Assembly (NCBI RefSeq): GCF_022378355.1
Contig: NZ_JAKMAJ010000018.1
Location: 1-64,000 of the forward strand
Direction: 5' to 3'
Source of the DNA: Brenneria bubanii
Lineage (GTDB): Bacteria; Pseudomonadota; Gammaproteobacteria; Enterobacterales; Enterobacteriaceae
Length of the DNA: 64,000 nucleotides
Of the stretch, positions 1 through 64,000 are shown piece after piece (the first letter of the stretch is position 1; every line of letters begins with the position of its first letter). A program made the position numbers and the translations under genes. The notes below the pieces were generated by a model. It was not told the origin of the DNA and ran no database searches. It saw only the letters and a program-made list of their open reading frames with translations.

Positions 1-22
1 AGAAAGCGGTCAGCAAAAATGA

Positions 23-469
23 TCAAATAGCGGGCATTAAAAATGGCGAAAAACGGTCATAAAGCTTGGCGTTGACATCGCTGAGTATCTCCAGCCATTT
101 TATCGGCACAAAATATCCTGATTTCTCCGGGTTATCTGGATTCTGGCGATAAAGTTCACCGTGCTGGGGTACGTCCATTGCCAGCTTCTCTCCTTCAGGC
201 GTGTCGCTTTTAAAGCTGCTGGCGGGCTGCGCGGCTGAAAGCACTTTACCGATACCCACATAGCCTGTGCTGGGGATTTTTACCCTGTCGCAATTATCCG
301 ACTGCAGTTGTTTTGACGTCTGGCTGTACCAGTTACCGCCCTCCGCGTTGATAAACCCATAACGCCGGGCATTTTGCCAGCTACGGCTTAGCGGGTCGCC
401 AAAGGAGATATAGAACTCGCCATTCCACGGTTCGCGCTCTTCAGCGCTGATGCCGTCGCAAATAATCAC
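23..469 (-). pseudogene. remnant of a PUA/EVE-like nucleic-acid-binding protein
   Basis: The product (148 codons from a GTG) contains the hallmark run of a PUA/EVE-like family often encoded near defence genes: EPWNGEFYISFG, RSWQNARRYGF, then a GDRV-like turn and IPSTGYVGIGKV. From memory of the family, proteins usually carry an extra N-terminal region ending in something like LEKFVVICDGIS, and a longer C-terminal region. Here the reading frame upstream of the GTG encodes QLEKF and runs directly into the stop codon of the preceding gene, so the family-like sequence begins without its usual N-terminus. The expected V-W in the GDRVWVKIP stretch is also missing, and the C-terminal end is abrupt. 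I see no Shine-Dalgarno sequence before the GTG. I read it as a decayed fragment; a short functional protein cannot be excluded. Confidence 0.5.
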
Positions 470-499
470 AAATTTTTCTAACTGAGTAAGTATTGCAAC

Positions 500-955
500 T
501 TAATTCACTGAGATAGAGAAATGGCGTTTAAAAGCAGCCGGGCGAGATACCCTCTTATCTTCATTAATGAAGGGAACTCTCAGTTTCGGCGCATGATGAA
601 CCGCCACTTTCCATAAATTATCTCCCATAAAATTAAAATCAACCGAATCAGAGGATGCTACTCTTATATTTTTGAAAATCCCTGTGTTATACATTGCGCC
701 AATAGTGGCTGAATCGATAACCGCGCTATTAGAACCCAAGCGGATAAGAAATATGTTCAGTGATTCCTCAAAAATAACATCATCAGTCAAAAACAGAAGA
801 TAAAGCGCATCATCCACCTTAACCGCCGCTTCCAGCACTTTACCTGACACCATAACGCCGGTGGCTTTACCACTCAGCAGCACTTCACATGCTGATTCCT
901 TAAATTGTGTAGCCTCATGGATAATCTGTAATGAGATTGCGTTAGTTACTTCCAT
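500..955 (-). CDS. hypothetical protein, possible partner or immunity protein
   Basis: I do not recognise this 151-residue protein. It has no membrane segment or signal peptide and looks like a small mixed alpha/beta cytoplasmic protein. The ATG at 955 is chosen over the GTG at 967 because GGAGG lies seven bases before it; the start follows the stop of the upstream gene by two bases, so the pair is almost certainly co-translated. The upstream product has a hydrophobic, glycine-rich C-terminus reminiscent of membrane-active toxins, so a partner or immunity role is a reasonable guess from gene order only. Its TAA stop is in the same frame as the downstream EVE-like fragment, with no other stop between them. 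Confidence 0.55.
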   Translation of the reverse strand: MEVTNAISLQIIHEATQFKESACEVLLSGKATGVMVSGKVLEAAVKVDDALYLLFLTDDVIFEESLNIFLIRLGSNSAVIDSATIGAMYNTGIFKNIRVASSDSVDFNFMGDNLWKVAVHHAPKLRVPFINEDKRVSRPAAFKRHFSISVN

Positions 956-957
956 TT

Positions 958-1680
958 TTACCTCCACACATTACCCATTTGCCACGCAGCAAGCGCACCG
1001 CCAACAAAAGCGCCCAACACCACGCACGCTGGGGCCGCAGGAGCACATATCAAACCGGCAACAGCGCCACCAGCCCAGCCACCGGCAATTCCTGCTCCAC
1101 CAATTGATAACTGTCGCCCAGTTTCGTTCAGTTTATCATCTGCATTCATTACTTCATAAACCGCCACCGCAACGGCAAACACGACAAGTCCTTTCCCTGC
1201 CTGCGAAAACCTGAGCATACTTAAATCTACTTTGGGATTTGATCGACCGGCAGATTCCACTATGGCACCGAATACATTGTTCCTTTGTATATCTGATAAG
1301 GTATTGAAATTGGCTTTAGCGCCATAGAGTTGGAGGGTTTTTCTGGCAACAAGATCATTGAAGGTTTTCCCTGTCAGCTTCATTTTTTGCGCTAACGCCC
1401 TCCCCACAGGGGTAGACTTCGCTCGAATCATTTCCATAGTCATGTTGCGCGTATCCATCGCTTCTTTTGCTGCTTGTTCCCATGTCAGGATCCCTCGGTT
1501 GGCACGCTCCCGAAGCTCATCTGACATAGCTTTTATCAGCCTTGAATATTCAAGTCGTAATCGGGGATCTATAGAAAGTTGCGCAGCAATGGCAGCCATT
1601 TCTCCCTGAAAAGCAGAAATAACCTGCTCAAACTGCTCTTTTCCTCTTTTATCTAAAGGACTCAAAAGTGCCGTATCCAT
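958..1680 (-). CDS. hypothetical protein with glycine-rich membrane hairpin, candidate toxin
   Basis: A 240-residue protein of unknown family. Residues 1-155 are charged and helical (for example an RLRLEYSRLIKAMSDEL stretch). Residues 162-178 form a hydrophobic helix, and 191-232 form a second, strongly glycine/alanine-rich hydrophobic segment (GGAGIAGGWAGGAVAG, then a Cys-Ala-Pro turn and GAFVGGALAA). A soluble helical domain followed by a glycine-zipper hairpin is seen in several pore-forming or membrane-targeting antibacterial effectors, but I cannot assign a named family. The ATG at 1680 has GGAAG six bases upstream. It is the first gene of a short operon with the 151-residue protein downstream. 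It lies in the ssrA island, so it is probably mobile cargo. Confidence 0.6.
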   Translation of the reverse strand: MDTALLSPLDKRGKEQFEQVISAFQGEMAAIAAQLSIDPRLRLEYSRLIKAMSDELRERANRGILTWEQAAKEAMDTRNMTMEMIRAKSTPVGRALAQKMKLTGKTFNDLVARKTLQLYGAKANFNTLSDIQRNNVFGAIVESAGRSNPKVDLSMLRFSQAGKGLVVFAVAVAVYEVMNADDKLNETGRQLSIGGAGIAGGWAGGAVAGLICAPAAPACVVLGAFVGGALAAWQMGNVWR

Positions 1681-2924
1681 ACAACTTCCGTTGAAATATG
1701 ATTATTTTCGCCCAAATCAGAAACTATGACCTGACTATATACCGAATATCAAAACACTATGCTATTCCGTCAGAAATATACATATCAGAAATGCCCTCAT
1801 GCATAAAGATTTTCATATAGGGGAATAGATTACCTTGCAAGGATATAGTTATGTGTTTAATAATTTTCATGCTATGTGTGCTTTATTAACTATCAGTATA
1901 GAAAAAGCGTTCTTGAAGGGGGGATAATATATGCACGCAGCTTTCTATGGTGCGTTAAGTTTATTTTTAAATTTAATAATTTAAATAATGTTGATAACTT
2001 TATCACCAAGGCCGGAATATTGAATGCTCTGCGGTATTCCGCAATATGGAGACGATAGAAACAATTACTCGGTCGTCGAGCAGAAAAGATTTAATGGTGA
2101 CGGATATTCTGTTTTCGTCGATTGTGAGGAAAAAATATAAGGGTTACTCTACATCAATATTGCGGAATTAATTAGCCAAACAATAATTTTATTGCCGTTA
2201 ACATCAGAAGGCGGTCTCCATCGCGCGGGGTTTTTCTGGAATAGCTTCTAGCAAATCCGCTGGGGGAAGTTGAATTTATTGCCTATAATATTGATTATAT
2301 GGTTTATTACTGATTTCATTTTTGTGTCATGGGCCCAAGTGTGGGCCTAAAAATTTTGTTTGCCTGATTAAAGTGGAGGCTGTGGGATCTTTTTGCGAAA
2401 TGGGTAGCAAAAATATTTTTAGCCGAGGAATCGAATTGTGTGTTTTATAGCCATAGGATTCAGGTCCAATACAGCTTCGACTGTGAATAGTAAGAAAAAT
2501 ATATATGCGTAGAACCTAATTTATGCAGGTGGCAGAATTGCGCGTAACGATGTTTACTAAGATAATTATCTAAACACAGATAATGAAAATAACATTTTTT
2601 AATAGAAAGATACTGGCCATAAATAATAAATTTAAAATAGTAGAAATGCTTAGTAAGGTGTTTTTATTTGTCAGAAAAGCAATGGCGGTTGTCTTTTTTT
2701 TAGTAGGAAGTCTAATAATAAAAGCCTTCTGATATATAATATATTCAACTGAAGGCCTTTGGGGCTCTAATGAACTAACGTTGCATTTCTGTCTCTATGA
2801 AATTTTCGTCTGTAATTGAATTCATAATTAAGAAATACATTTCTTGAGGTTGAATAAATGCCAGTTCCTTGCAGAGACTAATAACTGTATCGCTATAGGA
2901 AATACCCATGCGGGGATTAAATAG
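1681..2924. other. AT-rich stretch without a convincing gene
   Basis: About 1.2 kb of strongly AT-rich DNA lies between the putative toxin gene and the nuclease-like gene. The only open frame of note (1876-2058, + strand) has 60 codons, no ribosome-binding site and no recognisable protein features. A short inverted repeat (GGCCCA agtg TGGGCC) lies at 2331-2346, and a terminator-like hairpin facing left lies at 2724-2764. The rest shows nothing I can name; it may be decayed cargo or hold the promoter of the gene to its left. Confidence 0.5.
2724..2764 (-). terminator. likely terminator of the reverse transcriptase operon
   Basis: On the minus strand an imperfect GGCCTTC / GAAGGC stem with an AT-rich loop is followed by TTTTATTATT. 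It lies about 160 bases beyond the stop of the nuclease-like gene and is correctly oriented to end that transcript. Confidence 0.5.
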
Positions 2925-3515
2925 TTAAAAATTTCTAATCTCTCTCTTTTCTTTAGAGTAAAAATTCAAAGTAAGATATATGATTAGTTGTCTTAAGTCA
3001 TATACGCTAAATTTTCTATCTCCAGATTTTATTTCAACAAGATTGTTGGGATGGTATATATCTCCATATGAGTTATTTATTACCCCACAACCGCTAAATA
3101 ATGGGGATACTTCAACATATTTAATTCCTTTATATCTTTGGTAAATACTTCTTGATATCTCTCTAATTGTATTATATTCAAGCATATCTAATGGGAGTTG
3201 AAAGTTTGAACCATAGCTAAATCTTTTTAAATATTCTTTTGTATTTTCAAATATATGTTGAAATTCTGGACTATGAAAAATATCTGAGGAAAAAAGGATA
3301 TTTTCATCTAATAAGCCATTTTGAGTAGCAGCATAGATGTTAAAAGCACATTCATTAACGAAAACATTATTTGCTCTATTTGTGCTATTAGTTAAAGGTG
3401 GATATATATCTTCAACGAGACTACCGTTTACAATACGTATAAAGTTATTTGCATTTGGCAGCAACTGATTCCAGAATGACGTAAATTTTCTGGAAAATGT
3501 AAGTTCAGATATCAT
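2925..3515 (-). CDS. PD-(D/E)xK nuclease-like protein coupled to reverse transcriptase
   Basis: A 196-residue protein without a signal peptide. The C-terminal part carries a plausible PD-(D/E)xK core: Asp152 in SYGDIY, then Glu161 and Lys163 in LVEIKSGDRKFS, then Asp173 and Gln176 in a helix (VYDLRQLIIYL), the order seen in restriction-endonuclease-like folds. The N-terminal 130 residues are unassigned. Its ATG overlaps the stop of the reverse transcriptase gene by four bases (ATGA), with GAGG eight bases upstream, so translation is coupled. Base composition is as AT-rich as the reverse transcriptase and unlike the core genes. I infer a nuclease or nucleic-acid-binding partner of the reverse transcriptase, acting as effector or processing enzyme; activity is not demonstrated. 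Confidence 0.6.
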   Translation of the reverse strand: MISELTFSRKFTSFWNQLLPNANNFIRIVNGSLVEDIYPPLTNSTNRANNVFVNECAFNIYAATQNGLLDENILFSSDIFHSPEFQHIFENTKEYLKRFSYGSNFQLPLDMLEYNTIREISRSIYQRYKGIKYVEVSPLFSGCGVINNSYGDIYHPNNLVEIKSGDRKFSVYDLRQLIIYLTLNFYSKEKREIRNF

Positions 3516-5140
3516 AGCGCATCCTCAAGGTTTCTTGCTGTCTGCCTTTGTCCTGCCCAATCTCTATATAATATTTCTATATAGTTGAATGAATCTTTAT
3601 TATGATCTCTCCAATGTTTCCCTTCATCACCCAAAAAATAGCTTGAGATTATTAATAGCCTACGTTGCAATGGGTGCATTCCTGCAAAGTTCTTTTTAAT
3701 ATCGGAAAGCCAAGGATGAAATTTAAGTTTAGTCATGGATTGGGTTACGATATTTTTTACTAATATGCTTTCTGGGTTTTTATTGTAAATTTCGCTTAAA
3801 ATAAGTATGGATTTTTGACTGTTTTCTTTAGATAGCATTCTGGCTACATATGCCAAATTTAACTCGGTACTTAAAATGTAGGATTCTTCTTTTATAAGTT
3901 CGTTTATTTTATCTAAAATAATATTTTTTGTATCTAAATCAATTTTTTTCCAGTTTGAAGTTGCGACCTGAGTGATTGTTGTGAAAATTGGATAAAGCTC
4001 ATGAAGATTATTAAACATGACCTTAAAAGCACTGCTAGTTGTTTCAGCAGAAGTTGCAGAAAAGGCTTTAATCAAATGTTTGCTAAATGATTGATTAATC
4101 TTAGATTTTTGTAATTCACTGCTCAACATCGCTAATAAATCAAAGTCTTTTAAAGCTTCTTTTATTTCTTCGTATTCCTCGACTGCATTAGCAGAGTATG
4201 GGTCAAACCTTATAGGTAAACTCATAAACTTGGCTTTCATTGGAGACTCTTCGTCTTCATCAGTACCATGCAGTTTTGCTTTAGTTACGGAGAGAAACTC
4301 TTCTTTAGTAACAATATTAGTTTTGTGTTTTTGTAATGTGAGCCCCTCATTTTCCATTAGTTTTTTACTAACAAGGGTCAGGGTTTTATGTGCATCTTCC
4401 CGTGAATTGCAGAAAATAATGAAATCATCTACATATCTTTTATAGTTGATTTGATTCATAGATAACAGTTTATCGATAGAATCTAACGCAAGCTCAGCAA
4501 GTATTCTTGATGCTGGACAACCTACAGGGACACCATAGGACTTAGTTTCGCTAAATGTTTGTAGTAATTTTTTTATTTTATTTGAGTAATGCTTCTGTGG
4601 ATCAATTCGATCTAAGGCATTTTCTAAACGATGGTGATAGATACGTGGATAAAAATCTGCAATATCACAAGTGAGAACATATTTAACTTCTTCCATGGAG
4701 CATTCAGTTATGCTGTCTTCTTGATATTTTCTCCATGATATATTTTTATTAAAAAGACTCCCATCATCGAGATTTGGTTTAAAGCGATAAGAGTAAACAC
4801 TAGTATTAGGGGAGCGTATATCTTCAATGTCTTGTGATAATTTTATTACTAAACCTAGAAAAAAAGCATTCCAGAAAGGATCTATTTGTGTAGCCCATCT
4901 ATAGCCGTAATACCCAATTGTTGAGAAACTATTAATCAAATTAGGTGGTAGTTCTATTCTTTTTTTTTCAAATTTATTATAAGTTTCCATTAACGCATCA
5001 GTTACTTTTTGTTTGTTATCCTCAAATAATCGGCTTTCAAATGGATAGGGGAAAATATCCGTATCACCATATTTTATTATGTTTTCAAGGGCTAGGCTAA
5101 AACAATCCTCTAATTTATTACTATCAAAAACGTTACTCAC
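3512..5140 (-). CDS. reverse transcriptase of the UG/Abi (defence-type) class
   Basis: The 542-residue product has the palm motifs of a reverse transcriptase. Motif A is CDIADFYPRIYHHR with catalytic Asp159, motif B is YGVPVGCPASRILAE (about 202-216), and motif C is YVDD (236-239). A primer-grip-like basic stretch LQKHKTN follows, and then about 240 residues of helical sequence with no maturase, thumb-X or endonuclease domain that I recognise. The PVGCPASRILAE form and the helical tail resemble UG/Abi reverse transcriptases (AbiA/AbiK and DRT families) rather than group II introns, retrons or DGRs. I place the start at the GTG at 5140, because AAGGAG lies seven bases before it; a TTG at 5167 is a poorer choice. 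The gene is strikingly AT-rich, follows a tyrosine recombinase, and overlaps the nuclease-like gene. The exact UG group cannot be named without a tree. Confidence 0.85.
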   Translation of the reverse strand: MSNVFDSNKLEDCFSLALENIIKYGDTDIFPYPFESRLFEDNKQKVTDALMETYNKFEKKRIELPPNLINSFSTIGYYGYRWATQIDPFWNAFFLGLVIKLSQDIEDIRSPNTSVYSYRFKPNLDDGSLFNKNISWRKYQEDSITECSMEEVKYVLTCDIADFYPRIYHHRLENALDRIDPQKHYSNKIKKLLQTFSETKSYGVPVGCPASRILAELALDSIDKLLSMNQINYKRYVDDFIIFCNSREDAHKTLTLVSKKLMENEGLTLQKHKTNIVTKEEFLSVTKAKLHGTDEDEESPMKAKFMSLPIRFDPYSANAVEEYEEIKEALKDFDLLAMLSSELQKSKINQSFSKHLIKAFSATSAETTSSAFKVMFNNLHELYPIFTTITQVATSNWKKIDLDTKNIILDKINELIKEESYILSTELNLAYVARMLSKENSQKSILILSEIYNKNPESILVKNIVTQSMTKLKFHPWLSDIKKNFAGMHPLQRRLLIISSYFLGDEGKHWRDHNKDSFNYIEILYRDWAGQRQTARNLEDAL

Positions 5141-5325
5141 CTCTATCTCCTTAAATATGTCACCCAATATTTAGATGGATGACCTCGTTATTTTAAATAC
5201 AAAAAAGCATCGTTGTAGGCTATTTTAACCTCATTAGTATCTGAATTCTTAAGTACACTTCGATAACTGCTGAGTTAAAACGAACTTCATTTAGTGTAGC
5301 ATTCGAAATCATTCTGAGGGGCATT

Positions 5326-6216
5326 TCACACATATTTTGACCCACTCACTCTCCCATAAACCCGCTGCACATACCGCCCACGTCCATCCCCGTGCCCTAA
5401 ATCCATCGACACCAGCGAGCGGGCTTCCCGGTTGCTGAAACCTTGTTGCCGGTAATAATGCATCGCATCTTGCGCCCATGCGTAACGCAGGCTGTGCGGG
5501 GAATATTGCCCCTTTAGTCCTGCCAGAGCGGTTTGCGTGCGCCAACGGTTCATGGCGCTTTTCAGATCCGGTTTATCAATCAGCCGACCATTGTGGCTAG
5601 CGGCAATCGCAATCGCCTGATTCACTGTCTGCGTTAACGTTTCCCGATCCAGCACCCGCGTTTGCCGGGGCCGTCCGCCCTTGGTGCCGAATACCACCGT
5701 TAATTGCTCGTCGCCTCGCTCCAGCGCCGTGGCCCATGTCTTGAGCGACTGCGAACACTGCACCGCTTCCTGCGAGCGCAACCCCATCATTCGAGCCAGT
5801 TGCAGCGTGAGTGCTAACCCTGCATCTTTCTGTTGCAGGATTGCCAGCGCTGCCTGATAGCGCTCCGGCGTAATCGCCTTTCGCGTACCGTCCCGGCTGG
5901 CGCCGCTCAGCCCTAACGCCTTGTTGCTCAGCCGCTCCGCATCCGCCAGCTTAGTCCGCCCGGCGGTGCGTAGTATCACTCGCACTGCCGCCATTTCATT
6001 ATGCAGCGTGCGCAGTGTAATTCCCTGTTCTAACCGTTCGGTGATATAGCATTCGATATGTTTTGCTTTCAGATGCTGCACCGTGCGGATCTGAATATTC
6101 AAAGATAGCAGATGACTAGCAAGCCGCTCTGCAATTTTTAGTCGGTCATGTACCGTCTTATGGCTGCCGCCAGCCTGTCGGGCCAGCGTCTGCATCTCCC
6201 GGCTTAATCGTGACAT
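5326..6216 (-). CDS. tyrosine recombinase of the 'integrase domain' type
   Basis: A 296-residue tyrosine recombinase. A SAM-like N-terminal half (about 1-110) precedes a catalytic domain containing Arg in MMGLRSQEA, Lys in GTKGGRPRQTR, the HxxR box in SPHSLRYAW, His in LGHGDGRGR, and tyrosines in RYVQRVYG near the C-terminus that can serve as nucleophile. It belongs to the group annotated as 'integrase domain-containing protein' that travels on enterobacterial islands, usually in addition to the P4-type integrase. It probably acts in excision, inversion or mobility of part of the island. The GC content is typical of the chromosome, in sharp contrast with the AT-rich operon 186 bases downstream, so the composition boundary lies at about 5325. 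No promoter could be assigned. Confidence 0.8.
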   Translation of the reverse strand: MSRLSREMQTLARQAGGSHKTVHDRLKIAERLASHLLSLNIQIRTVQHLKAKHIECYITERLEQGITLRTLHNEMAAVRVILRTAGRTKLADAERLSNKALGLSGASRDGTRKAITPERYQAALAILQQKDAGLALTLQLARMMGLRSQEAVQCSQSLKTWATALERGDEQLTVVFGTKGGRPRQTRVLDRETLTQTVNQAIAIAASHNGRLIDKPDLKSAMNRWRTQTALAGLKGQYSPHSLRYAWAQDAMHYYRQQGFSNREARSLVSMDLGHGDGRGRYVQRVYGRVSGSKYV

Positions 6217-7007
6217 ATGTTATCCCCCCATCCTCAATAACCTCTGTTCTCCGGCGCACGGCGATTTACGACACGGGGAAACCGTGCCGCACTGAGCAAT
6301 ACCTGCGCGCCGGAGCGGCAGCGGTTGAGGTATGACGGAGATATCGGTTATGCACTCGGTGCAGCCGCCTGCATCAGCAGGGTAATCCCCTCAGGCTGAA
6401 AGCCTGCCTCAGGTATCGGTTCAGTCCTCCTCTGATAAGTGGGTTGATGAGAATTGACGCAGAAAATGTGCGTCAGATGACAGGGCACGCCGGAAAGCGT
6501 TGTGGCGTAAGGGCTGGCGCAGAGATCGTTCGCGGCGTCACTTGCAACGGCTTTGCGCCGTATGAAGTGACGCCGCTGCCTCATGGATGCATTCGCTGAG
6601 GCAGCAAAAGGCCGCAGACGGTTGCGCCAGCTATAAAGGGTGTTGTACGCATCAATGCGTATGCAAAAAGCAGTTGCTTCACGAAGAACAAGCAGGATAT
6701 GGCACTAAGGCGCTGAAATAAGGTAGCTACCATCGCCGCAGCGATCACCCGCAAACTGGTAGCGGAGCGGGTTGGGCGTCGACCACACAGGTTGGTCCTG
6801 CGCGTTGCCTTGAAGGTCGTGGCAACATGGGAGTGCTGCTTGCAGCAGCGGTGTGACACGGACAATCTACAGCGCCAAAATCCGTATATCAAGTGGCTAA
6901 CGCGCTGCGCTTGTTGGCTCCTTACTGGATTTCTATTCCATAGAAATCCAGTAAGGAGCGTCTAAATCCACTGACAGGATGAAAAAAATTTTGTAAATTT
7001 TTAGTGG
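6217..7007. other. hairpin-rich non-coding stretch
   Basis: Between the recombinase and the Ner-like gene are 790 bases with no convincing protein. Two open frames on the minus strand (6348-6584 and 6581-6892) have unnatural compositions and no ribosome-binding site. Instead there are several inverted repeats. A 9-bp pair occurs at 6249-6257 / 6307-6315, enclosing a CACGG/CCGTG stem. A long hairpin spans 6532-6576 (12-bp outer stem, symmetric 3-nt internal loop, 5-bp inner stem, TTTGC loop). It is followed at once by a 9-bp stem at 6575-6583 / 6597-6605. A 20-bp perfect hairpin lies at 6917-6959. The region may encode a structured RNA or hold cis sites of the element. Confidence 0.5.
6917..6959. 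repeat. perfect 20-bp inverted repeat with 3-nt loop
   Basis: Two perfectly complementary 20-base arms (6917-6936 and 6940-6959) flank the trinucleotide TCC. No T-run follows on either strand, so it does not look like an ordinary terminator. It lies about 50 bases beyond the stop of the Ner-like gene. It could be a protein-binding palindrome, a recombination site or a dsRNA-forming element. Confidence 0.8.
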
Positions 7008-7253
7008 CTAATCCGAGGTTCCATCTCGGTATTGTTGATGCTGTCCGCTGTTATAACGCGAAGGCCAGATCTCTTCGGGGCGTTTATGCAAGGCTTCGGC
7101 GATTAAGCGTTCTCCTTTAGGCCAATGGCGCGTCAGTGTATTTGCCAAAGTGGAAGAGGCGAGTCCCGCTTCTCTGGAAACCGCAGCCAGCGTTGTGCCT
7201 TTCTTTCTTAAACCAGCAATGATATCTGCCGGATGCCAGTCTTGTTCGGTCAT
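7008..7253 (-). CDS. Ner/Nlp (SfsB) family transcriptional regulator
   Basis: An 81-residue DNA-binding protein of the Ner/Nlp family. WHPADIIAGLRKKGTTLAAVSREAGLASSTLANTL is the helix-turn-helix region (residues 6-40; quoted in two overlapping parts in the family literature), followed by WPKGERLIAEAL and EEIWPSRY, both typical of this family. Ner proteins are Cro-like repressors of Mu-type phages; chromosomal Nlp/SfsB relatives activate or repress sugar and prophage genes. Here it is transcribed divergently from the tandem XRE repressors, so it likely belongs to the island's regulatory switch. The intergenic gap (7254-7411) holds the repressor operators and presumably both promoters. Confidence 0.8.
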   Translation of the reverse strand: MTEQDWHPADIIAGLRKKGTTLAAVSREAGLASSTLANTLTRHWPKGERLIAEALHKRPEEIWPSRYNSGQHQQYRDGTSD

Positions 7254-7333
7254 CGGAAGTTACCCTCGTTAGTAGTCATAAGACAGAGTCAGCGAAGTTG
7301 CCTTCTTCCGACTCAGGCATGTTCTATGTTTCT

Positions 7334-7380
7334 TCTTTAGGAAGTCTAAAGATAATGAATCTTAAGGAATGCTAAAGATT
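7334..7380. promoter_or_regulatory. operator pair upstream of first XRE regulator
   Basis: A perfect inverted repeat TCTTTAG-gaagt-CTAAAGA (7334-7352) is followed by a second, AATCTTAAG-gaatg-CTAAAGATT (7358-7380; one mismatch). Both have five-base centres and start 32 bases or more before the ATG at 7412. The same layout recurs before the second XRE gene, which supports autoregulation. Confidence 0.65.
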
Positions 7381-7411
7381 CTGTCAATACAGTTATTGAT
7401 GGCAGATCCTT

Positions 7412-7693
7412 ATGATCCCTGAACGTCTTAAAAATGCGAGGTTACGGGCTAATCTGACGCAAGAGCAGCTTGGCGTATTGGCCGGGATTGGCGAAGAGAC
7501 GGCCTATTCTCGTCTCTCGCAGTATGAGAGCGGAACGCATACGCCCTCGTTCAAAACGGTTTGCGCCTTTGCACACGCATTGAACGTGCCAGAGAGCTAT
7601 TTCTACACCGTGGACGATAGCTTTGCAGAAGCGATCCTGACACTGTATGCCGGTGAAACCGTACGGTGGCAACGCACACCAGAGGGCAAATAA
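7412..7693 (+). CDS. XRE/Cro-C1 family repressor, copy 1
   Basis: A 93-residue protein made almost entirely of a Cro/C1-type helix-turn-helix: RLKNARLRANLTQEQLGVLAG supplies the first helices, then SRLSQYESGTHTPSF is the recognition helix and exit, and LNVPESYFY is the typical last helix of small XRE repressors. The C-terminal tail (about 70-93) ends LYAGETVRWQRTPEGK. About two-thirds of its residues match the gene at 7802, so the two are a tandem duplication. Operators of the same design precede both. It probably controls the integrase or Ner promoters of the island and itself. There is no good Shine-Dalgarno before the ATG. Confidence 0.85.
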   Translation: MIPERLKNARLRANLTQEQLGVLAGIGEETAYSRLSQYESGTHTPSFKTVCAFAHALNVPESYFYTVDDSFAEAILTLYAGETVRWQRTPEGK

Positions 7694-7722
7694 GGGCAGG
7701 GTGCACACTAAGCGCGTCGCCA

Positions 7723-7769
7723 TCTTTATAAACTCTAAAGAAAATTCATATTGAGGAATGCTAAAGATT
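7723..7769. promoter_or_regulatory. operator pair upstream of second XRE regulator
   Basis: TCTTTAT-aaact-CTAAAGA (7723-7741) is followed by gaatg-CTAAAGATT (7756-7769). The two CTAAAGA half-sites are 26 bases apart, exactly as in the copy before 7412, and the distance to the ATG (33 bases) is nearly identical. Confidence 0.6.
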
Positions 7770-7801
7770 ACCGCAATACATTAACTGCCGGTAATAACTG
7801 A

Positions 7802-8068
7802 ATGATTCCTAAGCGTTTGAAAACGGCCAGATTAAGAGCGAATCTTACGCAGGAGAGGCTCGGCGTACTGGCTGGTATCGAAGAGGCTACCGCCTATTCG
7901 CGTCTGTCTCATTATGAAAATGGTACGCATAAACCTACGTTTGAATTGGCCTGCGAATTTGCCCGCGTACTCAATGTGCCGGAGTGCTACTTTTACATTG
8001 TTGACGATGAATTCGCAGAAGATGTGCTGAATTTGTACCTTGAGCGTTCCCGACGCAAAGAAAAATAA
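7802..8068 (+). CDS. XRE/Cro-C1 family repressor, copy 2
   Basis: An 88-residue small repressor homologous to the product of 7412-7693: RLKTARLRANLTQERLGVLAG, SRLSHYENGTHKPTF and LNVPECYFYIVDDEFAED align without gaps. The C-terminal tail differs (YLERSRRKEK). Recognition-helix residues differ only slightly (SQYESGTHTP versus SHYENGTHKP), so both may bind related sites. It is followed by a strong hairpin and the convergent integrase gene. Two such repressors in tandem with duplicated operators suggest recent duplication, or heterodimer or immunity-type control. Confidence 0.85.
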   Translation: MIPKRLKTARLRANLTQERLGVLAGIEEATAYSRLSHYENGTHKPTFELACEFARVLNVPECYFYIVDDEFAEDVLNLYLERSRRKEK

Positions 8069-8072
8069 CGCG

Positions 8073-8117
8073 TCTCCCGCCTCACACCATCACTTGCTTA
8101 TGGTGTGAGGCGGGAGA
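8073..8117. terminator. strong hairpin between convergent genes
   Basis: Two perfectly complementary 18-base arms (8073-8090 and 8100-8117) enclose a nine-base loop, between the stop of the XRE gene and the stop of the convergent integrase. There is no clear T-run on either side, but the position fits a bidirectional terminator or transcript-end stabiliser. Confidence 0.6.
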
Positions 8118-8137
8118 GAAAACACGGCTTCATACAA

Positions 8138-9379
8138 TCACCCAATTGCCTTAAGTCCCCGGACCCCGCCTTCCAGTACGCTGCCGTTGTCCGCTGCTTT
8201 CACAAAGTCGGCCCACCATTGCATCATGGGGCGACGTTGTTCCAGATAATCGCTGCGGTTATAGGCCCGGCGTACTTCATTTTTATCTACGTGGGCGAGG
8301 GCGGCTTCGATGACATCGGGTGGAAAGCCTTGTTCATTAAGCGCGGTGCTGGCAATGGAGCGCATGCCGTGTGATACCAGAATGCCGCCTAATCCGGCGC
8401 GTTTGAGCGCGGCGTTGACCGTCTGGCTATTCATTGGCTGTAACGGCTTAATGCGGCTGGGGAAAACATACTCCCGGTGGCTGCTTAAGGGTTTCATTAG
8501 CGCCAGAATCGCCAACGCCTGTTCTGACAGCGGAACGATATGTACCCGCTTCATTTTCATGCGTTCGGCCGGAATGCGCCATTCTTTAGCCTCCAGATCG
8601 ATCTCTTGCCAGCGCGTCTCAGCGGCTTCGACTGGGCGGGTGAGGGTGAGAAGCTGCCACATAAACAGACAGCGGGTCGGTAACTCGATATTTGCTAGCC
8701 GCATCGTTTGCATCAGTTGCGGTAGTTGATCCGGGCGGATACTGGGCATGTGCTTTTTCTGCGGTTTCTCGAACGCCTTGCTGATATTGACGCTGGGAGC
8801 CGCATCGATCAGGCCAACGTTCATGGCATAGATCATCACCTCGTTAATCCGCTGGCATAACCGCCTTACCGTTTCCAGCGCGCCTCTGGCCTGTACCGGC
8901 TGAATAGCCTGCACCAGCGTGCGCGCTTTAATGTCCGTAATGCTGATATCGCCGATGGCGGGGAAGATGTCCTTTTCGAGGGAGCGCTGGATATCGGAGG
9001 CATAGTCGGCGGTGACGCTGCTCTTTTTTAACTGTAGCCAGCGCTCGGCAACGACCTTAAAGGTGTTGGATTGGGTTTCCAGCGCTTGCTTGCGCAATGA
9101 AAGCTGGTGTTCATAAGGGTCAATATCTTTTACCAGCAAGGCGCGGGCCGCTGTACGGCGTTGCCGGGCGTCGGCCAGAGTGACTTCGGGATAAGGGCCA
9201 AAAGTCAGTTTTGCGCGCTTTTTGGTTAAAGGCCGGTAGTAGCGCATTTGCCAAACTTTCCTGCCGCTGCTTTTGATCAGCAGTTGCAGACCGTCGCCGT
9301 CATGCAGTGTGTAATCCGCTTCCTGTGGTTTGGCGGCTTTGATCTCCGTATCGGTGAGGGGTTTTGTTAACCGTGCCAT
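8138..9379 (-). CDS. P4-type tyrosine integrase of the ssrA island
   Basis: A 413-residue phage integrase of the P4/DUF4102 type. The N-terminal arm-binding domain begins LTKPLTDTEIKAAKP and continues through a YTLHDGDGLQLLIKSSG beta sheet and LTFGPYPEVTLADAR. A core-binding domain follows, and then the catalytic domain with Arg in LTRPVEAAE, HxxR in SHGMRS, His in ALAHVDKNEV and the nucleophile in AYNRSDYLEQRR. The Met at 9379 is chosen over upstream Mets because GGAGG lies six bases before it. The gene ends beside the XRE genes and starts 180 bases from the ssrA 3' end, the classical layout of an element that integrates into tmRNA. It appears intact. Confidence 0.92.
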   Translation of the reverse strand: MARLTKPLTDTEIKAAKPQEADYTLHDGDGLQLLIKSSGRKVWQMRYYRPLTKKRAKLTFGPYPEVTLADARQRRTAARALLVKDIDPYEHQLSLRKQALETQSNTFKVVAERWLQLKKSSVTADYASDIQRSLEKDIFPAIGDISITDIKARTLVQAIQPVQARGALETVRRLCQRINEVMIYAMNVGLIDAAPSVNISKAFEKPQKKHMPSIRPDQLPQLMQTMRLANIELPTRCLFMWQLLTLTRPVEAAETRWQEIDLEAKEWRIPAERMKMKRVHIVPLSEQALAILALMKPLSSHREYVFPSRIKPLQPMNSQTVNAALKRAGLGGILVSHGMRSIASTALNEQGFPPDVIEAALAHVDKNEVRRAYNRSDYLEQRRPMMQWWADFVKAADNGSVLEGGVRGLKAIG

Positions 9380-9380
9380 A

Positions 9381-9445
9381 GGTACCTCCATCATTTAGGT
9401 ACCCGCTAAATGGGTACCTGCCTTTCGGGTACCTAAGAAGGTACC
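9381..9445. repeat. five GGTACC-centred repeats at the integrase start
   Basis: The palindrome GGTACC occurs at 9381, 9398, 9413, 9428 and 9440, mostly as GGTACCT or its complement AGGTACC, with spacings of 17, 15, 15 and 12 bases. One overlaps the integrase ribosome-binding site. Candidate arm-type integrase or excisionase sites, or an autoregulatory operator. Confidence 0.7.
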
Positions 9446-9491
9446 TAAAAGTTGTGGAAGCCACAAGATCGCCACAGCGCCCAGAAGACGT

Positions 9492-9525
9492 AAAAAAGCC
9501 CGCAGGGCTTGTGCCATGCGGGCTT
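9492..9525 (-). terminator. terminator downstream of ssrA
   Basis: On the minus strand AAGCCCGCA and TGCGGGCTT form a nine-base-pair stem followed by TTTTT. It lies 35 bases beyond the tmRNA 3' end and would end its precursor transcript. Confidence 0.8.
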
Positions 9526-9541
9526 AGTGGACTTCTTTGAC

Positions 9542-9590
9542 GTTCTATAGAACAAAATTTGGTGGAGCTGGGGGGATTTGAACCCCCGTC
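9542..9590. other. candidate island attachment junction
   Basis: The ssrA 3' end (9560-9590) meets island DNA here, and a perfect 12-base palindrome GTTCTATAGAAC lies at 9542-9553. I searched the left 9 kb by eye for a second copy of the ssrA end and found none, so the other junction is probably outside the window. Confidence 0.35.
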
Positions 9591-9923
9591 CGGAATTACT
9601 CTACCGTTGGTACTACATGCTTAGTCTAATCTTTACATTCGCCTGCCAGCTGCGGATTGACACGCCACTGACAAACTAGCCTGATTGAATTTAACGCTTC
9701 AGCCCCAGGCAGGACATCCACGCGATCTCTTTTGGGTTTGACCTCTCTTGATCCCCGTCCTAAGAGCGGAGGCTAGGGAGAGAGGGCTCTTAGCAGGTTA
9801 TTAAGCTGCTAGGGCGTAGTTTTCGTCGTTTGCGACTATTTTTTTGCGGCTTTTTACGAGGCCAACCGCCCCTCGGCATGCACCTAGGGCTTTGCAAATC
9901 CCGTCGAATCCAGAATCAGCCCC
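9560..9923 (-). ncRNA. ssrA: tmRNA
   Basis: A transfer-messenger RNA of 364 bases read on the minus strand. It begins GGGGCTGATTCTGGATTCG and ends GGTTCAAATCCCCCCAGC followed by TCCACCA, so the tRNA-like domain with encoded CCA is intact. The internal reading frame, at about 9798-9834, encodes the tag ANDENYALAA followed by two TAA stops. The RNA rescues stalled ribosomes with SmpB, which is encoded 49 bases upstream. The 3' segment (about 9560-9590) is the usual integration site for P4-type integrases, and the island integrase lies directly beyond it; the gene remains complete because the element carries the restoring sequence. Confidence 0.97.
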
Positions 9924-9972
9924 AAGAAACTTTCGTTAGTATATCAGAACTTACTACTGCAGTGCCAGCGGC

Positions 9973-10455
9973 TTAGCGGTGTGCGTTCTTCATGATTCGC
10001 GCTTTGTCTAATTTCCATTCGCGTTCTTTAATATCATCACGCTTGTCGTGATCTTTTTTACCTTTCGCTACGCCGATTTTGACTTTGCTCCAGGCGTTCT
10101 TCCAGTACATGGATAAGGCAACCACCGTGTAGCCGTCACGGCTGGTGCGGCCCAGCAGAGAATCGAGTTCCCGTTTGTTAAGCAACAGTTTGCGCGTGCG
10201 TGTCGGATCACAAACAACATGTGAAGAGGCGACGTTGAGCGGTGTGATGGTGGCGCCGAACAGATACGCTTCGCCGTCTCGAAAGGTCACATAGCTGTCG
10301 CTGATGTTGGCTTTGCCCGCACGCAGTGATTTTACTTCCCAACCTTGCAACGAAAGACCGGCCTCAAATTCCTCTTCAATGAAGTATTCGTGGCGGGCAC
10401 GCTTGTTTTGCGCAATGGTCGCGGAACCGGGTTTGTACGCTTTTTTCTTTGTCAT
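9973..10455 (-). CDS. smpB: SsrA-binding protein
   Basis: SmpB, 160 residues, binds the tRNA-like part of tmRNA and delivers it to stalled ribosomes in the cytoplasm. The sequence shows the standard family start ([19 protein letters not shown]), the beta-barrel core ([34 protein letters not shown]) and the basic C-terminal tail ([21 protein letters not shown]) that enters the empty mRNA channel. The Met at 10455 is used; the open frame extends to 10515, but that extension is not family-like. It sits directly upstream of ssrA, as in other enterobacteria, and diverges from ratA. Confidence 0.97.
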
Positions 10456-10609
10456 AGTGCCGTCATTATACTGGATGTAAAAGGGAATGAAATCCCCGCC
10501 GAGTGTCTGAGCCATTGTTGATGATATTGTGCGATAGTGCGCGCAGAATTTTCATCTGTCGGCTTATCAGTGCTATTATTTTGCGCGTTTATGAATCACG
10601 GAAAATGCT

Positions 10610-11044
10610 ATGCCGCAGATAAGTCGTTCTGCTCTGGTGCCATTCAGTGCAGAGCAAATGTATCAATTAGTGAATGATGTTTCTTCTTACCCCGCTTTTT
10701 TACCGGGTTGCACTGGCAGCAGGGTGCTTTCTGCCTCGCCGGATGAAATGACCGCCGCGGTTGATGTTTCCAAAGCGGGAATTCGCAAGACGTTTACCAC
10801 ACGCAACACGCTGACCAATAACCATAATATCAATATGCAACTGGTTGATGGTCCTTTTCGTCAATTAAGCGGCGACTGGCGCTTTACGCCATTAAGCAAT
10901 GATGCCTGCAAGGTTGAGCTGCACCTTGATTTTGAATTCACCAATGCGTTGATTGAACTCGCTTTCGGTAAAGTTTTCAAGGAGCTGGCGGGAAATATGG
11001 TGCAGGCGTTCACGCAACGGGCCAAAGAGGTTTATCGTGCCTGA
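10610..11044 (+). CDS. ratA: RatA/Coq10-type START domain protein
   Basis: RatA (YfjG), 144 residues, a single START/SRPBCC domain: [21 protein letters not shown], then [14 protein letters not shown], and a long C-terminal helix ending in [14 protein letters not shown]. Members are described in E. coli as a ribosome-association toxin that binds 50S subunits, while eukaryotic Coq10 relatives bind ubiquinone, so the physiological role is debated. Length and conserved residues are normal. It overlaps ratB by eight bases, is divergent from smpB, and keeps the enterobacterial order. Confidence 0.93.
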
Positions 11045-11321
11045 TATTCGGGTGGGGGTGGTTTACGCATTATCGGCGCGTCAATACCTGCGGTCGGTAA
11101 CGCTGACGGAAGGGAGTACCGTCGAGCAGGCGATAGTGGCCTCGGGGTTGCTGGAACTACGTCGCGATATCGATCTACGGAGCAACAAGGTCGGCATCTA
11201 CAGTAAAGCGGTGAAACTGACCGATACGCTTAATGATGGCGACCGCGTTGAGATTTACCGTCCGCTGATCGCCGACCCGAAAGAGCTGCGCCGTCAGCGC
11301 GCCGAGCGCGCAAAAAAATAA
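11037..11321 (+). CDS. ratB: RnfH-family ubiquitin-like protein
   Basis: RatB (YfjF), 94 residues, of the RnfH family with a beta-grasp fold. The sequence starts at GTG 11037 ([18 protein letters not shown]), overlapping the end of ratA by eight bases, and continues [15 protein letters not shown] to [28 protein letters not shown], which is the usual end. Function is unsettled; it is routinely co-encoded with ratA but has not been shown to be an antitoxin. A longer upstream frame exists but is in the wrong register for the family. Confidence 0.93.
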
Positions 11322-11354
11322 GGCGTCCGGCGCCTTACTCCCTGCCGTTTGCCC

Positions 11355-11401
11355 GCACAGCGGAAACCTCTGTCGATAAAACAGGGTGGTTTCGCTGTGC
11401 C
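11355..11401. terminator. hairpin between ratB and bamE
   Basis: GCACAGCG/CGCTGTGC arms with AAACC/GGTTT continue into a stem of 13 pairs with one bulge. It sits between the convergent ratB and bamE stops. A shorter GGCG-tccg-CGCC stem lies at 11321-11338. There is no clear T-run. Confidence 0.45.
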
Positions 11402-11430
11402 AGCGCGCTATTCAACGGGGCATCGCCAGG

Positions 11431-11766
11431 TTAATTCAGCGTCGGTTTGTTATCGATGTTGGTCAACACGCCTTCAGCGCCGAAGGTCAGCGTCAACGTT
11501 TGTTGTTTTACGGCTTCATGACCCGGCTGTTGGCGGAATACGTAAAACCAGGTATTGCTGCCGAAGGGATCCTGCATCATTGGCGTACCCAGCGTATAAG
11601 CAACCTGCTGTTTGGTCATGCCGGTATGAATTTTCGCGACGTCACCCGGCGCCAGGTAGTTTCCCTGATTGATGTCCGGCCGATAAACCACTTTCTCTAA
11701 CGTGGAACAACCGGCAGTTAGCATAACAACCACCGCAGCGACGACAGTCAGCGTTTTACAGCGCAT
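11431..11766 (-). CDS. bamE: outer membrane assembly lipoprotein BamE
   Basis: BamE (SmpA), 111 residues, a lipoprotein subunit of the Bam complex that inserts outer-membrane beta-barrels. The signal peptide [16 protein letters not shown] runs into the lipobox LTAGC (Cys19). The mature domain has the SmpA/OmlA features [25 protein letters not shown] and [14 protein letters not shown]. The Met at 11766 begins a proper signal peptide, whereas the frame open to 11862 does not. In E. coli it lies next to recN; here a 7-kb peptide-transport cluster separates them. Confidence 0.95.
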
Positions 11767-12322
11767 AGTGATTACATTCCTTAAGGGCATAGGTTGCCGA
11801 TGATAATAGACCTTGCCTGAATTGAAAACCGGCAAGACCCCTGTATGACCCCGGTAAGCCAAAAAAGTTGGGATTTTTTATGGCGGGCTGTCCGTGCCCG
11901 CCCCCCTTCGGTCCGCCGCAAGCGGCGTTTAAAATCGCTCTCGGCGCTTTTTTATGGCGGCATATTATTCGTTGCTGTCCATGACGGACTTCCGGCGTTT
12001 TAGGTTACGCGCCGCGATCGAATCAGACCGGAGACTTCACATCTGATTTTCCGCGCGCTGGAGGAGGCCGAATTATCCGTGTCTGATGGCCGGATGCCCT
12101 TTGCTGTTTTTCTGCAAAAATAACGCATAATCAATACCATTTTTGTTCTTTGTGGTTTCTGTTTGCCTGTGGCAGCATCGCTGTGGACTTAGGTTCTCTT
12201 GTCTTTTGTGCCGTCATTGCGTCCGTCGGCGCTCATCGTTTTTTAAATATGAATACATCATGACTCTATGACTATCCGTTGGCGTCATATCGGCGGGTGA
12301 CTGCGTTTAAAATGAGATCGCT
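11767..12322. other. intergenic region between bamE and peptide transporter
   Basis: About 550 bases with no gene. It must contain the bamE promoter and that of the transporter operon, neither of which I can fix with confidence. A palindromic motif of the form AAAATCGCTcTCGGCG, also found near 24011 and in the 28654 repeats, occurs at 11932-11952 and is followed by six T residues. Confidence 0.5.
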
Positions 12323-13972
12323 ATGCTATTTTCAACTCTGCTTCACTTTTTCTCCGGCGGTAAACTAAAGCAATATGCCGCTACGGCCATGATGGGAACG
12401 CTATTTTTGCTCACCGCCTGTGATGACGCCGGCAGGGAAACTCAAACCTCATCGCCTTCAACGATTCGTTATGCGCTATGGTCATCCCCCAGCGGAAATT
12501 TTCATCCCGAACTTTATTTTACCGATTACGATCGCGCGGTAATTTTCGTCACCTTTGACCGGCTGGTGGAACTGAGTCCGCAGCAGGAATTTACGCCTTC
12601 GCTGGCGACCGGTTATGAATACGCCAACCAGGGGAAAACGCTGATTTTCCATCTGCGCGCCGATGTAAAATGGCATGACGGCAAACCCTTTACCGCCCAG
12701 GATGTGGCCTTTACCTATCAGGCCACGGCGGATGCCAACTGGCCGGCGGATACGCCGGAATTCACCACTCAGCTTGAGGGCTTCGATGCCTATCACAGCG
12801 GCAAGGCGCAGCAGGTGAGCGGCATTAATGTCATTGACGATCATACGGTGAGCTTTACTTTCAAAGCGCCTTACGCTTCGGCGCTAGCTTATTTTGCCGA
12901 TCGTCCGGTGCTGGCGAAACACATATGGCAGAGTACGCCGGTCGCCGAGTGGAGCAATGCGACCGCGTTGTTGAATAATCCGGTGGGTACCGGCCAGTAT
13001 AAAGTGGTGCGCTTCGTACCCGACCAATATGTGGAACTGGCGCGCAATGGTGATTATTTCAAAGGACAGCCGAAAACAGAGCGATTGATTTTTAAAGTCA
13101 GCAACCGCGATACCGCCCAGTCGGAACTGCTGAATGGCGAACTGGATATTGTGGAGCTGTCCTCATTTAACCCTGCGGATTTAAAGCAGTATAAAGATGC
13201 GGGCGTTAATCTGGTGATTCAGAACGGCACCAGCGGCCAGTACATGACGATCAACCATCAGGATCCGATTCTGTCTGACGTGCGCGTGCGTCAGGCGCTG
13301 ATATATGGCATCAACCGGCAGGGGATTATCGATCATTTGCTGTTTGGCCACGGGCAGTTATTCAACGCCAAGGTTCATCCGCAGGATCCGGCGTATTCAC
13401 CGGAGATCAATCACTATAGCTATTCGGTTGAGAAGGCCGGCCAACTGCTGGAACAGGCGGGCTGGCAGAAGGGCGGCGATGGCGTTCGCGTCAAGGATGG
13501 CCGACGTTTGACGCTGACGCTGCATGTCCCCACCGGCAATCGCACTCGCGAACAGTCGGCGGCGATTATTCAGCAGGATCTGAAAAAGCTGGGTATTGAC
13601 GTCAATATCATCATCGGCGATTTCAATTCTACGTTGTCGATCCTGCAAAAGCCATCCACGCCTTACCAACTGCTATTGATGGGCGGCACATTCCGGCCTG
13701 GTCAGTACAGCAATAACTACTGGTGGGAGCGCTTCAGCGACGATCAACTGACTCGACTGGGCGATGAAGCCAACCGTACGGTGGATAACGCCGCGCGCAA
13801 TCAGATTCTTCATCGTTGGGTCGCGCGGCAGAACGAACTGGCGATTCTCGGCTGGCTGTATATACCCAGCATCGGTTATGCGGTGAATTCCCATATCCAT
13901 CACTATCAGCCCTATCCCTATGAACCTTTCCGACAGGCCTATCAGTGGGAGATCGAGCAGACAAGGCCGTAG
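12323..13972 (+). CDS. peptide ABC transporter substrate-binding lipoprotein
   Basis: A 549-residue family 5 solute-binding protein (DppA/OppA/SBP_bac_5). The N-terminus is a lipoprotein signal: a positive start, a hydrophobic stretch and the lipobox LLTAC (Cys33). Typical motifs follow: FDRLVELSPQQEFTPSLATGYE, LRADVKWHDGKPFTAQDVAFTY, NPVGTGQYKVVRF, then VRVRQALIYGINRQGI. Gram-negative peptide-binding proteins are usually free periplasmic proteins, so the lipid anchor is somewhat unusual and would tether it to a membrane. It is the first gene of an operon with two permeases, an M20 peptidase and a double ATPase, so a di- or oligopeptide ligand is likely; the exact ligand is unknown. Confidence 0.88.
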   Translation: MLFSTLLHFFSGGKLKQYAATAMMGTLFLLTACDDAGRETQTSSPSTIRYALWSSPSGNFHPELYFTDYDRAVIFVTFDRLVELSPQQEFTPSLATGYEYANQGKTLIFHLRADVKWHDGKPFTAQDVAFTYQATADANWPADTPEFTTQLEGFDAYHSGKAQQVSGINVIDDHTVSFTFKAPYASALAYFADRPVLAKHIWQSTPVAEWSNATALLNNPVGTGQYKVVRFVPDQYVELARNGDYFKGQPKTERLIFKVSNRDTAQSELLNGELDIVELSSFNPADLKQYKDAGVNLVIQNGTSGQYMTINHQDPILSDVRVRQALIYGINRQGIIDHLLFGHGQLFNAKVHPQDPAYSPEINHYSYSVEKAGQLLEQAGWQKGGDGVRVKDGRRLTLTLHVPTGNRTREQSAAIIQQDLKKLGIDVNIIIGDFNSTLSILQKPSTPYQLLLMGGTFRPGQYSNNYWWERFSDDQLTRLGDEANRTVDNAARNQILHRWVARQNELAILGWLYIPSIGYAVNSHIHHYQPYPYEPFRQAYQWEIEQTRP

Positions 13973-14005
13973 CGTCATGCCCGATAAAAGGAGAGCCAGA
14001 TTATT

Positions 14006-14974
14006 ATGCTGATGGTCTATTTTTTACGCCGACTGCTATTGGTGCTGCCGATTGCCTTGGGGATTTCGCTTCTGGTGTTCTTGTTAATCAATCTGCAGCC
14101 GGGCGATCCCTATGCATTGATGATCGACCCCAACGCGCCGCCGGCGGTGAAAGAGGCGTTGTTGCAGAAAGTGGGTTACTACGACCCGATTTATACCAAA
14201 TATTTCAAATGGTTATTTCGAGTATCGCGGGGGGATTTCGGTTTTTCGCTTCACTACCGCATGCCGGTCTCCGAGGTGATTGCGGGCCGGTTCGGCAATA
14301 CGCTGCTGCTGGCCTGCGCGGCGCTGGCGATTTCGTTTCTGGTATCAATACCCTTAGGTACGCTGGCGGCGCTACATCGTCAGACGTCGCTGGATTATCT
14401 GACGGTCTCCTTCAGTTTTATTTTTTTCTCTATCCCGGCATTTTTCCTCGGCCTGGTACTGATCAAACTGTTCGCGGTGGATCTGCGCTGGTTGCCGGTA
14501 TCAGGCAAGGTCACGCTGGGTAAAACGCTGAGCGGCGTCGATTACGCGCTGGACGTGCTGCGTCATTTGGCGTTGCCGGCGTTGGTGCTTGGGTTGATGA
14601 ACAGCGCGGTGTTTATCAAATACTTACGCAGCAGTCTGATCGGCATCCTGGATCAGGATTTTATGCGTGCCTTACGCGCCAAAGGGCTGTCGAGGAACAA
14701 TATCATCTGGCGGCATGCGCTTAAAAACGCGGCCAGACCGATGATTACCGTACTGTCGCTGGAAATCCCGGTACTGTTTTCCGGCGCGTTGATGACAGAA
14801 ACGGTATTTTCCTGGCCGGGCATCGGCCGACTGAATTATGAAGCGGTACTAAACCGTGATTACAACCTGCTGATGGGGATCATCATGCTGTTGGCGCTGC
14901 TGACGCTGGTGGCCAATCTGTTGGCTGATGTGCTGTATGCGATAGTTGATCCGCGCGTGAGGTACACATCATGA
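14006..14974 (+). CDS. peptide ABC transporter permease, DppB type
   Basis: A 322-residue inner-membrane permease with six predicted helices. The first transmembrane segment (FLRRLLLVLPIALGISLLVF) is followed by the NLQPGDPY motif of DppB/OppB proteins. The EAA loop that contacts the ATPase is at ALRAKGLSRNNIIWRHALKNA. The C-terminus, VVDPRVRY-like (AIVDPRVRY), is typical. GGAG lies 13 bases before the ATG. The stop overlaps the next gene by four bases (ATGA), so the two permeases are translationally coupled and presumably form the heterodimeric channel. Confidence 0.92.
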   Translation: MLMVYFLRRLLLVLPIALGISLLVFLLINLQPGDPYALMIDPNAPPAVKEALLQKVGYYDPIYTKYFKWLFRVSRGDFGFSLHYRMPVSEVIAGRFGNTLLLACAALAISFLVSIPLGTLAALHRQTSLDYLTVSFSFIFFSIPAFFLGLVLIKLFAVDLRWLPVSGKVTLGKTLSGVDYALDVLRHLALPALVLGLMNSAVFIKYLRSSLIGILDQDFMRALRAKGLSRNNIIWRHALKNAARPMITVLSLEIPVLFSGALMTETVFSWPGIGRLNYEAVLNRDYNLLMGIIMLLALLTLVANLLADVLYAIVDPRVRYTS

Positions 14975-15855
14975 GTATGGCTTTGCCGCCGGCGCAGGAT
15001 ACGGCGCCGATGCCCGGCGATAGGGCATGGCGGCGTTTCCGTCATCATGTGCCGGGCGTGGTCGGGCTGGCGGTGTTGGCGCTGATCGTCAGCGTGGTGT
15101 TGATTGCGCCCTGGTTTATGTCGCTTAATCCGGATGATATCGACCTGACGCGCATTGAGTCGTCTCCCTCGATGGAGCACTGGCTGGGAACGGACGAATT
15201 GGGACGCGACGTGCTTACCCGGCTGGTCTATGGCGGGCAGATTTCCGTACTGGTGGCGTTCAGCGCCACGCTGTTGCAGGTAACCATCGGCATTACGCTC
15301 GGTGGTCTGGCCGGTTATTTTGGCAAAGGCGTTGACGCCGTGGTGATGCGTTTCACCGACATCATTATGTGCTTCCCGTTCTACGCCATCGCCATCTCTA
15401 TGGCCGGCCTGCTCGGCGCCAGTACCTGGAACGTGGTGATTATTATTGGCGTGCTGAACTGGACCGGCATAGCAAGGCTAATCCGCGCCGAATTTCTTTC
15501 CTTGTCCAGCCAGGAATATGTGGAAGTCGCTCGCGCGATGAATATCGGGCACTGGCGCATTATTTCCCGCCATTTGCTGCCGAATGCGCTTGGCCCGGTC
15601 ATTGTGTACGCCACGCTGGCGATTGCCACCGGCATCCTGGCCGAGGCCGCACTGAGCTTTCTTGGATTGGGGGTGAAACAACCGACGGCGAGCTGGGGCA
15701 ACATGCTGTCGGCGGCGCAAAACATGCGCATTTTAGGCAATGCCTGGTGGCTATGGCTGCCGCCGGGCGTGATGGTGTTTGTCATGGTGCTGGCGATTAA
15801 CTTTGTCGGTGATGCGCTGCGATATGCGTTTGATCCCACCTCATCGCGGGCGTAA
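14971..15855 (+). CDS. peptide ABC transporter permease, DppC type
   Basis: A 294-residue permease of the DppC/OppC type. A cytoplasmic N-terminus of about 30 residues (WRRFRHHVPGVVGL) leads into the first helix. The LGTDELGRDVLTRLVYGGQIS motif, diagnostic of this subunit, follows, and the EAA loop is at VARAMNIGHWRIISRHLLPN. The end is FVGDALRYAFDP, as usual. It pairs with the upstream DppB-like permease and is followed 35 bases later by the peptidase gene. Confidence 0.92.
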   Translation: MSMALPPAQDTAPMPGDRAWRRFRHHVPGVVGLAVLALIVSVVLIAPWFMSLNPDDIDLTRIESSPSMEHWLGTDELGRDVLTRLVYGGQISVLVAFSATLLQVTIGITLGGLAGYFGKGVDAVVMRFTDIIMCFPFYAIAISMAGLLGASTWNVVIIIGVLNWTGIARLIRAEFLSLSSQEYVEVARAMNIGHWRIISRHLLPNALGPVIVYATLAIATGILAEAALSFLGLGVKQPTASWGNMLSAAQNMRILGNAWWLWLPPGVMVFVMVLAINFVGDALRYAFDPTSSRA

Positions 15856-15890
15856 GGCCATATCGGCAGTCATACAGTGTTGGAGGCAGC

Positions 15891-17363
15891 ATGAGCACAT
15901 CTTTGAATGAACAGGAACGACAATGGTTGGCGGGTATTGACGCATGGGTTGAGCGGCATCGTGAGGAGCTAGTCGCCGATCTTACCGAGTGGGTGCGTAT
16001 TCCCAGCGTCAGCATCAGCCAGGATGGCGCCGCGGCGCCTTTCGGCGAGAACTGCGCCCGGGTGCTGGATCTGGCGCTCAATCGCGCCCGCGAACTCGGC
16101 TTTCGTACCGAAACGCATCAGGGATATGCCGGTTCGATTATCTATGGCAATCATGCCCAGGATATCGGTCTGGCGAGCCACCTTGATGTCGTGCCGCAGG
16201 GTGAAAACTGGGTTTATCCGCCGTTTGACGTCACCCGCAAAGGCGACTTTCTGATTGGGCGCGGCGTGGCGGACAACAAAGGGCCGGCAGTGCTGGATTT
16301 GTATTTGTTGCGCTTGTTCCGCGAGCTGGGTATTCCGCTGTCGCACAATTTGCGCCTGATTTATGGTCTGGCGGAGGAGACGGGCATGGAGGATCTGGTC
16401 TGGTATGCGCGTAATGCCCCGGTGCCGGCGGTGTCCATCGTGACCGACGGCCGTTTCCCGGTCAATTATGCCCAGAAAGGGCAGATTACCCTGACGCTGA
16501 GCGTCCCTGTGGGCGAGTTATTACAGCGTTTCTCCGCCGGGGTTGCCGGCAATAGCGTGCCGGAGCGGGCGGGCGTTTTGCTGGAAAATGCCGATTTGGC
16601 AAGGCTGCAAACGGCGCTGGCGGGGCTGTCCGGACTGGCGCGAGGGCGGGTGCAGGTTGCGGCGCGTGAACAAGGCGTATGGCTGGAGGCGCAGGGCGTC
16701 GCGGGGCATGCCGCGTTTCCTGAGGGCACCTTGAGCGCCGTGCGCGTGCTGTTCTCCGCGTTACTGGAAATGCAACTGGCGACGGGGCGCGATCGGGATG
16801 TGGCGTTGTTTTTCGAGCAAGCGCTGACGTCACCCTACGGCGAATATGCCGGTATCGCGTTTGACGATCGGCCGTCCGGCAAGCTGACGTTCAATGCCGG
16901 CGTCTGGCGGCCTGACGAACCGCATGATGCGCTGCGGGTGACGCTGGATATCCGTTATCCGGTCACGGTGAAAGCGGAAGAGGTTATCGCCGGGCTGGAG
17001 AAAACGCTGGCGCCTCAGGGGATTCGGTTGTCGTCATGGAAAGATATGCCGCCGTTTTATCTCGAAGAGAGCGATCCGCGCGTGCAGATCCTACAGCAAA
17101 GCTATCAGGCCATACGCGGAACTGACGAACCGCCCTACGCGATGGGCGGCATTACCCACTCTAAAGTTCTGCCGCGGGGGATCACTTTCGGGCCGGGCTA
17201 TGCGCGTACCGAAGGCCGGATCCCCGATTTTCTGCCGCCGGGGCACGGTTTCCCGCATGGCGCGGATGAATCCTTGCATTTGCCGTCATTGCTGTCGGTG
17301 TTTCCGATTTATGTGTTATCGATTATTCGGCTGGATAATTGGTTGCGCCATAATCGGCAATAG
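15891..17363 (+). CDS. M20 family metallopeptidase (PepV/dipeptidase-like)
   Basis: A 490-residue cytoplasmic M20 peptidase. Zinc-site residues are visible: His97 and Asp99 in SHLDVVP, Asp128 in GVADNKGP, the general base pair Glu162-Glu163 in GLAEETGMED, Asp186 in VTDGRFP, and a C-terminal histidine in the HGADE motif. The dimerisation (lid) domain lies between about 190 and 370. The position inside a peptide-import operon, between the permeases and the ATPase, suggests it hydrolyses the imported peptide, which supports a scavenging pathway for one peptide class. Substrate cannot be deduced. GGAGG (TTGGAGGCAGC) precedes the ATG. Confidence 0.87.
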   Translation: MSTSLNEQERQWLAGIDAWVERHREELVADLTEWVRIPSVSISQDGAAAPFGENCARVLDLALNRARELGFRTETHQGYAGSIIYGNHAQDIGLASHLDVVPQGENWVYPPFDVTRKGDFLIGRGVADNKGPAVLDLYLLRLFRELGIPLSHNLRLIYGLAEETGMEDLVWYARNAPVPAVSIVTDGRFPVNYAQKGQITLTLSVPVGELLQRFSAGVAGNSVPERAGVLLENADLARLQTALAGLSGLARGRVQVAAREQGVWLEAQGVAGHAAFPEGTLSAVRVLFSALLEMQLATGRDRDVALFFEQALTSPYGEYAGIAFDDRPSGKLTFNAGVWRPDEPHDALRVTLDIRYPVTVKAEEVIAGLEKTLAPQGIRLSSWKDMPPFYLEESDPRVQILQQSYQAIRGTDEPPYAMGGITHSKVLPRGITFGPGYARTEGRIPDFLPPGHGFPHGADESLHLPSLLSVFPIYVLSIIRLDNWLRHNRQ

Positions 17364-17390
17364 TCGGCGTCTTGCGAACGAGGTGTATTG

Positions 17391-19028
17391 ATGACGCTTT
17401 CCCCAGCAGCGCTGTTGTTGTCCGTACGCGCGCTGAATGTGAGCTTTAGGCAGGCATCGGCAGAGCAATCGGTGCTGACGGATATTCATTTTGATCTTTA
17501 CCGTGGAGAAGTGCTGGCGCTGGTTGGCGAGTCCGGCTCCGGTAAGAGCCTGACGGCGCTATCGATACTCGGTTTGTTGCCTGCCAATGCCCGCGTCAGC
17601 GGCGAAATCCTCTACGCCGGGCAGTCGCTGCTCGCGGCGTCGGAACATCAATTAAGGCTGATTCGCGGCAAACGTATCGCCATGATTTTTCAGGATCCGC
17701 GTCTGGCATTAGATCCGGTGTTCCGTATCGGCGAACAAATTATCGAAGCGCTGCGGACGCATAACACAACGCTCAGTCGCACCGCCGCCCGATCGCGCGC
17801 CCGTGAGCTGCTGGAATTGGTGGATATTCCCGATGCCGTCAGGCGGATTGATGCTTACCCGCACGAACTGTCCGGCGGCCAGTGTCAGCGGGTGATGATC
17901 GCCATGGCGCTGGCGTGCGATCCGGAAATTCTGATTGCCGACGAGCCCACCACGGCGCTGGATGCCACGGTGCAGAAAGAGATCCTTCAGGTATTGCGCC
18001 GCCTGCGTCAGCGTATCTCCATCGGCGTATTGCTAATCACCCATGATATGGGGGTGGTGGCGGAAAGCGCCGATAGGGTGATTGTGCTACGTCGTGGACG
18101 CATTGAGGAAATTGCGGATGTCGCGGCCTTGTTTCATCAGCCGCAAGCGGCGTATACCCGGGAACTGCTGGCGGCGATCCCAGGTTATAGCCGCCATGCG
18201 TCAGACTCGCCGTCTCCCATGTCGGCGCTGGTCAGGGTGGAAGGACTGTGTGTGGAATATCGCCGCCATCGTCAGCATGTTCGTGCGCTGGACGATATTT
18301 CATTGACCTTGTCGGAAGGTTGCTTTACCGGCGTCGTGGGAGAGTCCGGTTCCGGTAAATCAACATTGGGGCGAGTGCTGGGCGGCCTGAGCGCGCCCGG
18401 CATCGGCAACGTGATTATCGACGGCGTCAATATGGCGACCGGTCGGCGGCAGGATATTCGCCGCGTGCGCCAGCAGATTGGCGTTGTCTTTCAGAGCCCG
18501 CGCAGCTCGCTTAACCCGCGGTATACCGTGGCTCAGTCGATAGCTGAGCCGTTATCGGTACACAGCGGCCTTGCCAGGCCGGACATCGACGCACGGGTGG
18601 ACCATTTGCTGGCGCAGGTAGGATTGGGGCGTGCGTGGCGCAATCGTTACCCGCATGAATTATCCGGCGGGCAGTGCCAGCGTGTGGCCATCGCCCGTGC
18701 GCTGGCGCTGAAGCCGACGCTGCTGATCGCCGATGAACCAACATCGGCGTTGGATGTGTCGGTACAGGCGCATATTCTAGCGCTGTTGAAAAATCTGCAA
18801 CGGGAATATCGCTTTAGCTGTTTGTTCATTAGTCACGACCTGGCGGTGGTCGGCGAATTGTGCCGTGACGTGCTGGTGCTAAAGGCGGGTCGTCTGGTTG
18901 AATCGGGCGATGTCGATAAGGTGTTGCATCATCCCGAACATCCCTATACCCGGAAACTGCTCGCCAGCGTACTTCATCCGCTGGCGGGTCGAGGGGGCGG
19001 GTCGGTCGATGACGGGTTCCATCCGTGA
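17391..19028 (+). CDS. double-domain peptide ABC transporter ATPase (DppD-DppF fusion)
   Basis: A 545-residue protein joining two complete nucleotide-binding domains. The first has Walker A GESGSGKS (about 47-54), signature ELSGGQCQR (about 160) and Walker B LIADEPTTALD. The second repeats them with GESGSGKST (about 318), ELSGGQCQR (about 424) and LIADEPTSALD. Each half ends with the oligopeptide-type C-terminal stretch (HQPQAAYTRELL and HHPEHPYTRKLL). Most peptide importers use separate D and F subunits; the fusion is known in GsiA/YejF-type systems. It would energise the two upstream permeases. The ATG at 17391 is preferred to the TTG just before it because of GAGG upstream. Confidence 0.92.
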   Translation: MTLSPAALLLSVRALNVSFRQASAEQSVLTDIHFDLYRGEVLALVGESGSGKSLTALSILGLLPANARVSGEILYAGQSLLAASEHQLRLIRGKRIAMIFQDPRLALDPVFRIGEQIIEALRTHNTTLSRTAARSRARELLELVDIPDAVRRIDAYPHELSGGQCQRVMIAMALACDPEILIADEPTTALDATVQKEILQVLRRLRQRISIGVLLITHDMGVVAESADRVIVLRRGRIEEIADVAALFHQPQAAYTRELLAAIPGYSRHASDSPSPMSALVRVEGLCVEYRRHRQHVRALDDISLTLSEGCFTGVVGESGSGKSTLGRVLGGLSAPGIGNVIIDGVNMATGRRQDIRRVRQQIGVVFQSPRSSLNPRYTVAQSIAEPLSVHSGLARPDIDARVDHLLAQVGLGRAWRNRYPHELSGGQCQRVAIARALALKPTLLIADEPTSALDVSVQAHILALLKNLQREYRFSCLFISHDLAVVGELCRDVLVLKAGRLVESGDVDKVLHHPEHPYTRKLLASVLHPLAGRGGGSVDDGFHP

Positions 19029-19036
19029 GGCCAGCC

Positions 19037-20698
19037 TTACGCGGCCAGCAGCTCTTTGGCGTTCGCCAGCGTATTTTTCGTGACGGCGCTGCCGCCCAGC
19101 AAGCGCGCCAGCTCCTGCAAACGGGCGCGTTTATCAAGCGGCTGCATCAAGGTTTCCGTTTCCGCGCCGTCCGTCTGCTTGCTGACAAAAAAGTGATGAT
19201 GGCCACAACCGGCGACCTGAGGCAAGTGGGTGACGCACATCACCTGCGTGGATTCGCCAAGCTGACGCAGCATTTTTCCGACAATAGCCGCCGTCGGGCC
19301 GCTGATCCCGACATCGACTTCATCAAAAATCAGCGCCGGCGTATCCATTTTACGTGCGGTGATCACCTGAATAATCAACGCGATACGCGACAACTCCCCG
19401 CCGGAGGCTACTTTAGCCAATGACTGGTGCGGTTGACCGGGATTGGTGGTGACGCGAAATTCGATGCTGTCCGCGCCGTTGGCCGTCAGGTTGTCAGGCG
19501 TAAACTTCACATCGATAGTGAAATGCCCGTGCGGCATGGCCAGATCGTGCATATTTCCGGTGATCAGCTGCGCCAGCTCTTTGGCGTGGTGCTGACGACG
19601 GGCGTGCAACTGCTCGGCAACGTGCAGCGCCTGCTGACGGTACTCACTGACGGCGAGACTCAGGGCGTCATGATCGCTGACCTGCTGCACCAGCGACTGC
19701 TGTTCTTCCAGTAGCTGCTGATGAAACAGCGGCAACGCCTCCGGCTGGATATGGTGTTTACGCGCCAGCGCCAACTGGCGCGATAGCCGTTGTTCAAGTT
19801 CATAGAGCCGGATCGGATCGAGATCCATCCGTTCACTGTAATGGCGCAGCTCATCGCTGGCCTCCGTGAGCTGGATGCCGGCTTCTTCCAGCATGGTCAG
19901 CACGCCGGACAGCTTCTCATCCATGCCGACCAGTTCGCCGAGCCGCTGTTTTACGCTATGCAACATGCCGAGCATGTTTTGTTCTTCGTCTTCGCTGAGC
20001 AGCTGTAATGCCTGCTGGCTAAGCGCCAGCAACTGTCCGCTGTTCGACAGACGTTTATACTCGGCGTCGACCTGTTCGTATTCGCCGACCTGCGGGGCAA
20101 ATTCATTCAGTTCCTTCAATTGGTACTGCAGCAGCTCGCGGCGCGCTTCCCGTTCTATGGCGGCCTGTTGCAACTGCGCCAGCGAACGGCAGCTCTGGTG
20201 CCACTGTTGCCAGACTTGCTGCATGGCGCCAAGCAACGGTGCCTCATCGGCGTAGGCATCCAACAGATGTTTCTGATGCTCTGGTTTGAGCAGTAGCTGA
20301 TGGGCGTGCTGGCCATGCAGTTGAATCAGCAACTGGCCGAGTTCGCGCAGTTGCGAAAGCGGCACCGCCGTCCCGTTGATAAAACCGCGCGAGCGGCCGT
20401 CTGCGCCAATCACCCGGCGCAGCAGGCATTCGTTGCTGTCATCCAGTTGATTCTGTTCCAGCCACCGGCGCGCGCTGGGCGTGTCCGCGAGCGAGAAGCG
20501 GGCGCAGATGTCCGCGCGGGACGCGCCGGGTCTTACCATGCTGGCGTCAGAACGATTGCCCAGGCACAGGCCGAGGGCATCAATAGCGATGGATTTACCG
20601 GCACCGGTTTCCCCGGTGATCACGCTCATTCCCGCCTGAAAATCGATTTCTAACTCACGCACAATGGCGAAGTTACTGATAGTGAGTTGCGCCAGCAT
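19037..20698 (-). CDS. recN: DNA repair protein RecN
   Basis: RecN, 553 residues, an SMC-like ATPase for double-strand-break repair in the cytoplasm. It starts [19 protein letters not shown] with Walker A GETGAGKS (29-36). A long coiled-coil centre (about 150-350) follows, then the ABC signature [15 protein letters not shown] and Walker [14 protein letters not shown]. The start Met at 20698 matches the known length. The upstream DNA carries LexA operators, so it is SOS-induced. The gene is convergent with the peptide transporter (nine bases between stops), while in E. coli bamE follows directly. Confidence 0.97.
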
Positions 20699-20725
20699 GA
20701 TAGTTTTCCTGTATGTAATAACAAG

Positions 20726-20763
20726 GTGTGAATGCATACAGTATAAACTGGTTTTATATACAG
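20726..20763 (-). promoter_or_regulatory. LexA boxes of recN
   Basis: On the + strand CTG-GTTTTATATA-CAG (20748-20763) is a perfect CTG-N10-CAG SOS box. A weaker one, GTG-TGAATGCATA-CAG (20726-20741), lies next to it and nearer the start codon. Two or more LexA sites before recN are known in E. coli. Confidence 0.85.
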
Positions 20764-20783
20764 TAAAGCGGTGAGCGGCAATT

Positions 20784-21662
20784 TTAGAATAATTTTTTAG
20801 ACCAGCCTAGTTTTGTGCTTAGTGTATTGAAATAATTATAATTTTTGGGGTGGATAAGATTAAGGGCATATTCGCTGCGGCGAACTAAGACCTCTTCCTT
20901 TTCCTGTACAGGAAGCGAAATTTGGCTGTCGCAGCTGATTTCCAAATCGCTGGTGATGTGGGAAAACTTTAGCCGGATAGTGCTGCTGCTGTTGATGACC
21001 AGCGGTCGCGCTGAAAGCGTATGGGGAAACATGGGCACCAGCGTAATGGCATCCAGCGAAGGGGTCAGGATCGGGCCGCCGGCGGATAAAGAGTAGGCGG
21101 TCGAACCGGTCGGCGTGGAAATGATCAGGCCGTCAGAACGTTGGGAAAATGCAAAACTGTCGTCAATATAGACTTCAAACTCAATCATATGCGCCACTTT
21201 GCCCGGGTGGAGCACCACTTCATTTATGGCGGTGCTGCTGCTGCTGGGCCGATCGGCGCGGCAGATACGCGCTTCCAGCATAAAGCGTCGCTCGCTCAGA
21301 TATTGGCCGTTTAACACATCGGAAAGTTGCTGTTGGGCGTGGTCGGGGTCCAGATCGGTCAGAAAGCCGAGATTGCCGCGGTTTACGCCGATGACCTGAA
21401 TATCATAGCGCGATAGAACCCGGGCCGCGCCGAGCATATTGCCGTCGCCGCCCACCACTACCGCCAGATCGGCCTTTTGTCCAATTTCGGCCAGGCTGCC
21501 GGTCTGGGCGTTTTTCAGATTCAGTTCGAGGGCGATTTGCTGCTCAATCAGCACCGAATAACCGATACCGGTCAGCCAATGATAGAGCATTTCGTGGGTC
21601 GCCAGCGCGGAAGGATGGCGCGGATGGCCTACTATGCCAATACAATTAAACGGTTTATTCAT
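20784..21662 (-). CDS. nadK: NAD kinase
   Basis: NadK, 292 residues, phosphorylates NAD to NADP in the cytoplasm. The GGDG motif is at 71-74 ([14 protein letters not shown]). [11 protein letters not shown] follows, and the catalytic/NAD-binding stretch [23 protein letters not shown] and the [11 protein letters not shown] segment are all canonical. The full-length protein starts with [16 protein letters not shown]. It is upstream of recN on the same strand but separated by the LexA-controlled promoter, and diverges from grpE. Confidence 0.97.
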
Positions 21663-21726
21663 TGCTGTCGTTATCCTCGGCGTGATGAAGCCCTGGGGCG
21701 GGGAAAATCAATATGTGACTGGTTCC

Positions 21727-21752
21727 CTTGAATCCCCGGTTTTGATCCCCAT
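21727..21752 (+). promoter_or_regulatory. sigma-32 heat-shock promoter of grpE
   Basis: CTTGAA (21727-21732) and CCCCAT (21747-21752) are separated by 14 bases, a near-consensus sigma-32 promoter 44 bases before the grpE ATG. Confidence 0.85.
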
Positions 21753-21795
21753 AATAAGCAACTAGCGAGATTAATGCTAAAACGCGGAGAATTTC

Positions 21796-22371
21796 ATGAG
21801 TAGTAAAGAACAGAACACGCCTGACGAGCAAGTATTGGATCAAACGGATACGGCAAAAGGGCAGCAAGCGGAAGATGCGGCGTCAGCCGACCCACGCGAT
21901 GCGCGTATTGCCGAGCTGGAAGCGCAATTGAGCGAGTTGCAGCAGCGTGAGCGCGACAATGTACTGCGTGCCCGGGCTGAAGCCGATAATATTCGCCGTC
22001 GTGCGGAAATGGACGTTGAGAAGGCGCATAAATTCGCGGTGGAAAAATTTGCCAGCGAAATGTTGCCGGTAATCGATAACCTTGAACGCGCGCTGGATTT
22101 GGCTGATAAATCCAATGAAACCCTGGCGCCGATGGTTGAAGGTATCGAATTGACGTTGAAATCACTGTTGGATGCCGTACATAAGTTCGGTATCGAAGTG
22201 ATTGGGGAGGTGAATGTGCCCTTCAACCCAGAAGTTCATCAGGCCATGACCATGCTGGAATCCGCCGATCACGAACCTAATCACGTCATGATGGTGATGC
22301 AAAAAGGCTACACGCTCAACGGCCGTTTGCTGCGTCCTGCAATGGTGGCGGTATCTAAAGCGAAGGCCTGA
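21796..22371 (+). CDS. grpE: nucleotide exchange factor GrpE
   Basis: GrpE, 191 residues, releases ADP from DnaK in the cytoplasmic chaperone cycle. The N-terminal 35 residues are acidic and disordered. Residues 36-90 form the long dimeric coiled coil ([38 protein letters not shown]). The beta domain includes GVEVIG-like [20 protein letters not shown] and the typical end [20 protein letters not shown]. Shine-Dalgarno GGAG precedes the ATG, and a heat-shock promoter lies upstream. The gene is followed by a terminator. Confidence 0.97.
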
Positions 22372-22481
22372 TACTCTTCATCTTTCAAGCTGCGGGTGTG
22401 GATTTCTCAGGCCCGCGGCCGTGAGCAGAAGTCTGTTTTCGCCCTTTGTTTTTTAGGGAGAACGGCGTTATCAGTAGTCTG

Positions 22482-22509
22482 ACCCCACGCTTCGACGTGG
22501 GGTTTTTTG
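22482..22509 (+). terminator. terminator of grpE
   Basis: ACCCCACG-cttcga-CGTGGGGT stem followed by TTTTTTG, about 110 bases after the grpE stop. The segment just after grpE (22375-22400) resembles one end of an ERIC element. Confidence 0.85.
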
Positions 22510-22614
22510 TTTATATTTTGTTAATATTTTTTTATTAAAAGGGTGTTTTTTATCTTCTCGATAGACCATCATCTTTATCTATTAGAGGAATTGGTATTAC
22601 CATTCTAGATGCAC

Positions 22615-22631
22615 TTGATAATCATTATCAA
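22615..22631 (+). promoter_or_regulatory. Fur box upstream of mntH
   Basis: TTGATAATCATTATCAA is an 8-1-8 perfect inverted repeat matching the Fur consensus, 44 bases before the mntH ATG. I do not see the MntR palindrome known from E. coli mntH. Confidence 0.8.
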
Positions 22632-22674
22632 TTCTGTGAAAGTATTAAAACAACAGAGTCAGAAGGGTCATACT

Positions 22675-23913
22675 ATGCCGAGCAGTCGAGTCGCCGAGTC
22701 AGCAAGCCGTACATCGCGAAAGGTTAAACTTTCTTTGATGGGACCGGCGTTTATCGCGGCTATCGGTTACATCGACCCCGGTAACTTCGCGACCAATATC
22801 CAGTCCGGCGCGGCCTATGGCTACACCCTGCTGTGGGTGGTGGTGTGGGCCAACGTGATGGCGATGTTGATCCAACTGCTGTCGGCCAAACTGGGTATCG
22901 CCACCGGGAGAAATCTGGCTGAACTGATCCGCGATCGTTTTCCGCGTCCCGCCGTCTGGGCTTACTGGGTACAGGCCGAGATTATCGCCATGGCGACCGA
23001 TCTGGCTGAATTCATCGGCGCCGCCATCGGTTTCAAGCTGCTGTTGGGCGTTTCGTTGCTCGAGGGCGCCGTTCTCACCGGTATCGCCACTTTCCTGATT
23101 TTAATGCTGCAACAGCGCGGACAGAAGCCGATGGAAATGGTGATTGGCGGGCTGTTGCTGTTTGTCGCCGCGGCTTACATTGTTGAGCTGGTGTTCTCGC
23201 AACCGGAACTGGCGGCGCTGACTCGCGGCATCGTCATTCCCAGTCTGCCGACCTCGGACGCGGTTTTTCTGGCGGCGGGCGTGCTGGGGGCCACGATTAT
23301 GCCTCATGTCATCTACCTGCACTCATCCCTGACGCAGCATGAAGGGGGACATACCAAAGCCGAACGTTATTCCGCCACCAAAGTCGACGTCGCTATCGCC
23401 ATGACCGTCGCCGGGTTTGTGAACCTGGCGATGATGGCGACCGCGGCGGCGGCTTTTCACTTTAGCGGCAATCAGAATATCGTCGATTTGGATCGCGCCT
23501 ATCTGACGCTCGAACCCTTGCTGGGCAAAGCGGCGGCGACGATTTTCGGCCTGAGCCTGGTCGCGGCGGGACTATCTTCAACCGTGGTCGGCACGCTGGC
23601 CGGGCAAGTAGTGATGCAGGGGTTCGTTCGTTTCCACATCCCGCTGTGGGTGCGTCGAGCCGTCACCATGCTGCCATCATTTATCATTATCCTGTGGGGG
23701 CTGGATCCGACCCGGGTGCTGGTGTTCAGCCAGGTTATCTTGAGTTTTGGTATTGCGCTGGCGCTGATCCCGCTGCTGGCATTCACCGGAAATCGGCAAT
23801 TAATGGGGGAAATGGTCAACAGCCGGTTGATACAAAATATCGGGAAAGTGATTGTTTTTGTTGTAATATCGCTTAATGCATATCTGCTTGTCAGTATGGC
23901 TTTGGGATTGTGA
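22675..23913 (+). CDS. mntH: manganese/iron importer MntH (Nramp)
   Basis: MntH, 412 residues, is a proton-coupled Mn(II)/Fe(II) importer in the inner membrane. The Nramp signature [12 protein letters not shown] (helix 1, metal-binding Asp and Asn) is present. The helix 6 motif [15 protein letters not shown], carrying the metal-ligand region, and about eleven hydrophobic helices are also present. The Met at 22675 is chosen because the upstream extension from 22609 would run across the Fur operator. Fur control fits a role in oxidative and iron-limitation stress. It is not adjacent to nupC as in E. coli. Confidence 0.96.
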
Positions 23914-24051
23914 CGATACGTGCATTCCGCCGTGCCCCGCCTTATCATCAGACCGTGATTTTTTGTGGCGGGTTATCTCGCCGGTCATCTTTTTAGGCCA
24001 TCAAAGGCAGGTTGAAAATCGCTTTCGGCGATTGTTTACTGAGGGGCAGTC

Positions 24052-24627
24052 ATGTCGTCACCGATCAATATTATTGAAAAAAAGCTGTTGTCCGATCGCT
24101 GGTTTATTCTGCATAAGTATGTTTTTGATTTAAAAAGAAAGCAGGGCGGCGTGGTGCGCCAAATCCGCGAGGTTTACGATCGGGGCGACGGCGCGACAAT
24201 CCTGCTGTATAACCGGCGCAAGGGAACCGTTATCCTGACCCGGCAATTTCGTATCCCGACCTATCTGAATGGCAATGAGAGCGGCATGTTGCTGGAAGCC
24301 TGTGCCGGCATGCTGGACAGCCATTCGCCGGAGGCCTGCGTTCGCAACGAGGCGATGGAAGAAACCGGTTATGCGGTCGGAGAGGTTGAAAAATTGTTTG
24401 ATGCCTACATGTCGCCCGGCGGGGTGACGGAGCGGATCTATTTTTTCGCGGCGGAATATGATGAATCCGATCATGATAACTCGGGCGGCGGCGTCGAGGA
24501 TGAAGATATCGAAGTGCTGGAGCTGCCTTTCACACAGGCGATGGAGATGGTGAAGGATGGCCGCATTAAAGACGCGAAGACCATTATGTTGCTGCAACAC
24601 GCCTATATTCAGGGATGGTTTGCCTAG
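24052..24627 (+). CDS. nudK: GDP-mannose pyrophosphatase NudK
   Basis: NudK (YffH), 191 residues, a Nudix hydrolase that splits GDP-mannose to GMP and mannose-1-phosphate. The Nudix box spans about 86-107 ([20 protein letters not shown]), with the catalytic glutamates in the RNEAMEE part. [18 protein letters not shown] and [11 protein letters not shown] are family-typical. Shine-Dalgarno GAGG occurs upstream. It lies before maeB, as the two genes are near neighbours in E. coli. A palindromic AAAATCGCtttCGGCGATT element lies just upstream (24012-24032). Confidence 0.93.
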
Positions 24628-24870
24628 TCGCTTCGCGTCATGCGGAAAATTGAATAAACCTCAGGAAATCCGCTTTCAAGCGTCGTGAGACGGCAGAACT
24701 CACTGGCGCTTATCCCATGATTCGCTGGTAAATTAATTATAGTAACTATATTAAGAGAAATTAACTCCCGGTTTTTGCATCTCTTCAAAGTTTAACAAAC
24801 CACACACATTATACTGGCCGTCTGTAACCTCATTCCCTCCCTATAACGAAAATAGACAAAGGATGTAACA

Positions 24871-27150
24871 ATGGACGATCAATTAAAACAGAGTGCATTG
24901 GATTTCCATCAATTTCCGGTACCTGGGAAAATTCAGGTATCGCCGACCAAGCCGCTGGCTACTCAGCGCGATCTGGCTTTGGCCTATTCTCCCGGCGTCG
25001 CCGCGCCTTGTCTGGAGATCGCCGAGGATCCGCTGGCCGCATACAAGTACACCGCGCGTGGCAATCTGGTGGCGGTGATCTCGAACGGCACCGCCGTGCT
25101 GGGTCTTGGCAATATCGGCGCGCTGGCCGGCAAGCCTGTTATGGAGGGAAAGGGCGTTCTGTTCAAAAAATTCTCCGGCATTGATGTATTCGATATCGAA
25201 GTGGATGAACTGGACCCGGACAAATTGATCGATGTTGTCGCCGCGCTGGAACCGACGTTCGGTGGCATCAATCTGGAGGATATTAAGGCGCCGGAGTGTT
25301 TTTACATTGAGAAGAAACTACGCGAGCGCATGAAGATCCCGGTATTTCACGACGATCAGCACGGTACCGCCATTATCTGTACCGCTGCGGTGCTTAACGG
25401 ACTGCGGGTGGTGGAAAAGAATATCGCCGATGTCCGCCTGGTGGTTTCCGGCGCCGGAGCGGCCTCTATCGCCTGCCTGAATCTGCTGGTGGCGCTGGGG
25501 CTGCAACGGCGCAATATTGTGGTTTGTGATTCACGCGGCGTGATTTATCAGGGCCGCGACGAAAACATGGAAGAGACCAAAGCCGCATACGCCGTTGAGG
25601 ATAACGGCGCCCGCAAACTGGCGGACGTGATTCCCGATGCGGATATCTTCCTAGGCTGCTCCGGCCCCGGCGTATTGAAGCCGGAGATGGTCAAAACCAT
25701 GGCGCCGCGTCCGCTGATCCTGGCGCTGGCGAATCCGGAACCGGAAATCCTGCCGCCGCTGGCGAAAGCCGTGCGCCCGGACGCCATCATCTGTACCGGC
25801 CGTTCCGACTATCCCAATCAGGTGAACAACGTACTGTGCTTCCCGTTCATCTTCCGTGGCGCGCTGGATGTCGGCGCCACCACCATCAACGAAGAGATGA
25901 AGCTGGCGTGCGTTCACGCCATCGCCAATCTGGCGCTGGCGGAACAGAGTGAAGTGGTGGCTTCCGCCTATGGCGATCAGGAACTGTCGTTCGGCGCGGA
26001 GTATTTGATTCCCAAACCTTTCGATCCGCGGCTGATTATCAAAATAGCGCCGGCGGTGGCGAAGGCGGCGATGGATTCGGGCGTGGCGACGCGGCCGATT
26101 GAAGATTTCGATGCCTATATCGAGAAATTGACTCAGTTCGTTTATAAAACCAATCTGTTTATGAAGCCAGTTTTCTCTCAGGCGCGTCAGCAGCCGCGTC
26201 GCGTGGTGCTGGCCGAAGGGGAAGATCCCCGCGTGTTGCACGCCACCCAGGAACTGGTGACGTTAGGGCTGGCTTTCCCGATATTGATCGGGCGTCCGAA
26301 TGTGATCGAAATGCGTTTGCAAAAGCTGGGCTTGCAGTTGACCATCGGAAAAGACTTTGAGGTGGTCAACAACGAGTCCGACCCGCGTTTCAAAGCGTAC
26401 TGGAGCGAGTATTTCGATATCATGAAGCGCCGCGGCGTGTCGCAGGAGAAGGCCCAGCGCGAGGTGATCGGCAATCCGACGTTGATTGGCTCCATCATGG
26501 TATTGCGCGGCGAGGCCGACGCGCTGATTTGCGGCACCATCGGAACGTATGAAGAGCACTTTGACGTGGTGGCTCGCGTCTTCGGCTACCGCGACGGCGT
26601 GCATGTGGCCGGCGCCATGAATGCGCTGCTGTTGCCAAGCGGAAATACCTTCATCGCCGATACTTACGTCAATGCCGATCCCACGCCGGAACAACTGGCT
26701 GAAATTGCTCTGATGGCGGCGAATACCGTGCGTCGTTTCGGTATCGAACCGAAAGTGGCGCTATTGTCGCATTCCAGTTTCGGCACCTCGGATTCGCCGA
26801 GCGCGCAGAAAATGCGTGCGGCGCTGGCGCTGATTAACAAACTGGCGCCGGAGCTGGAGGTCGACGGCGAAATGCACGGCGATGCCGCGTTGGTGGAGGC
26901 GATTCGCCGCGAGCAGATGCCGGACAGTCCGCTGAAAGGATCGGCCAATATTCTGATTATGCCCAATATGGAAGCGGCGCGAATCAGCTATAACCTGCTG
27001 CGGGTTTCCTCCTCGGAAGGCGTTACCGTCGGACCGGTACTGATGGGGATTGCCAAGCCGGTGCATATTCTGACGCCGATCGCGTCGGTGCGCCGGATTG
27101 TTAACATGGTGGCGCTGGCGGTGGTTGAGGCGCAAACCCAACCGCTGTAA
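24871..27150 (+). CDS. maeB: NADP-dependent malic enzyme
   Basis: MaeB, 759 residues, oxidatively decarboxylates malate to pyruvate and yields NADPH. Residues 1-about 430 form the malic enzyme part: [38 protein letters not shown] with catalytic residues, the GAGAAS nucleotide-binding loop and [13 protein letters not shown]. Residues about 430-759 form a phosphotransacetylase-like regulatory domain ([30 protein letters not shown]) that senses acetyl-CoA but is not known to be catalytic. Length is normal. It is monocistronic, ending at a strong hairpin. Confidence 0.97.
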
Positions 27151-27163
27151 GTCAGGTTGCGTT

Positions 27164-27207
27164 AAAAAGGCCTGCCGACGCATACTGCGCCGGCAGGCCT
27201 TTTTTTA
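27164..27207. terminator. bidirectional terminator between maeB and yaiI
   Basis: AAAAAGGCCTGCCG and CGGCAGGCCTTTTTTT form a long stem with a 13-base loop. A-run on one side and T-run on the other allow it to end both convergent transcripts. Confidence 0.92.
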
Positions 27208-27217
27208 TCCGATAATG

Positions 27218-27663
27218 TTACATGGATTGCCGCAGCCACTTATCCAGCTCGCCGGCAAACTGCTGTCGATCACGCTGGTTCAAGGTCGCCGGCCCCCCGG
27301 TCTGAATGCCGCTGGCGCGCATGGTATCCATGAAATCGCGCATATTCAGTCGTTCGCGGATAGTGTCCGGCGTATAGCGCTCGCCTCGTGGATTAAGCGC
27401 CACCGCGCCTTTTTCTATCACTTCGGCGGCCAGCGGGATATCGCTGGTGACCACCAGATCGCCGCTTTCAACCCGGCGCACAATCTCGTTATCCGCGACG
27501 TCAAAACCGGCGGCGACGCGCAGGGTACGGATAAAGCGCGACGGCGGCACTTTCAATGACTGATTGGCGACCAGCGTAGTCAGGGTTGCGGTGCGATCCG
27601 CCGCACGAAACAACACTTCTTTAATGACGTTAGGACAGGCGTCGGCGTCGACCCAAATCTGCA

Positions 27664-27664
<1 letters not shown>
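27218..27664 (-). CDS. yaiI: UPF0178 family protein YaiI
   Basis: YaiI/YqxD family, 148 residues, a PIN-like fold protein of unknown function. The sequence shows [15 protein letters not shown] at the start, [17 protein letters not shown] and [17 protein letters not shown], and the [10 protein letters not shown] motif, all conserved. The aspartates in DADAC and TSDIPLA resemble a PIN-type metal site, so a nuclease activity is possible but unproved. Its ATG overlaps the stop of hemF (TAATG), which indicates translational coupling. Confidence 0.9.
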
Positions 27665-28850
<1,186 letters not shown>

Positions 28851-28943
28851 GGATATTTCCAGCGGCTGGCTGCGATTTGATATTGCGTCTGACAAAAATC
28901 ACGCGATAATCAAGACTTACCTAACTGCAACCTGGTAAATGTG

Positions 28944-29369
28944 ATGGAAATCCGCATATTCCGGCAAGATGATTTTGAAGAAGTGATCACGCTGTGGGAA
29001 CGCTGCGATCTGCTGCGCCCGTGGAACGATCCTGAAATGGATATTGAGCGTAAGCTGAATCACGATCCCGATCTATTTCTGATCGCTGAAGTCGGCGGCG
29101 AAGTGGTGGGTTCGGTTATGGGCGGCTATGACGGCCACCGAGGCTCGGCCTATTATCTCGGCGTTCACCCGGATTTCCGTGGCCGAGGCATCGCCAATGC
29201 GCTGATCAACCGCCTGGAGAAAAAGCTCATCGCCCGCGGCTGCCCTAAAATCCATCTGATGGTGCGCGAAGATAACGACGCGGTGATCGGCATGTATGAA
29301 AAGCTGGAGTATGAGATGGTTGACAGCGTGACATTGGGAAAACGCTTGATTGAGGATCAGGAGTACTAG
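28944..29369 (+). CDS. ypeA: GNAT acetyltransferase YpeA
   Basis: YpeA, 141 residues, a GNAT-family N-acetyltransferase. It starts [29 protein letters not shown]. The acetyl-CoA-binding signature is [22 protein letters not shown] (family motif A), then [18 protein letters not shown] and the usual end [10 protein letters not shown]. Substrate is unknown. The ATG at 28944 is preferred to the GTG one codon before. It is divergent from hemF, as part of the conserved hemF-ypeA neighbourhood. Confidence 0.94.
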
Positions 29370-29768
29370 GCTGTGTTCCACAAGTATTTGCGGGACACCG
29401 CCTAGATAACCGCATATTCATCGTCCACGCTTTCCTCAGATTTCCTCCTCTTAAAGTAAAATGGGATGCGCCGCCGATAGCGCGTCTCTTTTTATAACTA
29501 ATTCATATCGTTACTTTCTGTTTTCGTGCTCTCTTATAAATTCTTTTAACATGATAATTATTTTTATTTGTAAAATAATTATCATTTATATTATTATTCG
29601 TAAGTATTGTTTACTCAGTATTTATCTTGTTACACGCCGTATGTAACAAGCAATTCTCTGTTAGCCGGAACCCTGTTAGCCGGAACAACCTAAGCATTTT
29701 TATCGCCTGGAAGATTGTAACAACGCTGTGACCCCAGGAAGTTGATGTGAGAGAGATGGAGTTGGCTA
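29370..29768. other. control region of the Fus-like operon
   Basis: About 400 bases without a gene, very AT-rich in the middle. ATGATAATTATTTTTAT (29551-29567) and AAAATAATTATCATTTAT (29572-29589) resemble overlapping Fur boxes (GATAAT/ATTATC half-sites), so iron repression of the operon is likely. The promoter probably overlaps them. Confidence 0.6.
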
Positions 29769-30686
29769 GTGCGTAGTGACAATCTTCAGGTATCGGAGAC
29801 TAAAACCGCCTCCTTTACGCATCCATATCCGGCTACAGAACCGTTGAGGTCTCTGTCTAGCTGGCGTTCCATGAAGTTTTTTACCTTATCGCTGCTTGCT
29901 CACGCGGTGTTGGCGATGCTATTTCTCTGGCGCTATTCCGCACCGGAGGAAAACGTGGAGAAAATGGCGGGTAGCGAAGGTGGAAGCATGCAAGTCATGA
30001 TGGTGCCATCCGCTATCGCTTTGCCGGAGACGTCTGCCGAGCTTTCAGAACAACCCATCCCCGTCGTACAGACCAGCATACCCGAACCCTCAGTGACCTT
30101 ACCCAGCCAGCCAACCGCTGTCATTAAACTGCCTGTCGCCGAACCTAAGCCTGTCACTGTCGCGGTCGAAAAAAAGCCGTTGGCGCGCGAGAAAAAACCG
30201 CCTGAAAAGACACGTCAGGAAACGCGAGTTTTCCAACAATCGCAGGTAAAACCGGTAGAAAAACAACCCCCTTCTCAAACTGCCGCGCGTGAGGTCAGCG
30301 ATACCCCTTCGCTTAATTCGTCAGCGACTTCCTCTATGTCCTCTGGCGCTGTGACCGCGAAGACGGGAGAAAGTGACAGCGGCCAGGCGAAACAGGGCGC
30401 GGGCAGCGCGAATACCCAAAGGTTGAAGGCGCTGCATCGCCGCGTGAACTACCCCGCCCGGGCGAAATCCATGGGCGTTGAGGGCAAAGTTCGCGTCAAA
30501 TTCGATATCACCGGCAGCGGTACGGTGACCAATATCCGGGTTCTGTCGGAAAACCCTGATGGTGTCTTTGGCGATGACGTGATGAAAGACATGGCGCGTT
30601 GGCGTTATCAAACGCAGATGTCTGTTGAAAATCAGGTTGTTTCCATTGTTTTCAAACTGGATGGTCGTATTCAGTTCGATAATTAG
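29769..30686 (+). CDS. fusB: TonB homologue of the ferredoxin uptake system
   Basis: A 305-residue TonB-like protein. A single membrane anchor at 37-56 carries the Ser41-x3-His45 pair (SLLAH), the feature that couples TonB to ExbB/ExbD. A long Pro/Lys-rich periplasmic linker (about 90-200) follows, then a TonB C-terminal domain (about 215-305: RVNYPARAKSMGVEGKVRVKF, VLSENPDGVFGDD). In Pectobacterium the Fus operon encodes such a dedicated TonB (FusB), reported to energise the receptor FusA and to bind the ferredoxin substrate. Gene order and the neighbours here match that system, so the name is given by context. The GTG start at 29769 has GGAG about 12 bases upstream. Confidence 0.75.
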   Translation: MRSDNLQVSETKTASFTHPYPATEPLRSLSSWRSMKFFTLSLLAHAVLAMLFLWRYSAPEENVEKMAGSEGGSMQVMMVPSAIALPETSAELSEQPIPVVQTSIPEPSVTLPSQPTAVIKLPVAEPKPVTVAVEKKPLAREKKPPEKTRQETRVFQQSQVKPVEKQPPSQTAAREVSDTPSLNSSATSSMSSGAVTAKTGESDSGQAKQGAGSANTQRLKALHRRVNYPARAKSMGVEGKVRVKFDITGSGTVTNIRVLSENPDGVFGDDVMKDMARWRYQTQMSVENQVVSIVFKLDGRIQFDN

Positions 30687-30756
30687 CATTAAACGCGTTA
30701 ATTAAAACAATAAGTTTATTTTTCAAATAATAAAGTTCACTGGGGATTTTGAATAA

Positions 30757-33342
30757 ATGGAAAAAAACGTCTATTTAGTGATGCTGTTGGCATTATTAAC
30801 CGGGCCGGCGCTCGCACAGCAGAATGATACGTCAACCAATAACAATCAGCAGAAAACGGATGTTGAAACAGAGGATGATTCTCTGGATGACGCATCCGAT
30901 GATGAGGGTGAAGACACAATTTTAGTCCGTTCCACGCCGACCAGTCAGTCGATGGGGACGCAGATTATCAATGCCGAGCAAATCAGACGTACGCCGACTC
31001 GTAACGGTTCGATCACCGAATTATTAAAAGGTAACCCCAATGTCCAGTTCGCCAATTCGGCGGATAACGGGAATACGCCGGGAGAAATTTCACCAGAGAA
31101 TGTTTCGTTCCATGGAGAGAAGTTTTACCAGAATAATTATATGATCGATGGGCTGTCCAATAACAATACCATTAATCCCGGTGCTAACGGTGGGGAGCTA
31201 AGTGCTAGCCCTGATGGTTATAGCCCTACGGATTTACCGGCAGGTGGTACGCAATCTTTCTGGATTAATTCAGAATTAATTGAACAACTGGAGGTGTTCG
31301 ACAGCAATGTCTCCGCCAAATACGGTGATTTCAGCGGCGGCGTGGTGGATGCCAAGCTGATGGATCCCAAGTTGGACAAGGCGTCAGGCAAGGTCTCCTA
31401 CCGCACCACGCGTGACAGCTGGACTCGCTACCATGTGGACGAGGATATTCGGGAAGATTTTGACACCCCCGCCAATCTGTATTATCAGCCCAAGTTTACC
31501 AAAAACTTCTACTCCGTTTCGGTCAATCAGCCGCTGAGCGATAAGGCGGGCTTTATTTTCGCCTACAATCGCCAGGAGTCGACCATTCCCTATTATCACG
31601 CCAACCTCGCGGAATGGACCGATCAGAAGCGTATCGCCGAAACCTATCTGCTAAAGGGCACCTATCTGGCGGACAACGGCGATATCTTCCGGCTGACCGG
31701 CATGTATGCGCCCCATGAGTCCAAGTATTACAAGAAAGATATCAAGGACGGCGCCTTTACCAATACCGGCGGCGGTTACCGTTTCAATATGGAATGGGAA
31801 CATAACGCTGATTGGGGGAAGGTGAGCAGTCTGGCAGGTTATCAGCACGAGCAAAACAAGATCGATCATGGAACCGACAGCTACGCGCAGTGGTATAGCT
31901 ATTACCGCGGAGAAACGTCCAATGTTATCTACTGGACGACCAGTTCGGCATCCGCGAATGCGCATACAGCCCAATTGGGGGGATATGGTGAGTTCGCCAC
32001 TCGGAAGGACACCATCACCCTGAAGCGGGATTATGAGCTGAATCCGCTGGCTCTGTATGGCACCCAGCATCAGTTCGATCTGGGATGGCAGGTGGATTTC
32101 TACAGCGCGCAGTATCGGCGCTATCGTGATGCATACGCCAGCCGGGGCGCCATCACCTGGGATACCAGTGTGGTCTGCCAGTCCGGGGATGATTACTGTA
32201 TCGACGGCGAACAGTATTACAAAAACCGTACCGTATATCCGGCACGCACCGTCGAGGGCGATTACACCAACTATGCCGTCTATCTGCAGGACAGCATAAC
32301 TTTCGATCGGCTGGAAGTAACGCCGGGCGTACGCCTGTCCTACGATGACTATCTGGGCAACCTGAACGTCGCGCCGCGCTTCGCCACTTCCTATGACGTA
32401 TTTGGCGATCGCTCCACCCGCGTGTTCGGCGGCGCCAACCGCTACTATGCGCAGAATATGCTGGCCTATATGCTGCGCAACGGCATCAGTTCGTACTATA
32501 CGCAGACCCGTACTGACGCCAGCTCCGCGTGGACGAACAGCGATCTCAGGACCGCCACGTACGACTACGATATCTCGGACCTGAAGACGCCGTTCAGCGA
32601 CGAACTGAGCTTGGGGTTATCGCAGCGTATGTGGGATACCGTCTGGACGGCTAAATGGGTGCATCGCAAGGGCCGCGACCAGTTCGGACGTTCCAACTAC
32701 ACGGACGAATCGGGCAAAAGATACTATGTGCTGAGCAACGATGCCCATACCGAAGGCAACACCTTCTCCCTGACGGTGGAGCCGATCAGCCCCTACCACT
32801 TCGCCTGGGCTGACGTGAACTGGAGGTTGGGTGCCAATATCTCCAATAATAAATCCAGCTCCCAAAGTTACTACGACGTGAGCGACACCAACAGCAGTAT
32901 GGTCGTCTTCGACGGCAAGCTGATGGAAAGGGGGGATATGGATGCGCTGGACTATAACACGCCGTGGCGCGCGTTCCTCAACGTGGATACCTATTTCCCC
33001 GCCATGCGCCTGACCTGGGGCCAGACTCTGGGCTATACCTCCGGTTACAAGGGCTATACCACCTCGTCGGTTCTCTGCCCGAGCGGCAATGGAGCCTGCG
33101 GCGATTACGAGGGCAGCGCCACGCTGTATACGGAGAAGCAGTACAAGAACTACATCTCCTATGACTGGCGTTTCGCATACTCTCAGCCGGTCTATAGGGA
33201 TCAAACGCTGGATATCACGCTGGACGTGTTGAACGTGTTCGACAACGTGATCGAAACGTCGTCTTCGGGAACCACGGCAAGCAGCACCATTACCTACAAA
33301 ACCGGCCGCCAGTTCTGGCTGGGCGTCGCCTACACCTGGTAA
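30757..33342 (+). CDS. fusA: TonB-dependent ferredoxin receptor, FusA-like
   Basis: An 861-residue TonB-dependent outer-membrane receptor. The signal peptide ends ALA at residue 20, and an acidic, disordered N-terminus (22-52) follows. A TonB box at 53-57 (DTILV) precedes the plug domain (about 65-210, with NGSITELLKGNPNVQF and YMIDGLSNN). The 22-strand barrel ends in aromatic WLGVAYTW, the usual terminal strand. The genes around it (TonB homologue, M16 protease, ABC protein) are those of the Pectobacterium Fus operon, which imports plant ferredoxin for its iron-sulphur cluster. The receptor could also accept other proteins or be hit by pectocin-type bacteriocins. Direct homology could not be computed. 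Confidence 0.75.
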   Translation: MEKNVYLVMLLALLTGPALAQQNDTSTNNNQQKTDVETEDDSLDDASDDEGEDTILVRSTPTSQSMGTQIINAEQIRRTPTRNGSITELLKGNPNVQFANSADNGNTPGEISPENVSFHGEKFYQNNYMIDGLSNNNTINPGANGGELSASPDGYSPTDLPAGGTQSFWINSELIEQLEVFDSNVSAKYGDFSGGVVDAKLMDPKLDKASGKVSYRTTRDSWTRYHVDEDIREDFDTPANLYYQPKFTKNFYSVSVNQPLSDKAGFIFAYNRQESTIPYYHANLAEWTDQKRIAETYLLKGTYLADNGDIFRLTGMYAPHESKYYKKDIKDGAFTNTGGGYRFNMEWEHNADWGKVSSLAGYQHEQNKIDHGTDSYAQWYSYYRGETSNVIYWTTSSASANAHTAQLGGYGEFATRKDTITLKRDYELNPLALYGTQHQFDLGWQVDFYSAQYRRYRDAYASRGAITWDTSVVCQSGDDYCIDGEQYYKNRTVYPARTVEGDYTNYAVYLQDSITFDRLEVTPGVRLSYDDYLGNLNVAPRFATSYDVFGDRSTRVFGGANRYYAQNMLAYMLRNGISSYYTQTRTDASSAWTNSDLRTATYDYDISDLKTPFSDELSLGLSQRMWDTVWTAKWVHRKGRDQFGRSNYTDESGKRYYVLSNDAHTEGNTFSLTVEPISPYHFAWADVNWRLGANISNNKSSSQSYYDVSDTNSSMVVFDGKLMERGDMDALDYNTPWRAFLNVDTYFPAMRLTWGQTLGYTSGYKGYTTSSVLCPSGNGACGDYEGSATLYTEKQYKNYISYDWRFAYSQPVYRDQTLDITLDVLNVFDNVIETSSSGTTASSTITYKTGRQFWLGVAYTW

Positions 33343-33443
33343 CACCCCACACCCGATACGCCGATTGTCCGGCATATCGGGATAAGGCTTTTCGGCATGC
33401 GCGGACAGCCTCAGCGTGAAAATAACAAAAATGAAAGGTCGTT

Positions 33444-36215
33444 ATGAATTGGAAGACATTTTATCGGCTGGCGATGACCGTCAGTCTGTTAATCGCCAGC
33501 GCTATCAGCCAGGCTGAAGCAATAAAGAGTCCGCTGCCGGTAATAAAAGAAGGCGTATTGGCGAATGGATTTAACTACACCCTGGTGCCGCTGGAAGGGC
33601 AGAAAAAACGGGTAGATATCCGTCTGAGCGTCGAAGTGGGTTCGGTTGATGAGCAGGATAATGAGTCCGGCGTGGCGCATATGGTGGAACATATGGTTTT
33701 CCGCGCCAGCGAGGCTTTCCCGCAGGGCGTGAGCACCGCCCTGCATCAGCAGGGGTGGGTGAGGGCGCAGCACTATAATGCCATGACCAACTACGAGCGG
33801 ACGACGTACATGATGAGTCCGCCGGCGGGCGGTCGCGATCTCGCGTTCACGCTGCAGGCGCTGAACCAAATGGTCGGCCACGCCAGCCTGCTACCGCGCG
33901 ATCTGGACGATGAGCGTAAAATTATTCTCGAAGAGTGGCGTGGCAAACTGGGCGTGGCGGAGCGGATGAACCAGCAGCGTGTACAGGCTATTCGCCATGG
34001 CTCTCGTTACCCTTCCCGCCCGGTGATGGGCTCGGAGCAATCGATTAAAGAAACGCCGGCCAGCGTGTTGCAAACGTTTTATCAACGCTGGTATCGCCCG
34101 GCGAATATGCGTCTGTTGCTGATTGGCGATGTGCGGATAGAAGAAGCGGAGCGCGAGATTAAGCGCGTTTTTTCGGCTTTGCCGTACGTTTCCGTCCCGC
34201 AGCGGGACTATTATGAACCGCGTTTACAACCACAGTTGAACGTGATGCGGTTGCAGGATAGCCAGAGCGGCAGCAGTCAGGTGTCATTTGTCTATCGCTT
34301 TGAGGATAACGGCGCTAACGGCCGGTCAAACCTTCGTCATCGTCTGCTTAATCAGATTACGCTTTCTGCCTTGACCCGCCAGGTGCGCCGCCAGAAAGCG
34401 GATCTGCCGCCGGAAGTCGGTAGTCTGGTGGTGCGTAAATCGGATATTGGTAAGACCACGGTGGCGCTGGGACTTTTCGCGGATGTCATGCCGGGAGGGC
34501 ATGATGTCGCGCTGTCCGTATTGTTGAAAGAGCTGGAAAGAGTAAAACGTTATCCGCTGCGCGAGCGCGACATTATTGACATCAAATCCGAGATACGTGA
34601 GGCCGCTCAGCAGATGGTTAACCAACCTGAGGCGCGCTATTTTGCCGATTGGGTGCAGCAACTGGCGACGGTCTGGCTGCAAGGACGCCCATATGTCGGA
34701 AGCCGGCAGCGTGGTCGGGAAGTGATGGGTATTTTGGCCTCCATTACGCCGCAAGACGTCAATAAACACCTGCAAAACTGGTTGTCTGCAACCGATACGC
34801 TGGTCCAGTTCAGCGTGCCTGGCGCTGCCCCTTTCACATTGCCTCAGCCCGATGCTATCCGCGCGCAGCAACAACAGTGGACGATGGCGGCGCTGGCGCC
34901 GCCGCGCGTTCCGGAGGCGAAAGTTATCCCTGAACTACCTTTCGTCACGCAAAGCGGGAAACGTACGGCGGTAAAAATCTTTGCTGAACAAAACGTGACG
35001 CAGTGGCAGCTCAGTAACGGCGATCGCGTGGTATGGCTGCGTACGCCAGAGGTTGACAAAAAGATCTATCTGACCGCGATGAGTCAGGCAGGATACATGG
35101 CCTGTTCGCTGAATCCATGGCAATCACAGTTGGCAAGCCAACTGGTTTCCCAGAGTGGCCCGGCTGACTGGCGTGCGGAAGATCTGAGAAACTGGAAACA
35201 GGAAAAATCACTGTCGCTGAGTATCAATCAGGACGCGGATCGGTTAACGATGAGCGGTCAGGCATCGGTCGAGCAGTTGGCCGATCTGCTGGGCTTCTAT
35301 CGTGCGTTGAATGTTTCCCCGGGGATTGATCCTGATGTGATGAAAGAGAGCATGATGCGGCTGGTGCGCCAGCGGATAAACAGCGAACAATCGGTGATGG
35401 ATATGCGTTCGCGCGAGATAGCCACGCTGCGTTTTGGTCATCCCGCCTGGCAGGAGCCGGAAATTGCGCAGTTAAAGCAGCTCACGGCCTCCACGCTGCT
35501 GGCGCAGTGGCATCAGGCTTCAGCCGCACCCGTAACTTATTATCTGCTGGCCGATATGGACGGCGAACAGCTGTTACCGCAGGTTGAACGTTATCTGGCG
35601 TCGATTCCGCGCCGTCCGAACGGAGAGATCCGATCTCATCTGGCGCGGGAAGGCAGACACGAAGCCTCGTCAGCAATCAGCATTGAGCCCCGCGCCGATA
35701 TTCGTACCTGGAGCTTCACGCCTTATACCTGGACGCCGCAGGCGGCGGTTCAGGTGAGTATCGCCCGTAATCTGGCGGATAAATATCTCAAAGCCAGCCT
35801 GCGTGACGATGCGCTCGGCATTTATCGCATGCGATTGGACAGCGGGTTGGAGGACAACAGGCAACGCATTGAAACCGAAGTCAGTTTCACCAGCGCGCCT
35901 GAACGGGCGCAGGAACTGTGGCAACTGGCGGAGCGGGGGTTCGCGGAATTGCCGGCGAAGATTACCCGGCAGGATGTGGATGAGCAAAAGCAGCAGTTTA
36001 TCCGCGCTGAACAAGGGCGCCGGCACGATCTTCCGACCATACAGCGCCGTCTGATCCTGAGCTATCGTCACTATGACGATCCCCGTTATTTGACCGATGC
36101 CGCCCAACTGGCGGACAGCATTACGCTGGAAGGCGTGCGCGCCATGTCGGCACGGTTGTTCAATCCGCGGAATAGCGTTCTGTATATCTCATTGCCACGC
36201 GAGGCGCAGGAATGA
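33444..36215 (+). CDS. fusC: periplasmic M16 protease of the ferredoxin uptake system
   Basis: A 923-residue M16 (pitrilysin-type) zinc protease with a cleavable signal peptide (about 1-26). The inverted zinc motif HMVEH is at 79-83 and is followed by the glutamates of ERKIILEEW (about 163-164). Later M16 domains lack the motif, as in the family. FusC of Pectobacterium cleaves imported plant ferredoxin in the periplasm to release iron. The position directly downstream of the receptor gene and just ahead of the ABC protein gene fits that role. The stop overlaps the next ATG (ATGA). Confidence 0.8.
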   Translation: MNWKTFYRLAMTVSLLIASAISQAEAIKSPLPVIKEGVLANGFNYTLVPLEGQKKRVDIRLSVEVGSVDEQDNESGVAHMVEHMVFRASEAFPQGVSTALHQQGWVRAQHYNAMTNYERTTYMMSPPAGGRDLAFTLQALNQMVGHASLLPRDLDDERKIILEEWRGKLGVAERMNQQRVQAIRHGSRYPSRPVMGSEQSIKETPASVLQTFYQRWYRPANMRLLLIGDVRIEEAEREIKRVFSALPYVSVPQRDYYEPRLQPQLNVMRLQDSQSGSSQVSFVYRFEDNGANGRSNLRHRLLNQITLSALTRQVRRQKADLPPEVGSLVVRKSDIGKTTVALGLFADVMPGGHDVALSVLLKELERVKRYPLRERDIIDIKSEIREAAQQMVNQPEARYFADWVQQLATVWLQGRPYVGSRQRGREVMGILASITPQDVNKHLQNWLSATDTLVQFSVPGAAPFTLPQPDAIRAQQQQWTMAALAPPRVPEAKVIPELPFVTQSGKRTAVKIFAEQNVTQWQLSNGDRVVWLRTPEVDKKIYLTAMSQAGYMACSLNPWQSQLASQLVSQSGPADWRAEDLRNWKQEKSLSLSINQDADRLTMSGQASVEQLADLLGFYRALNVSPGIDPDVMKESMMRLVRQRINSEQSVMDMRSREIATLRFGHPAWQEPEIAQLKQLTASTLLAQWHQASAAPVTYYLLADMDGEQLLPQVERYLASIPRRPNGEIRSHLAREGRHEASSAISIEPRADIRTWSFTPYTWTPQAAVQVSIARNLADKYLKASLRDDALGIYRMRLDSGLEDNRQRIETEVSFTSAPERAQELWQLAERGFAELPAKITRQDVDEQKQQFIRAEQGRRHDLPTIQRRLILSYRHYDDPRYLTDAAQLADSITLEGVRAMSARLFNPRNSVLYISLPREAQE

Positions 36216-37879
36216 AAAAAATTATGGCGCAGCTTGGCGATCTCTGCCGTTCTTTCTGGTGGGGCGCGGGAAGCTGGAAAGCATGGCTGTTACTGCTGGT
36301 GGCGGTATCGATGGGCGGGATGATCGTCTATCTCAATGTGCTCATTAATGAATGGAGCAAAGCGTTTTACGATGCGCTGGGGGCATTCAACAGCGGCCTG
36401 CTGTTCTCTCTGATGAAAGATTATGGCATTTACATCCTGATTTATATCGTAGTGTTCGTCCATCAGGAATGGTTCACCAAGCTGCTGATTATCCGCTGGC
36501 GCAGCGTATTAACCGCCGAGCTGGTCGATAGCTGGATGGCGAAGCGGGCGTTCTATCGCATGTCGCTGAACGGCAAAATCGATAACCCGGACCAGCGTAT
36601 CGCCGAGGATATCAATCTGTTCGTGGACAAGGTGGTCAGCCTATCGGTCTCATTTTTGATCGTGTCGGCGCAGCTTTTCTCTTTCCTGTTTATTCTGTGG
36701 GAACTCTCGGGCGTTCAGCGTTTTACCCTATTCGGGCAGGAATGGGTGATCAAAGGGTATCTGGTCTGGGTGGTGCTGCTTTACACGCTGTTTGGCAGCG
36801 TGATGACCCATGTTATTGGTAAGAAACTGCACGGCATTAATTATGAAAAGCAGCGTGCCGAAGCGGATTTCCGCGCCGCGCTGCTGCGCAAGCATGATAA
36901 CGCCGAACAAATCGCGCTGTATGGCGGCGAGCAACAGGAGAAATTGTACCTTAAACGCCATTTCTCCTTTATCGTGTCCAACTGGCGGCGCTTTATGAAC
37001 GCCGAACGTAATCTGGGCTTTTTCACCACCGGTTATATGCGCGTCAGCCAGATTGTACCGGTGTTCGCCGCGCTGCCGGCGTTTCTCAGTAAAACGGTGA
37101 CGCTGGGCGGGTTGATGCAGATCCGCGGCGCGTTTAATCAGGTGCATATCGCGCTGAGCTGGTTTATCCGCATGTATCTTGAGATGGTGACGCTATCCGC
37201 CAGTATGGAGCGTCTCAGCCAGTTCAAACAGGAGATTCGGCGTTGTCAGTCCGAAGCAGGGGACGTCCCGGTCGGTGAACGGCTACAGGTGGACAAACTC
37301 TCTTTTGCGACGCCGCAGGGAACCCCGTTGCTGCAAAATGTGATGTTTAGCTGTGAAGCGGGGAGCTGGAGCAAACTTTCCGGGCATAGCGGATTAGGAA
37401 AATCGACGCTGCTGCGTACCCTGAACGGACTCTGGCCTTATTACGACGGTCAGTGGCAGGCGCTTGAGGGACGCAGTTTACTGTTGCCTCAGCAAAGCTA
37501 TCTGGGCCATGGCTCGCTGGCGGAAATTCTGTGCTACCCGCAGCCCGCGCTGGCTGATAGCGAATATCTGAGTCAGGTACTGGATAAAGTCGGATTGAGC
37601 GTTTGGCGCGACAAGCTAAACGAGCAACGGAACTGGGATCGGATTTTTTCCGGCGGCGAGCGGCAGCGGCTGGCGTTCGCCCGCGCGCTGATCGCCAAAC
37701 CGGACACACTCTATCTGGATGAGGCCACCAGCAACCTTGACCATGCGTCGGCGAGGAAGCTGCTGTTGCTGATCAAACAGGAATTGCCGATGTGTACGGT
37801 GGTGGCGATCGCGCATCAGAATGAGCTGGACGATCTATTCCCTCATCATTATGACCTGACGGCGTTTCAACACGCCTGA
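36212..37879 (+). CDS. fusD: ABC transporter of the Fus-type operon (SbmA/YddA-like)
   Basis: A 555-residue protein with an N-terminal membrane domain of the ABC_membrane_2 (SbmA/BacA, YddA) type and a C-terminal ATPase. The membrane domain contains NEWSKAFYDAL, FVHQEWFTKLLIIRWRSVLT and DNPDQRIAEDINLF. The ATPase has Walker A GHSGLGKS (about 391-398), signature FSGGERQR (about 478) and Walker B LYLDEATSNLD. Proteins of this build export or import peptides. In the Fus operon FusD is proposed to remove or import ferredoxin peptide products or iron-containing fragments; the direction is not established. The start overlaps the fusC stop by four bases. Confidence 0.78.
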   Translation: MKKIMAQLGDLCRSFWWGAGSWKAWLLLLVAVSMGGMIVYLNVLINEWSKAFYDALGAFNSGLLFSLMKDYGIYILIYIVVFVHQEWFTKLLIIRWRSVLTAELVDSWMAKRAFYRMSLNGKIDNPDQRIAEDINLFVDKVVSLSVSFLIVSAQLFSFLFILWELSGVQRFTLFGQEWVIKGYLVWVVLLYTLFGSVMTHVIGKKLHGINYEKQRAEADFRAALLRKHDNAEQIALYGGEQQEKLYLKRHFSFIVSNWRRFMNAERNLGFFTTGYMRVSQIVPVFAALPAFLSKTVTLGGLMQIRGAFNQVHIALSWFIRMYLEMVTLSASMERLSQFKQEIRRCQSEAGDVPVGERLQVDKLSFATPQGTPLLQNVMFSCEAGSWSKLSGHSGLGKSTLLRTLNGLWPYYDGQWQALEGRSLLLPQQSYLGHGSLAEILCYPQPALADSEYLSQVLDKVGLSVWRDKLNEQRNWDRIFSGGERQRLAFARALIAKPDTLYLDEATSNLDHASARKLLLLIKQELPMCTVVAIAHQNELDDLFPHHYDLTAFQHA

Positions 37880-37893
37880 TCGCGTTCATTTTG

Positions 37894-37931
37894 TCCGCCG
37901 GTTTCCCTGATAGCCGGGAAACCGGCGGACG
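37894..37931. terminator. hairpin after the Fus-like operon
   Basis: GTCCGCCGGTTTCCC and GGGAAACCGGCGGAC form a perfect 15-base-pair stem with an eight-base loop, 15 bases after the fusD stop. There is no T-run on the + side, so it may stabilise the 3' end rather than terminate by itself. Confidence 0.6.
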
Positions 37932-37989
37932 AGTGGGTTTCTCGTCGCATTGTCCCTATAATCCTAACCAGGATTATCCTGTTTTTTAC

Positions 37990-38017
37990 GGCACTTTCCG
38001 TCAACTCTATACTCAAA
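37990..38017 (+). promoter_or_regulatory. possible sigma-E promoter of yfeY
   Basis: GGCACTT (37990-37996) and TCAAA (38013-38017) are 16 bases apart, close to the sigma-E form GGAACTT-N16-TCTGA. The E. coli orthologue downstream is known to be RpoE-regulated. Confidence 0.55.
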
Positions 38018-38075
38018 CTCGAATCGGGTGATGACGGCCAATTGTTGGGCTGTTCAATATTGAGGAGTAAATGTA

Positions 38076-38663
38076 ATGAGATTTCGCCCACTATTACTAG
38101 GTTTACCGCTGGTATTGAGCGGGTGCGGCACCCTGTCCAACTTTTCCTGGTCCAGCCTGTCGCCGTTTAACTGGTTCGGCGGTTCGCTTCAGGTAACGGA
38201 TACCGGCGTCGGCGCGATTAATGCCGGTACGCCGTTATCTGAATCCGTTTTGCGTCAGGCGTTGGATAATAACTATCGCCTGCGTAGCGGCATGGGAGCG
38301 AACAACGGTCAACTGGTCGCCTTCTATCAGGCCCTGGATGGTAATGACGTTAAGCTGGTTATCAGCGGCGAGCCAAAAAGCCATGTGCGGAAAATTGAAG
38401 TGATGGATGCGGCAATTGATAGCGAATGGGGCGTAAAGATCGGCGATACGTTCGGCTCGGCTTACAGTAAGGCATTTGGCGCCTGCCAGCCGGGACAAGG
38501 GGATGATGCGCAAAGCGTTGAGTGCGTGGCGCCGCAGAGCAAACGCGTCAGCTATTTATTCTCTGGCGAGTGGAGCGGGCCAGAGGGGCTGATGCCGTCC
38601 GATGATATTCTCAAGAGCTGGCGGGTCAGCAAGATTGTCTGGCATGCGCAGGCGCGCGATTGA
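38076..38663 (+). CDS. yfeY: RpoE-regulated lipoprotein YfeY
   Basis: A 195-residue lipoprotein: signal peptide RFRPLLLGLPLVL and lipobox LSGC (Cys17), followed by the mature WSSLSPFNWFGGSLQVTDTGVG. The first part and the ending (SWRVSKIVWHAQARD) match my recollection of YfeY, a sigma-E regulon member of unknown function in the cell envelope. It lies upstream of yfeX, as in E. coli, with one membrane gene between. TTGAGGAG precedes the ATG. Confidence 0.85.
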   Translation: MRFRPLLLGLPLVLSGCGTLSNFSWSSLSPFNWFGGSLQVTDTGVGAINAGTPLSESVLRQALDNNYRLRSGMGANNGQLVAFYQALDGNDVKLVISGEPKSHVRKIEVMDAAIDSEWGVKIGDTFGSAYSKAFGACQPGQGDDAQSVECVAPQSKRVSYLFSGEWSGPEGLMPSDDILKSWRVSKIVWHAQARD

Positions 38664-38709
38664 TTGAGTGGTCTGACTCTATATTTTGCAGGCAGGAAAG
38701 GATTCAGTC

Positions 38710-39225
38710 ATGGGGCGGATAAACGCGACGTCGGTTTTTTATTTCTGGGGGATGATGGATCTCTTTTATGTCGCGCGTTACCTATGGCTGAGTTTTTCGC
38801 ATAACCGCATACCAATCTACGATGAGATCCTTACCTTTTGGCAACTACGCCCTTTTCATGGCGATTACGTTGATATTCTTTTTGCTCTGTCGCTGGGTTT
38901 ACTGCTTTCCATCCCGGTATCCGCCGTGCTTTTTTTATGGCCTGCCATCCATGGCGCCACCTTCCGGCCGTCGCCAGCGCCGTTTAACATTTCTCCCGAA
39001 AATTTTTTACGCCAGCGCCGGTTTGCCGTCACGCTGGCGTATCTCCAAACGCCAATTCGATTATTAACGGCGGCGCCTTCTCTGTCGTTTATTCCCTGGA
39101 TGGTCGGCGTCATCGGTTTTCACCACGCGCTGTTGAACCTCGGACTGCTGTTATTTTCTGAAGCCGCCAAGGTGCTGACTTTGCGCATTATCCGCATCAA
39201 TCAGCGGAAAAACGCCGTTTCATAA
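38710..39225 (+). CDS. hypothetical inner-membrane protein
   Basis: A 171-residue protein with about four hydrophobic segments (approximately FYFWGMMDLFYVARYLW, LFALSLGLLLSIPVSAVLFLW, a segment near SFIPWMVGVIGF and one near NLGLLLFSEAAK). I do not recognise the family and cannot confirm that it is the E. coli yfeZ product. It lies between yfeY and yfeX, 46 bases after yfeY, probably in the same operon. The ATG at 38710 has AGGAAAGG upstream; a TTG 24 bases earlier is less likely. The C-terminus is basic. Confidence 0.7.
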   Translation: MGRINATSVFYFWGMMDLFYVARYLWLSFSHNRIPIYDEILTFWQLRPFHGDYVDILFALSLGLLLSIPVSAVLFLWPAIHGATFRPSPAPFNISPENFLRQRRFAVTLAYLQTPIRLLTAAPSLSFIPWMVGVIGFHHALLNLGLLLFSEAAKVLTLRIIRINQRKNAVS

Positions 39226-39426
39226 CAAATCTGCATTTTTCTTCTTATTGAGATTCAAATATTTTCTTATCAACGCCGTGCGTCCAATAGGCAAAAAATC
39301 CGGTGTTGGTGACGATTTTGCGTTGAAGCAAAGTAAAATCCTTATTTCTTCCGGTATGATAGTCCGGCTGCGCATATTGCATGGCAAAAAAAAATAAAGA
39401 AGCATGCTTAGATTGAGGAAGCGAAG

Positions 39427-40326
39427 ATGACACAAATTCAGAGCGGTATTTTATTGGAACACCGCCGTTTTGCCATTTATATGGAAGCCATGATCCAGGG
39501 GGAATTTGATGCCATTCGGCAGGGATGCAAAAAGTTTTGCCAGGCGCTGTCCGAGCTGCAACAGCAGTTTCCCGATGCCGGCCTGGGCGCGGTGCTGGCT
39601 TTTGGTTATGACGTATGGCGCGATCTGGATTGCCAGCACTCCGCGCAGGAGCTCAAGCCATTTACCCCGTTGGGCAAAGGGTTGGCGTCGGCAACCCAGC
39701 GCGATCTGCTGATTCATATTCATTCATTGCGCCAGGATGTGAATTTCAGTCTGGCGCAGGCCGCACTGACTGCTTTTGGCAACGCCATTCACGTGGAAGA
39801 GGAAGTGCACGGCTTCCGCTGGATTGAAGAGCGCGATTTGAGCGGTTTTGTCGACGGGACGGAAAACCCGCAGGGCGACGCGCGTTACGACGTGGCGATC
39901 ATCCCCGATGGTCAGCCGGATGCCGGCGGCAGCTATGTCTTGACCCAGCGTTGGGAGCATAATCTGAAGCAATTTCAGCGCTTTAGCGTTGAGCAGCAAG
40001 AGCAGATGATTGGCCGCACCAGGCAGACTAGCGAAGAGCTACCGTCCGACCAGCGTCCGGTGACGTCGCATGTCAGCCGCGTTGATTTAAAAGAAGACGG
40101 CAAAGGATTGAAAATCGTGCGTCAAAGTCTGCCATATGGCACGGCCAGCGGTAAGCACGGGCTTTACTTTATTGCATACTGCGCTCGTCTGCATAACATC
40201 GAACAGCAACTGCTGAGCATGTTCGGCGATCTGGATGGCAAACGTGACGAAATGCTGCGCTTCACCCGCGCGGTGAGCGGCAGTTACTTCTTCGCGCCTT
40301 CGCTGGATCGCCTGCTGGCGCTGTAA
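39427..40326 (+). CDS. yfeX: Dyp-type peroxidase YfeX
   Basis: YfeX, 299 residues, is a cytoplasmic Dyp-type haem peroxidase. The diagnostic GFVDGTENP (GxxDG) motif carries the distal Asp, the proximal haem-ligand His is in TSHVSRVDL, and [20 protein letters not shown] and the substrate-side Arg follow. E. coli YfeX oxidises porphyrinogens and has been discussed as a deferrochelatase, the latter disputed. The GAGG Shine-Dalgarno and length are normal. Its position downstream of an iron-uptake operon may be coincidental, since yfeX-yfeY are neighbours in E. coli too. Confidence 0.94.
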
Positions 40327-40542
40327 TCCCCCGTTTCCTGCCGCCGTTTTCCGCCATGGTCGTCGCCGTGGCGGAGCGGCTTATTCCGTCAGCTTTTTCG
40401 CCCCCTGTCGTATTCGCTGTTATCAGCGTTTTTCCCCGGCGATAGTCCGAATGGCGCGGAACGGAGTATGATAGCGCGGGTATTCCGCGAGCCGGTGAAC
40501 GTCAGTGAAAGACGTCTGATATAACATTTACGGGGACAGATT

Positions 40543-41424
40543 TTGACGACACTTGAGCATTGTATTGGTCATACACCGCTGGTGAAGTTACAGCGTTTGA
40601 CGCGGGGAATGGACAGCGAAGTCTGGTTAAAACTTGAGGGAAACAATCCCGCAGGTTCGGTAAAAGATCGGGCGGCGCGATCCATGGTTGAACAGGCCGA
40701 GAAACGTGGCGATATTGCGCCGGGCGATCGATTAATTGAAGCGACCAGCGGCAATACCGGCATTGCGTTAGCGATGATCGCGGCGGTTAAAGGCTACCGT
40801 CTACGGCTGCTGATGCCGGAGAATATGAGCCGTGAGCGGCAGTCCGCGATGCGCGCTTATGGCGCCGAGTTGATTTTAGTCAGCCGGAAATCGGGGATGG
40901 AGGGCGCGCGTGATTTGGCTCGTCAGATGGCGCTGGCGGGCGAGGGGAAAGTCCTCGACCAGTTTAATAACCCGGATAACGCGCTTGCCCACTATTTGAC
41001 CACCGGGCCGGAAATCTGGCGGCAAACGGCCGGAAAACTGACGCATTTTGTTTCCAGTATGGGCACTACCGGCACCATTTCCGGCGTCGGGCGCTATCTG
41101 AAAGCGCAGCGCGACGATATCGTTACCGTTGGTTTGCAGCCTGAAGAAGGAAGCCATATTCCCGGTATCCGCCGTTGGTCTGCGGGATATATGCCCGGCA
41201 TTTTCAGTGCCGATCTTGTCGATTGCATCATGGATATTTCACAACAGGAAGCGGAAAACACGCTGCGTCGTTTGGCGCAGCAGGAAGGTATTTTCTGCGG
41301 CGTCAGTTCGGGCGGCGCGGTGGCCGGCGCGTTGCGAATCGCCGCGCAAAACCCCGGCAGTCTTGTCGTGACGATTGCCTGTGATCGGGGCGATCGCTAT
41401 TTATCCACGGGCGTATTTGATTAG
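40543..41424 (+). CDS. cysM: cysteine synthase B
   Basis: CysM, 293 residues, makes cysteine (or S-sulphocysteine from thiosulphate) from O-acetylserine, with PLP on Lys41 (NPAGSVKDRAA). The substrate loop is [12 protein letters not shown], the phosphate-binding GTTGTISGVGR follows, and the CysM-type QPEEGSHIPGIRRW and DRGDRYLSTGVF are clear. The start codon is a TTG (TTG ACG ACA), with GGGGACAG upstream; no ATG is available. In E. coli it follows cysPUWA; here no sulphate transporter genes are near. Confidence 0.95.
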   Translation: MTTLEHCIGHTPLVKLQRLTRGMDSEVWLKLEGNNPAGSVKDRAARSMVEQAEKRGDIAPGDRLIEATSGNTGIALAMIAAVKGYRLRLLMPENMSRERQSAMRAYGAELILVSRKSGMEGARDLARQMALAGEGKVLDQFNNPDNALAHYLTTGPEIWRQTAGKLTHFVSSMGTTGTISGVGRYLKAQRDDIVTVGLQPEEGSHIPGIRRWSAGYMPGIFSADLVDCIMDISQQEAENTLRRLAQQEGIFCGVSSGGAVAGALRIAAQNPGSLVVTIACDRGDRYLSTGVFD

Positions 41425-41648
41425 CCGCAGGGGCGCTACGAGTGTAATGGTTCCTCATCTTCATGTGACCGCCATCATGCCGACGATTGTTGGTATGGGG
41501 GGAAGAGGCGAAGAGGATTGATTTACGCTTTGTGTGGCGCTGCATCGGTAATCTTTAGTTAATGAAGAGTAATAATTCTGTAAATCTGGCTGCTACGATT
41601 GATGCAAGGCCTGAGAATGCACGATACATCCGCGAATAGGGACAGGAC

Positions 41649-42329
41649 ATGAAAATTTTACTGGTCGATGATGACGTAGAACTGGGGAATATGCTTAGCG
41701 AATACCTGAATGCTGAAGGATTTGCTACATCAAGGGTATTGACCGGCAAAGAAGGTATAGACGGGGCAATGTCGGGAGAATATACCGCGATTATCCTGGA
41801 TATCATGTTGCCCGACATGAGCGGTATCGACGTGTTGCGTCAGATCAGAAAGAGCCAACAGTTGCCGGTGATTATGCTGACGGCGAAAGGTGACAATATC
41901 GACCGCGTTATCGGTCTGGAAATGGGCGCCGATGACTACATGCCGAAGCCCTGTTATCCGCGCGAGCTGGTGGCCCGTCTCAGAGCGGTTTTGCGCCGTT
42001 ACGACGATCAGCCGAGCAAAAAACAGGATGACAGCGTCGCTTCATACGGCGATCTGGTGCTTAATCCGGCAACGCGCAGCAGCGAATGGAAGGGACAGGC
42101 TTTTGATCTCACCGCATCCGAGTTTAACTTGCTGGAATTACTGTTGCGGGCCCCGGAACGCGTGGTTTCAAAAGACGAACTGTCGGAAAAATGCTTGGGG
42201 CGTCGGCGCGAGGCCTACGATCGCAGCGTAGATGTGCACATCAGCAATATCCGTCAAAAACTCAGCGCGCTGGATGACAACACGATGACCATTGAGACCG
42301 TGCGTAGCGTCGGATACCGGATTCGTTAA
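41649..42329 (+). CDS. OmpR-family response regulator, CpxR-like
   Basis: A 226-residue response regulator. The receiver domain (1-about 115) has acidic residues DDD at 7-9, phospho-acceptor Asp51 (ILDIMLPDMSG), Thr in IMLTAKG and Lys100 in YMPKPCYP. The winged-helix DNA-binding domain (about 130-226) contains FDLTASEFNLLELLL and the recognition part DRSVDVHISNIRQKL. It resembles CpxR in sequence layout, including GLEMGADDYMPKP, but lacks the CpxR context. It is probably a Cpx paralogue responding to envelope stress. Its stop overlaps the sensor ATG (TAATG). Confidence 0.88.
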   Translation: MKILLVDDDVELGNMLSEYLNAEGFATSRVLTGKEGIDGAMSGEYTAIILDIMLPDMSGIDVLRQIRKSQQLPVIMLTAKGDNIDRVIGLEMGADDYMPKPCYPRELVARLRAVLRRYDDQPSKKQDDSVASYGDLVLNPATRSSEWKGQAFDLTASEFNLLELLLRAPERVVSKDELSEKCLGRRREAYDRSVDVHISNIRQKLSALDDNTMTIETVRSVGYRIR

Positions 42330-43726
42330 TGATGATACGCGGACGGCTTTTCTGGAAGATTCTGTTGGGGTTTTGGTTCACGTTTATCGTTATTTCACAG
42401 CTGTTGTGGCTGGCGTTTTCGTTGTACGGCGAACCGCATAAAACCATTGAAGAGATGGCGCTGACGCGCGTCGCCACCATGCAGTCAAACATCGCGCTGG
42501 CCGTGTTGAAGCAAGGCGGGGTAGACGAGTGGAACGCCGTAATGGCCCAATGGCCGGAAAAAGAGCGCAGCTATATTTCGGTAACCACATCATCGCAACC
42601 AGTATCCGAGCAGAAAATGGGCTATCAGCCTGAGCCTCGACCTGATTCAGTCGAGCGTCCGAAACTCAAACCGGACGTCGCCCCTCCGCCAGCGCCTGTT
42701 TCTGATTCGGAACCGCCGCTTAATATGCTAAGGCAGGTGCAGGGGCCTCAGGGCGAGTGGTACCAAGTCCGTTATGATACTACCCCGTTGCGCGGCGATT
42801 TTCGCCCGCGAACCAGGCCGCGGGAGATTCTCAATATCCCTACGCCCTTGTTCTTGATTGGCGGCATTTGTGGGTTGCTGTTCAGCTGGCTGTTGGCCTG
42901 GAATCTGGCCCGGCCGCTTGATCAGCTTCGTGCGGGGTTTGGCCGCGTGGCTCAAGGCGATCTTACCGTACGTCTGTTACCCTTGATGCGCAAGCGTCAT
43001 GATGAAATCAGCGAGGTCGCTCGTGACTTTGACTCGATGGTTGAACGGCTGGATATCCTCGTCAGCACCCGTGAGCAATTGCTGCACGATGTATCTCATG
43101 AACTGCGCTCTCCTCTGGCGCGGCTACAGCTGGCGATAGGATTAGCGCACCAGAATACCGATAATACAGAGAGTTCGCTGCTGCGCATCGAGCGTGAAGC
43201 GGCGCGTATGGATAAGATGATTGGCGAACTGTTGGCGTTATCGCGGACCCAAACCGTCGTTGTGGATGAAGAGTATTTCGATTTGCTGGGTCTGGTAAGG
43301 GCGGTAGTCAACGATGCGCGTTATGAAGCGCAGGTTCCCGGTGTGGATATTCTCTTCAACGCGGATGAGGGGCTGGATCATACGGTTAAAGGGAATGCGG
43401 AATTGATGCGTAGAGCCATCGATAATATTGTCCGTAATGCGCTACGCTTTTCCTCCCGGGCGCAGCAGGTTCATGTCTCGCTCAACGGCGATGAAAACGA
43501 ATGGACGATAAGAGTCGCCGACCAGGGGCCTGGGGTGGAGAAAAGCAAATTATCCAGTATTTTTGATCCCTTTGTTCGCATCGAATCACCTGTTTCTGGT
43601 AAAGGATACGGCCTGGGGTTGGCGATTGCGCGCAAGGTTGTGCTGGCGCATGGCGGGCACATCGATGCTGAGAATGGCGCTCAGGGCGGACTGATTATCT
43701 GTCTGCGCATCCCCCGCTGGCAGTGA
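42329..43726 (+). CDS. sensor histidine kinase, CpxA-like
   Basis: A 465-residue membrane histidine kinase. TM1 lies at about 13-33 and TM2 at about 173-193. The periplasmic loop of about 140 residues includes a proline-rich stretch near 101-130 (PEPRPDS, KPDVAPPPAP). The HAMP domain is at 194-246, and the H-box HDVSHELRSPLARLQ has phospho-acceptor His257. The ATPase has N-box IDNIVRNALRFS, G1 DQGPGVEK and G2 GKGYGLGLAI. It shares the CpxA build, but the proline-rich sensor region differs from CpxA, so the signal is unknown. It is translationally coupled to the regulator upstream. Confidence 0.88.
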   Translation: MMIRGRLFWKILLGFWFTFIVISQLLWLAFSLYGEPHKTIEEMALTRVATMQSNIALAVLKQGGVDEWNAVMAQWPEKERSYISVTTSSQPVSEQKMGYQPEPRPDSVERPKLKPDVAPPPAPVSDSEPPLNMLRQVQGPQGEWYQVRYDTTPLRGDFRPRTRPREILNIPTPLFLIGGICGLLFSWLLAWNLARPLDQLRAGFGRVAQGDLTVRLLPLMRKRHDEISEVARDFDSMVERLDILVSTREQLLHDVSHELRSPLARLQLAIGLAHQNTDNTESSLLRIEREAARMDKMIGELLALSRTQTVVVDEEYFDLLGLVRAVVNDARYEAQVPGVDILFNADEGLDHTVKGNAELMRRAIDNIVRNALRFSSRAQQVHVSLNGDENEWTIRVADQGPGVEKSKLSSIFDPFVRIESPVSGKGYGLGLAIARKVVLAHGGHIDAENGAQGGLIICLRIPRWQ

Positions 43727-43797
43727 AATAACGCTCGCGCAGGCGGTCACTTTGTGAAACCTGGCCACGCTGGTGACAAGAAGGTTTACGATAAAAT

Positions 43798-43826
43798 AAA
43801 AAAGGCGCCTCACAGGCGCCTTTTTT
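43798..43826. terminator. bidirectional terminator after sensor kinase and crr
   Basis: AAAAGGCGCCT-caca-AGGCGCCTTTTTT, between the convergent kinase and crr genes, with A-run and T-run on opposite sides. Confidence 0.92.
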
Positions 43827-43848
43827 GCATCATCAATGACGATGTGAT

Positions 43849-44358
43849 TTATTTCTTGATACGGATAACCGGGGTTTCACCGACGACAACGGTGCCGCTC
43901 AGCTTAACCATGTCTTTGATTTCATCCATATTGGAGATAACCACTGGGGTCAACGTAGACTTGGCTTTTTCTTCCAACAGCGCCAGGTCAAACTCAATGA
44001 TGAGATCGCCTTTCTTCACGCGCTGGCCTTCTTCAGCGATACGTTTGAAACCTTCACCCTTCAGCTCGACTGTGTCGATGCCGAAGTGAACGAACAATTC
44101 AATACCACTATCGGATTCGATAGAAAAAGCATGGTTAGTTTCAAAAATTTTGCCGATAGTGCCATCTACCGGAGCGACGATTTTGTTGCCCGTAGGTTTA
44201 ATGGCGATACCGTCACCTACGATCTTTTCAGCAAACACGACATCAGGAACATCTTCAATATTGACGATTTCGCCAGACAGCGGCGCAATGATTTCGATGC
44301 TGCCAGTGTCTTTCTTATCATCAGAAACCAGAGATTTCAATTTATCGAACAAACCCAT
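43849..44358 (-). CDS. crr: PTS glucose-specific enzyme IIA
   Basis: EIIA-Glc, 169 residues, receives phosphate from HPr and passes it to EIIBC-Glc. Unphosphorylated, it inhibits non-PTS permeases; phosphorylated, it activates adenylate cyclase. The active-site histidines are His76 (TNHAFSI) and His91 ([11 protein letters not shown]). The N-terminal amphipathic helix [12 protein letters not shown] is intact. It is the last gene of the pts operon, but an ERIC-type element separates it from ptsI by an unusually long gap of 175 bases. Confidence 0.97.
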
Positions 44359-44400
44359 GATCTTCTCCTAAGCGTTAATATTGGGCCAGCGTCAGTATTA

Positions 44401-44523
44401 CCCGTCATCCTTCAAGCTGCATGCTCGTTGGCTTCACATACTTACTTACCCCAGTCGCTTACTTGAGTAAGCTTCTGGGGTTTCGTTACGTCGCCGCTTT
44501 CCTGCAACTTGAATGATTTGGGG
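44401..44523. repeat. ERIC (IRU) element between ptsI and crr
   Basis: A 123-base near-palindromic element with ends TCATCCTTCAAGCTGCA and TGCAACTTGAATGA and centre CCCCAGTCGCTTACTTGAGTAAGC-like (quoted in part) matches the enterobacterial repetitive intergenic consensus. It lies entirely in the ptsI-crr gap and is transcribed in the operon. Confidence 0.85.
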
Positions 44524-44533
44524 CAGAGCGAAC

Positions 44534-46261
44534 TCAGCAGAGCGTTTTTTCTTTGATGAAGCGGCTCACTAAGTTGCTCAACTCTTGTGCCGTCGGTTGG
44601 GACAAAGCCTGTTCCGCCAGCGCCTTCGCATCTTCGTAATTTGCATTACGGATAATTTTCTTGATGCGTGGGATAGAGATGGCACTCATACTGAATTCGT
44701 CCAGACCCATTCCCAATAACAGTAGTGTAGCACGTTCGTCACCAGCGAGCTCGCCACACATTCCTGTCCACTTACCTTCGGCATGGGATGCGTCAATCAC
44801 CTGTTTAATCAGGGTCAATACTGCTGGGGACATCGGGTTATAGAGATGAGAAATCAGCTCATTCCCCCGATCGACTGCCAGAGTATACTGGGTTAAGTCG
44901 TTTGTCCCAATACTAAAGAAGTCAACTTCCTTCGCTAAATGATGGGCAATGGCCGCCGCCGCCGGTGTTTCGACCATTACGCCTACTTCGATTGACTCGT
45001 CGAATGCTTTGCCTTCTTCTCTCAGTTGCGCTTTCAGCATTTCCAGCTCAGCTTTAAGCGTTTGCACTTCTTCAACAGAGATGATCATTGGGAACATGAT
45101 GCGCAGCTTGCCGAACACGGACGCCCGCAGGATCGCACGCAACTGGGCATGCAGAATTTCTTTGCGGTCCAGACAGATGCGAATCGCACGCCAGCCGAGG
45201 AACGGGTTTTCTTCCTTCGGCAGATTCATGTACGGCAGGTCTTTGTCGCCGCCGATGTCCATGGTACGCACGATAACGGCCTGTGAGCCCACGGCTTCGG
45301 CCACGGCTTTATAGGCCTGGAACTGTTCTTCTTCGGTCGGCAGCGCGTCGCGATCCATAAACAGGAATTCGGTGCGATACAGGCCGACGCCTTCCGCGCC
45401 GTTGCGCTCAGCGCCCGCGACATCACGTACGGTACCGATGTTGGCGCAAACTTCCACCTGATGGCCGTCCAGCGATACTGCCGGTAGGTCTTTCAGTTTC
45501 GCAAGTTCATGCTTTTCAGAATTATACTGCTGTTGTACGGCTTTTAATTCGTCGATAACTTCTGATGACGGATTCTGATAAATTTTATTGTTAACCGCGT
45601 CCAGAATCAGGAAGTCGCCGTTATTCACTTGTTTGGTGGCGTCAGTCGTGCCGACAATCGCCGGTAATTCCAGCGAGCGAGCCATGATAGAGGTGTGGGA
45701 CGTGCGGCCACCGAAATCGGTGATGAAGCCCAGAACTTTATCCAGATTCAGCTGTGCGGTTTCAGACGGCGTGAGGTCAGCGGCGACCAGAATCACTTCT
45801 TCCTGAATCTCGCCCAGATCGACAATCGTCATATTAAGAATGTTTTTTAGCAGACGTTTACCGATATCACGCATGTCCGCCGCACGTTCTTTCAAATATT
45901 CATCATCAAGTTCTTCAAGCGCTTTAGCCTGATTTTCAATAACGGAAAACGCGGCTGCGTCGGCAGAAGCATGCTCATCTTTAATCAGGGCTATGATTTC
46001 CTGCTCGAACTCTTCATCTTCCAGCAACATGATGTGGCCTTCGAAGATGGCTTCTTTCTCTGCGCCAAGCGTTTCACCCGCTTTGATCTTGATGGCTTCC
46101 AGCTGTTTAGAGGCTTTGGCCCTGCCAGTTAGAAAACGTTCAACTTCGCTCTCTACCTGATCCGCAGAGATTTTTTTCCGGTTGATGATTATCTCATCTT
46201 CTTTCAGCAAAAGTGCCTTACCAAAAGCGATGCCCGGTGATACTAGTATGCCTGAAATCAT
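44534..46261 (-). CDS. ptsI: PTS enzyme I
   Basis: Enzyme I, 575 residues (same as E. coli), transfers phosphate from PEP to HPr. The phospho-acceptor His189 is in [17 protein letters not shown]. The PEP-binding domain contains [38 protein letters not shown], and the catalytic Cys region [13 protein letters not shown]. It is cytoplasmic. It lies 60 bases downstream of ptsH in the usual order. The start [22 protein letters not shown] is canonical. Confidence 0.98.
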
Positions 46262-46320
46262 AACCCTACCTTACTCGATTCTGATGTCCACTAAAAAGGC
46301 TTGTCTGTAAGGCTTGTCTA

Positions 46321-46578
46321 TTACTCTAGCTCAGCCATTAGTTTAACCAGATGCTCTACAGCTTTCTGTTCGTCTTCACCTTCTGCGGCGATGGTAACCA
46401 CAGTACCCTGAGTCAAACCGAGAGTCTGCAACTTGAACAGACTTTTTGCGCTGGCGCTTTTACCGTTGGATGTAACGGTAATTTCTGAAGTAAAGCCTTT
46501 GGCTTCTTTGACAAACTGAGCAGCAGGACGAGTGTGCAGGCCGTTCGGTGCGGTAATAGTCACTTCTTGCTGGAACAT
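46321..46578 (-). CDS. ptsH: PTS phosphocarrier HPr
   Basis: HPr, 85 residues. The phospho-acceptor His15 is in [19 protein letters not shown], and the regulatory-face Ser46 is in [21 protein letters not shown]. The end is [12 protein letters not shown], as in E. coli. The Met at 46578 is chosen over 46593, as [17 protein letters not shown] is the known start. It is the first gene of the pts operon. The long upstream region (46579-46950) should hold its promoters; I could not fix CRP or other sites there with confidence. Confidence 0.97.
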
Positions 46579-47022
46579 TCTGTTTTTCCCCAACTTATGG
46601 ATTAGATTGATGTTGTGGAACTAAAGTCTAGCGCATGCGCTGAACTTTAGCCTGTGTGGTTAGCACCTGATTATGTTACAGGGGCAGGCCGGGATGCGGC
46701 AAGGAAACGCAAAAGTATTTCCTGAATAAAATACCACCAAACATCACCCGATTCTTGAATCATTATTTAAACCGGACAAACAAAGCGATGATACAACCAT
46801 CGTTGCGTCAGTTAAATCGATTCAGTAAAGAGTGATTTGCTGGCGGCCATTAATTTCACGCATCGAAATAATTGTTCGGTTAAATACTAGACCTAAGCCA
46901 GAAAAGCAATCCACATATGATGGAAAATTTGAACTACGCCACAAAAATGGACATAAAAAAGCACCTGGATAGGTGCTTCCGTAACATCTTATTCACTTTC
47001 TGGCGTGTTGCGCGCGATGGAT
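46579..47022. other. intergenic region between cysK and ptsH
   Basis: 444 bases without a gene, holding the ptsH promoter region and, at the far end, the terminator of cysK. No palindrome other than the terminator is convincing by eye. Confidence 0.5.
46955..46979 (-). terminator. terminator of cysK
   Basis: On the minus strand AAGCACCT-atcc-AGGTGCTTTTTT, about 45 bases beyond the cysK stop; a perfect 8-base-pair stem with a T-run. Confidence 0.92.
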
Positions 47023-47991
47023 TTATTGCTGTAATTCTTGCTCGGTAAACAGGTCTGCGAAGAGCGCGGTGCTCAGATAACGTTCACCGGAAGACGGCAG
47101 AATAACCACGATGGTTTTATCTTCAAACGCTTTCTCTTTTAACAGGTTCAGTGCGGCGGCAACCGCTGCGCCTGAAGAGATTCCCGCCAGAATACCTTCT
47201 TCTTCCATTAAGCGGCGAGCGGTGCTGATGGCTTCTTCGTTAGTAATTTTTTCTACGCGGTCAATCAGTTTGAGATCGAGATTATCGGGTATGAAACCGG
47301 CACCGATCCCCTGGATTTTATGCGGCCCGGGTTTTATCTCTTCACCGGCCAATGCCTGGGTGATGACCGGAGAGTCTGACGGCTCTACCGCTACGCTGGT
47401 GATGGCTTTGCCTTTGGTGTTCTTGATGTAGCGGCTTACCCCAGTCAGCGTGCCGCCGGTACCTACGCCGGCAATAAAGACATCGACGGCGCCGTCGGTG
47501 TCTTCCCAAATTTCAGGCCCGGTAGTTTTTTCATGGATTTCGGGGTTGGCTGGGTTACTGAACTGCTGTAGCAGCAGGTAACGTTCAGGATCGCTGGCGA
47601 CAATCTCTTCGGCTTTGGCGATAGCGCCCTTCATGCCTTTAGCGCCTTCGGTAAGAACCAGTTTGGCGCCCAGCGCTTTAAGCAGCTTGCGGCGTTCGAT
47701 GCTCATGGTTTCGGGCATGGTCAGCGTTAGTTTATAACCACGAGCGGCAGCCACGTAGGCTAACGCGATACCGGTATTACCGCTGGTAGGCTCGACCAGC
47801 TCGACGCCTTTTTTCAGTACTCCGCGCTTTTCCGCATCCCAGATAAGGTTGGAGCCGATGCGGCATTTAACACTGAAACTGGGATTGCGTGATTCGACCT
47901 TAGCCAGAATGCGTCCGTTGCCGATACGGTTCAGGCGAACCAGCGGCGTATGGCCGATTGTAAAAGAATTGTCTTCGTAGATCTTGCTCAT
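47023..47991 (-). CDS. cysK: cysteine synthase A
   Basis: CysK, 322 residues, is the main O-acetylserine sulphhydrylase. PLP Lys42 sits in [20 protein letters not shown]. The substrate loop is [12 protein letters not shown], the phosphate loop [16 protein letters not shown], and the C-terminal [13 protein letters not shown] is canonical. The active site also accepts CysE C-terminal peptides and CdiA-CT toxins in other enterobacteria. It is preceded by cysZ (which supplies sulphate) at 151 bases, as in E. coli. Confidence 0.97.
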
Positions 47992-48142
47992 AGCCCGTCC
48001 TTATAACTGTATGAAATTTTTGCGAACATAGAGAGAATACTCGTTCATTCCCGCCAGTGAAGTAAAGAATTGCTATATCGTTATGTTCTTAAGAAATATG
48101 TTTTCATTACAAGGTAAAGCATTCATCTATGTGCGCCGGCTC

Positions 48143-48916
48143 TCACCGCTGTTTGGGCTGAACGGCCGAAAGACTGCGGTAACACTCGGCCCACAGCGCC
48201 GTTGCGCCGCATACCGCCACCGGCATAATGACCAGGTTCAGAAACGGAATCAGCGTAAACAGGCTAATCAACGCGCCAAACTGCATGTTGGTCACTTTGT
48301 GCTGGCGTAATGCCTGACGCATGGTGGGAAAACTGACTTTATGGTTATCGAAAGGGTAATCACAGTATTGAATGGCCAGCATCCAGGCGCTGAACAGGAA
48401 CCACAGCACGGGCGCGATGGTCTGCCCGACCCCCGGAATAAAATAAAGCAACAGCAGAACCACCGCTCGCGGCAGGTAATAAGCGAGTTTTTGCACCTCG
48501 CGTTTCATTATTCGCGGAACATCTTTGGCGATGTCCAGAATGCCGCTGTCAGGCAAGGGCTGGCCGGTCAGGCGCGCTTCCAGCTGTTCTGACAATAGGC
48601 CATTGAACGGCGCGGCGATGAAATTGGCGATGGTGCTGAACAGATAGCCGAAAACCAATAAAATCGATAGTACGGCTACCGGCCAGATGAGGTAGCTAAG
48701 CCACTGGAGCCACGTCGGAATATGGCTCATGATCTGCGGGATCCAATCGCCAAGACGCGTGAAGAGCCACCAGAACGCGCCGCCCATCAGTAAAATATTC
48801 ACCAGTAAAGGCAAAATGACGAAGCGGCGGATGCCGGGCAGCGAAATCAAGCGCCAACCTTCGAAAAAATAGTGGATACCGCTGCGTGGTTTATCAACCG
48901 GATCTAAATAAGGCAT
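48143..48916 (-). CDS. cysZ: sulphate transporter CysZ
   Basis: CysZ, 257 residues, an inner-membrane sulphate permease for assimilation. It starts [30 protein letters not shown]. Four or more hydrophobic segments follow, with [20 protein letters not shown], and the family stretch [21 protein letters not shown] and [19 protein letters not shown]. It functions with cysK downstream. It is divergent from zipA, sharing the roughly 220-base region between them. Confidence 0.95.
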
Positions 48917-49139
48917 GAAGTCATCGCTCTCTGTTGTCTGTGCGGGGCTGCATCATAACGGGATGATTTTATACTGACCAGTCTGCGTTTGGGTGAAAAA
49001 ACAGCAAAAAAATGCGTTGTATCTATCTTTATTGTCATAATGTAGCGTGCAGACTTGCACTTGTGTACGCAGGCAAATAGAGTTAGTGATATATAACTCT
49101 TTGCCGCGGTGGCAATGTATTGGAACAATTGGGATAGCA

Positions 49140-50096
49140 ATGATGCAGGACTTGCGTCTGATATTAATCGTCGTTGGCGCGATCGCTATAATAGCGCTGT
49201 TACTGCACGGCTTGTGGACGAGTCGTAAAGAGCGTTCGTCCCTTTTTCGCGATCGCCCTGTCAAACGTTTGAAAAAAGAACGTGATGAAACTCCGCTTGA
49301 GGAACTTGACGAAGGCGTCGGTGAAGTTCGCGTGAAAAGTGGTCGACCGCAGAATGAACCCTCGCTGGGAAGCTACGGTGCGAACGACGAGACGCGCTCT
49401 GAAACCAAGTCGCCCTTTGGACCCTCCTCTTCTCAATCTGAGCCGTCATACGATCCGTTGTTGGGTGAGAACGCGTCGGTTGATTCCACGCACTCCCAGC
49501 CTCAAGGCGATGAGCGTGCCAAAAGCGTCGAACCCAAGCTGGATATGCCGTCACGGGGTGCGGACATGCTTTCCGGTGACCCGCACTCCGCGGAGGATGT
49601 CCCTCAGCACGAGCGCCAGGAAAAGGCATCCTCGCCTGCGGCGTCTTCGTCTGAACCCGCTCAGGATGAGCAGCCTAAAGAAGCGGTGTTGGTGCTACAT
49701 GTCGCCGCGCATCAAGGCGGCGTAATCGGCGGTGAAGTGCTGCTGCAAAGCGTACTGCAATCAGGTTTCCAGTTCGGGGAAATGGGGATCTTCCATCGCC
49801 ACGTTAATCCCGCTGGCGCCGGACCGGTGCTGTTTAGCCTGGCTAATATGGTGAAGCCCGGCTCATTTAATCCGGATGGAATGTCTGAGTTTTCCACCCC
49901 CGGCGTATCCATGTTCATGATGGTGCCCTCTTACGGCGACGCCAGTCAGAATTTCAAGCTGATGCTTCAATCGGCGCAGCGTATTGCTGATGATGTCGGC
50001 GGCGTTGTGCTTGATGATGAACGCCGTATGATGACGCCGCAGAAAGTCGAATCTTACAAGGCGCGAATTCGAGATGTGCTGAAGGCCAATACCTGA
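49140..50096 (+). CDS. zipA: cell division protein ZipA
   Basis: ZipA, 318 residues, tethers FtsZ to the inner membrane. The N-terminal anchor [21 protein letters not shown] is followed by [18 protein letters not shown]. Then comes a long charged, disordered linker (about 60-175), less proline/glutamine-rich than in E. coli. The FtsZ-binding domain contains [38 protein letters not shown] and [15 protein letters not shown]. The Met-Met at 49140 is the conserved start. In E. coli ligA follows directly; here a terminator and an unrelated gene follow. Confidence 0.95.
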
Positions 50097-50118
50097 CGCG
50101 GAACGAATCGTGGTATTG

Positions 50119-50145
50119 AAAGCCTCCGTTTACGGGGGCTTTTTT
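50119..50145 (+). terminator. terminator of zipA
   Basis: AAAGCCTCC-gttta-cGGGGGCTTTTTTG, 23 bases after the zipA stop, a GC-rich stem with a run of six Ts. Confidence 0.9.
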
Positions 50146-50237
50146 GTTGGCACCTTAAGATTGCCGGTGATGGCTGCGGCAATCGTTTCATGAATTATCG
50201 GTGCCGGGCGGCGGGGCAACATTGAACCATAAGGCTA

Positions 50238-51497
50238 ATGACTGTGAGTGAAGCAAAAGGACTAAAACAGGATCTGGGCATGATTCAAGGCGTTGGGTTG
50301 CTTTCAACCTCTCTGCTGGGCACCGGGGTTTTTGCCGTACCGGCGTTGGTCGCTCAAATAGGCCAGCAGGATAGCTTGTGGGCCTGACCGCTGTTGATTC
50401 TTTTGGTTTTTCCCATAGCGATTGGGTTTGCGGCGTTGGGGCAGCATTTTCCTAACGCCGGCGGCACCGCCCATTTTGTCAGCATGGCGTTCGGCCCGCG
50501 TCTGGCACGTGTCAGCGGCTGGTTATTTTTATCGGTTATACCGCTTGGCTTGCCAGCCGCTTTACAGATCGCCGCCGGTTTCTGGCAGGCGGCGTTTGGC
50601 TTTAGCGCGCATCAGCTGTTGCTGGTTCAGTTGCTGACGCTAGGCGGAATATGGTTGCTGGGGATGCGTAGCGCGGGGTCGAGCGGTAATATTCAGATCG
50701 TGATTGCCCTGCTGGTGGTTGGTCTGGTCGCGGCTATCTGGTGGCGGGGGGACATTACCCCGGCCCATATCGACTGGCCGGCCATCAGTTCACTTTCCTG
50801 GCCGAATACCTTTAGCTCGCTGGCGGTAATGTTTTGGTGTTTTGTCGGGCTGGAAGCTTTCGCGCACATGGCGACGGAGTTTCGCTCGCCTGAACGTGAT
50901 TTTCCGCGGGCGCTGCTGATAGGAATGCTGGTGGCCGGCGCGGTTTATTGGGGATGCACCGTCGCTGTGCTTCACTTCCATGCTTATGGCGAAGGCTGGG
51001 GAGCAACTTCGTCGCTGCCGCGTATCGTGGTGCAACTGTTTGGCGATCAGGGATTATGGATTGCCTGTATCGTCGGGTATCTGGCCTGTTTTGCCTCAAT
51101 GAATATTTATACCCAGGGTTTTGCCCGGCTGGTATGGTCGCAAGCGCCGGCAGGCAGCTCATTGGGCAAGCTTTCCTCCGGGCTGACGCCAGTCAATGCG
51201 CTGTCTGTGGTGGTGGCGTGCTGTGTAGCGAGTTGCCTGCTGATTTACTGGCTGAGACTGCCGCTTGAGCAGCTTATCGTGTATGCAAACGGTATTTTTG
51301 TTTTGATCTACCTGCTGTGTATGTTGTCGGGATGGCGCTTGCTGCACGGGCGGGCCAAAATCATGGCGATGATAGGCAGCATGCTGTGCTGCGCGCTGTT
51401 ATTGATGATCGGTTGGAAGTCGCTTTATGCGCTGACCATGCTGGCGCTGCTTTGGCTTTTCCTGCCGCATAAACTAGCGAAGCTGGCGCTTCATTGA
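50238..51497 (+). pseudogene. yjeH: methionine/branched-chain amino acid exporter YjeH, nonsense-interrupted
   Basis: The frame from ATG 50238 encodes VSEAKGLKQDLGMIQG and LLSTSLLGTGVFAVPAL, matching the N-terminus of YjeH (APC superfamily exporter of methionine and branched-chain amino acids). At 50385-50387 a TGA stop interrupts it at codon 50. Beyond it the same frame continues intact to 51497 (PLLILLVFPIAIGFAALGQHF, VMFWCFVGLEAFAHMATEF, GYLACFASMNIYTQGFARLVW). The E. coli protein has Trp in the NSLWAWP stretch at this site, so a single base change TGG to TGA explains it. The remainder has no other defect, which suggests a recent mutation, a sequencing error, or occasional readthrough; re-initiation at an internal Met is also possible. 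Confidence 0.85.
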
Positions 51498-51546
51498 AGC
51501 AACGCCTCCGCCGTATGGATGGCGGCGAAGGCGTCGATGATAGGGC

Positions 51547-51831
51547 TTACTCGCTGTCTGGCGTGGTGACCGGCGGTTTTTCCGCGTCAGATAATTTCGC
51601 TTCCAGCTCCATCAAACGTTGTTCCAGCCTGGTGATTTTCTCACGCGTGCGCAGCAGCACCTGAGTCTGCACGTCAAACTCTTCGCGATTGACTAAATCA
51701 AGCCGGCTGAATTGCGCCTGTAATACCTGGCGGATTTTCTTCTCAACATCGTCGCCCAATTCCCGGATGCCTTTTGGCATGGACTCATGCACCTGACGGG
51801 CGATCTGTTCAATCTTTTTCGGGTCAATCAT
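51547..51831 (-). CDS. ubiK: ubiquinone biosynthesis accessory factor UbiK
   Basis: UbiK (YqiC), 94 residues, supports the soluble Ubi complex with UbiJ. It begins [25 protein letters not shown], continues with [25 protein letters not shown], and ends with a coiled coil ([22 protein letters not shown]) of about 30 residues. Length and sequence are typical of the family. In E. coli it is also next to ribB, transcribed away from it, so this is a conserved neighbourhood brought next to zipA by a different arrangement. Confidence 0.95.
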
Positions 51832-52051
51832 GGCGCTTTCCTGATTCTGTTATTTGGGATAGTCATCGCTTAAGTGTAATGCGAGTTAAGGGATGTATAA
51901 ACTAAAACTCGTATTTACCCCCGTTAGCTTTCGAGCATTCGCATGAAAGTGGTTCGATACGCAGGGGAATTATTCCGTCGAGCAGCGTCACATTTCTTGT
52001 TGCTAATCAATTGCCCTGCTAGTTCATTGGCGCTATAGTTAATCCGCTTAT

Positions 52052-52236
52052 TCTCAGGGCGGGGTGTAATTCCCCACCGGCGGTAAACCAGTCGTATGTA
52101 CATCGTTATATACGCGTTGGAAGCCCGCGAGCGCTCACAGTCCGGTTTACCGATGAATCTTTCGGGTCGCCGGCGTGAGGTCAGCAGATCCGGTGTAATT
52201 CCGGGGCCGACGGTTAGAGTCCGGACGGGAGAGAGT
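52052..52236 (+). promoter_or_regulatory. FMN riboswitch (RFN element) upstream of ribB
   Basis: The conserved FMN-aptamer blocks are present in order: TTCTCAGGGCGGGGTGTAA, CCCCACCGGCGGTAAACCAG, the AGCCCGCGAGCGC segment, CAGATCCGGTGTAATTCCGG and GGCCGACGGTTAGAGTCCGG. The aptamer lies about 155 bases before the ribB ATG, and FMN binding should reduce ribB expression. The rest of the leader (52237-52390) presumably holds the expression platform. Confidence 0.95.
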
Positions 52237-52390
52237 AACGGTACCTGTCGGGTAGTGATATGATCAAGTCGTTATATTATTAACCCACTCGCGTTATTTT
52301 TTAACCATTGCAATGCAATCTGTTGTGATGGTAACTCCTTAGTCTCGCCCTGATTCTGGTAATCCATAATAACATTGAGGTTTTTTTACC

Positions 52391-53044
52391 ATGAATCAGA
52401 CATTACTTTCTGAATTTGGCACTCCGCTTGAACGTGTGGAACATGCTCTTGATGCCCTGCGTCAAGGCCGTGGCGTGCTGGTGTTGGACGACGAAGATCG
52501 TGAAAACGAAGGGGATATGGTTTTTGCCGCTGAAAGCATGACCGTGGAGCAAATGGCGCTGACCATTCGTCACGGTAGCGGCATTGTGTGCCTGTGCCTG
52601 ACGGAAGCGCGTCGTCAGCAGTTGGAACTGCCGATGATGGTGGAGCATAACTCCAGCCACTATCAAACCGCATTCACCATTACGATCGAAGCCGCCGAAG
52701 GGGTCACCACCGGGGTTTCCGCCGCTGACCGCATCACCACCATCCGCGCTGCCATCGCCGATGGCGCCAAGCCGAGCGATCTGAGCCATCCTGGACACGT
52801 TTTTCCGCTGCGGGCCCAGCCGGGCGGCGTATTAACTCGCGGCGGACACACTGAAGCATCCGTCGATTTGGCGACGCTGGCGGGATTAAAACCGGCTGGC
52901 GTACTGTGCGAATTAACCAATGACGACGGTTCCATGGCGCGAGCGCCGCAAGTCATCGCCTTTGCCAAACAGCATAATATGCCGGTATTAACCATTGAAG
53001 ATATCGTGGCGTACCGTCAGGCCGCGGAACGCAAGGCCAGCTGA
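52391..53044 (+). CDS. ribB: 3,4-dihydroxy-2-butanone-4-phosphate synthase
   Basis: RibB, 217 residues, makes the four-carbon unit of riboflavin from ribulose-5-phosphate, in the cytoplasm. The sequence shows [21 protein letters not shown] (metal-binding acidic loop), [62 protein letters not shown] and [14 protein letters not shown], all with catalytic and metal ligands conserved. Riboswitch control is seen upstream. It is a stand-alone enzyme, not fused to RibA. Confidence 0.97.
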
Positions 53045-53054
53045 TTGACGCTTT

Positions 53055-53082
53055 TGAGGCCGATGACGACATCGGCCTCTCT
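53055..53082 (+). terminator. hairpin after ribB
   Basis: GAGGCCGAT-gacgac-ATCGGCCTC, ten bases after the ribB stop, with no long T-run. Probable transcript end. Confidence 0.55.
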
Positions 53083-53113
53083 GCTATCTGACAGGCTTCA
53101 ATTTCCCCCGCCG

Positions 53114-53977
53114 TTAAATTTTCTTGGCCAGCAGCGTGGCGAAGCGCAACTTTATTCTGTTGCCGCTCTCGTCAGTTTTATGCAGTTCGCCGATGTTCTC
53201 GTTATATTCGACGATCTGCCAATCGGCATAATAGTGCTTTAGTTCGCCTTCTTTGAATGTGAAGGAAAACGGAATCGGGCAGGGATAATCATCGGTCGAC
53301 ATGGCGGCGACGATCAGGTTGTATCCGCCCGGTGCGGTGTTTTCCTGCATATTGCGAATAATGTAGGGAACACGATGGCGATCCAGAAACATGAACACCA
53401 CGGTTGAAAGAATAAAGTCGTACCGTTCTTTGATTTCCTCTTGATTGATATTGTACACGCGGGTCTGAATATGCTTCAGCGCTTCGCTTTTGATGATGTC
53501 ATTCAATGCGTTGATGCTGTGCTCGTTCTTATCGCAGGCGGTGACCTCAAAGCCGCGTAGATTCAAATACAGCGCATTGCGTCCGCCGCCGCAGCCTAAA
53601 TCCAGCGTTTTGCCGGGGCGGATATATTGCATGGCGTTAATGACGTCGGAATGCGTACGTGAAAGCCCATATTTCTTGGCGTAGAAATCTTCCGGCGTGC
53701 AGAAAAAATTCAGCTGACATTCGAAGTCGTCAGAAATGGAAGCGATACGGTGCCATACCTGCGGTTGAATAAAAGGCGGTTGGTTTTGTTCAGAAAAATG
53801 AAATGTTTCCTGAACATCGCCGTTCTCGCATAGCAAAGAGAAGGTCATTTCTCCTTGCAGGATGATAAGCCTGGCCCAGGTGCCTTCCTGCGTATTGTGT
53901 TTTTCCTGGAAAGCCGCCGGCAGCGTATGGCTGTTCCACTGCGGCATTTTTTTATAGCAGATAAGATTTTGCATCAT
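53114..53977 (-). CDS. tehB: tellurite-resistance methyltransferase TehB
   Basis: A 287-residue SAM-dependent methyltransferase of the TehB family. The long form is seen: an N-terminal DUF1971-like cupin domain (residues 1-about 85, with ending FIQPQVWHRI), then a class I methyltransferase with the SAM motif LDLGCGGGRNALYLNLRG (about 128-145) and acidic motif ACDKNE. H. influenzae TehB has this two-part organisation, whereas E. coli TehB lacks the cupin part. It converts tellurite or selenium compounds to methylated forms. The ATG at 53977 is chosen because the upstream extension to 54043 is not family-like. Confidence 0.85.
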   Translation of the reverse strand: MMQNLICYKKMPQWNSHTLPAAFQEKHNTQEGTWARLIILQGEMTFSLLCENGDVQETFHFSEQNQPPFIQPQVWHRIASISDDFECQLNFFCTPEDFYAKKYGLSRTHSDVINAMQYIRPGKTLDLGCGGGRNALYLNLRGFEVTACDKNEHSINALNDIIKSEALKHIQTRVYNINQEEIKERYDFILSTVVFMFLDRHRVPYIIRNMQENTAPGGYNLIVAAMSTDDYPCPIPFSFTFKEGELKHYYADWQIVEYNENIGELHKTDESGNRIKLRFATLLAKKI

Positions 53978-54145
53978 GGTCTCTGTATGTCGTTGATTGT
54001 CATATTTTATAAATACGCGCGCAGGCTGACCAGAAATATGCATTTAAAATACATCATTTATTTTTCCGCCTGGGAATTTAAGCCAAAGGGAGCTTGTTGC
54101 GACGACTGCCGGGCATGATTTAGTCGGTGGCTGGAGATCGGCGTT

Positions 54146-54178
54146 AAAATAAAACACCCCGGCACGTCGCCAGGGTAT
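54146..54178 (-). terminator. terminator of fumarase gene
   Basis: On the minus strand ACCCTGGC-gacgt-GCCGGGGT (one mismatch), followed by GTTTTATTTT, 20 bases after the fumarase stop. Confidence 0.8.
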
Positions 54179-54197
54179 TCCCTACTCGTGATGGCGT

Positions 54198-55841
54198 TTA
54201 GCTACACTTGGCGCACTGAGATGACTGAATCAACTGGTAGAAGTCGTTGCCCTTGTCATCAACCAAGATAAAGGCCGGGAAGTCTTCCACTTCGATCTTC
54301 CAAATGGCTTCCATACCCAGCTCCGGGTATTCGACACAGGTTAGACTCTTGATGCTGTTCTGCGCCAGAATGGCGGCCGGACCGCCGATACTGCCGAGAT
54401 AGAAACCGCCATGCTTGTGGCAGGCATCGGTTACCTGCTGGCTGCGGTTGCCTTTTGCCAGCATGATCATGCTGCCGCCGTTGGCCTGCAGCAGATCGAC
54501 ATAGGAGTCCATTCGTCCGGCTGTGGTCGGGCCTAATGAACCGGATGCGTAACCTGCGGGCGTTTTCGCCGGACCGGCGTAGTAAATCGGGTGGTCTTTT
54601 ATGTACTGCGGCAAGCCTTCGCCATTATCCAGACGCTCCTTCAGTTTGGCGTGGGCTATATCTCGGCCGACGATGATGGTGCCGCTCAGAGAGAGGCGGG
54701 TAGACACCGGATATTTCGACAACGCCTGCAGGATTTCCGGCATTGGGCGGTTAAGGTCGATTTTTACCGCTTCGCCTTCACCCGCTTTACGTAGCGATTC
54801 AGGAATGTATTGGCCCGGATTGTGTTCAAGCTGCTCCAGCCATATCCCTTTACGGTTGATTTTACCCTTGATATTACGGTCAGCCGAACAGGAAACGCCC
54901 ATCCCGACCGGGCAGGACGCACCGTGGCGCGGTAGACGGATAATGCGAACATCGTGAGCGAAATATTTACCGCCGAACTGCGCGCCCAGACCGAGATCGC
55001 GCGCTGCCTGCAGCAGTTCCTGCTCCAGCATGAGATCCCGAAATGCCTGACCGTGTTCATTACCTTCGGTCGGCAGTTCATCATAATATTTGGTTGACGC
55101 CAGCTTCACTGTTTTTAGCGTGGTTTCGGCGGAGGTGCCGCCGATGACAAAAGCGATATGGTATGGCGGACAGGCGGCCGTACCCAGCGTGCGCATTTTT
55201 TCCAGCAGAAAAGACTTCAGTGTCTGCGGATTCAACAGCGCCTTGGTTTCCTGATACAGATAGGTTTTATTGGCGGAACCGCCGCCTTTGCTGACAAACA
55301 GGAATTTATATTCTTCGCCCTCGGTGCTGTAGAGGTCGATCTGCGCCGGCAGGTTGGTGCCGGTATTGACCTCTTTGTACATATCCAGCGGCGCGTTTTG
55401 CGAATAGCGCAGATTATCTTCGATGAAGGTGTTGTACACGCCATGGGACAGCGCTTCGGCATCATCGACGCCGGTCCAGACCTGCTGACCTTTCTTGCCG
55501 ACGATAATCGCGGTGCCGGTATCCTGGCAGGTCGGCAAAATGCCTTTAGCCGCAATGTCAGAGTTGCGCAGAAATTGCAGGGCAACATATTTGTCGTTTT
55601 CGCTGGCTTCGGGGTCGTGAAGAATGCTGGCGACCTGCTGTTGGTGAACGGGGCGTAGGAAAAAGGCGGCGTCATGGAAGGCCTGCTGGGCGAGAAGGGT
55701 AAGCGCTTCCGGTTCGATTTTTAAAATATCCTGTCCTTCAAATTGCGTAACGGAAACAAAGTCGTTGCTGAGAAGGCGGTATTCGGTGTCATCCTTTTTT
55801 AATGGAAAAGGATTTTGGTAATGAAAGGGTTTATTCGACAT
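54198..55841 (-). CDS. fumA: class I fumarate hydratase (iron-sulphur)
   Basis: A 547-residue class I fumarase with a [4Fe-4S] cluster, interconverting fumarate and malate in the TCA cycle. Cluster-ligand cysteines are visible in LPTCQDTG, in the [12 protein letters not shown] stretch and in the [10 protein letters not shown] stretch. The beta domain carries [25 protein letters not shown] and [16 protein letters not shown]. It resembles FumA and FumB of E. coli equally by eye; the name fumA is the more probable. It is monocistronic, with an ERIC element upstream. Confidence 0.92.
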
Positions 55842-55914
55842 TTTTTTCTCACTTGCGTTCGCATTATTAGTAGGATTACATCTTGTATGATTCAGTTATT
55901 AACGACCTTTGTAT

Positions 55915-56032
55915 CCCTTCATCCTTCAAGCTGCAGACGCGTTGGCTTCTCTCACTCACCCCAGTCGCTTATTTGCGTAAGCGCTTGGGGATGACTTGGT
56001 TGCCGCCTTCCTGCCATTCGAAATCTATCGGG
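55915..56032. repeat. ERIC (IRU) element upstream of fumarase
   Basis: A second copy of the ERIC element, about 118 bases, with TTCATCCTTCAAGCTGCAG at one end, CACCCCAGTCGC and GCGTAAGCGCTTGGGG at the centre, and CTGCCATTCGAAATCTATC at the other end. It lies within the fumarase upstream region. Confidence 0.8.
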
Positions 56033-56382
56033 TATATCAGGCGTTATCATCGCTACATATTCATTTGGTACGAATACAAAAGTAATAAACCCTATAATAG
56101 TATGGTTTTGTGTCGGTGAGCACCACTTTGCCACATCACATAATCGGCAAGAAAATCATGCAAACATCCTTTTATTTTTCGCCAAATGAAAAGTAAAAGG
56201 ATTGTAATAAATCGCGCAAATGACGCCCCTTTTTTGTTATTTTAATTAATTAAGTTACTTTAATTGGAGTAATTACAGGAATAATCGTTTTATCAGCGCC
56301 GTTATTTTTTAGATTTATTACCTAAGGATCTAAATAATATCAGTAATACACCTCACAAGCTTTTACCGACCAAGCATTGAGG
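56033..56382. other. intergenic region between fumarase and LysR gene
   Basis: 350 bases, AT-rich, with no gene. With 55842-55914 it may include fumarase promoter DNA upstream of the ERIC element. I see no strong hairpin and no operator that I can name. Confidence 0.45.
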
Positions 56383-57273
56383 TTATATCGCCGGGGAAAT
56401 AACGGCATTTTCCTGTTGAGCCAGCAGATTATCAATCATCCACAGGCCTGCCGGGCCCGGCGGATAGGGTTTGGACCAAACGATATCCACATCTATAAGC
56501 TGCGGCCAGCCTGCGACGGTCAACTCGACCAAATTTTGGTGGCCGAACTGTGACACCAGCCAGCGCGGTAGGATGCTCCAGCCAAAGCCCTGTTCCGCCA
56601 TCTCCAGCAATATAAGGTAAGACGGCGCAGACCAGACTACGCCCTCGACTTGCAGCCTATCGCTACGTTTATAGGTGTTCAGATAAAGTTGGCGCACGGT
56701 GGCTAACCGAGTACGGGTCACTTTTTTCTCGGCGGCCAGCGGGTGATCCGCGGCGACGAATATCGCCATTTCCGTTTTTATCTGCGAACGGGAAATGGCG
56801 ATGTCCGGCGGGTAGACGGGCTGTGCTCGCATCAGCCCTACGTGTGCGCGCTGAGACTGCAGCAAATCAATCACATCATCGTCTTCGGCCATCAGACATT
56901 CAAATTCAATATCGGGAAAACGTTGTGCGAAGCGATGCAGCACCGGTTCGTAATGCGTGGTTTTCCAGGTGTCGGACAACACGAACGTCAGCCGGGGCTC
57001 GATATTGTCGGCTAGCCTGATCGCCGCTTCATCCAGCATTTCGCTGGCGGAAAGGATTGCCTGGGCATAAGTCTGTATCTTTTTCCCCGCCGGCGTCAAA
57101 CGCGGCTGATGACCAGAGCGATCGAATAAAACCAAGCTCAAATCCGCTTCCAGATTAGCGATAGCGGTGCTGACGGTGGACTGGCTTTTATGTAAATGTC
57201 TGGCCGCGGCCGAAAACGAACCGGTATTGATGGTGGCAATAAACGCCAGTAAGGATTCCGGGGAGTAACGCAT
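56383..57273 (-). CDS. LysR-family transcriptional regulator
   Basis: A 296-residue LysR regulator. The N-terminal winged helix-turn-helix spans 1-60 (SLLAFIATINTGSFSAAARHLHKSQSTVSTAIANLE). A linker helix (about 65-85) and a substrate-binding domain (about 90-290) follow. It is divergent from a PACE-type efflux gene with 139 bases between; LysR-type regulators often control such divergent partners, so it is likely the activator of that pump. The inducer is unknown. The start at 57273 (RYSPESLLAFIATIN) is usual. Confidence 0.9.
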   Translation of the reverse strand: MRYSPESLLAFIATINTGSFSAAARHLHKSQSTVSTAIANLEADLSLVLFDRSGHQPRLTPAGKKIQTYAQAILSASEMLDEAAIRLADNIEPRLTFVLSDTWKTTHYEPVLHRFAQRFPDIEFECLMAEDDDVIDLLQSQRAHVGLMRAQPVYPPDIAISRSQIKTEMAIFVAADHPLAAEKKVTRTRLATVRQLYLNTYKRSDRLQVEGVVWSAPSYLILLEMAEQGFGWSILPRWLVSQFGHQNLVELTVAGWPQLIDVDIVWSKPYPPGPAGLWMIDNLLAQQENAVISPAI

Positions 57274-57412
57274 ATCTCTATCTATCGCTTTTATCGATGG
57301 TTTCTAATTTTATTCTATCAGTTATTACGATGAAAATAGGTCCGAAGCGGCTAAATATCGTCGCCATAATCATGAACCCTTATAAATAATCGAAATAAAA
57401 AGTGAATGTGCT

Positions 57413-57865
57413 ATGCAAAAGAAAACAGTCGTTGAACGTATTATTCATGCGCTGGGTTTTGAACTTATCGCGTTGTTGATTTGTGCGCCAGCGGGGGCCT
57501 GGATACTGAATAAACCGCTGTTTGATATGGGGGCGCTGGCGGTCATGCTATCCAGTATTGCCATGCTGTGGAACATTATTTATAACACGGTATTTGACCG
57601 GATCTGGCCCGCCGATCGCGTGACCAGGCGCCTGTCGGTGCGGATTGGCCATGGCCTGGGATTTGAAGGCGGATTTATGTTAATCGGTCTACCGCTGGCG
57701 GCCTGGATGCTGAACATGACGCTGTGGCAGGCGTTGACGGTAGAGATCGGGTTTTTCCTGTTCTTTCTACCTTATACCATCGTCTACAACTGGCTTTACG
57801 ATAGCCTGCGCACGCGCATTATTCTGCGGCAAAACAAGAATACGCGCGGTGCGCCCGTACGCTAA
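57413..57865 (+). CDS. PACE family efflux transporter
   Basis: A 150-residue inner-membrane protein with four transmembrane helices arranged as two repeats. Each repeat has the bacterial transmembrane pair (BTP) motif: RIIHALGFELIALLICAPAGAWIL and IGHGLGFEGGFMLIGLPLAAW, then IIYNTVFDRIW and VYNWLYDSL. PACE proteins (AceI-like) export chlorhexidine, polyamines such as cadaverine, and related biocides. The conserved acidic residue in the first helix (Glu in GFELIA) is present. It is paired with a divergent LysR gene, as is typical. Confidence 0.9.
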   Translation: MQKKTVVERIIHALGFELIALLICAPAGAWILNKPLFDMGALAVMLSSIAMLWNIIYNTVFDRIWPADRVTRRLSVRIGHGLGFEGGFMLIGLPLAAWMLNMTLWQALTVEIGFFLFFLPYTIVYNWLYDSLRTRIILRQNKNTRGAPVR

Positions 57866-57891
57866 CCGCGATGCCTTTGCGCAGCGCGTCG

Positions 57892-58575
57892 TCAGCGAGG
57901 TTGCCGCAGCGCGCCTTTAAATTGCTGGAATTCGGGGAGTGATGGCGCCCGCCACAAATACCAGGACGCTATAGTGCGATAAGGTCGACAGGCCTGGCTT
58001 AGCGCAAGCAGAGTACGGCGTGTCGGCATAAGCGGTAGATCGTAAACGTAGCGCAGCCCTTGCTTAATGCCCAGATCATCCAGCGGCATAATGTCCGTTC
58101 GCTCAAGGGAATAAATCAGAAACATTTCCACCGTCCAGCGGCCAATACCTTTTAACGAGCTGAGCTGTGCGATAAGCGTTTCGTCGTCCATGGCTTGCGC
58201 CTGTCGAAGGGAAGGCACCAGTCCGTTGAGCGCGCCTTGCGCAATGGCATGCAGCGTTTCCACCTTACGGACGGAAAAGCCGCATTGTCGCAGCGTATCG
58301 GCGGAGCAAGACGCGACTTGTTCCGCGCTGGGAAATGCTTGACCGCCTTCATCATGCACGCGCAGCAGTTTCGCCACCATCGCGTCGCCTGCCCGGGTGG
58401 TTAGCTGCTGGTGCGCGACCGCGCGTATCAATGCCTCATAGGGCTCTCTGTGCGGCGCGGTTTGATGACGGCAGTCGCCGATGCGGGATATCAGTCGCGC
58501 CCAGCGATCGTTTATCGTACTCAGGTGCCTGTTGGCCTGCTGGTGGAAACGTTGTTGGCGATGGCCTGTCATCAA
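57892..58575 (-). CDS. DNA-3-methyladenine glycosylase II-like (AlkA family)
   Basis: A 227-residue HhH-GPD DNA glycosylase. The helix-hairpin-helix is LSSLKGIGRWTVEMFLIYSL and the catalytic Asp lies in MPLDDLGI, matching AlkA-type enzymes that remove alkylated purines. It lacks the N-terminal domain of E. coli AlkA (282 residues), so it belongs to the short, Mag1-like group. It is divergent from the ada-alkB operon, 186 bases away, suggesting common control in the adaptive response. The first Met at 58575 or the next codon can be the start. Confidence 0.88.
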   Translation of the reverse strand: MMTGHRQQRFHQQANRHLSTINDRWARLISRIGDCRHQTAPHREPYEALIRAVAHQQLTTRAGDAMVAKLLRVHDEGGQAFPSAEQVASCSADTLRQCGFSVRKVETLHAIAQGALNGLVPSLRQAQAMDDETLIAQLSSLKGIGRWTVEMFLIYSLERTDIMPLDDLGIKQGLRYVYDLPLMPTRRTLLALSQACRPYRTIASWYLWRAPSLPEFQQFKGALRQPR

Positions 58576-58761
58576 TGGGTTTTCCTGCCTGGTGATAGTT
58601 TTCGGCGTCGGGACGCCGCGCGCAGGCGAGAGTATAATTCGACGGCATGCTCAGTGCAGCGTTATGCGAATTAAAAAGCAAGAGTTGGACGTGTTCGGGT
58701 TTCATATTCATCTTATGGTTTGACATCAGACCTGAGAAACCTATCACGCGGGAGAATAAGC

Positions 58762-59844
58762 ATGAAATCTGTCGATAAACCCCATCAGAATGACGAATCA
58801 CGCTGGCTGGCGGTGCTGGCGCGTAATAAGGCGGCGGACGGCAACTTTATTTATGCGGTAAAAACCACTGGCGTATACTGCTCGCCCTCCTGTGCATCGC
58901 GCCAGCCCAAACGCGAAAATGTGGTGTTCTTCGCCACGGCTGAAGAAGCGCAAGCCGCTGGATTCCGTCCCTGCAAGCGTTGCCGTCAGGGGTTGATCTC
59001 GCGGGAAGATCAGCAGGCGCAGCAGATTGCGCAAGCCTGCCGGATTATCGAGCAGGCCGACAGGGCGCCCGCGTTGAAAGCGCTGGCGAAAGAGGTGGGA
59101 TTAAGTCCTTTCCATTTTCACCGGTTGTTTAAAGCCATCACCGGCGTTACGCCGAAGCAATATGCCAAAGCCCGACGACGACGGCAACTTCGTAAACAGC
59201 TGATGAGCGCGCGACCGGTAACCAATGTGATACTGGATGCCGGTTACCGTTCGAGCGGCCGTTTTTATGAGCAGTCTGATGCGCAATTGGGGATGACGCC
59301 GAAAACCTTTCAAAATAAAGGACAGGGCATGACGATCCACTTTGCCGTCGGCGCCTGTTCTGTCGGGGATATTCTGGTGGCCGAAAGCGAACGAGGGATT
59401 TGCGCCATTCTGCTGGGGAGTGAGGCGCAATCATTGGTGCATGAACTACAGGATATGTTCGTCAATGCGCAATTGGTCGGCGGCGATGCCGCCTTCGAGC
59501 AACGGATGGCGCAGGTGGTTGGGTTTGTTGATGCTCCGCAAATCGGGTTGGCGCTGCCGCTTGATATTCGCGGCACGCTATTCCAGCAACGGGTATGGCA
59601 GGCGCTGCGGGATATTCCCGCTGGCGAAACAGCCAGCTACAGCGATATTGCCGCCAGGATAGGTTCGCCGGCCGCGGTTCGCGCCGTCGCGGGAGCATGC
59701 GCCGCGAATCGACTGGCGGTAGCCATTCCATGCCATCGGGTAGTGCGTCAGGATGGTTCCCTGTCAGGCTATCGCTGGGGCGTGGAGCGTAAAAGAAGGT
59801 TATTGGCCAAAGAAACGGAGGGCGTGATCGACCATGAATCTTGA
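58762..59844 (+). CDS. ada: Ada bifunctional methyltransferase/activator
   Basis: Ada, 360 residues, repairs alkylated DNA and activates the adaptive response. The N-terminal zinc domain has Cys40, Cys44, Cys71 and Cys74 (YCSPSCASR, PCKRCRQ), one of which is methylated by phosphotriesters. An AraC-type helix-turn-helix region follows (about 90-180: LKALAKEVGLSPFHFHRLFKAIT). The C-terminal O6-methylguanine methyltransferase carries Cys324 in AIPCHRVVRQDG. The Met at 58762 follows GGGAG. It overlaps alkB by 11 bases. Confidence 0.96.
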   Translation: MKSVDKPHQNDESRWLAVLARNKAADGNFIYAVKTTGVYCSPSCASRQPKRENVVFFATAEEAQAAGFRPCKRCRQGLISREDQQAQQIAQACRIIEQADRAPALKALAKEVGLSPFHFHRLFKAITGVTPKQYAKARRRRQLRKQLMSARPVTNVILDAGYRSSGRFYEQSDAQLGMTPKTFQNKGQGMTIHFAVGACSVGDILVAESERGICAILLGSEAQSLVHELQDMFVNAQLVGGDAAFEQRMAQVVGFVDAPQIGLALPLDIRGTLFQQRVWQALRDIPAGETASYSDIAARIGSPAAVRAVAGACAANRLAVAIPCHRVVRQDGSLSGYRWGVERKRRLLAKETEGVIDHES

Positions 59845-60493
59845 TTTATTTGAGCAGGAAGAGCCGCAACGCCGGACGGAATCGCTGGCAGCGGGCGCGG
59901 TCATTCTACGCGGGTTCGTTCATCAGCAGGCGCCGGCGCTGATGGCGGCGATTAATACCGTTGCCGCGCAGGCGCCATTTCGCCATATGATAACGCCGGG
60001 CGGCCATACCATGTCGGTTGCGATGAGCAACTGTGGGCCGCTTGGCTGGGTAACGGATGAAATGGGCTATCGCTATTCTCCGTTCGACCCGTTCAGCGGG
60101 CAACGCTGGCCGGCGATGCCTGATGTTTTTTCCCGACTGGCGAAAGCGGCGGCCGGCGAGGCCGGTTTTGCCGATTTCGAACCGGACGCCTGTCTGATTA
60201 ACCGCTATGAGGTCGGCGCACGACTATCCTTGCATCAGGACAAGGATGAATATCATTATCGGCAGCCGATCGTCTCTTTCTCTCTGGGACTCAGCGCCAT
60301 GTTCCTATTCGGCGGCATGGCGCGCAGCGATCGGACGCTGCGTGTGCCGCTGGCTCATGGCGATGTGGTGGTCTGGGGCGGAGAATCCCGCTTGCGTTAT
60401 CATGGCATTTTACCGTTGAAGGCGGGATCGGCGCCTTCTTTCTTGCCGGGGATGTATCGTTTTAACCTGACGTTTCGTCACGCGGGCGCCTGA
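59834..60493 (+). CDS. alkB: alpha-ketoglutarate-dependent dioxygenase AlkB
   Basis: AlkB, 219 residues, oxidatively demethylates 1-methyladenine and 3-methylcytosine in DNA. The iron site HxD...H is His134-Gln-Asp136 (LHQDKDE) and His190 (RLRYHGILP). The 2-oxoglutarate-binding RxxxxxR is Arg209-Arg215 (YRFNLTFRH). The nucleotide-recognition lid is at 50-80. The overlap with ada and the order ada-alkB are as in E. coli. It is convergent with the MFS gene (2 bases between stops). Confidence 0.97.
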   Translation: MNLDLFEQEEPQRRTESLAAGAVILRGFVHQQAPALMAAINTVAAQAPFRHMITPGGHTMSVAMSNCGPLGWVTDEMGYRYSPFDPFSGQRWPAMPDVFSRLAKAAAGEAGFADFEPDACLINRYEVGARLSLHQDKDEYHYRQPIVSFSLGLSAMFLFGGMARSDRTLRVPLAHGDVVVWGGESRLRYHGILPLKAGSAPSFLPGMYRFNLTFRHAGA

Positions 60494-60494
60494 G

Positions 60495-61871
60495 CTACCG
60501 GCCGTGAATAAAATGATGTCCGTCCTCTTCGTTAAGCTGTTTGAAGACCAGGCAGCACATCGGCAATCCCATTCCCAGTAATAAAAACAGCAGACTGAAA
60601 CTATTCAAATTCAAGGCGATTTCATACCGCGAGAGCACGCGCAACACCGGAAAAGTTAACGCCATGCTGACCATGACCGAGATTAACTGCGTGATGGTCA
60701 GTACATTATTGCCGCTGTTATAGGTGGCATTGTCCAGATTGCTGAACGCCAAGGTGTTCTCCGCCGAGTGCAGGGTCGAGATTAATATCCCGAGCACCGC
60801 GGCGATGGCGCCGATCTGCATCGTGGATTTTCCCTGCACCGCGAACCCCAGGGTCAGAATGAAAAACGAGGTAAACCCGGTGGTGAACATCAGTAGTTTA
60901 CGATAGCCGGCGCGCTTAATCATCGGCTCGAAAATGACTTTCGACAGCAGCGCGCCGATGGAAAAAAGCAGCAGAATCATACTGGTTTCCATTCGGTTGC
61001 AGTCCAGGGTGGTCTGCAGCATTAAGGAGAGCACGACAGGCGTGGACGACAGCAGCACCCGGGTGAGAATACCGCCGAGGATGCCGATGGAAAATGTCCT
61101 TATCTCAAAAAGCGCCGTGGGAAATAACGTCTCTCTGTTGGCGACGTCGCGCCGGAAATATAGGTAGGCCAAGCCCGCGCCGGACAAACCAAGCAGCAGG
61201 GCGAGCGGCGTGGGAATGATATTCTTAGGCATGGCGGTGAGAATGAATGCGGCCGTCAACAGCATTAATACCATTAATACCAGTCCGTAGGAATCGGCGT
61301 TTCGCCTCATGCGGAGGGTTTCGTTAGGAACATGCTTATTAGCCAGAAACAGGCAGATGAAGGCGAGGGGAATATTGGCGATAAAGATGATGCGCCACGA
61401 AAACAGATCAACCAGCATGCTTCCCAATACCGGTCCGATCATCGTTCCCAGTAAACCGAGCAGGGTAATCCGGTTAAGAAATATCAGCTTCATTGACTGC
61501 GGCGTGGTTCGCAATATCACGGTTCTGATAATCGGCAGCATCAGCGCGCCGCCGATCCCCTGAATAAAACGGAACCCGCTCAGACTGATGACGGAGTTCG
61601 CCGTGAGGCACAGCAACGAACCCAGCATAAATATGGCGATTGCCAGCAGATAGGTTTTCTTTTCCCCGAAACGTTCGGCCAGCCAGCCATTGACGGGCGT
61701 AAACGCGACCACGGTGATGACGTAGGAAATCACGATCATTTCCATACGCAGCACCGGCTGGTGCAATGCGTCTGCAATGGCTGGAATGGCGATGTACAGC
61801 ATGGTGGTATCCAGGGACTGCATGAAAAATGTGATGGATGCAATCCAGAATAAAACCCATGACGTATTCAT
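60495..61871 (-). CDS. MFS transporter of the DHA2 (multidrug) type
   Basis: A 458-residue major facilitator with about 14 hydrophobic segments. It shows SLDTTMLYIAIPAIADAL (motif D1-like), NGWLAERFGEKKTYLLAI (motif A), FRFIQGIGGALMLPIIRTVIL and LGLLGTMIGPVLGSMLVD (motif C-like), resembling MdtD and related drug:proton antiporters. Substrate is unknown. It follows nrfD by four bases, so it is probably co-transcribed with the nrfC-nrfD pair, an unusual partnership. Confidence 0.87.
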   Translation of the reverse strand: MNTSWVLFWIASITFFMQSLDTTMLYIAIPAIADALHQPVLRMEMIVISYVITVVAFTPVNGWLAERFGEKKTYLLAIAIFMLGSLLCLTANSVISLSGFRFIQGIGGALMLPIIRTVILRTTPQSMKLIFLNRITLLGLLGTMIGPVLGSMLVDLFSWRIIFIANIPLAFICLFLANKHVPNETLRMRRNADSYGLVLMVLMLLTAAFILTAMPKNIIPTPLALLLGLSGAGLAYLYFRRDVANRETLFPTALFEIRTFSIGILGGILTRVLLSSTPVVLSLMLQTTLDCNRMETSMILLLFSIGALLSKVIFEPMIKRAGYRKLLMFTTGFTSFFILTLGFAVQGKSTMQIGAIAAVLGILISTLHSAENTLAFSNLDNATYNSGNNVLTITQLISVMVSMALTFPVLRVLSRYEIALNLNSFSLLFLLLGMGLPMCCLVFKQLNEEDGHHFIHGR

Positions 61872-61875
61872 CGGT

Positions 61876-62838
61876 TCAGGCCGCCGTCATTTGTCCGGCG
61901 TAGAGCACGAATAACCGTAATAGGAAGACCCCGAACAGACTTAATGCCGCCATAGCGATGAGCCTGCCCCTGCCGGGCTGACGATGCTGGTCGCGGATAA
62001 AGCTGGCGATTAACGGTATGGCGATCCCCATGCCGATGATACCGATCCAGAATATGCCGCCCCAGAAACCGCTGAGCGCGGTGCGCGCCGCCACCGTTTT
62101 TTGTCCGCCGCCGAGGAAAAGGCCGACAAAGAAGGCAAGCAGCAGGAACAGCTCGGCGTAAACCACCGGATTCTCTATTTTATGAATAAAATGGAGGGTC
62201 GCGCTATTCGCGGCGCGATTAATGCTCATGGCGCTGACCAGTATCGCCACCGCAATACCCGAGGTGGTGCCCGACGCCAGGAACAGCACGGGCAACACCG
62301 GGTTATTCAATAGCGGGAAAGACTTCAGCGCGGACAGCAGGAAGCCGGTATAACAGCCAAGCAGTATGGCCAGCACCAGCAATACTTTCTCAATCCAGCT
62401 TGCTTTATTGGCGATAATGGCGGTGGCCCTTTGCGCCAGCGCCGTCAGACGCGGACGACGAATTCGGGTTTCTATCAGGCGCAGCAGCCCCTCACGGTAG
62501 AGATTGATAACCCATAAGGCGATTGCCACAAAATAGATCTGAAATAACATCACCCCGAGCGACATAATTGACGTGGGGTTGTAGAAAATCATCAGATGCC
62601 AGAACGTCATCGGGCGGGTGAGGTGGAATATCAGGATCACCAGCCCGACGATAACCGCCAGCGGAGCCACGATCGCCGTCGACTTTATAATATTGTTGCC
62701 GCCGCCGTATTCGGTTGGCACATAGTATTTAATCAAAATGGACAGCGACACCATGCCGGCGGAAATTCCCACCAGCAACAGATAAATGGCGATGGGCCAA
62801 TCCCATACCAGGGAGTCAAAGTGAAAGGCGTTATGCAT
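61876..62838 (-). CDS. nrfD: membrane quinol-oxidising subunit NrfD
   Basis: NrfD-type protein, 320 residues with about eight hydrophobic helices. It starts HNAFHFDSLVWDWPIAIYLLLVGISAG; FHLTRPMTFWHLMIFYNPTSIMSLGVMLFQ, LLGCYTGFLLSALKSFPLLNNPVLPVLFL and LRLFVLYAGQMTAA are close to E. coli NrfD throughout. In the Nrf system NrfC and NrfD carry electrons from menaquinol to NrfB and NrfA for nitrite reduction. The Met at 62838 gives the family length. It overlaps nrfC by eight bases. Confidence 0.88.
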   Translation of the reverse strand: MHNAFHFDSLVWDWPIAIYLLLVGISAGMVSLSILIKYYVPTEYGGGNNIIKSTAIVAPLAVIVGLVILIFHLTRPMTFWHLMIFYNPTSIMSLGVMLFQIYFVAIALWVINLYREGLLRLIETRIRRPRLTALAQRATAIIANKASWIEKVLLVLAILLGCYTGFLLSALKSFPLLNNPVLPVLFLASGTTSGIAVAILVSAMSINRAANSATLHFIHKIENPVVYAELFLLLAFFVGLFLGGGQKTVAARTALSGFWGGIFWIGIIGMGIAIPLIASFIRDQHRQPGRGRLIAMAALSLFGVFLLRLFVLYAGQMTAA

Positions 62839-63535
62839 TGTCGATTTCTCCCCGTCTGCCCGGCACGCGATAGAGTTGCGGCTCGGTGCCAAGATAAACT
62901 TTTGACCGGTAGGTTGAATTGCTCTGAATCATTTTCGAAATATCGCTTTCAGGATCGTTCAGATCGCCAAAGACCAGCGCTTTGGTCGGACATATTTCAA
63001 CACAGGCAGGTTGTTTACCTGCCGCCAGATTGGTTTCCCGGCAAAAATTACATTTGTCCGCCGTTTTACTCACCGGGTTAATGAAGCGGACATGATAAGG
63101 GCAGGCGGCGATGCAGTAACGGCAGCCGACGCAATGTTTATCATTGACGTCGACGATGCCGGTTAATGCATCTTTAAATGAAGCGCCCGTCGGGCAGACG
63201 GAAACACAGGGGGGATTTTCACAGTGCTGACAGGATTTACGAAAATACTGCCTGAATGCCCGGGTCTTCCCTTGCGCGGGAATATCGACCGTCTTCAGTA
63301 TTTCCAGCCGGGTGACGCCATCGGGCACATGGTTGGTGGTTTTACAGGCGCCTACGCAGGCATTACAGCCAATGCAGCGTTGCTCATTGTGCAGCAGACC
63401 GTATTTGACGCCTTTGGGGTTCGTGGTCCTGGCGGGTTCTTCCGCGGTTTGTGCGAGCGCGAGGCTGGAATTACCGGTAACGACAATGGCGCTTCCCAGG
63501 TAAGCCATAAAACGACGACGAGAAAATTCTTCCAT
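62831..63535 (-). CDS. nrfC: Tat-exported four-cluster ferredoxin NrfC
   Basis: NrfC-type protein, 234 residues, periplasmic. A twin-arginine signal (SRRRFMAYLGSAIVVTG, residues 5-28) is followed by four cysteine clusters: CIGCNACVGAC, CQHCENPPCVSVC, CVGCRYCIAAC, and CNFC...CVEIC. These bind four [4Fe-4S] clusters. It pairs with NrfD as the quinol dehydrogenase. In E. coli nrfA and nrfB lie upstream; here no gene is visible in the 460 bases upstream, so the electron acceptor partner is not in the window. Confidence 0.9.
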   Translation of the reverse strand: MEEFSRRRFMAYLGSAIVVTGNSSLALAQTAEEPARTTNPKGVKYGLLHNEQRCIGCNACVGACKTTNHVPDGVTRLEILKTVDIPAQGKTRAFRQYFRKSCQHCENPPCVSVCPTGASFKDALTGIVDVNDKHCVGCRYCIAACPYHVRFINPVSKTADKCNFCRETNLAAGKQPACVEICPTKALVFGDLNDPESDISKMIQSNSTYRSKVYLGTEPQLYRVPGRRGEIDNA

Positions 63536-63605
63536 AACATAACCTTCACATTGAAACTACAGCCATGCTGAAACGTGGTGTCGATATCAGCAGATCATCG
63601 TGATA

Positions 63606-63716
63606 TCCCGCTATCCTTCATGCCGCAGCCGTCATGGTCCCCACGGCCGACTTCCGCTATTCATCTTCTGGAACGCGTAGGGGGGCGCCGGGCTGCATCT
63701 TGAAAGCTATTGGGCG
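63606..63716. repeat. degenerate ERIC-like element
   Basis: A sequence upstream of nrfC has ERIC-like ends (CTATCCTTCATGCCGCAG and GGGCTGCATCTTGAAAGC) but a diverged centre. It may be a decayed ERIC or a related small palindromic element. Confidence 0.5.
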
Positions 63717-63918
63717 CAGGTTTTTGTTGGCTTCCGCTCATTCTGACGATAAATGAAATTATTCCTGAGCTGTGCAACAAAAAAACTAATCGGGAAAAGG
63801 GCGCCAATCTGGCATCAGAGGTAATTTTTATGACTTAAAATATTCCGGGTCAGACGGCTAACTTACCCATAATCCATATTCTTGTTATTCGTTTTTATTT
63901 GACCATAGGGACAACGGG

Positions 63919-64000
63919 ATGATTGTGCTCTTAGTCACATTTATTTCTTTGTGTATCTATATGAAAGAAACATTAATCTACTATAACCGTTTTTTATTTG
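63919..64000 (+). CDS. possible start of a gene cut by the window end
   Basis: An ATG at 63919 opens a frame of 27 codons that runs to the window edge (IVLLVTFISLCIYMKETL at the start). GGGACAACGGG lies just upstream. The product begins with a hydrophobic stretch, perhaps a membrane anchor. Too short to assign; it may not be real. Confidence 0.2.
   Translation, partial: MIVLLVTFISLCIYMKETLIYYNRFLF

Follow-up and report, generated by a model that had tools for sequence, protein, structure and literature searches.

The closest described relatives of the operon studied here are DRT8, which we take to be group UG7 in the UG/Abi scheme, and the helical-repeat reverse transcriptases DRT4 (group UG15), DRT6, AbiK, AbiA and Abi-P2. 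In print, DRT8 is a reverse transcriptase (RT) with a PD-(D/E)xK domain (PMC12596737), and protection from phages is stated for DRT8 as a type, not for the present copy (PMC13314766; PMC13213688). These last two, both overviews from 2026, call the DRT8 mechanism unresolved, and a search of the open-licence literature found no mechanism for UG7/DRT8. DRT4 is reported to synthesise DNA without a template (PMC13213688), and so are the RTs of AbiK, AbiA and Abi-P2 (PMC11077055). DRT4 and DRT6 are described as single-gene systems (PMC13213688), whereas DRT8 has an extra, separate nuclease-like gene.

The window is the whole stretch of DNA that was analysed, 64,000 nucleotides from Brenneria bubanii; its position 1 is a contig end in a draft assembly of 533 contigs. 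The operon it contains is a further, damaged member of DRT8, of which intact copies exist in relatives. Our main reading, with a probability of roughly 0.6, is that this DRT8 copy was once on a P4-like satellite and has had its nuclease-like subunit truncated, and that intact copies work like AbiK, AbiA and DRT4. The main value of the comparison lies in a corrected anatomy, a case against the template RNAs that had been proposed, and a pairing limited to one clade. It also yields testable claims about DRT8: that the RT works without a template, that no template RNA flanks the genes, and that the nuclease is RecB/Cas4-like and has L-x-NPR as an invariant element.

Anatomy and identity of the operon

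The operon consists of the following parts:

3512-5140, minus strand: Drt8-type UG/Abi reverse transcriptase, 542 residues (PADLOC Drt8, Pfam RVT_1)
2925-3515, minus strand: RTasPDDEXK partner, truncated open reading frame (ORF) of 196 residues (PADLOC RTasPDDEXK, E 7.1e-53)
2925-2927, minus strand: in-frame TAA, the premature stop of the partner (read-through genome search, translation, alignment A1)
2775-2924, minus strand: remainder of the partner past the stop, 49 codons with the family C-terminus including L-x-NPR, then a stop

Much of the original prediction's description of the two genes stands. They overlap by ATGA at the shared bases 3512-3515, and the operon is as AT-rich as had been claimed, its GC content being 31.1%, whereas the window as a whole has 52.2% and 5326-64000 has 53.6%. 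The RT carries the motif A Asp159 and the YVDD at 236-239 that had been named, and D159, D238 and D239 are invariant in all 17 aligned rows. Its start codon is the GTG at 5138-5140, an alternative TTG at 5167 giving 551 residues. The partner has the D152, E161, K163 and Q176 given for it, and the full set, D152, E161-x-K163 and Q176-x3-Y180, occupies five columns that are invariant in 16 of 16 rows. Such a D...E-x-K...Q-x3-Y set marks the RecB/Cas4 branch of the PD-(D/E)xK nucleases. A comparison of the partner with RecB/Cas4-type nucleases gave no significant match in sequence or in fold (the model being of low confidence), and the Cas4a2 profile matches it weakly (E 0.0023) and outside the catalytic part. 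What had been missed is that the 196-residue ORF is an incomplete protein.

The assignment of the RT to the UG/Abi defence enzymes is borne out by its profile matches: Drt8 is the best PADLOC model by far (534 bits, E 1.3e-160; next model, 121 bits). In NCBIfam, the RT has only matches below the cut-offs, all to other RT types. A retron (NF038233, 59.1 bits against a cut-off of 235) and a group II intron (TIGR04416 maturase, 78.3 bits against 300) were rejected, and no group II intron RNA was present in an Rfam scan of window 1-12000. The pairing had been tentatively placed outside the well-studied DRT types, and here the original prediction does not hold, since the combination of Drt8 and RTasPDDEXK is PADLOC's DRT type 8. 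This assignment and the printed description together make the pairing a known defence type, not a new one, and there can be hardly any doubt that the operon is a DRT8. Each protein matches the family's own profile, and gene order and overlap are the same in 15 other pairs compared, so that all 16 of 16 pairs overlap. The difference is that the window partner stops after residue 196, without L-x-NPR. Both profiles give this half-broken copy high scores, so annotation by such profiles may well count the system as complete.

In the structure model (pLDDT 71.9, pTM 0.76, a moderate confidence), the RT domain spans approximately residues 90-290 and is followed by a helical C-terminal domain at approximately 350-541. 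The model aligns end to end with six Abi/DRT polymerase structures of the template-free kind, and it is only with polymerases of this kind that it aligns over its full length. A helical-repeat domain after the RT domain is thus predicted to be common to the window RT and to the overall fold of AbiK and DRT4, with identities of 14-18% to DRT4, DRT6, AbiK, AbiA and Abi-P2 in the structural alignments. We consider the RT likely to be of the template-free type.

Occurrence of the pair and a proposed mechanism

A DNA match over at least 80% of the 2631-base two-gene query is present in 105 of 5426 complete E. coli genomes, with 60-80% DNA identity and always on the chromosome among the 40 of the 105 matches that were listed. 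Within 197 relatives searched, the pair was found only in the window's genome and in genome G036. Among 394 genomes sampled from the order and 398 from the phylum, the strong partner matches were in the window's own genome and in G215; in the window, in G036 and in G215, the RT adjoins the partner. With the RT as query at 1e-40, four of the 398 phylum genomes matched, and of these four the partner accompanies the RT in the window's genome alone. In phages, tblastn with the RT against 50,697 records gave no match at E 1e-20; six plasmid records match the RT, all at less than 60% identity, and plasmids gave no match to the window partner as sole query. Loci L025-L027 of the phylum survey, which match the partner model weakly (E 3e-9 to 8e-4), were dropped because these 3.1-3.3 kb loci have no ORF of at least 150 residues with a YxDD-like motif.

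Conserved co-occurrence of the two genes, whose absence was to count against the original prediction, holds in part. The partner accompanies 16 of the 22 RTs in our tree, and three other Drt8-model RTs in the 398-genome phylum survey are without it, so the co-occurrence is limited to one clade. The 22 rows were chosen from search finds and are not a random sample; L014, L017, L018, L019, L045 and duplicates were left out as copies or fragments, and H2 is also absent. In this tree, a branch with support of 92/95, recovered in 92% of bootstrap trees, separates the 16 partner-bearing RTs from the six partner-free ones; several partner-free rows are long-branched, which makes their place unsure. 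As far as these sequences go, the partner is confined to a single clade of Drt8 RTs. RT and partner distances within it are correlated (r 0.97 over 16 taxa), and seven partner sequences compared with the six partner-free loci gave no match at E 0.1. Drt8 is the best model for all ten divergent RTs scanned, with or without a partner. The PADLOC model therefore spans both kinds, which matters for automatic annotation, and the partner-free RTs may belong to separate systems that share a model name.

The partner-free loci L031, L032, L036, L037, L038 and L047 have Drt8 as their best match at 434-534 bits. The gene after the RT is AbiEii-like in L037, while in L032 it is a second one annotated as belonging to the reverse transcriptase family.

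We propose that the RT of an intact DRT8 would work like those of AbiK, AbiA and DRT4. It would make DNA without a nucleic-acid template, probably primed by a protein. On a phage signal, the RT or its DNA product would activate the RecB/Cas4-like nuclease, which would then cut DNA and stop phage growth at the expense of the cell. That the partner is the effector and not a trimmer of the product is favoured by a narrow margin. If it were a trimmer, the DNA made by the RT would be broken down by it as long as the cell is healthy, and would accumulate and become toxic once shielded by a phage factor. The Q-x3-Y set suits such a role, being typical of RecB/Cas4-type nucleases that work on DNA ends. 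So does the behaviour of DRT4, whose random single-stranded DNA is described as toxic once the phage protein ORF55 shields its 3' end (PMC13213688). However, Drt8-model RTs without a partner exist, and the window's own genome combines an intact RT with a truncated partner. Since a required antidote is unlikely to be missing, both cases count against the trimmer, which we hold to be unlikely.

A broader reading, rather doubtful at present, is that the Drt8-model RTs fall into two groups by mechanism. In one, a clade, a RecB/Cas4-type nuclease would have been recruited and would be read out by template-free DNA synthesis; the other would consist of partner-free RTs that defend by their DNA product alone. 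The window's satellite-derived copy would then be slipping from the first group to the second through loss of the nuclease C-terminus.

A probable satellite setting and the proposed template RNAs

Upstream of the RT, the following features come before the operon in the direction of its transcription:

5149-5318, minus strand: remnant of a P4-type integrase gene (its 3' end, decayed and frameshifted) immediately before the RT (tblastn)
5326-6216, minus strand: tyrosine recombinase of the Pfam Integrase_1 type, from another element (PF12835, E 7.8e-64)
6293-6424, minus strand: EFASI RNA (RF02957; 97.8 bits, gathering threshold 51.2)
6726-6862, minus strand: radC RNA (RF01754; 59.5 bits, gathering threshold 40)
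8138-9394, minus strand: P4-type integrase adjoining the tmRNA gene (Pfam, tblastn)
9560-9923, minus strand: tmRNA gene

The last two of these agree with the location first described, in an ssrA island beside a recombinase. The integrase remnant is seen by tblastn with the L008 integrase, of which residues 349-368 and 369-404 match contiguously in two frames, 56 residues in all. The two matches score 25.4 and 29.6 bits (E 2.9e-7 for the 185-base target); of 500 base-composition shuffles, 497 gave any match, the highest single one scoring 22.3 bits. The complete integrase at 8138-9394 is 59-60% identical to those abutting Drt8 in L008 and L016. A P4-type integrase followed by the RT in the same direction is found in E. 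coli, in Citrobacter and in some viral-contig loci. The three E. coli loci viewed have psu and ogr/Delta genes nearby, two of them also a primase-helicase gene, and 8 of the 12 sequences searched (near-copies included) have a cos-like block on the downstream side of the partner. P4-like satellites are described as having a defence hotspot between psu and int (PMC9122126). The E. coli relatives resemble this arrangement, being placed between integrase and psu and adjoining the cos-like block, whereas the window retains only the integrase tail at that place.

Direct searches for the rest of a satellite gave little. Six P4-satellite proteins of L053 produced only a weak ogr match in the window, and its psu and primase no match at E 0.01 (the window begins at a contig end). 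Three short exact patterns of the cos-like block were not found in the window. A duplicate of the tmRNA 3' end, as an attachment site, was seen neither with an 81-base query in the assembly nor among the direct repeats of 1-10000, searches that a short core would escape. On balance, we think that the window DRT8 was once carried by a P4-like satellite. At 2001-2066, a weak 22-residue match to P4 ogr/Delta (E 0.005) is possibly a further satellite remnant past the partner. The satellite may be decaying in genome G036 too, where the integrase frame that precedes DRT8 (L015, 5274-6017) meets an early stop although its match runs on to 6473.

Two places had been put forward as the source of a template RNA, and neither is borne out. 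The first, 5141-5325, is 185 bases that hold the P4-type integrase tail and that fold no better than shuffles (z -0.32); with an integrase tail and ordinary folding, an upstream template RNA is rejected. The second, the hairpin-rich region 6217-7007, holds the EFASI and radC RNAs, accompanied by a different integrase, and belongs to an element other than DRT8. Used as a query, 5150-7300 had matches in 522 of 5426 E. coli genomes, always over less than 80% of its length. In the ten matches listed of these 522, the coverage was 48-54%, and one-piece matches spanned approximately the EFASI RNA through the integrase.

A system templated by an RNA, as in DRT2, DRT3 and DRT9, which are described as requiring a non-coding RNA (PMC12596737), would thus need a template as yet unseen, lying inside the genes or conserved in structure only. 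Relatives such as L012 do have non-coding space, with 316 nt upstream of the RT. However, 7 of the 11 loci examined have an integrase whose end falls anywhere from 20 nt within the RT to 2 nt short of it (L007, L008, L013 and L016-L019, several of them near-copies). Of the other four, L012 has its gap of 316 nt, L015 has an integrase ORF that breaks off early, and for L009 and L011 no integrase ORF is listed. Comparison of the window's flanks with relatives revealed no conserved stretch downstream and upstream only the integrase tail. Within the genes, seven close sequences gave no trough of synonymous change, which in 30-codon windows was 0.57-0.93 per site in the RT (mean 0.77) and 0.67-0.97 in the partner, a scan that short elements would escape. 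These comparisons of sequence speak against a template RNA, all of them being such that they would miss an RNA conserved in structure alone. Together with the upstream integrase tail, its ordinary fold and the end-to-end alignment of the RT with template-free enzymes, they make an RNA-templated DRT8 improbable.

The interrupted partner gene

It is virtually certain that the stop at 2925-2927 is present in this assembly. At its site, the other 13 rows of alignment A1 have an amino-acid codon. The RTasPDDEXK profile matches the 196-residue ORF over positions 1-180 of 226 (177.7 bits), and a stop-tolerant search of the genome extends the match to profile position 225, over 2796-3515, with one TAA inside and 218.6 bits. 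The frame so matched comprises 249 codons and has no second stop before the usual end of the partner, as compared with 241-250 residues for the intact partners of 15 relatives and 196 for the window copy. Identity to six relatives is 71-84% past the stop and 66-77% before it, and as it is no lower past the stop, the stop looks recent, or else is an assembly error. No second copy of the locus was found in nine other genomes of the genus, and the viral_contigs gave no exact match to a 30-base stretch from it.

The window partner loses the L-x-N-P-R motif that is present in all 15 intact partners compared. In the low-confidence model of the intact L007 partner, two helices and the whole of strand 205-210 fall within the missing part, and so does the larger share of strand 195-200. 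With the motif gone, and with it the strands that close the core in this weak model, defence is probably inactive while the RT gene is intact. The window DRT8 copy is thus probably defective, and is a natural example of a half-broken DRT8 that is otherwise largely ordinary. That the short partner is a working nuclease, or that the stop is read through and the system intact, would agree with the position of all five catalytic-pattern residues before the stop and with codons past it that still look constrained. Such constraint is equally expected from a recent stop, however, and the loss of a motif kept in 15 of 15 intact rows and of the two strands (one of them for the most part) and two helices of the low-confidence model make this an outside chance. 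The stop is very likely a real mutation: the weakest alternative, an assembly or sequencing error in a strain with an intact DRT8, has in its favour that this is a single event in a 533-contig draft, with an open RT frame and no further stop in the partner frame before its usual end, and we give it still less weight.

In E. coli EN-1077 (L014, 5016-7905), the DRT8 RT is split by an IS3 element and the partner gene is uninterrupted. This damage is the mirror image of that in the window, with the RT broken and the partner whole.

Downstream of the operon, three adjacent ORFs on the minus strand (958-1680, 500-967 and 23-469) have no Pfam family above the cut-off, and the first of them, of 240 residues, has a hydrophobic Gly/Ala-rich C-terminal end. 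Two small HTH-type ORFs that resemble each other, at 7412-7693 and 7802-8068, each follow a copy of a 65-nt direct repeat (7334-7398 and 7723-7787; 77% identical), and the copies are possibly operators of duplicated regulators.
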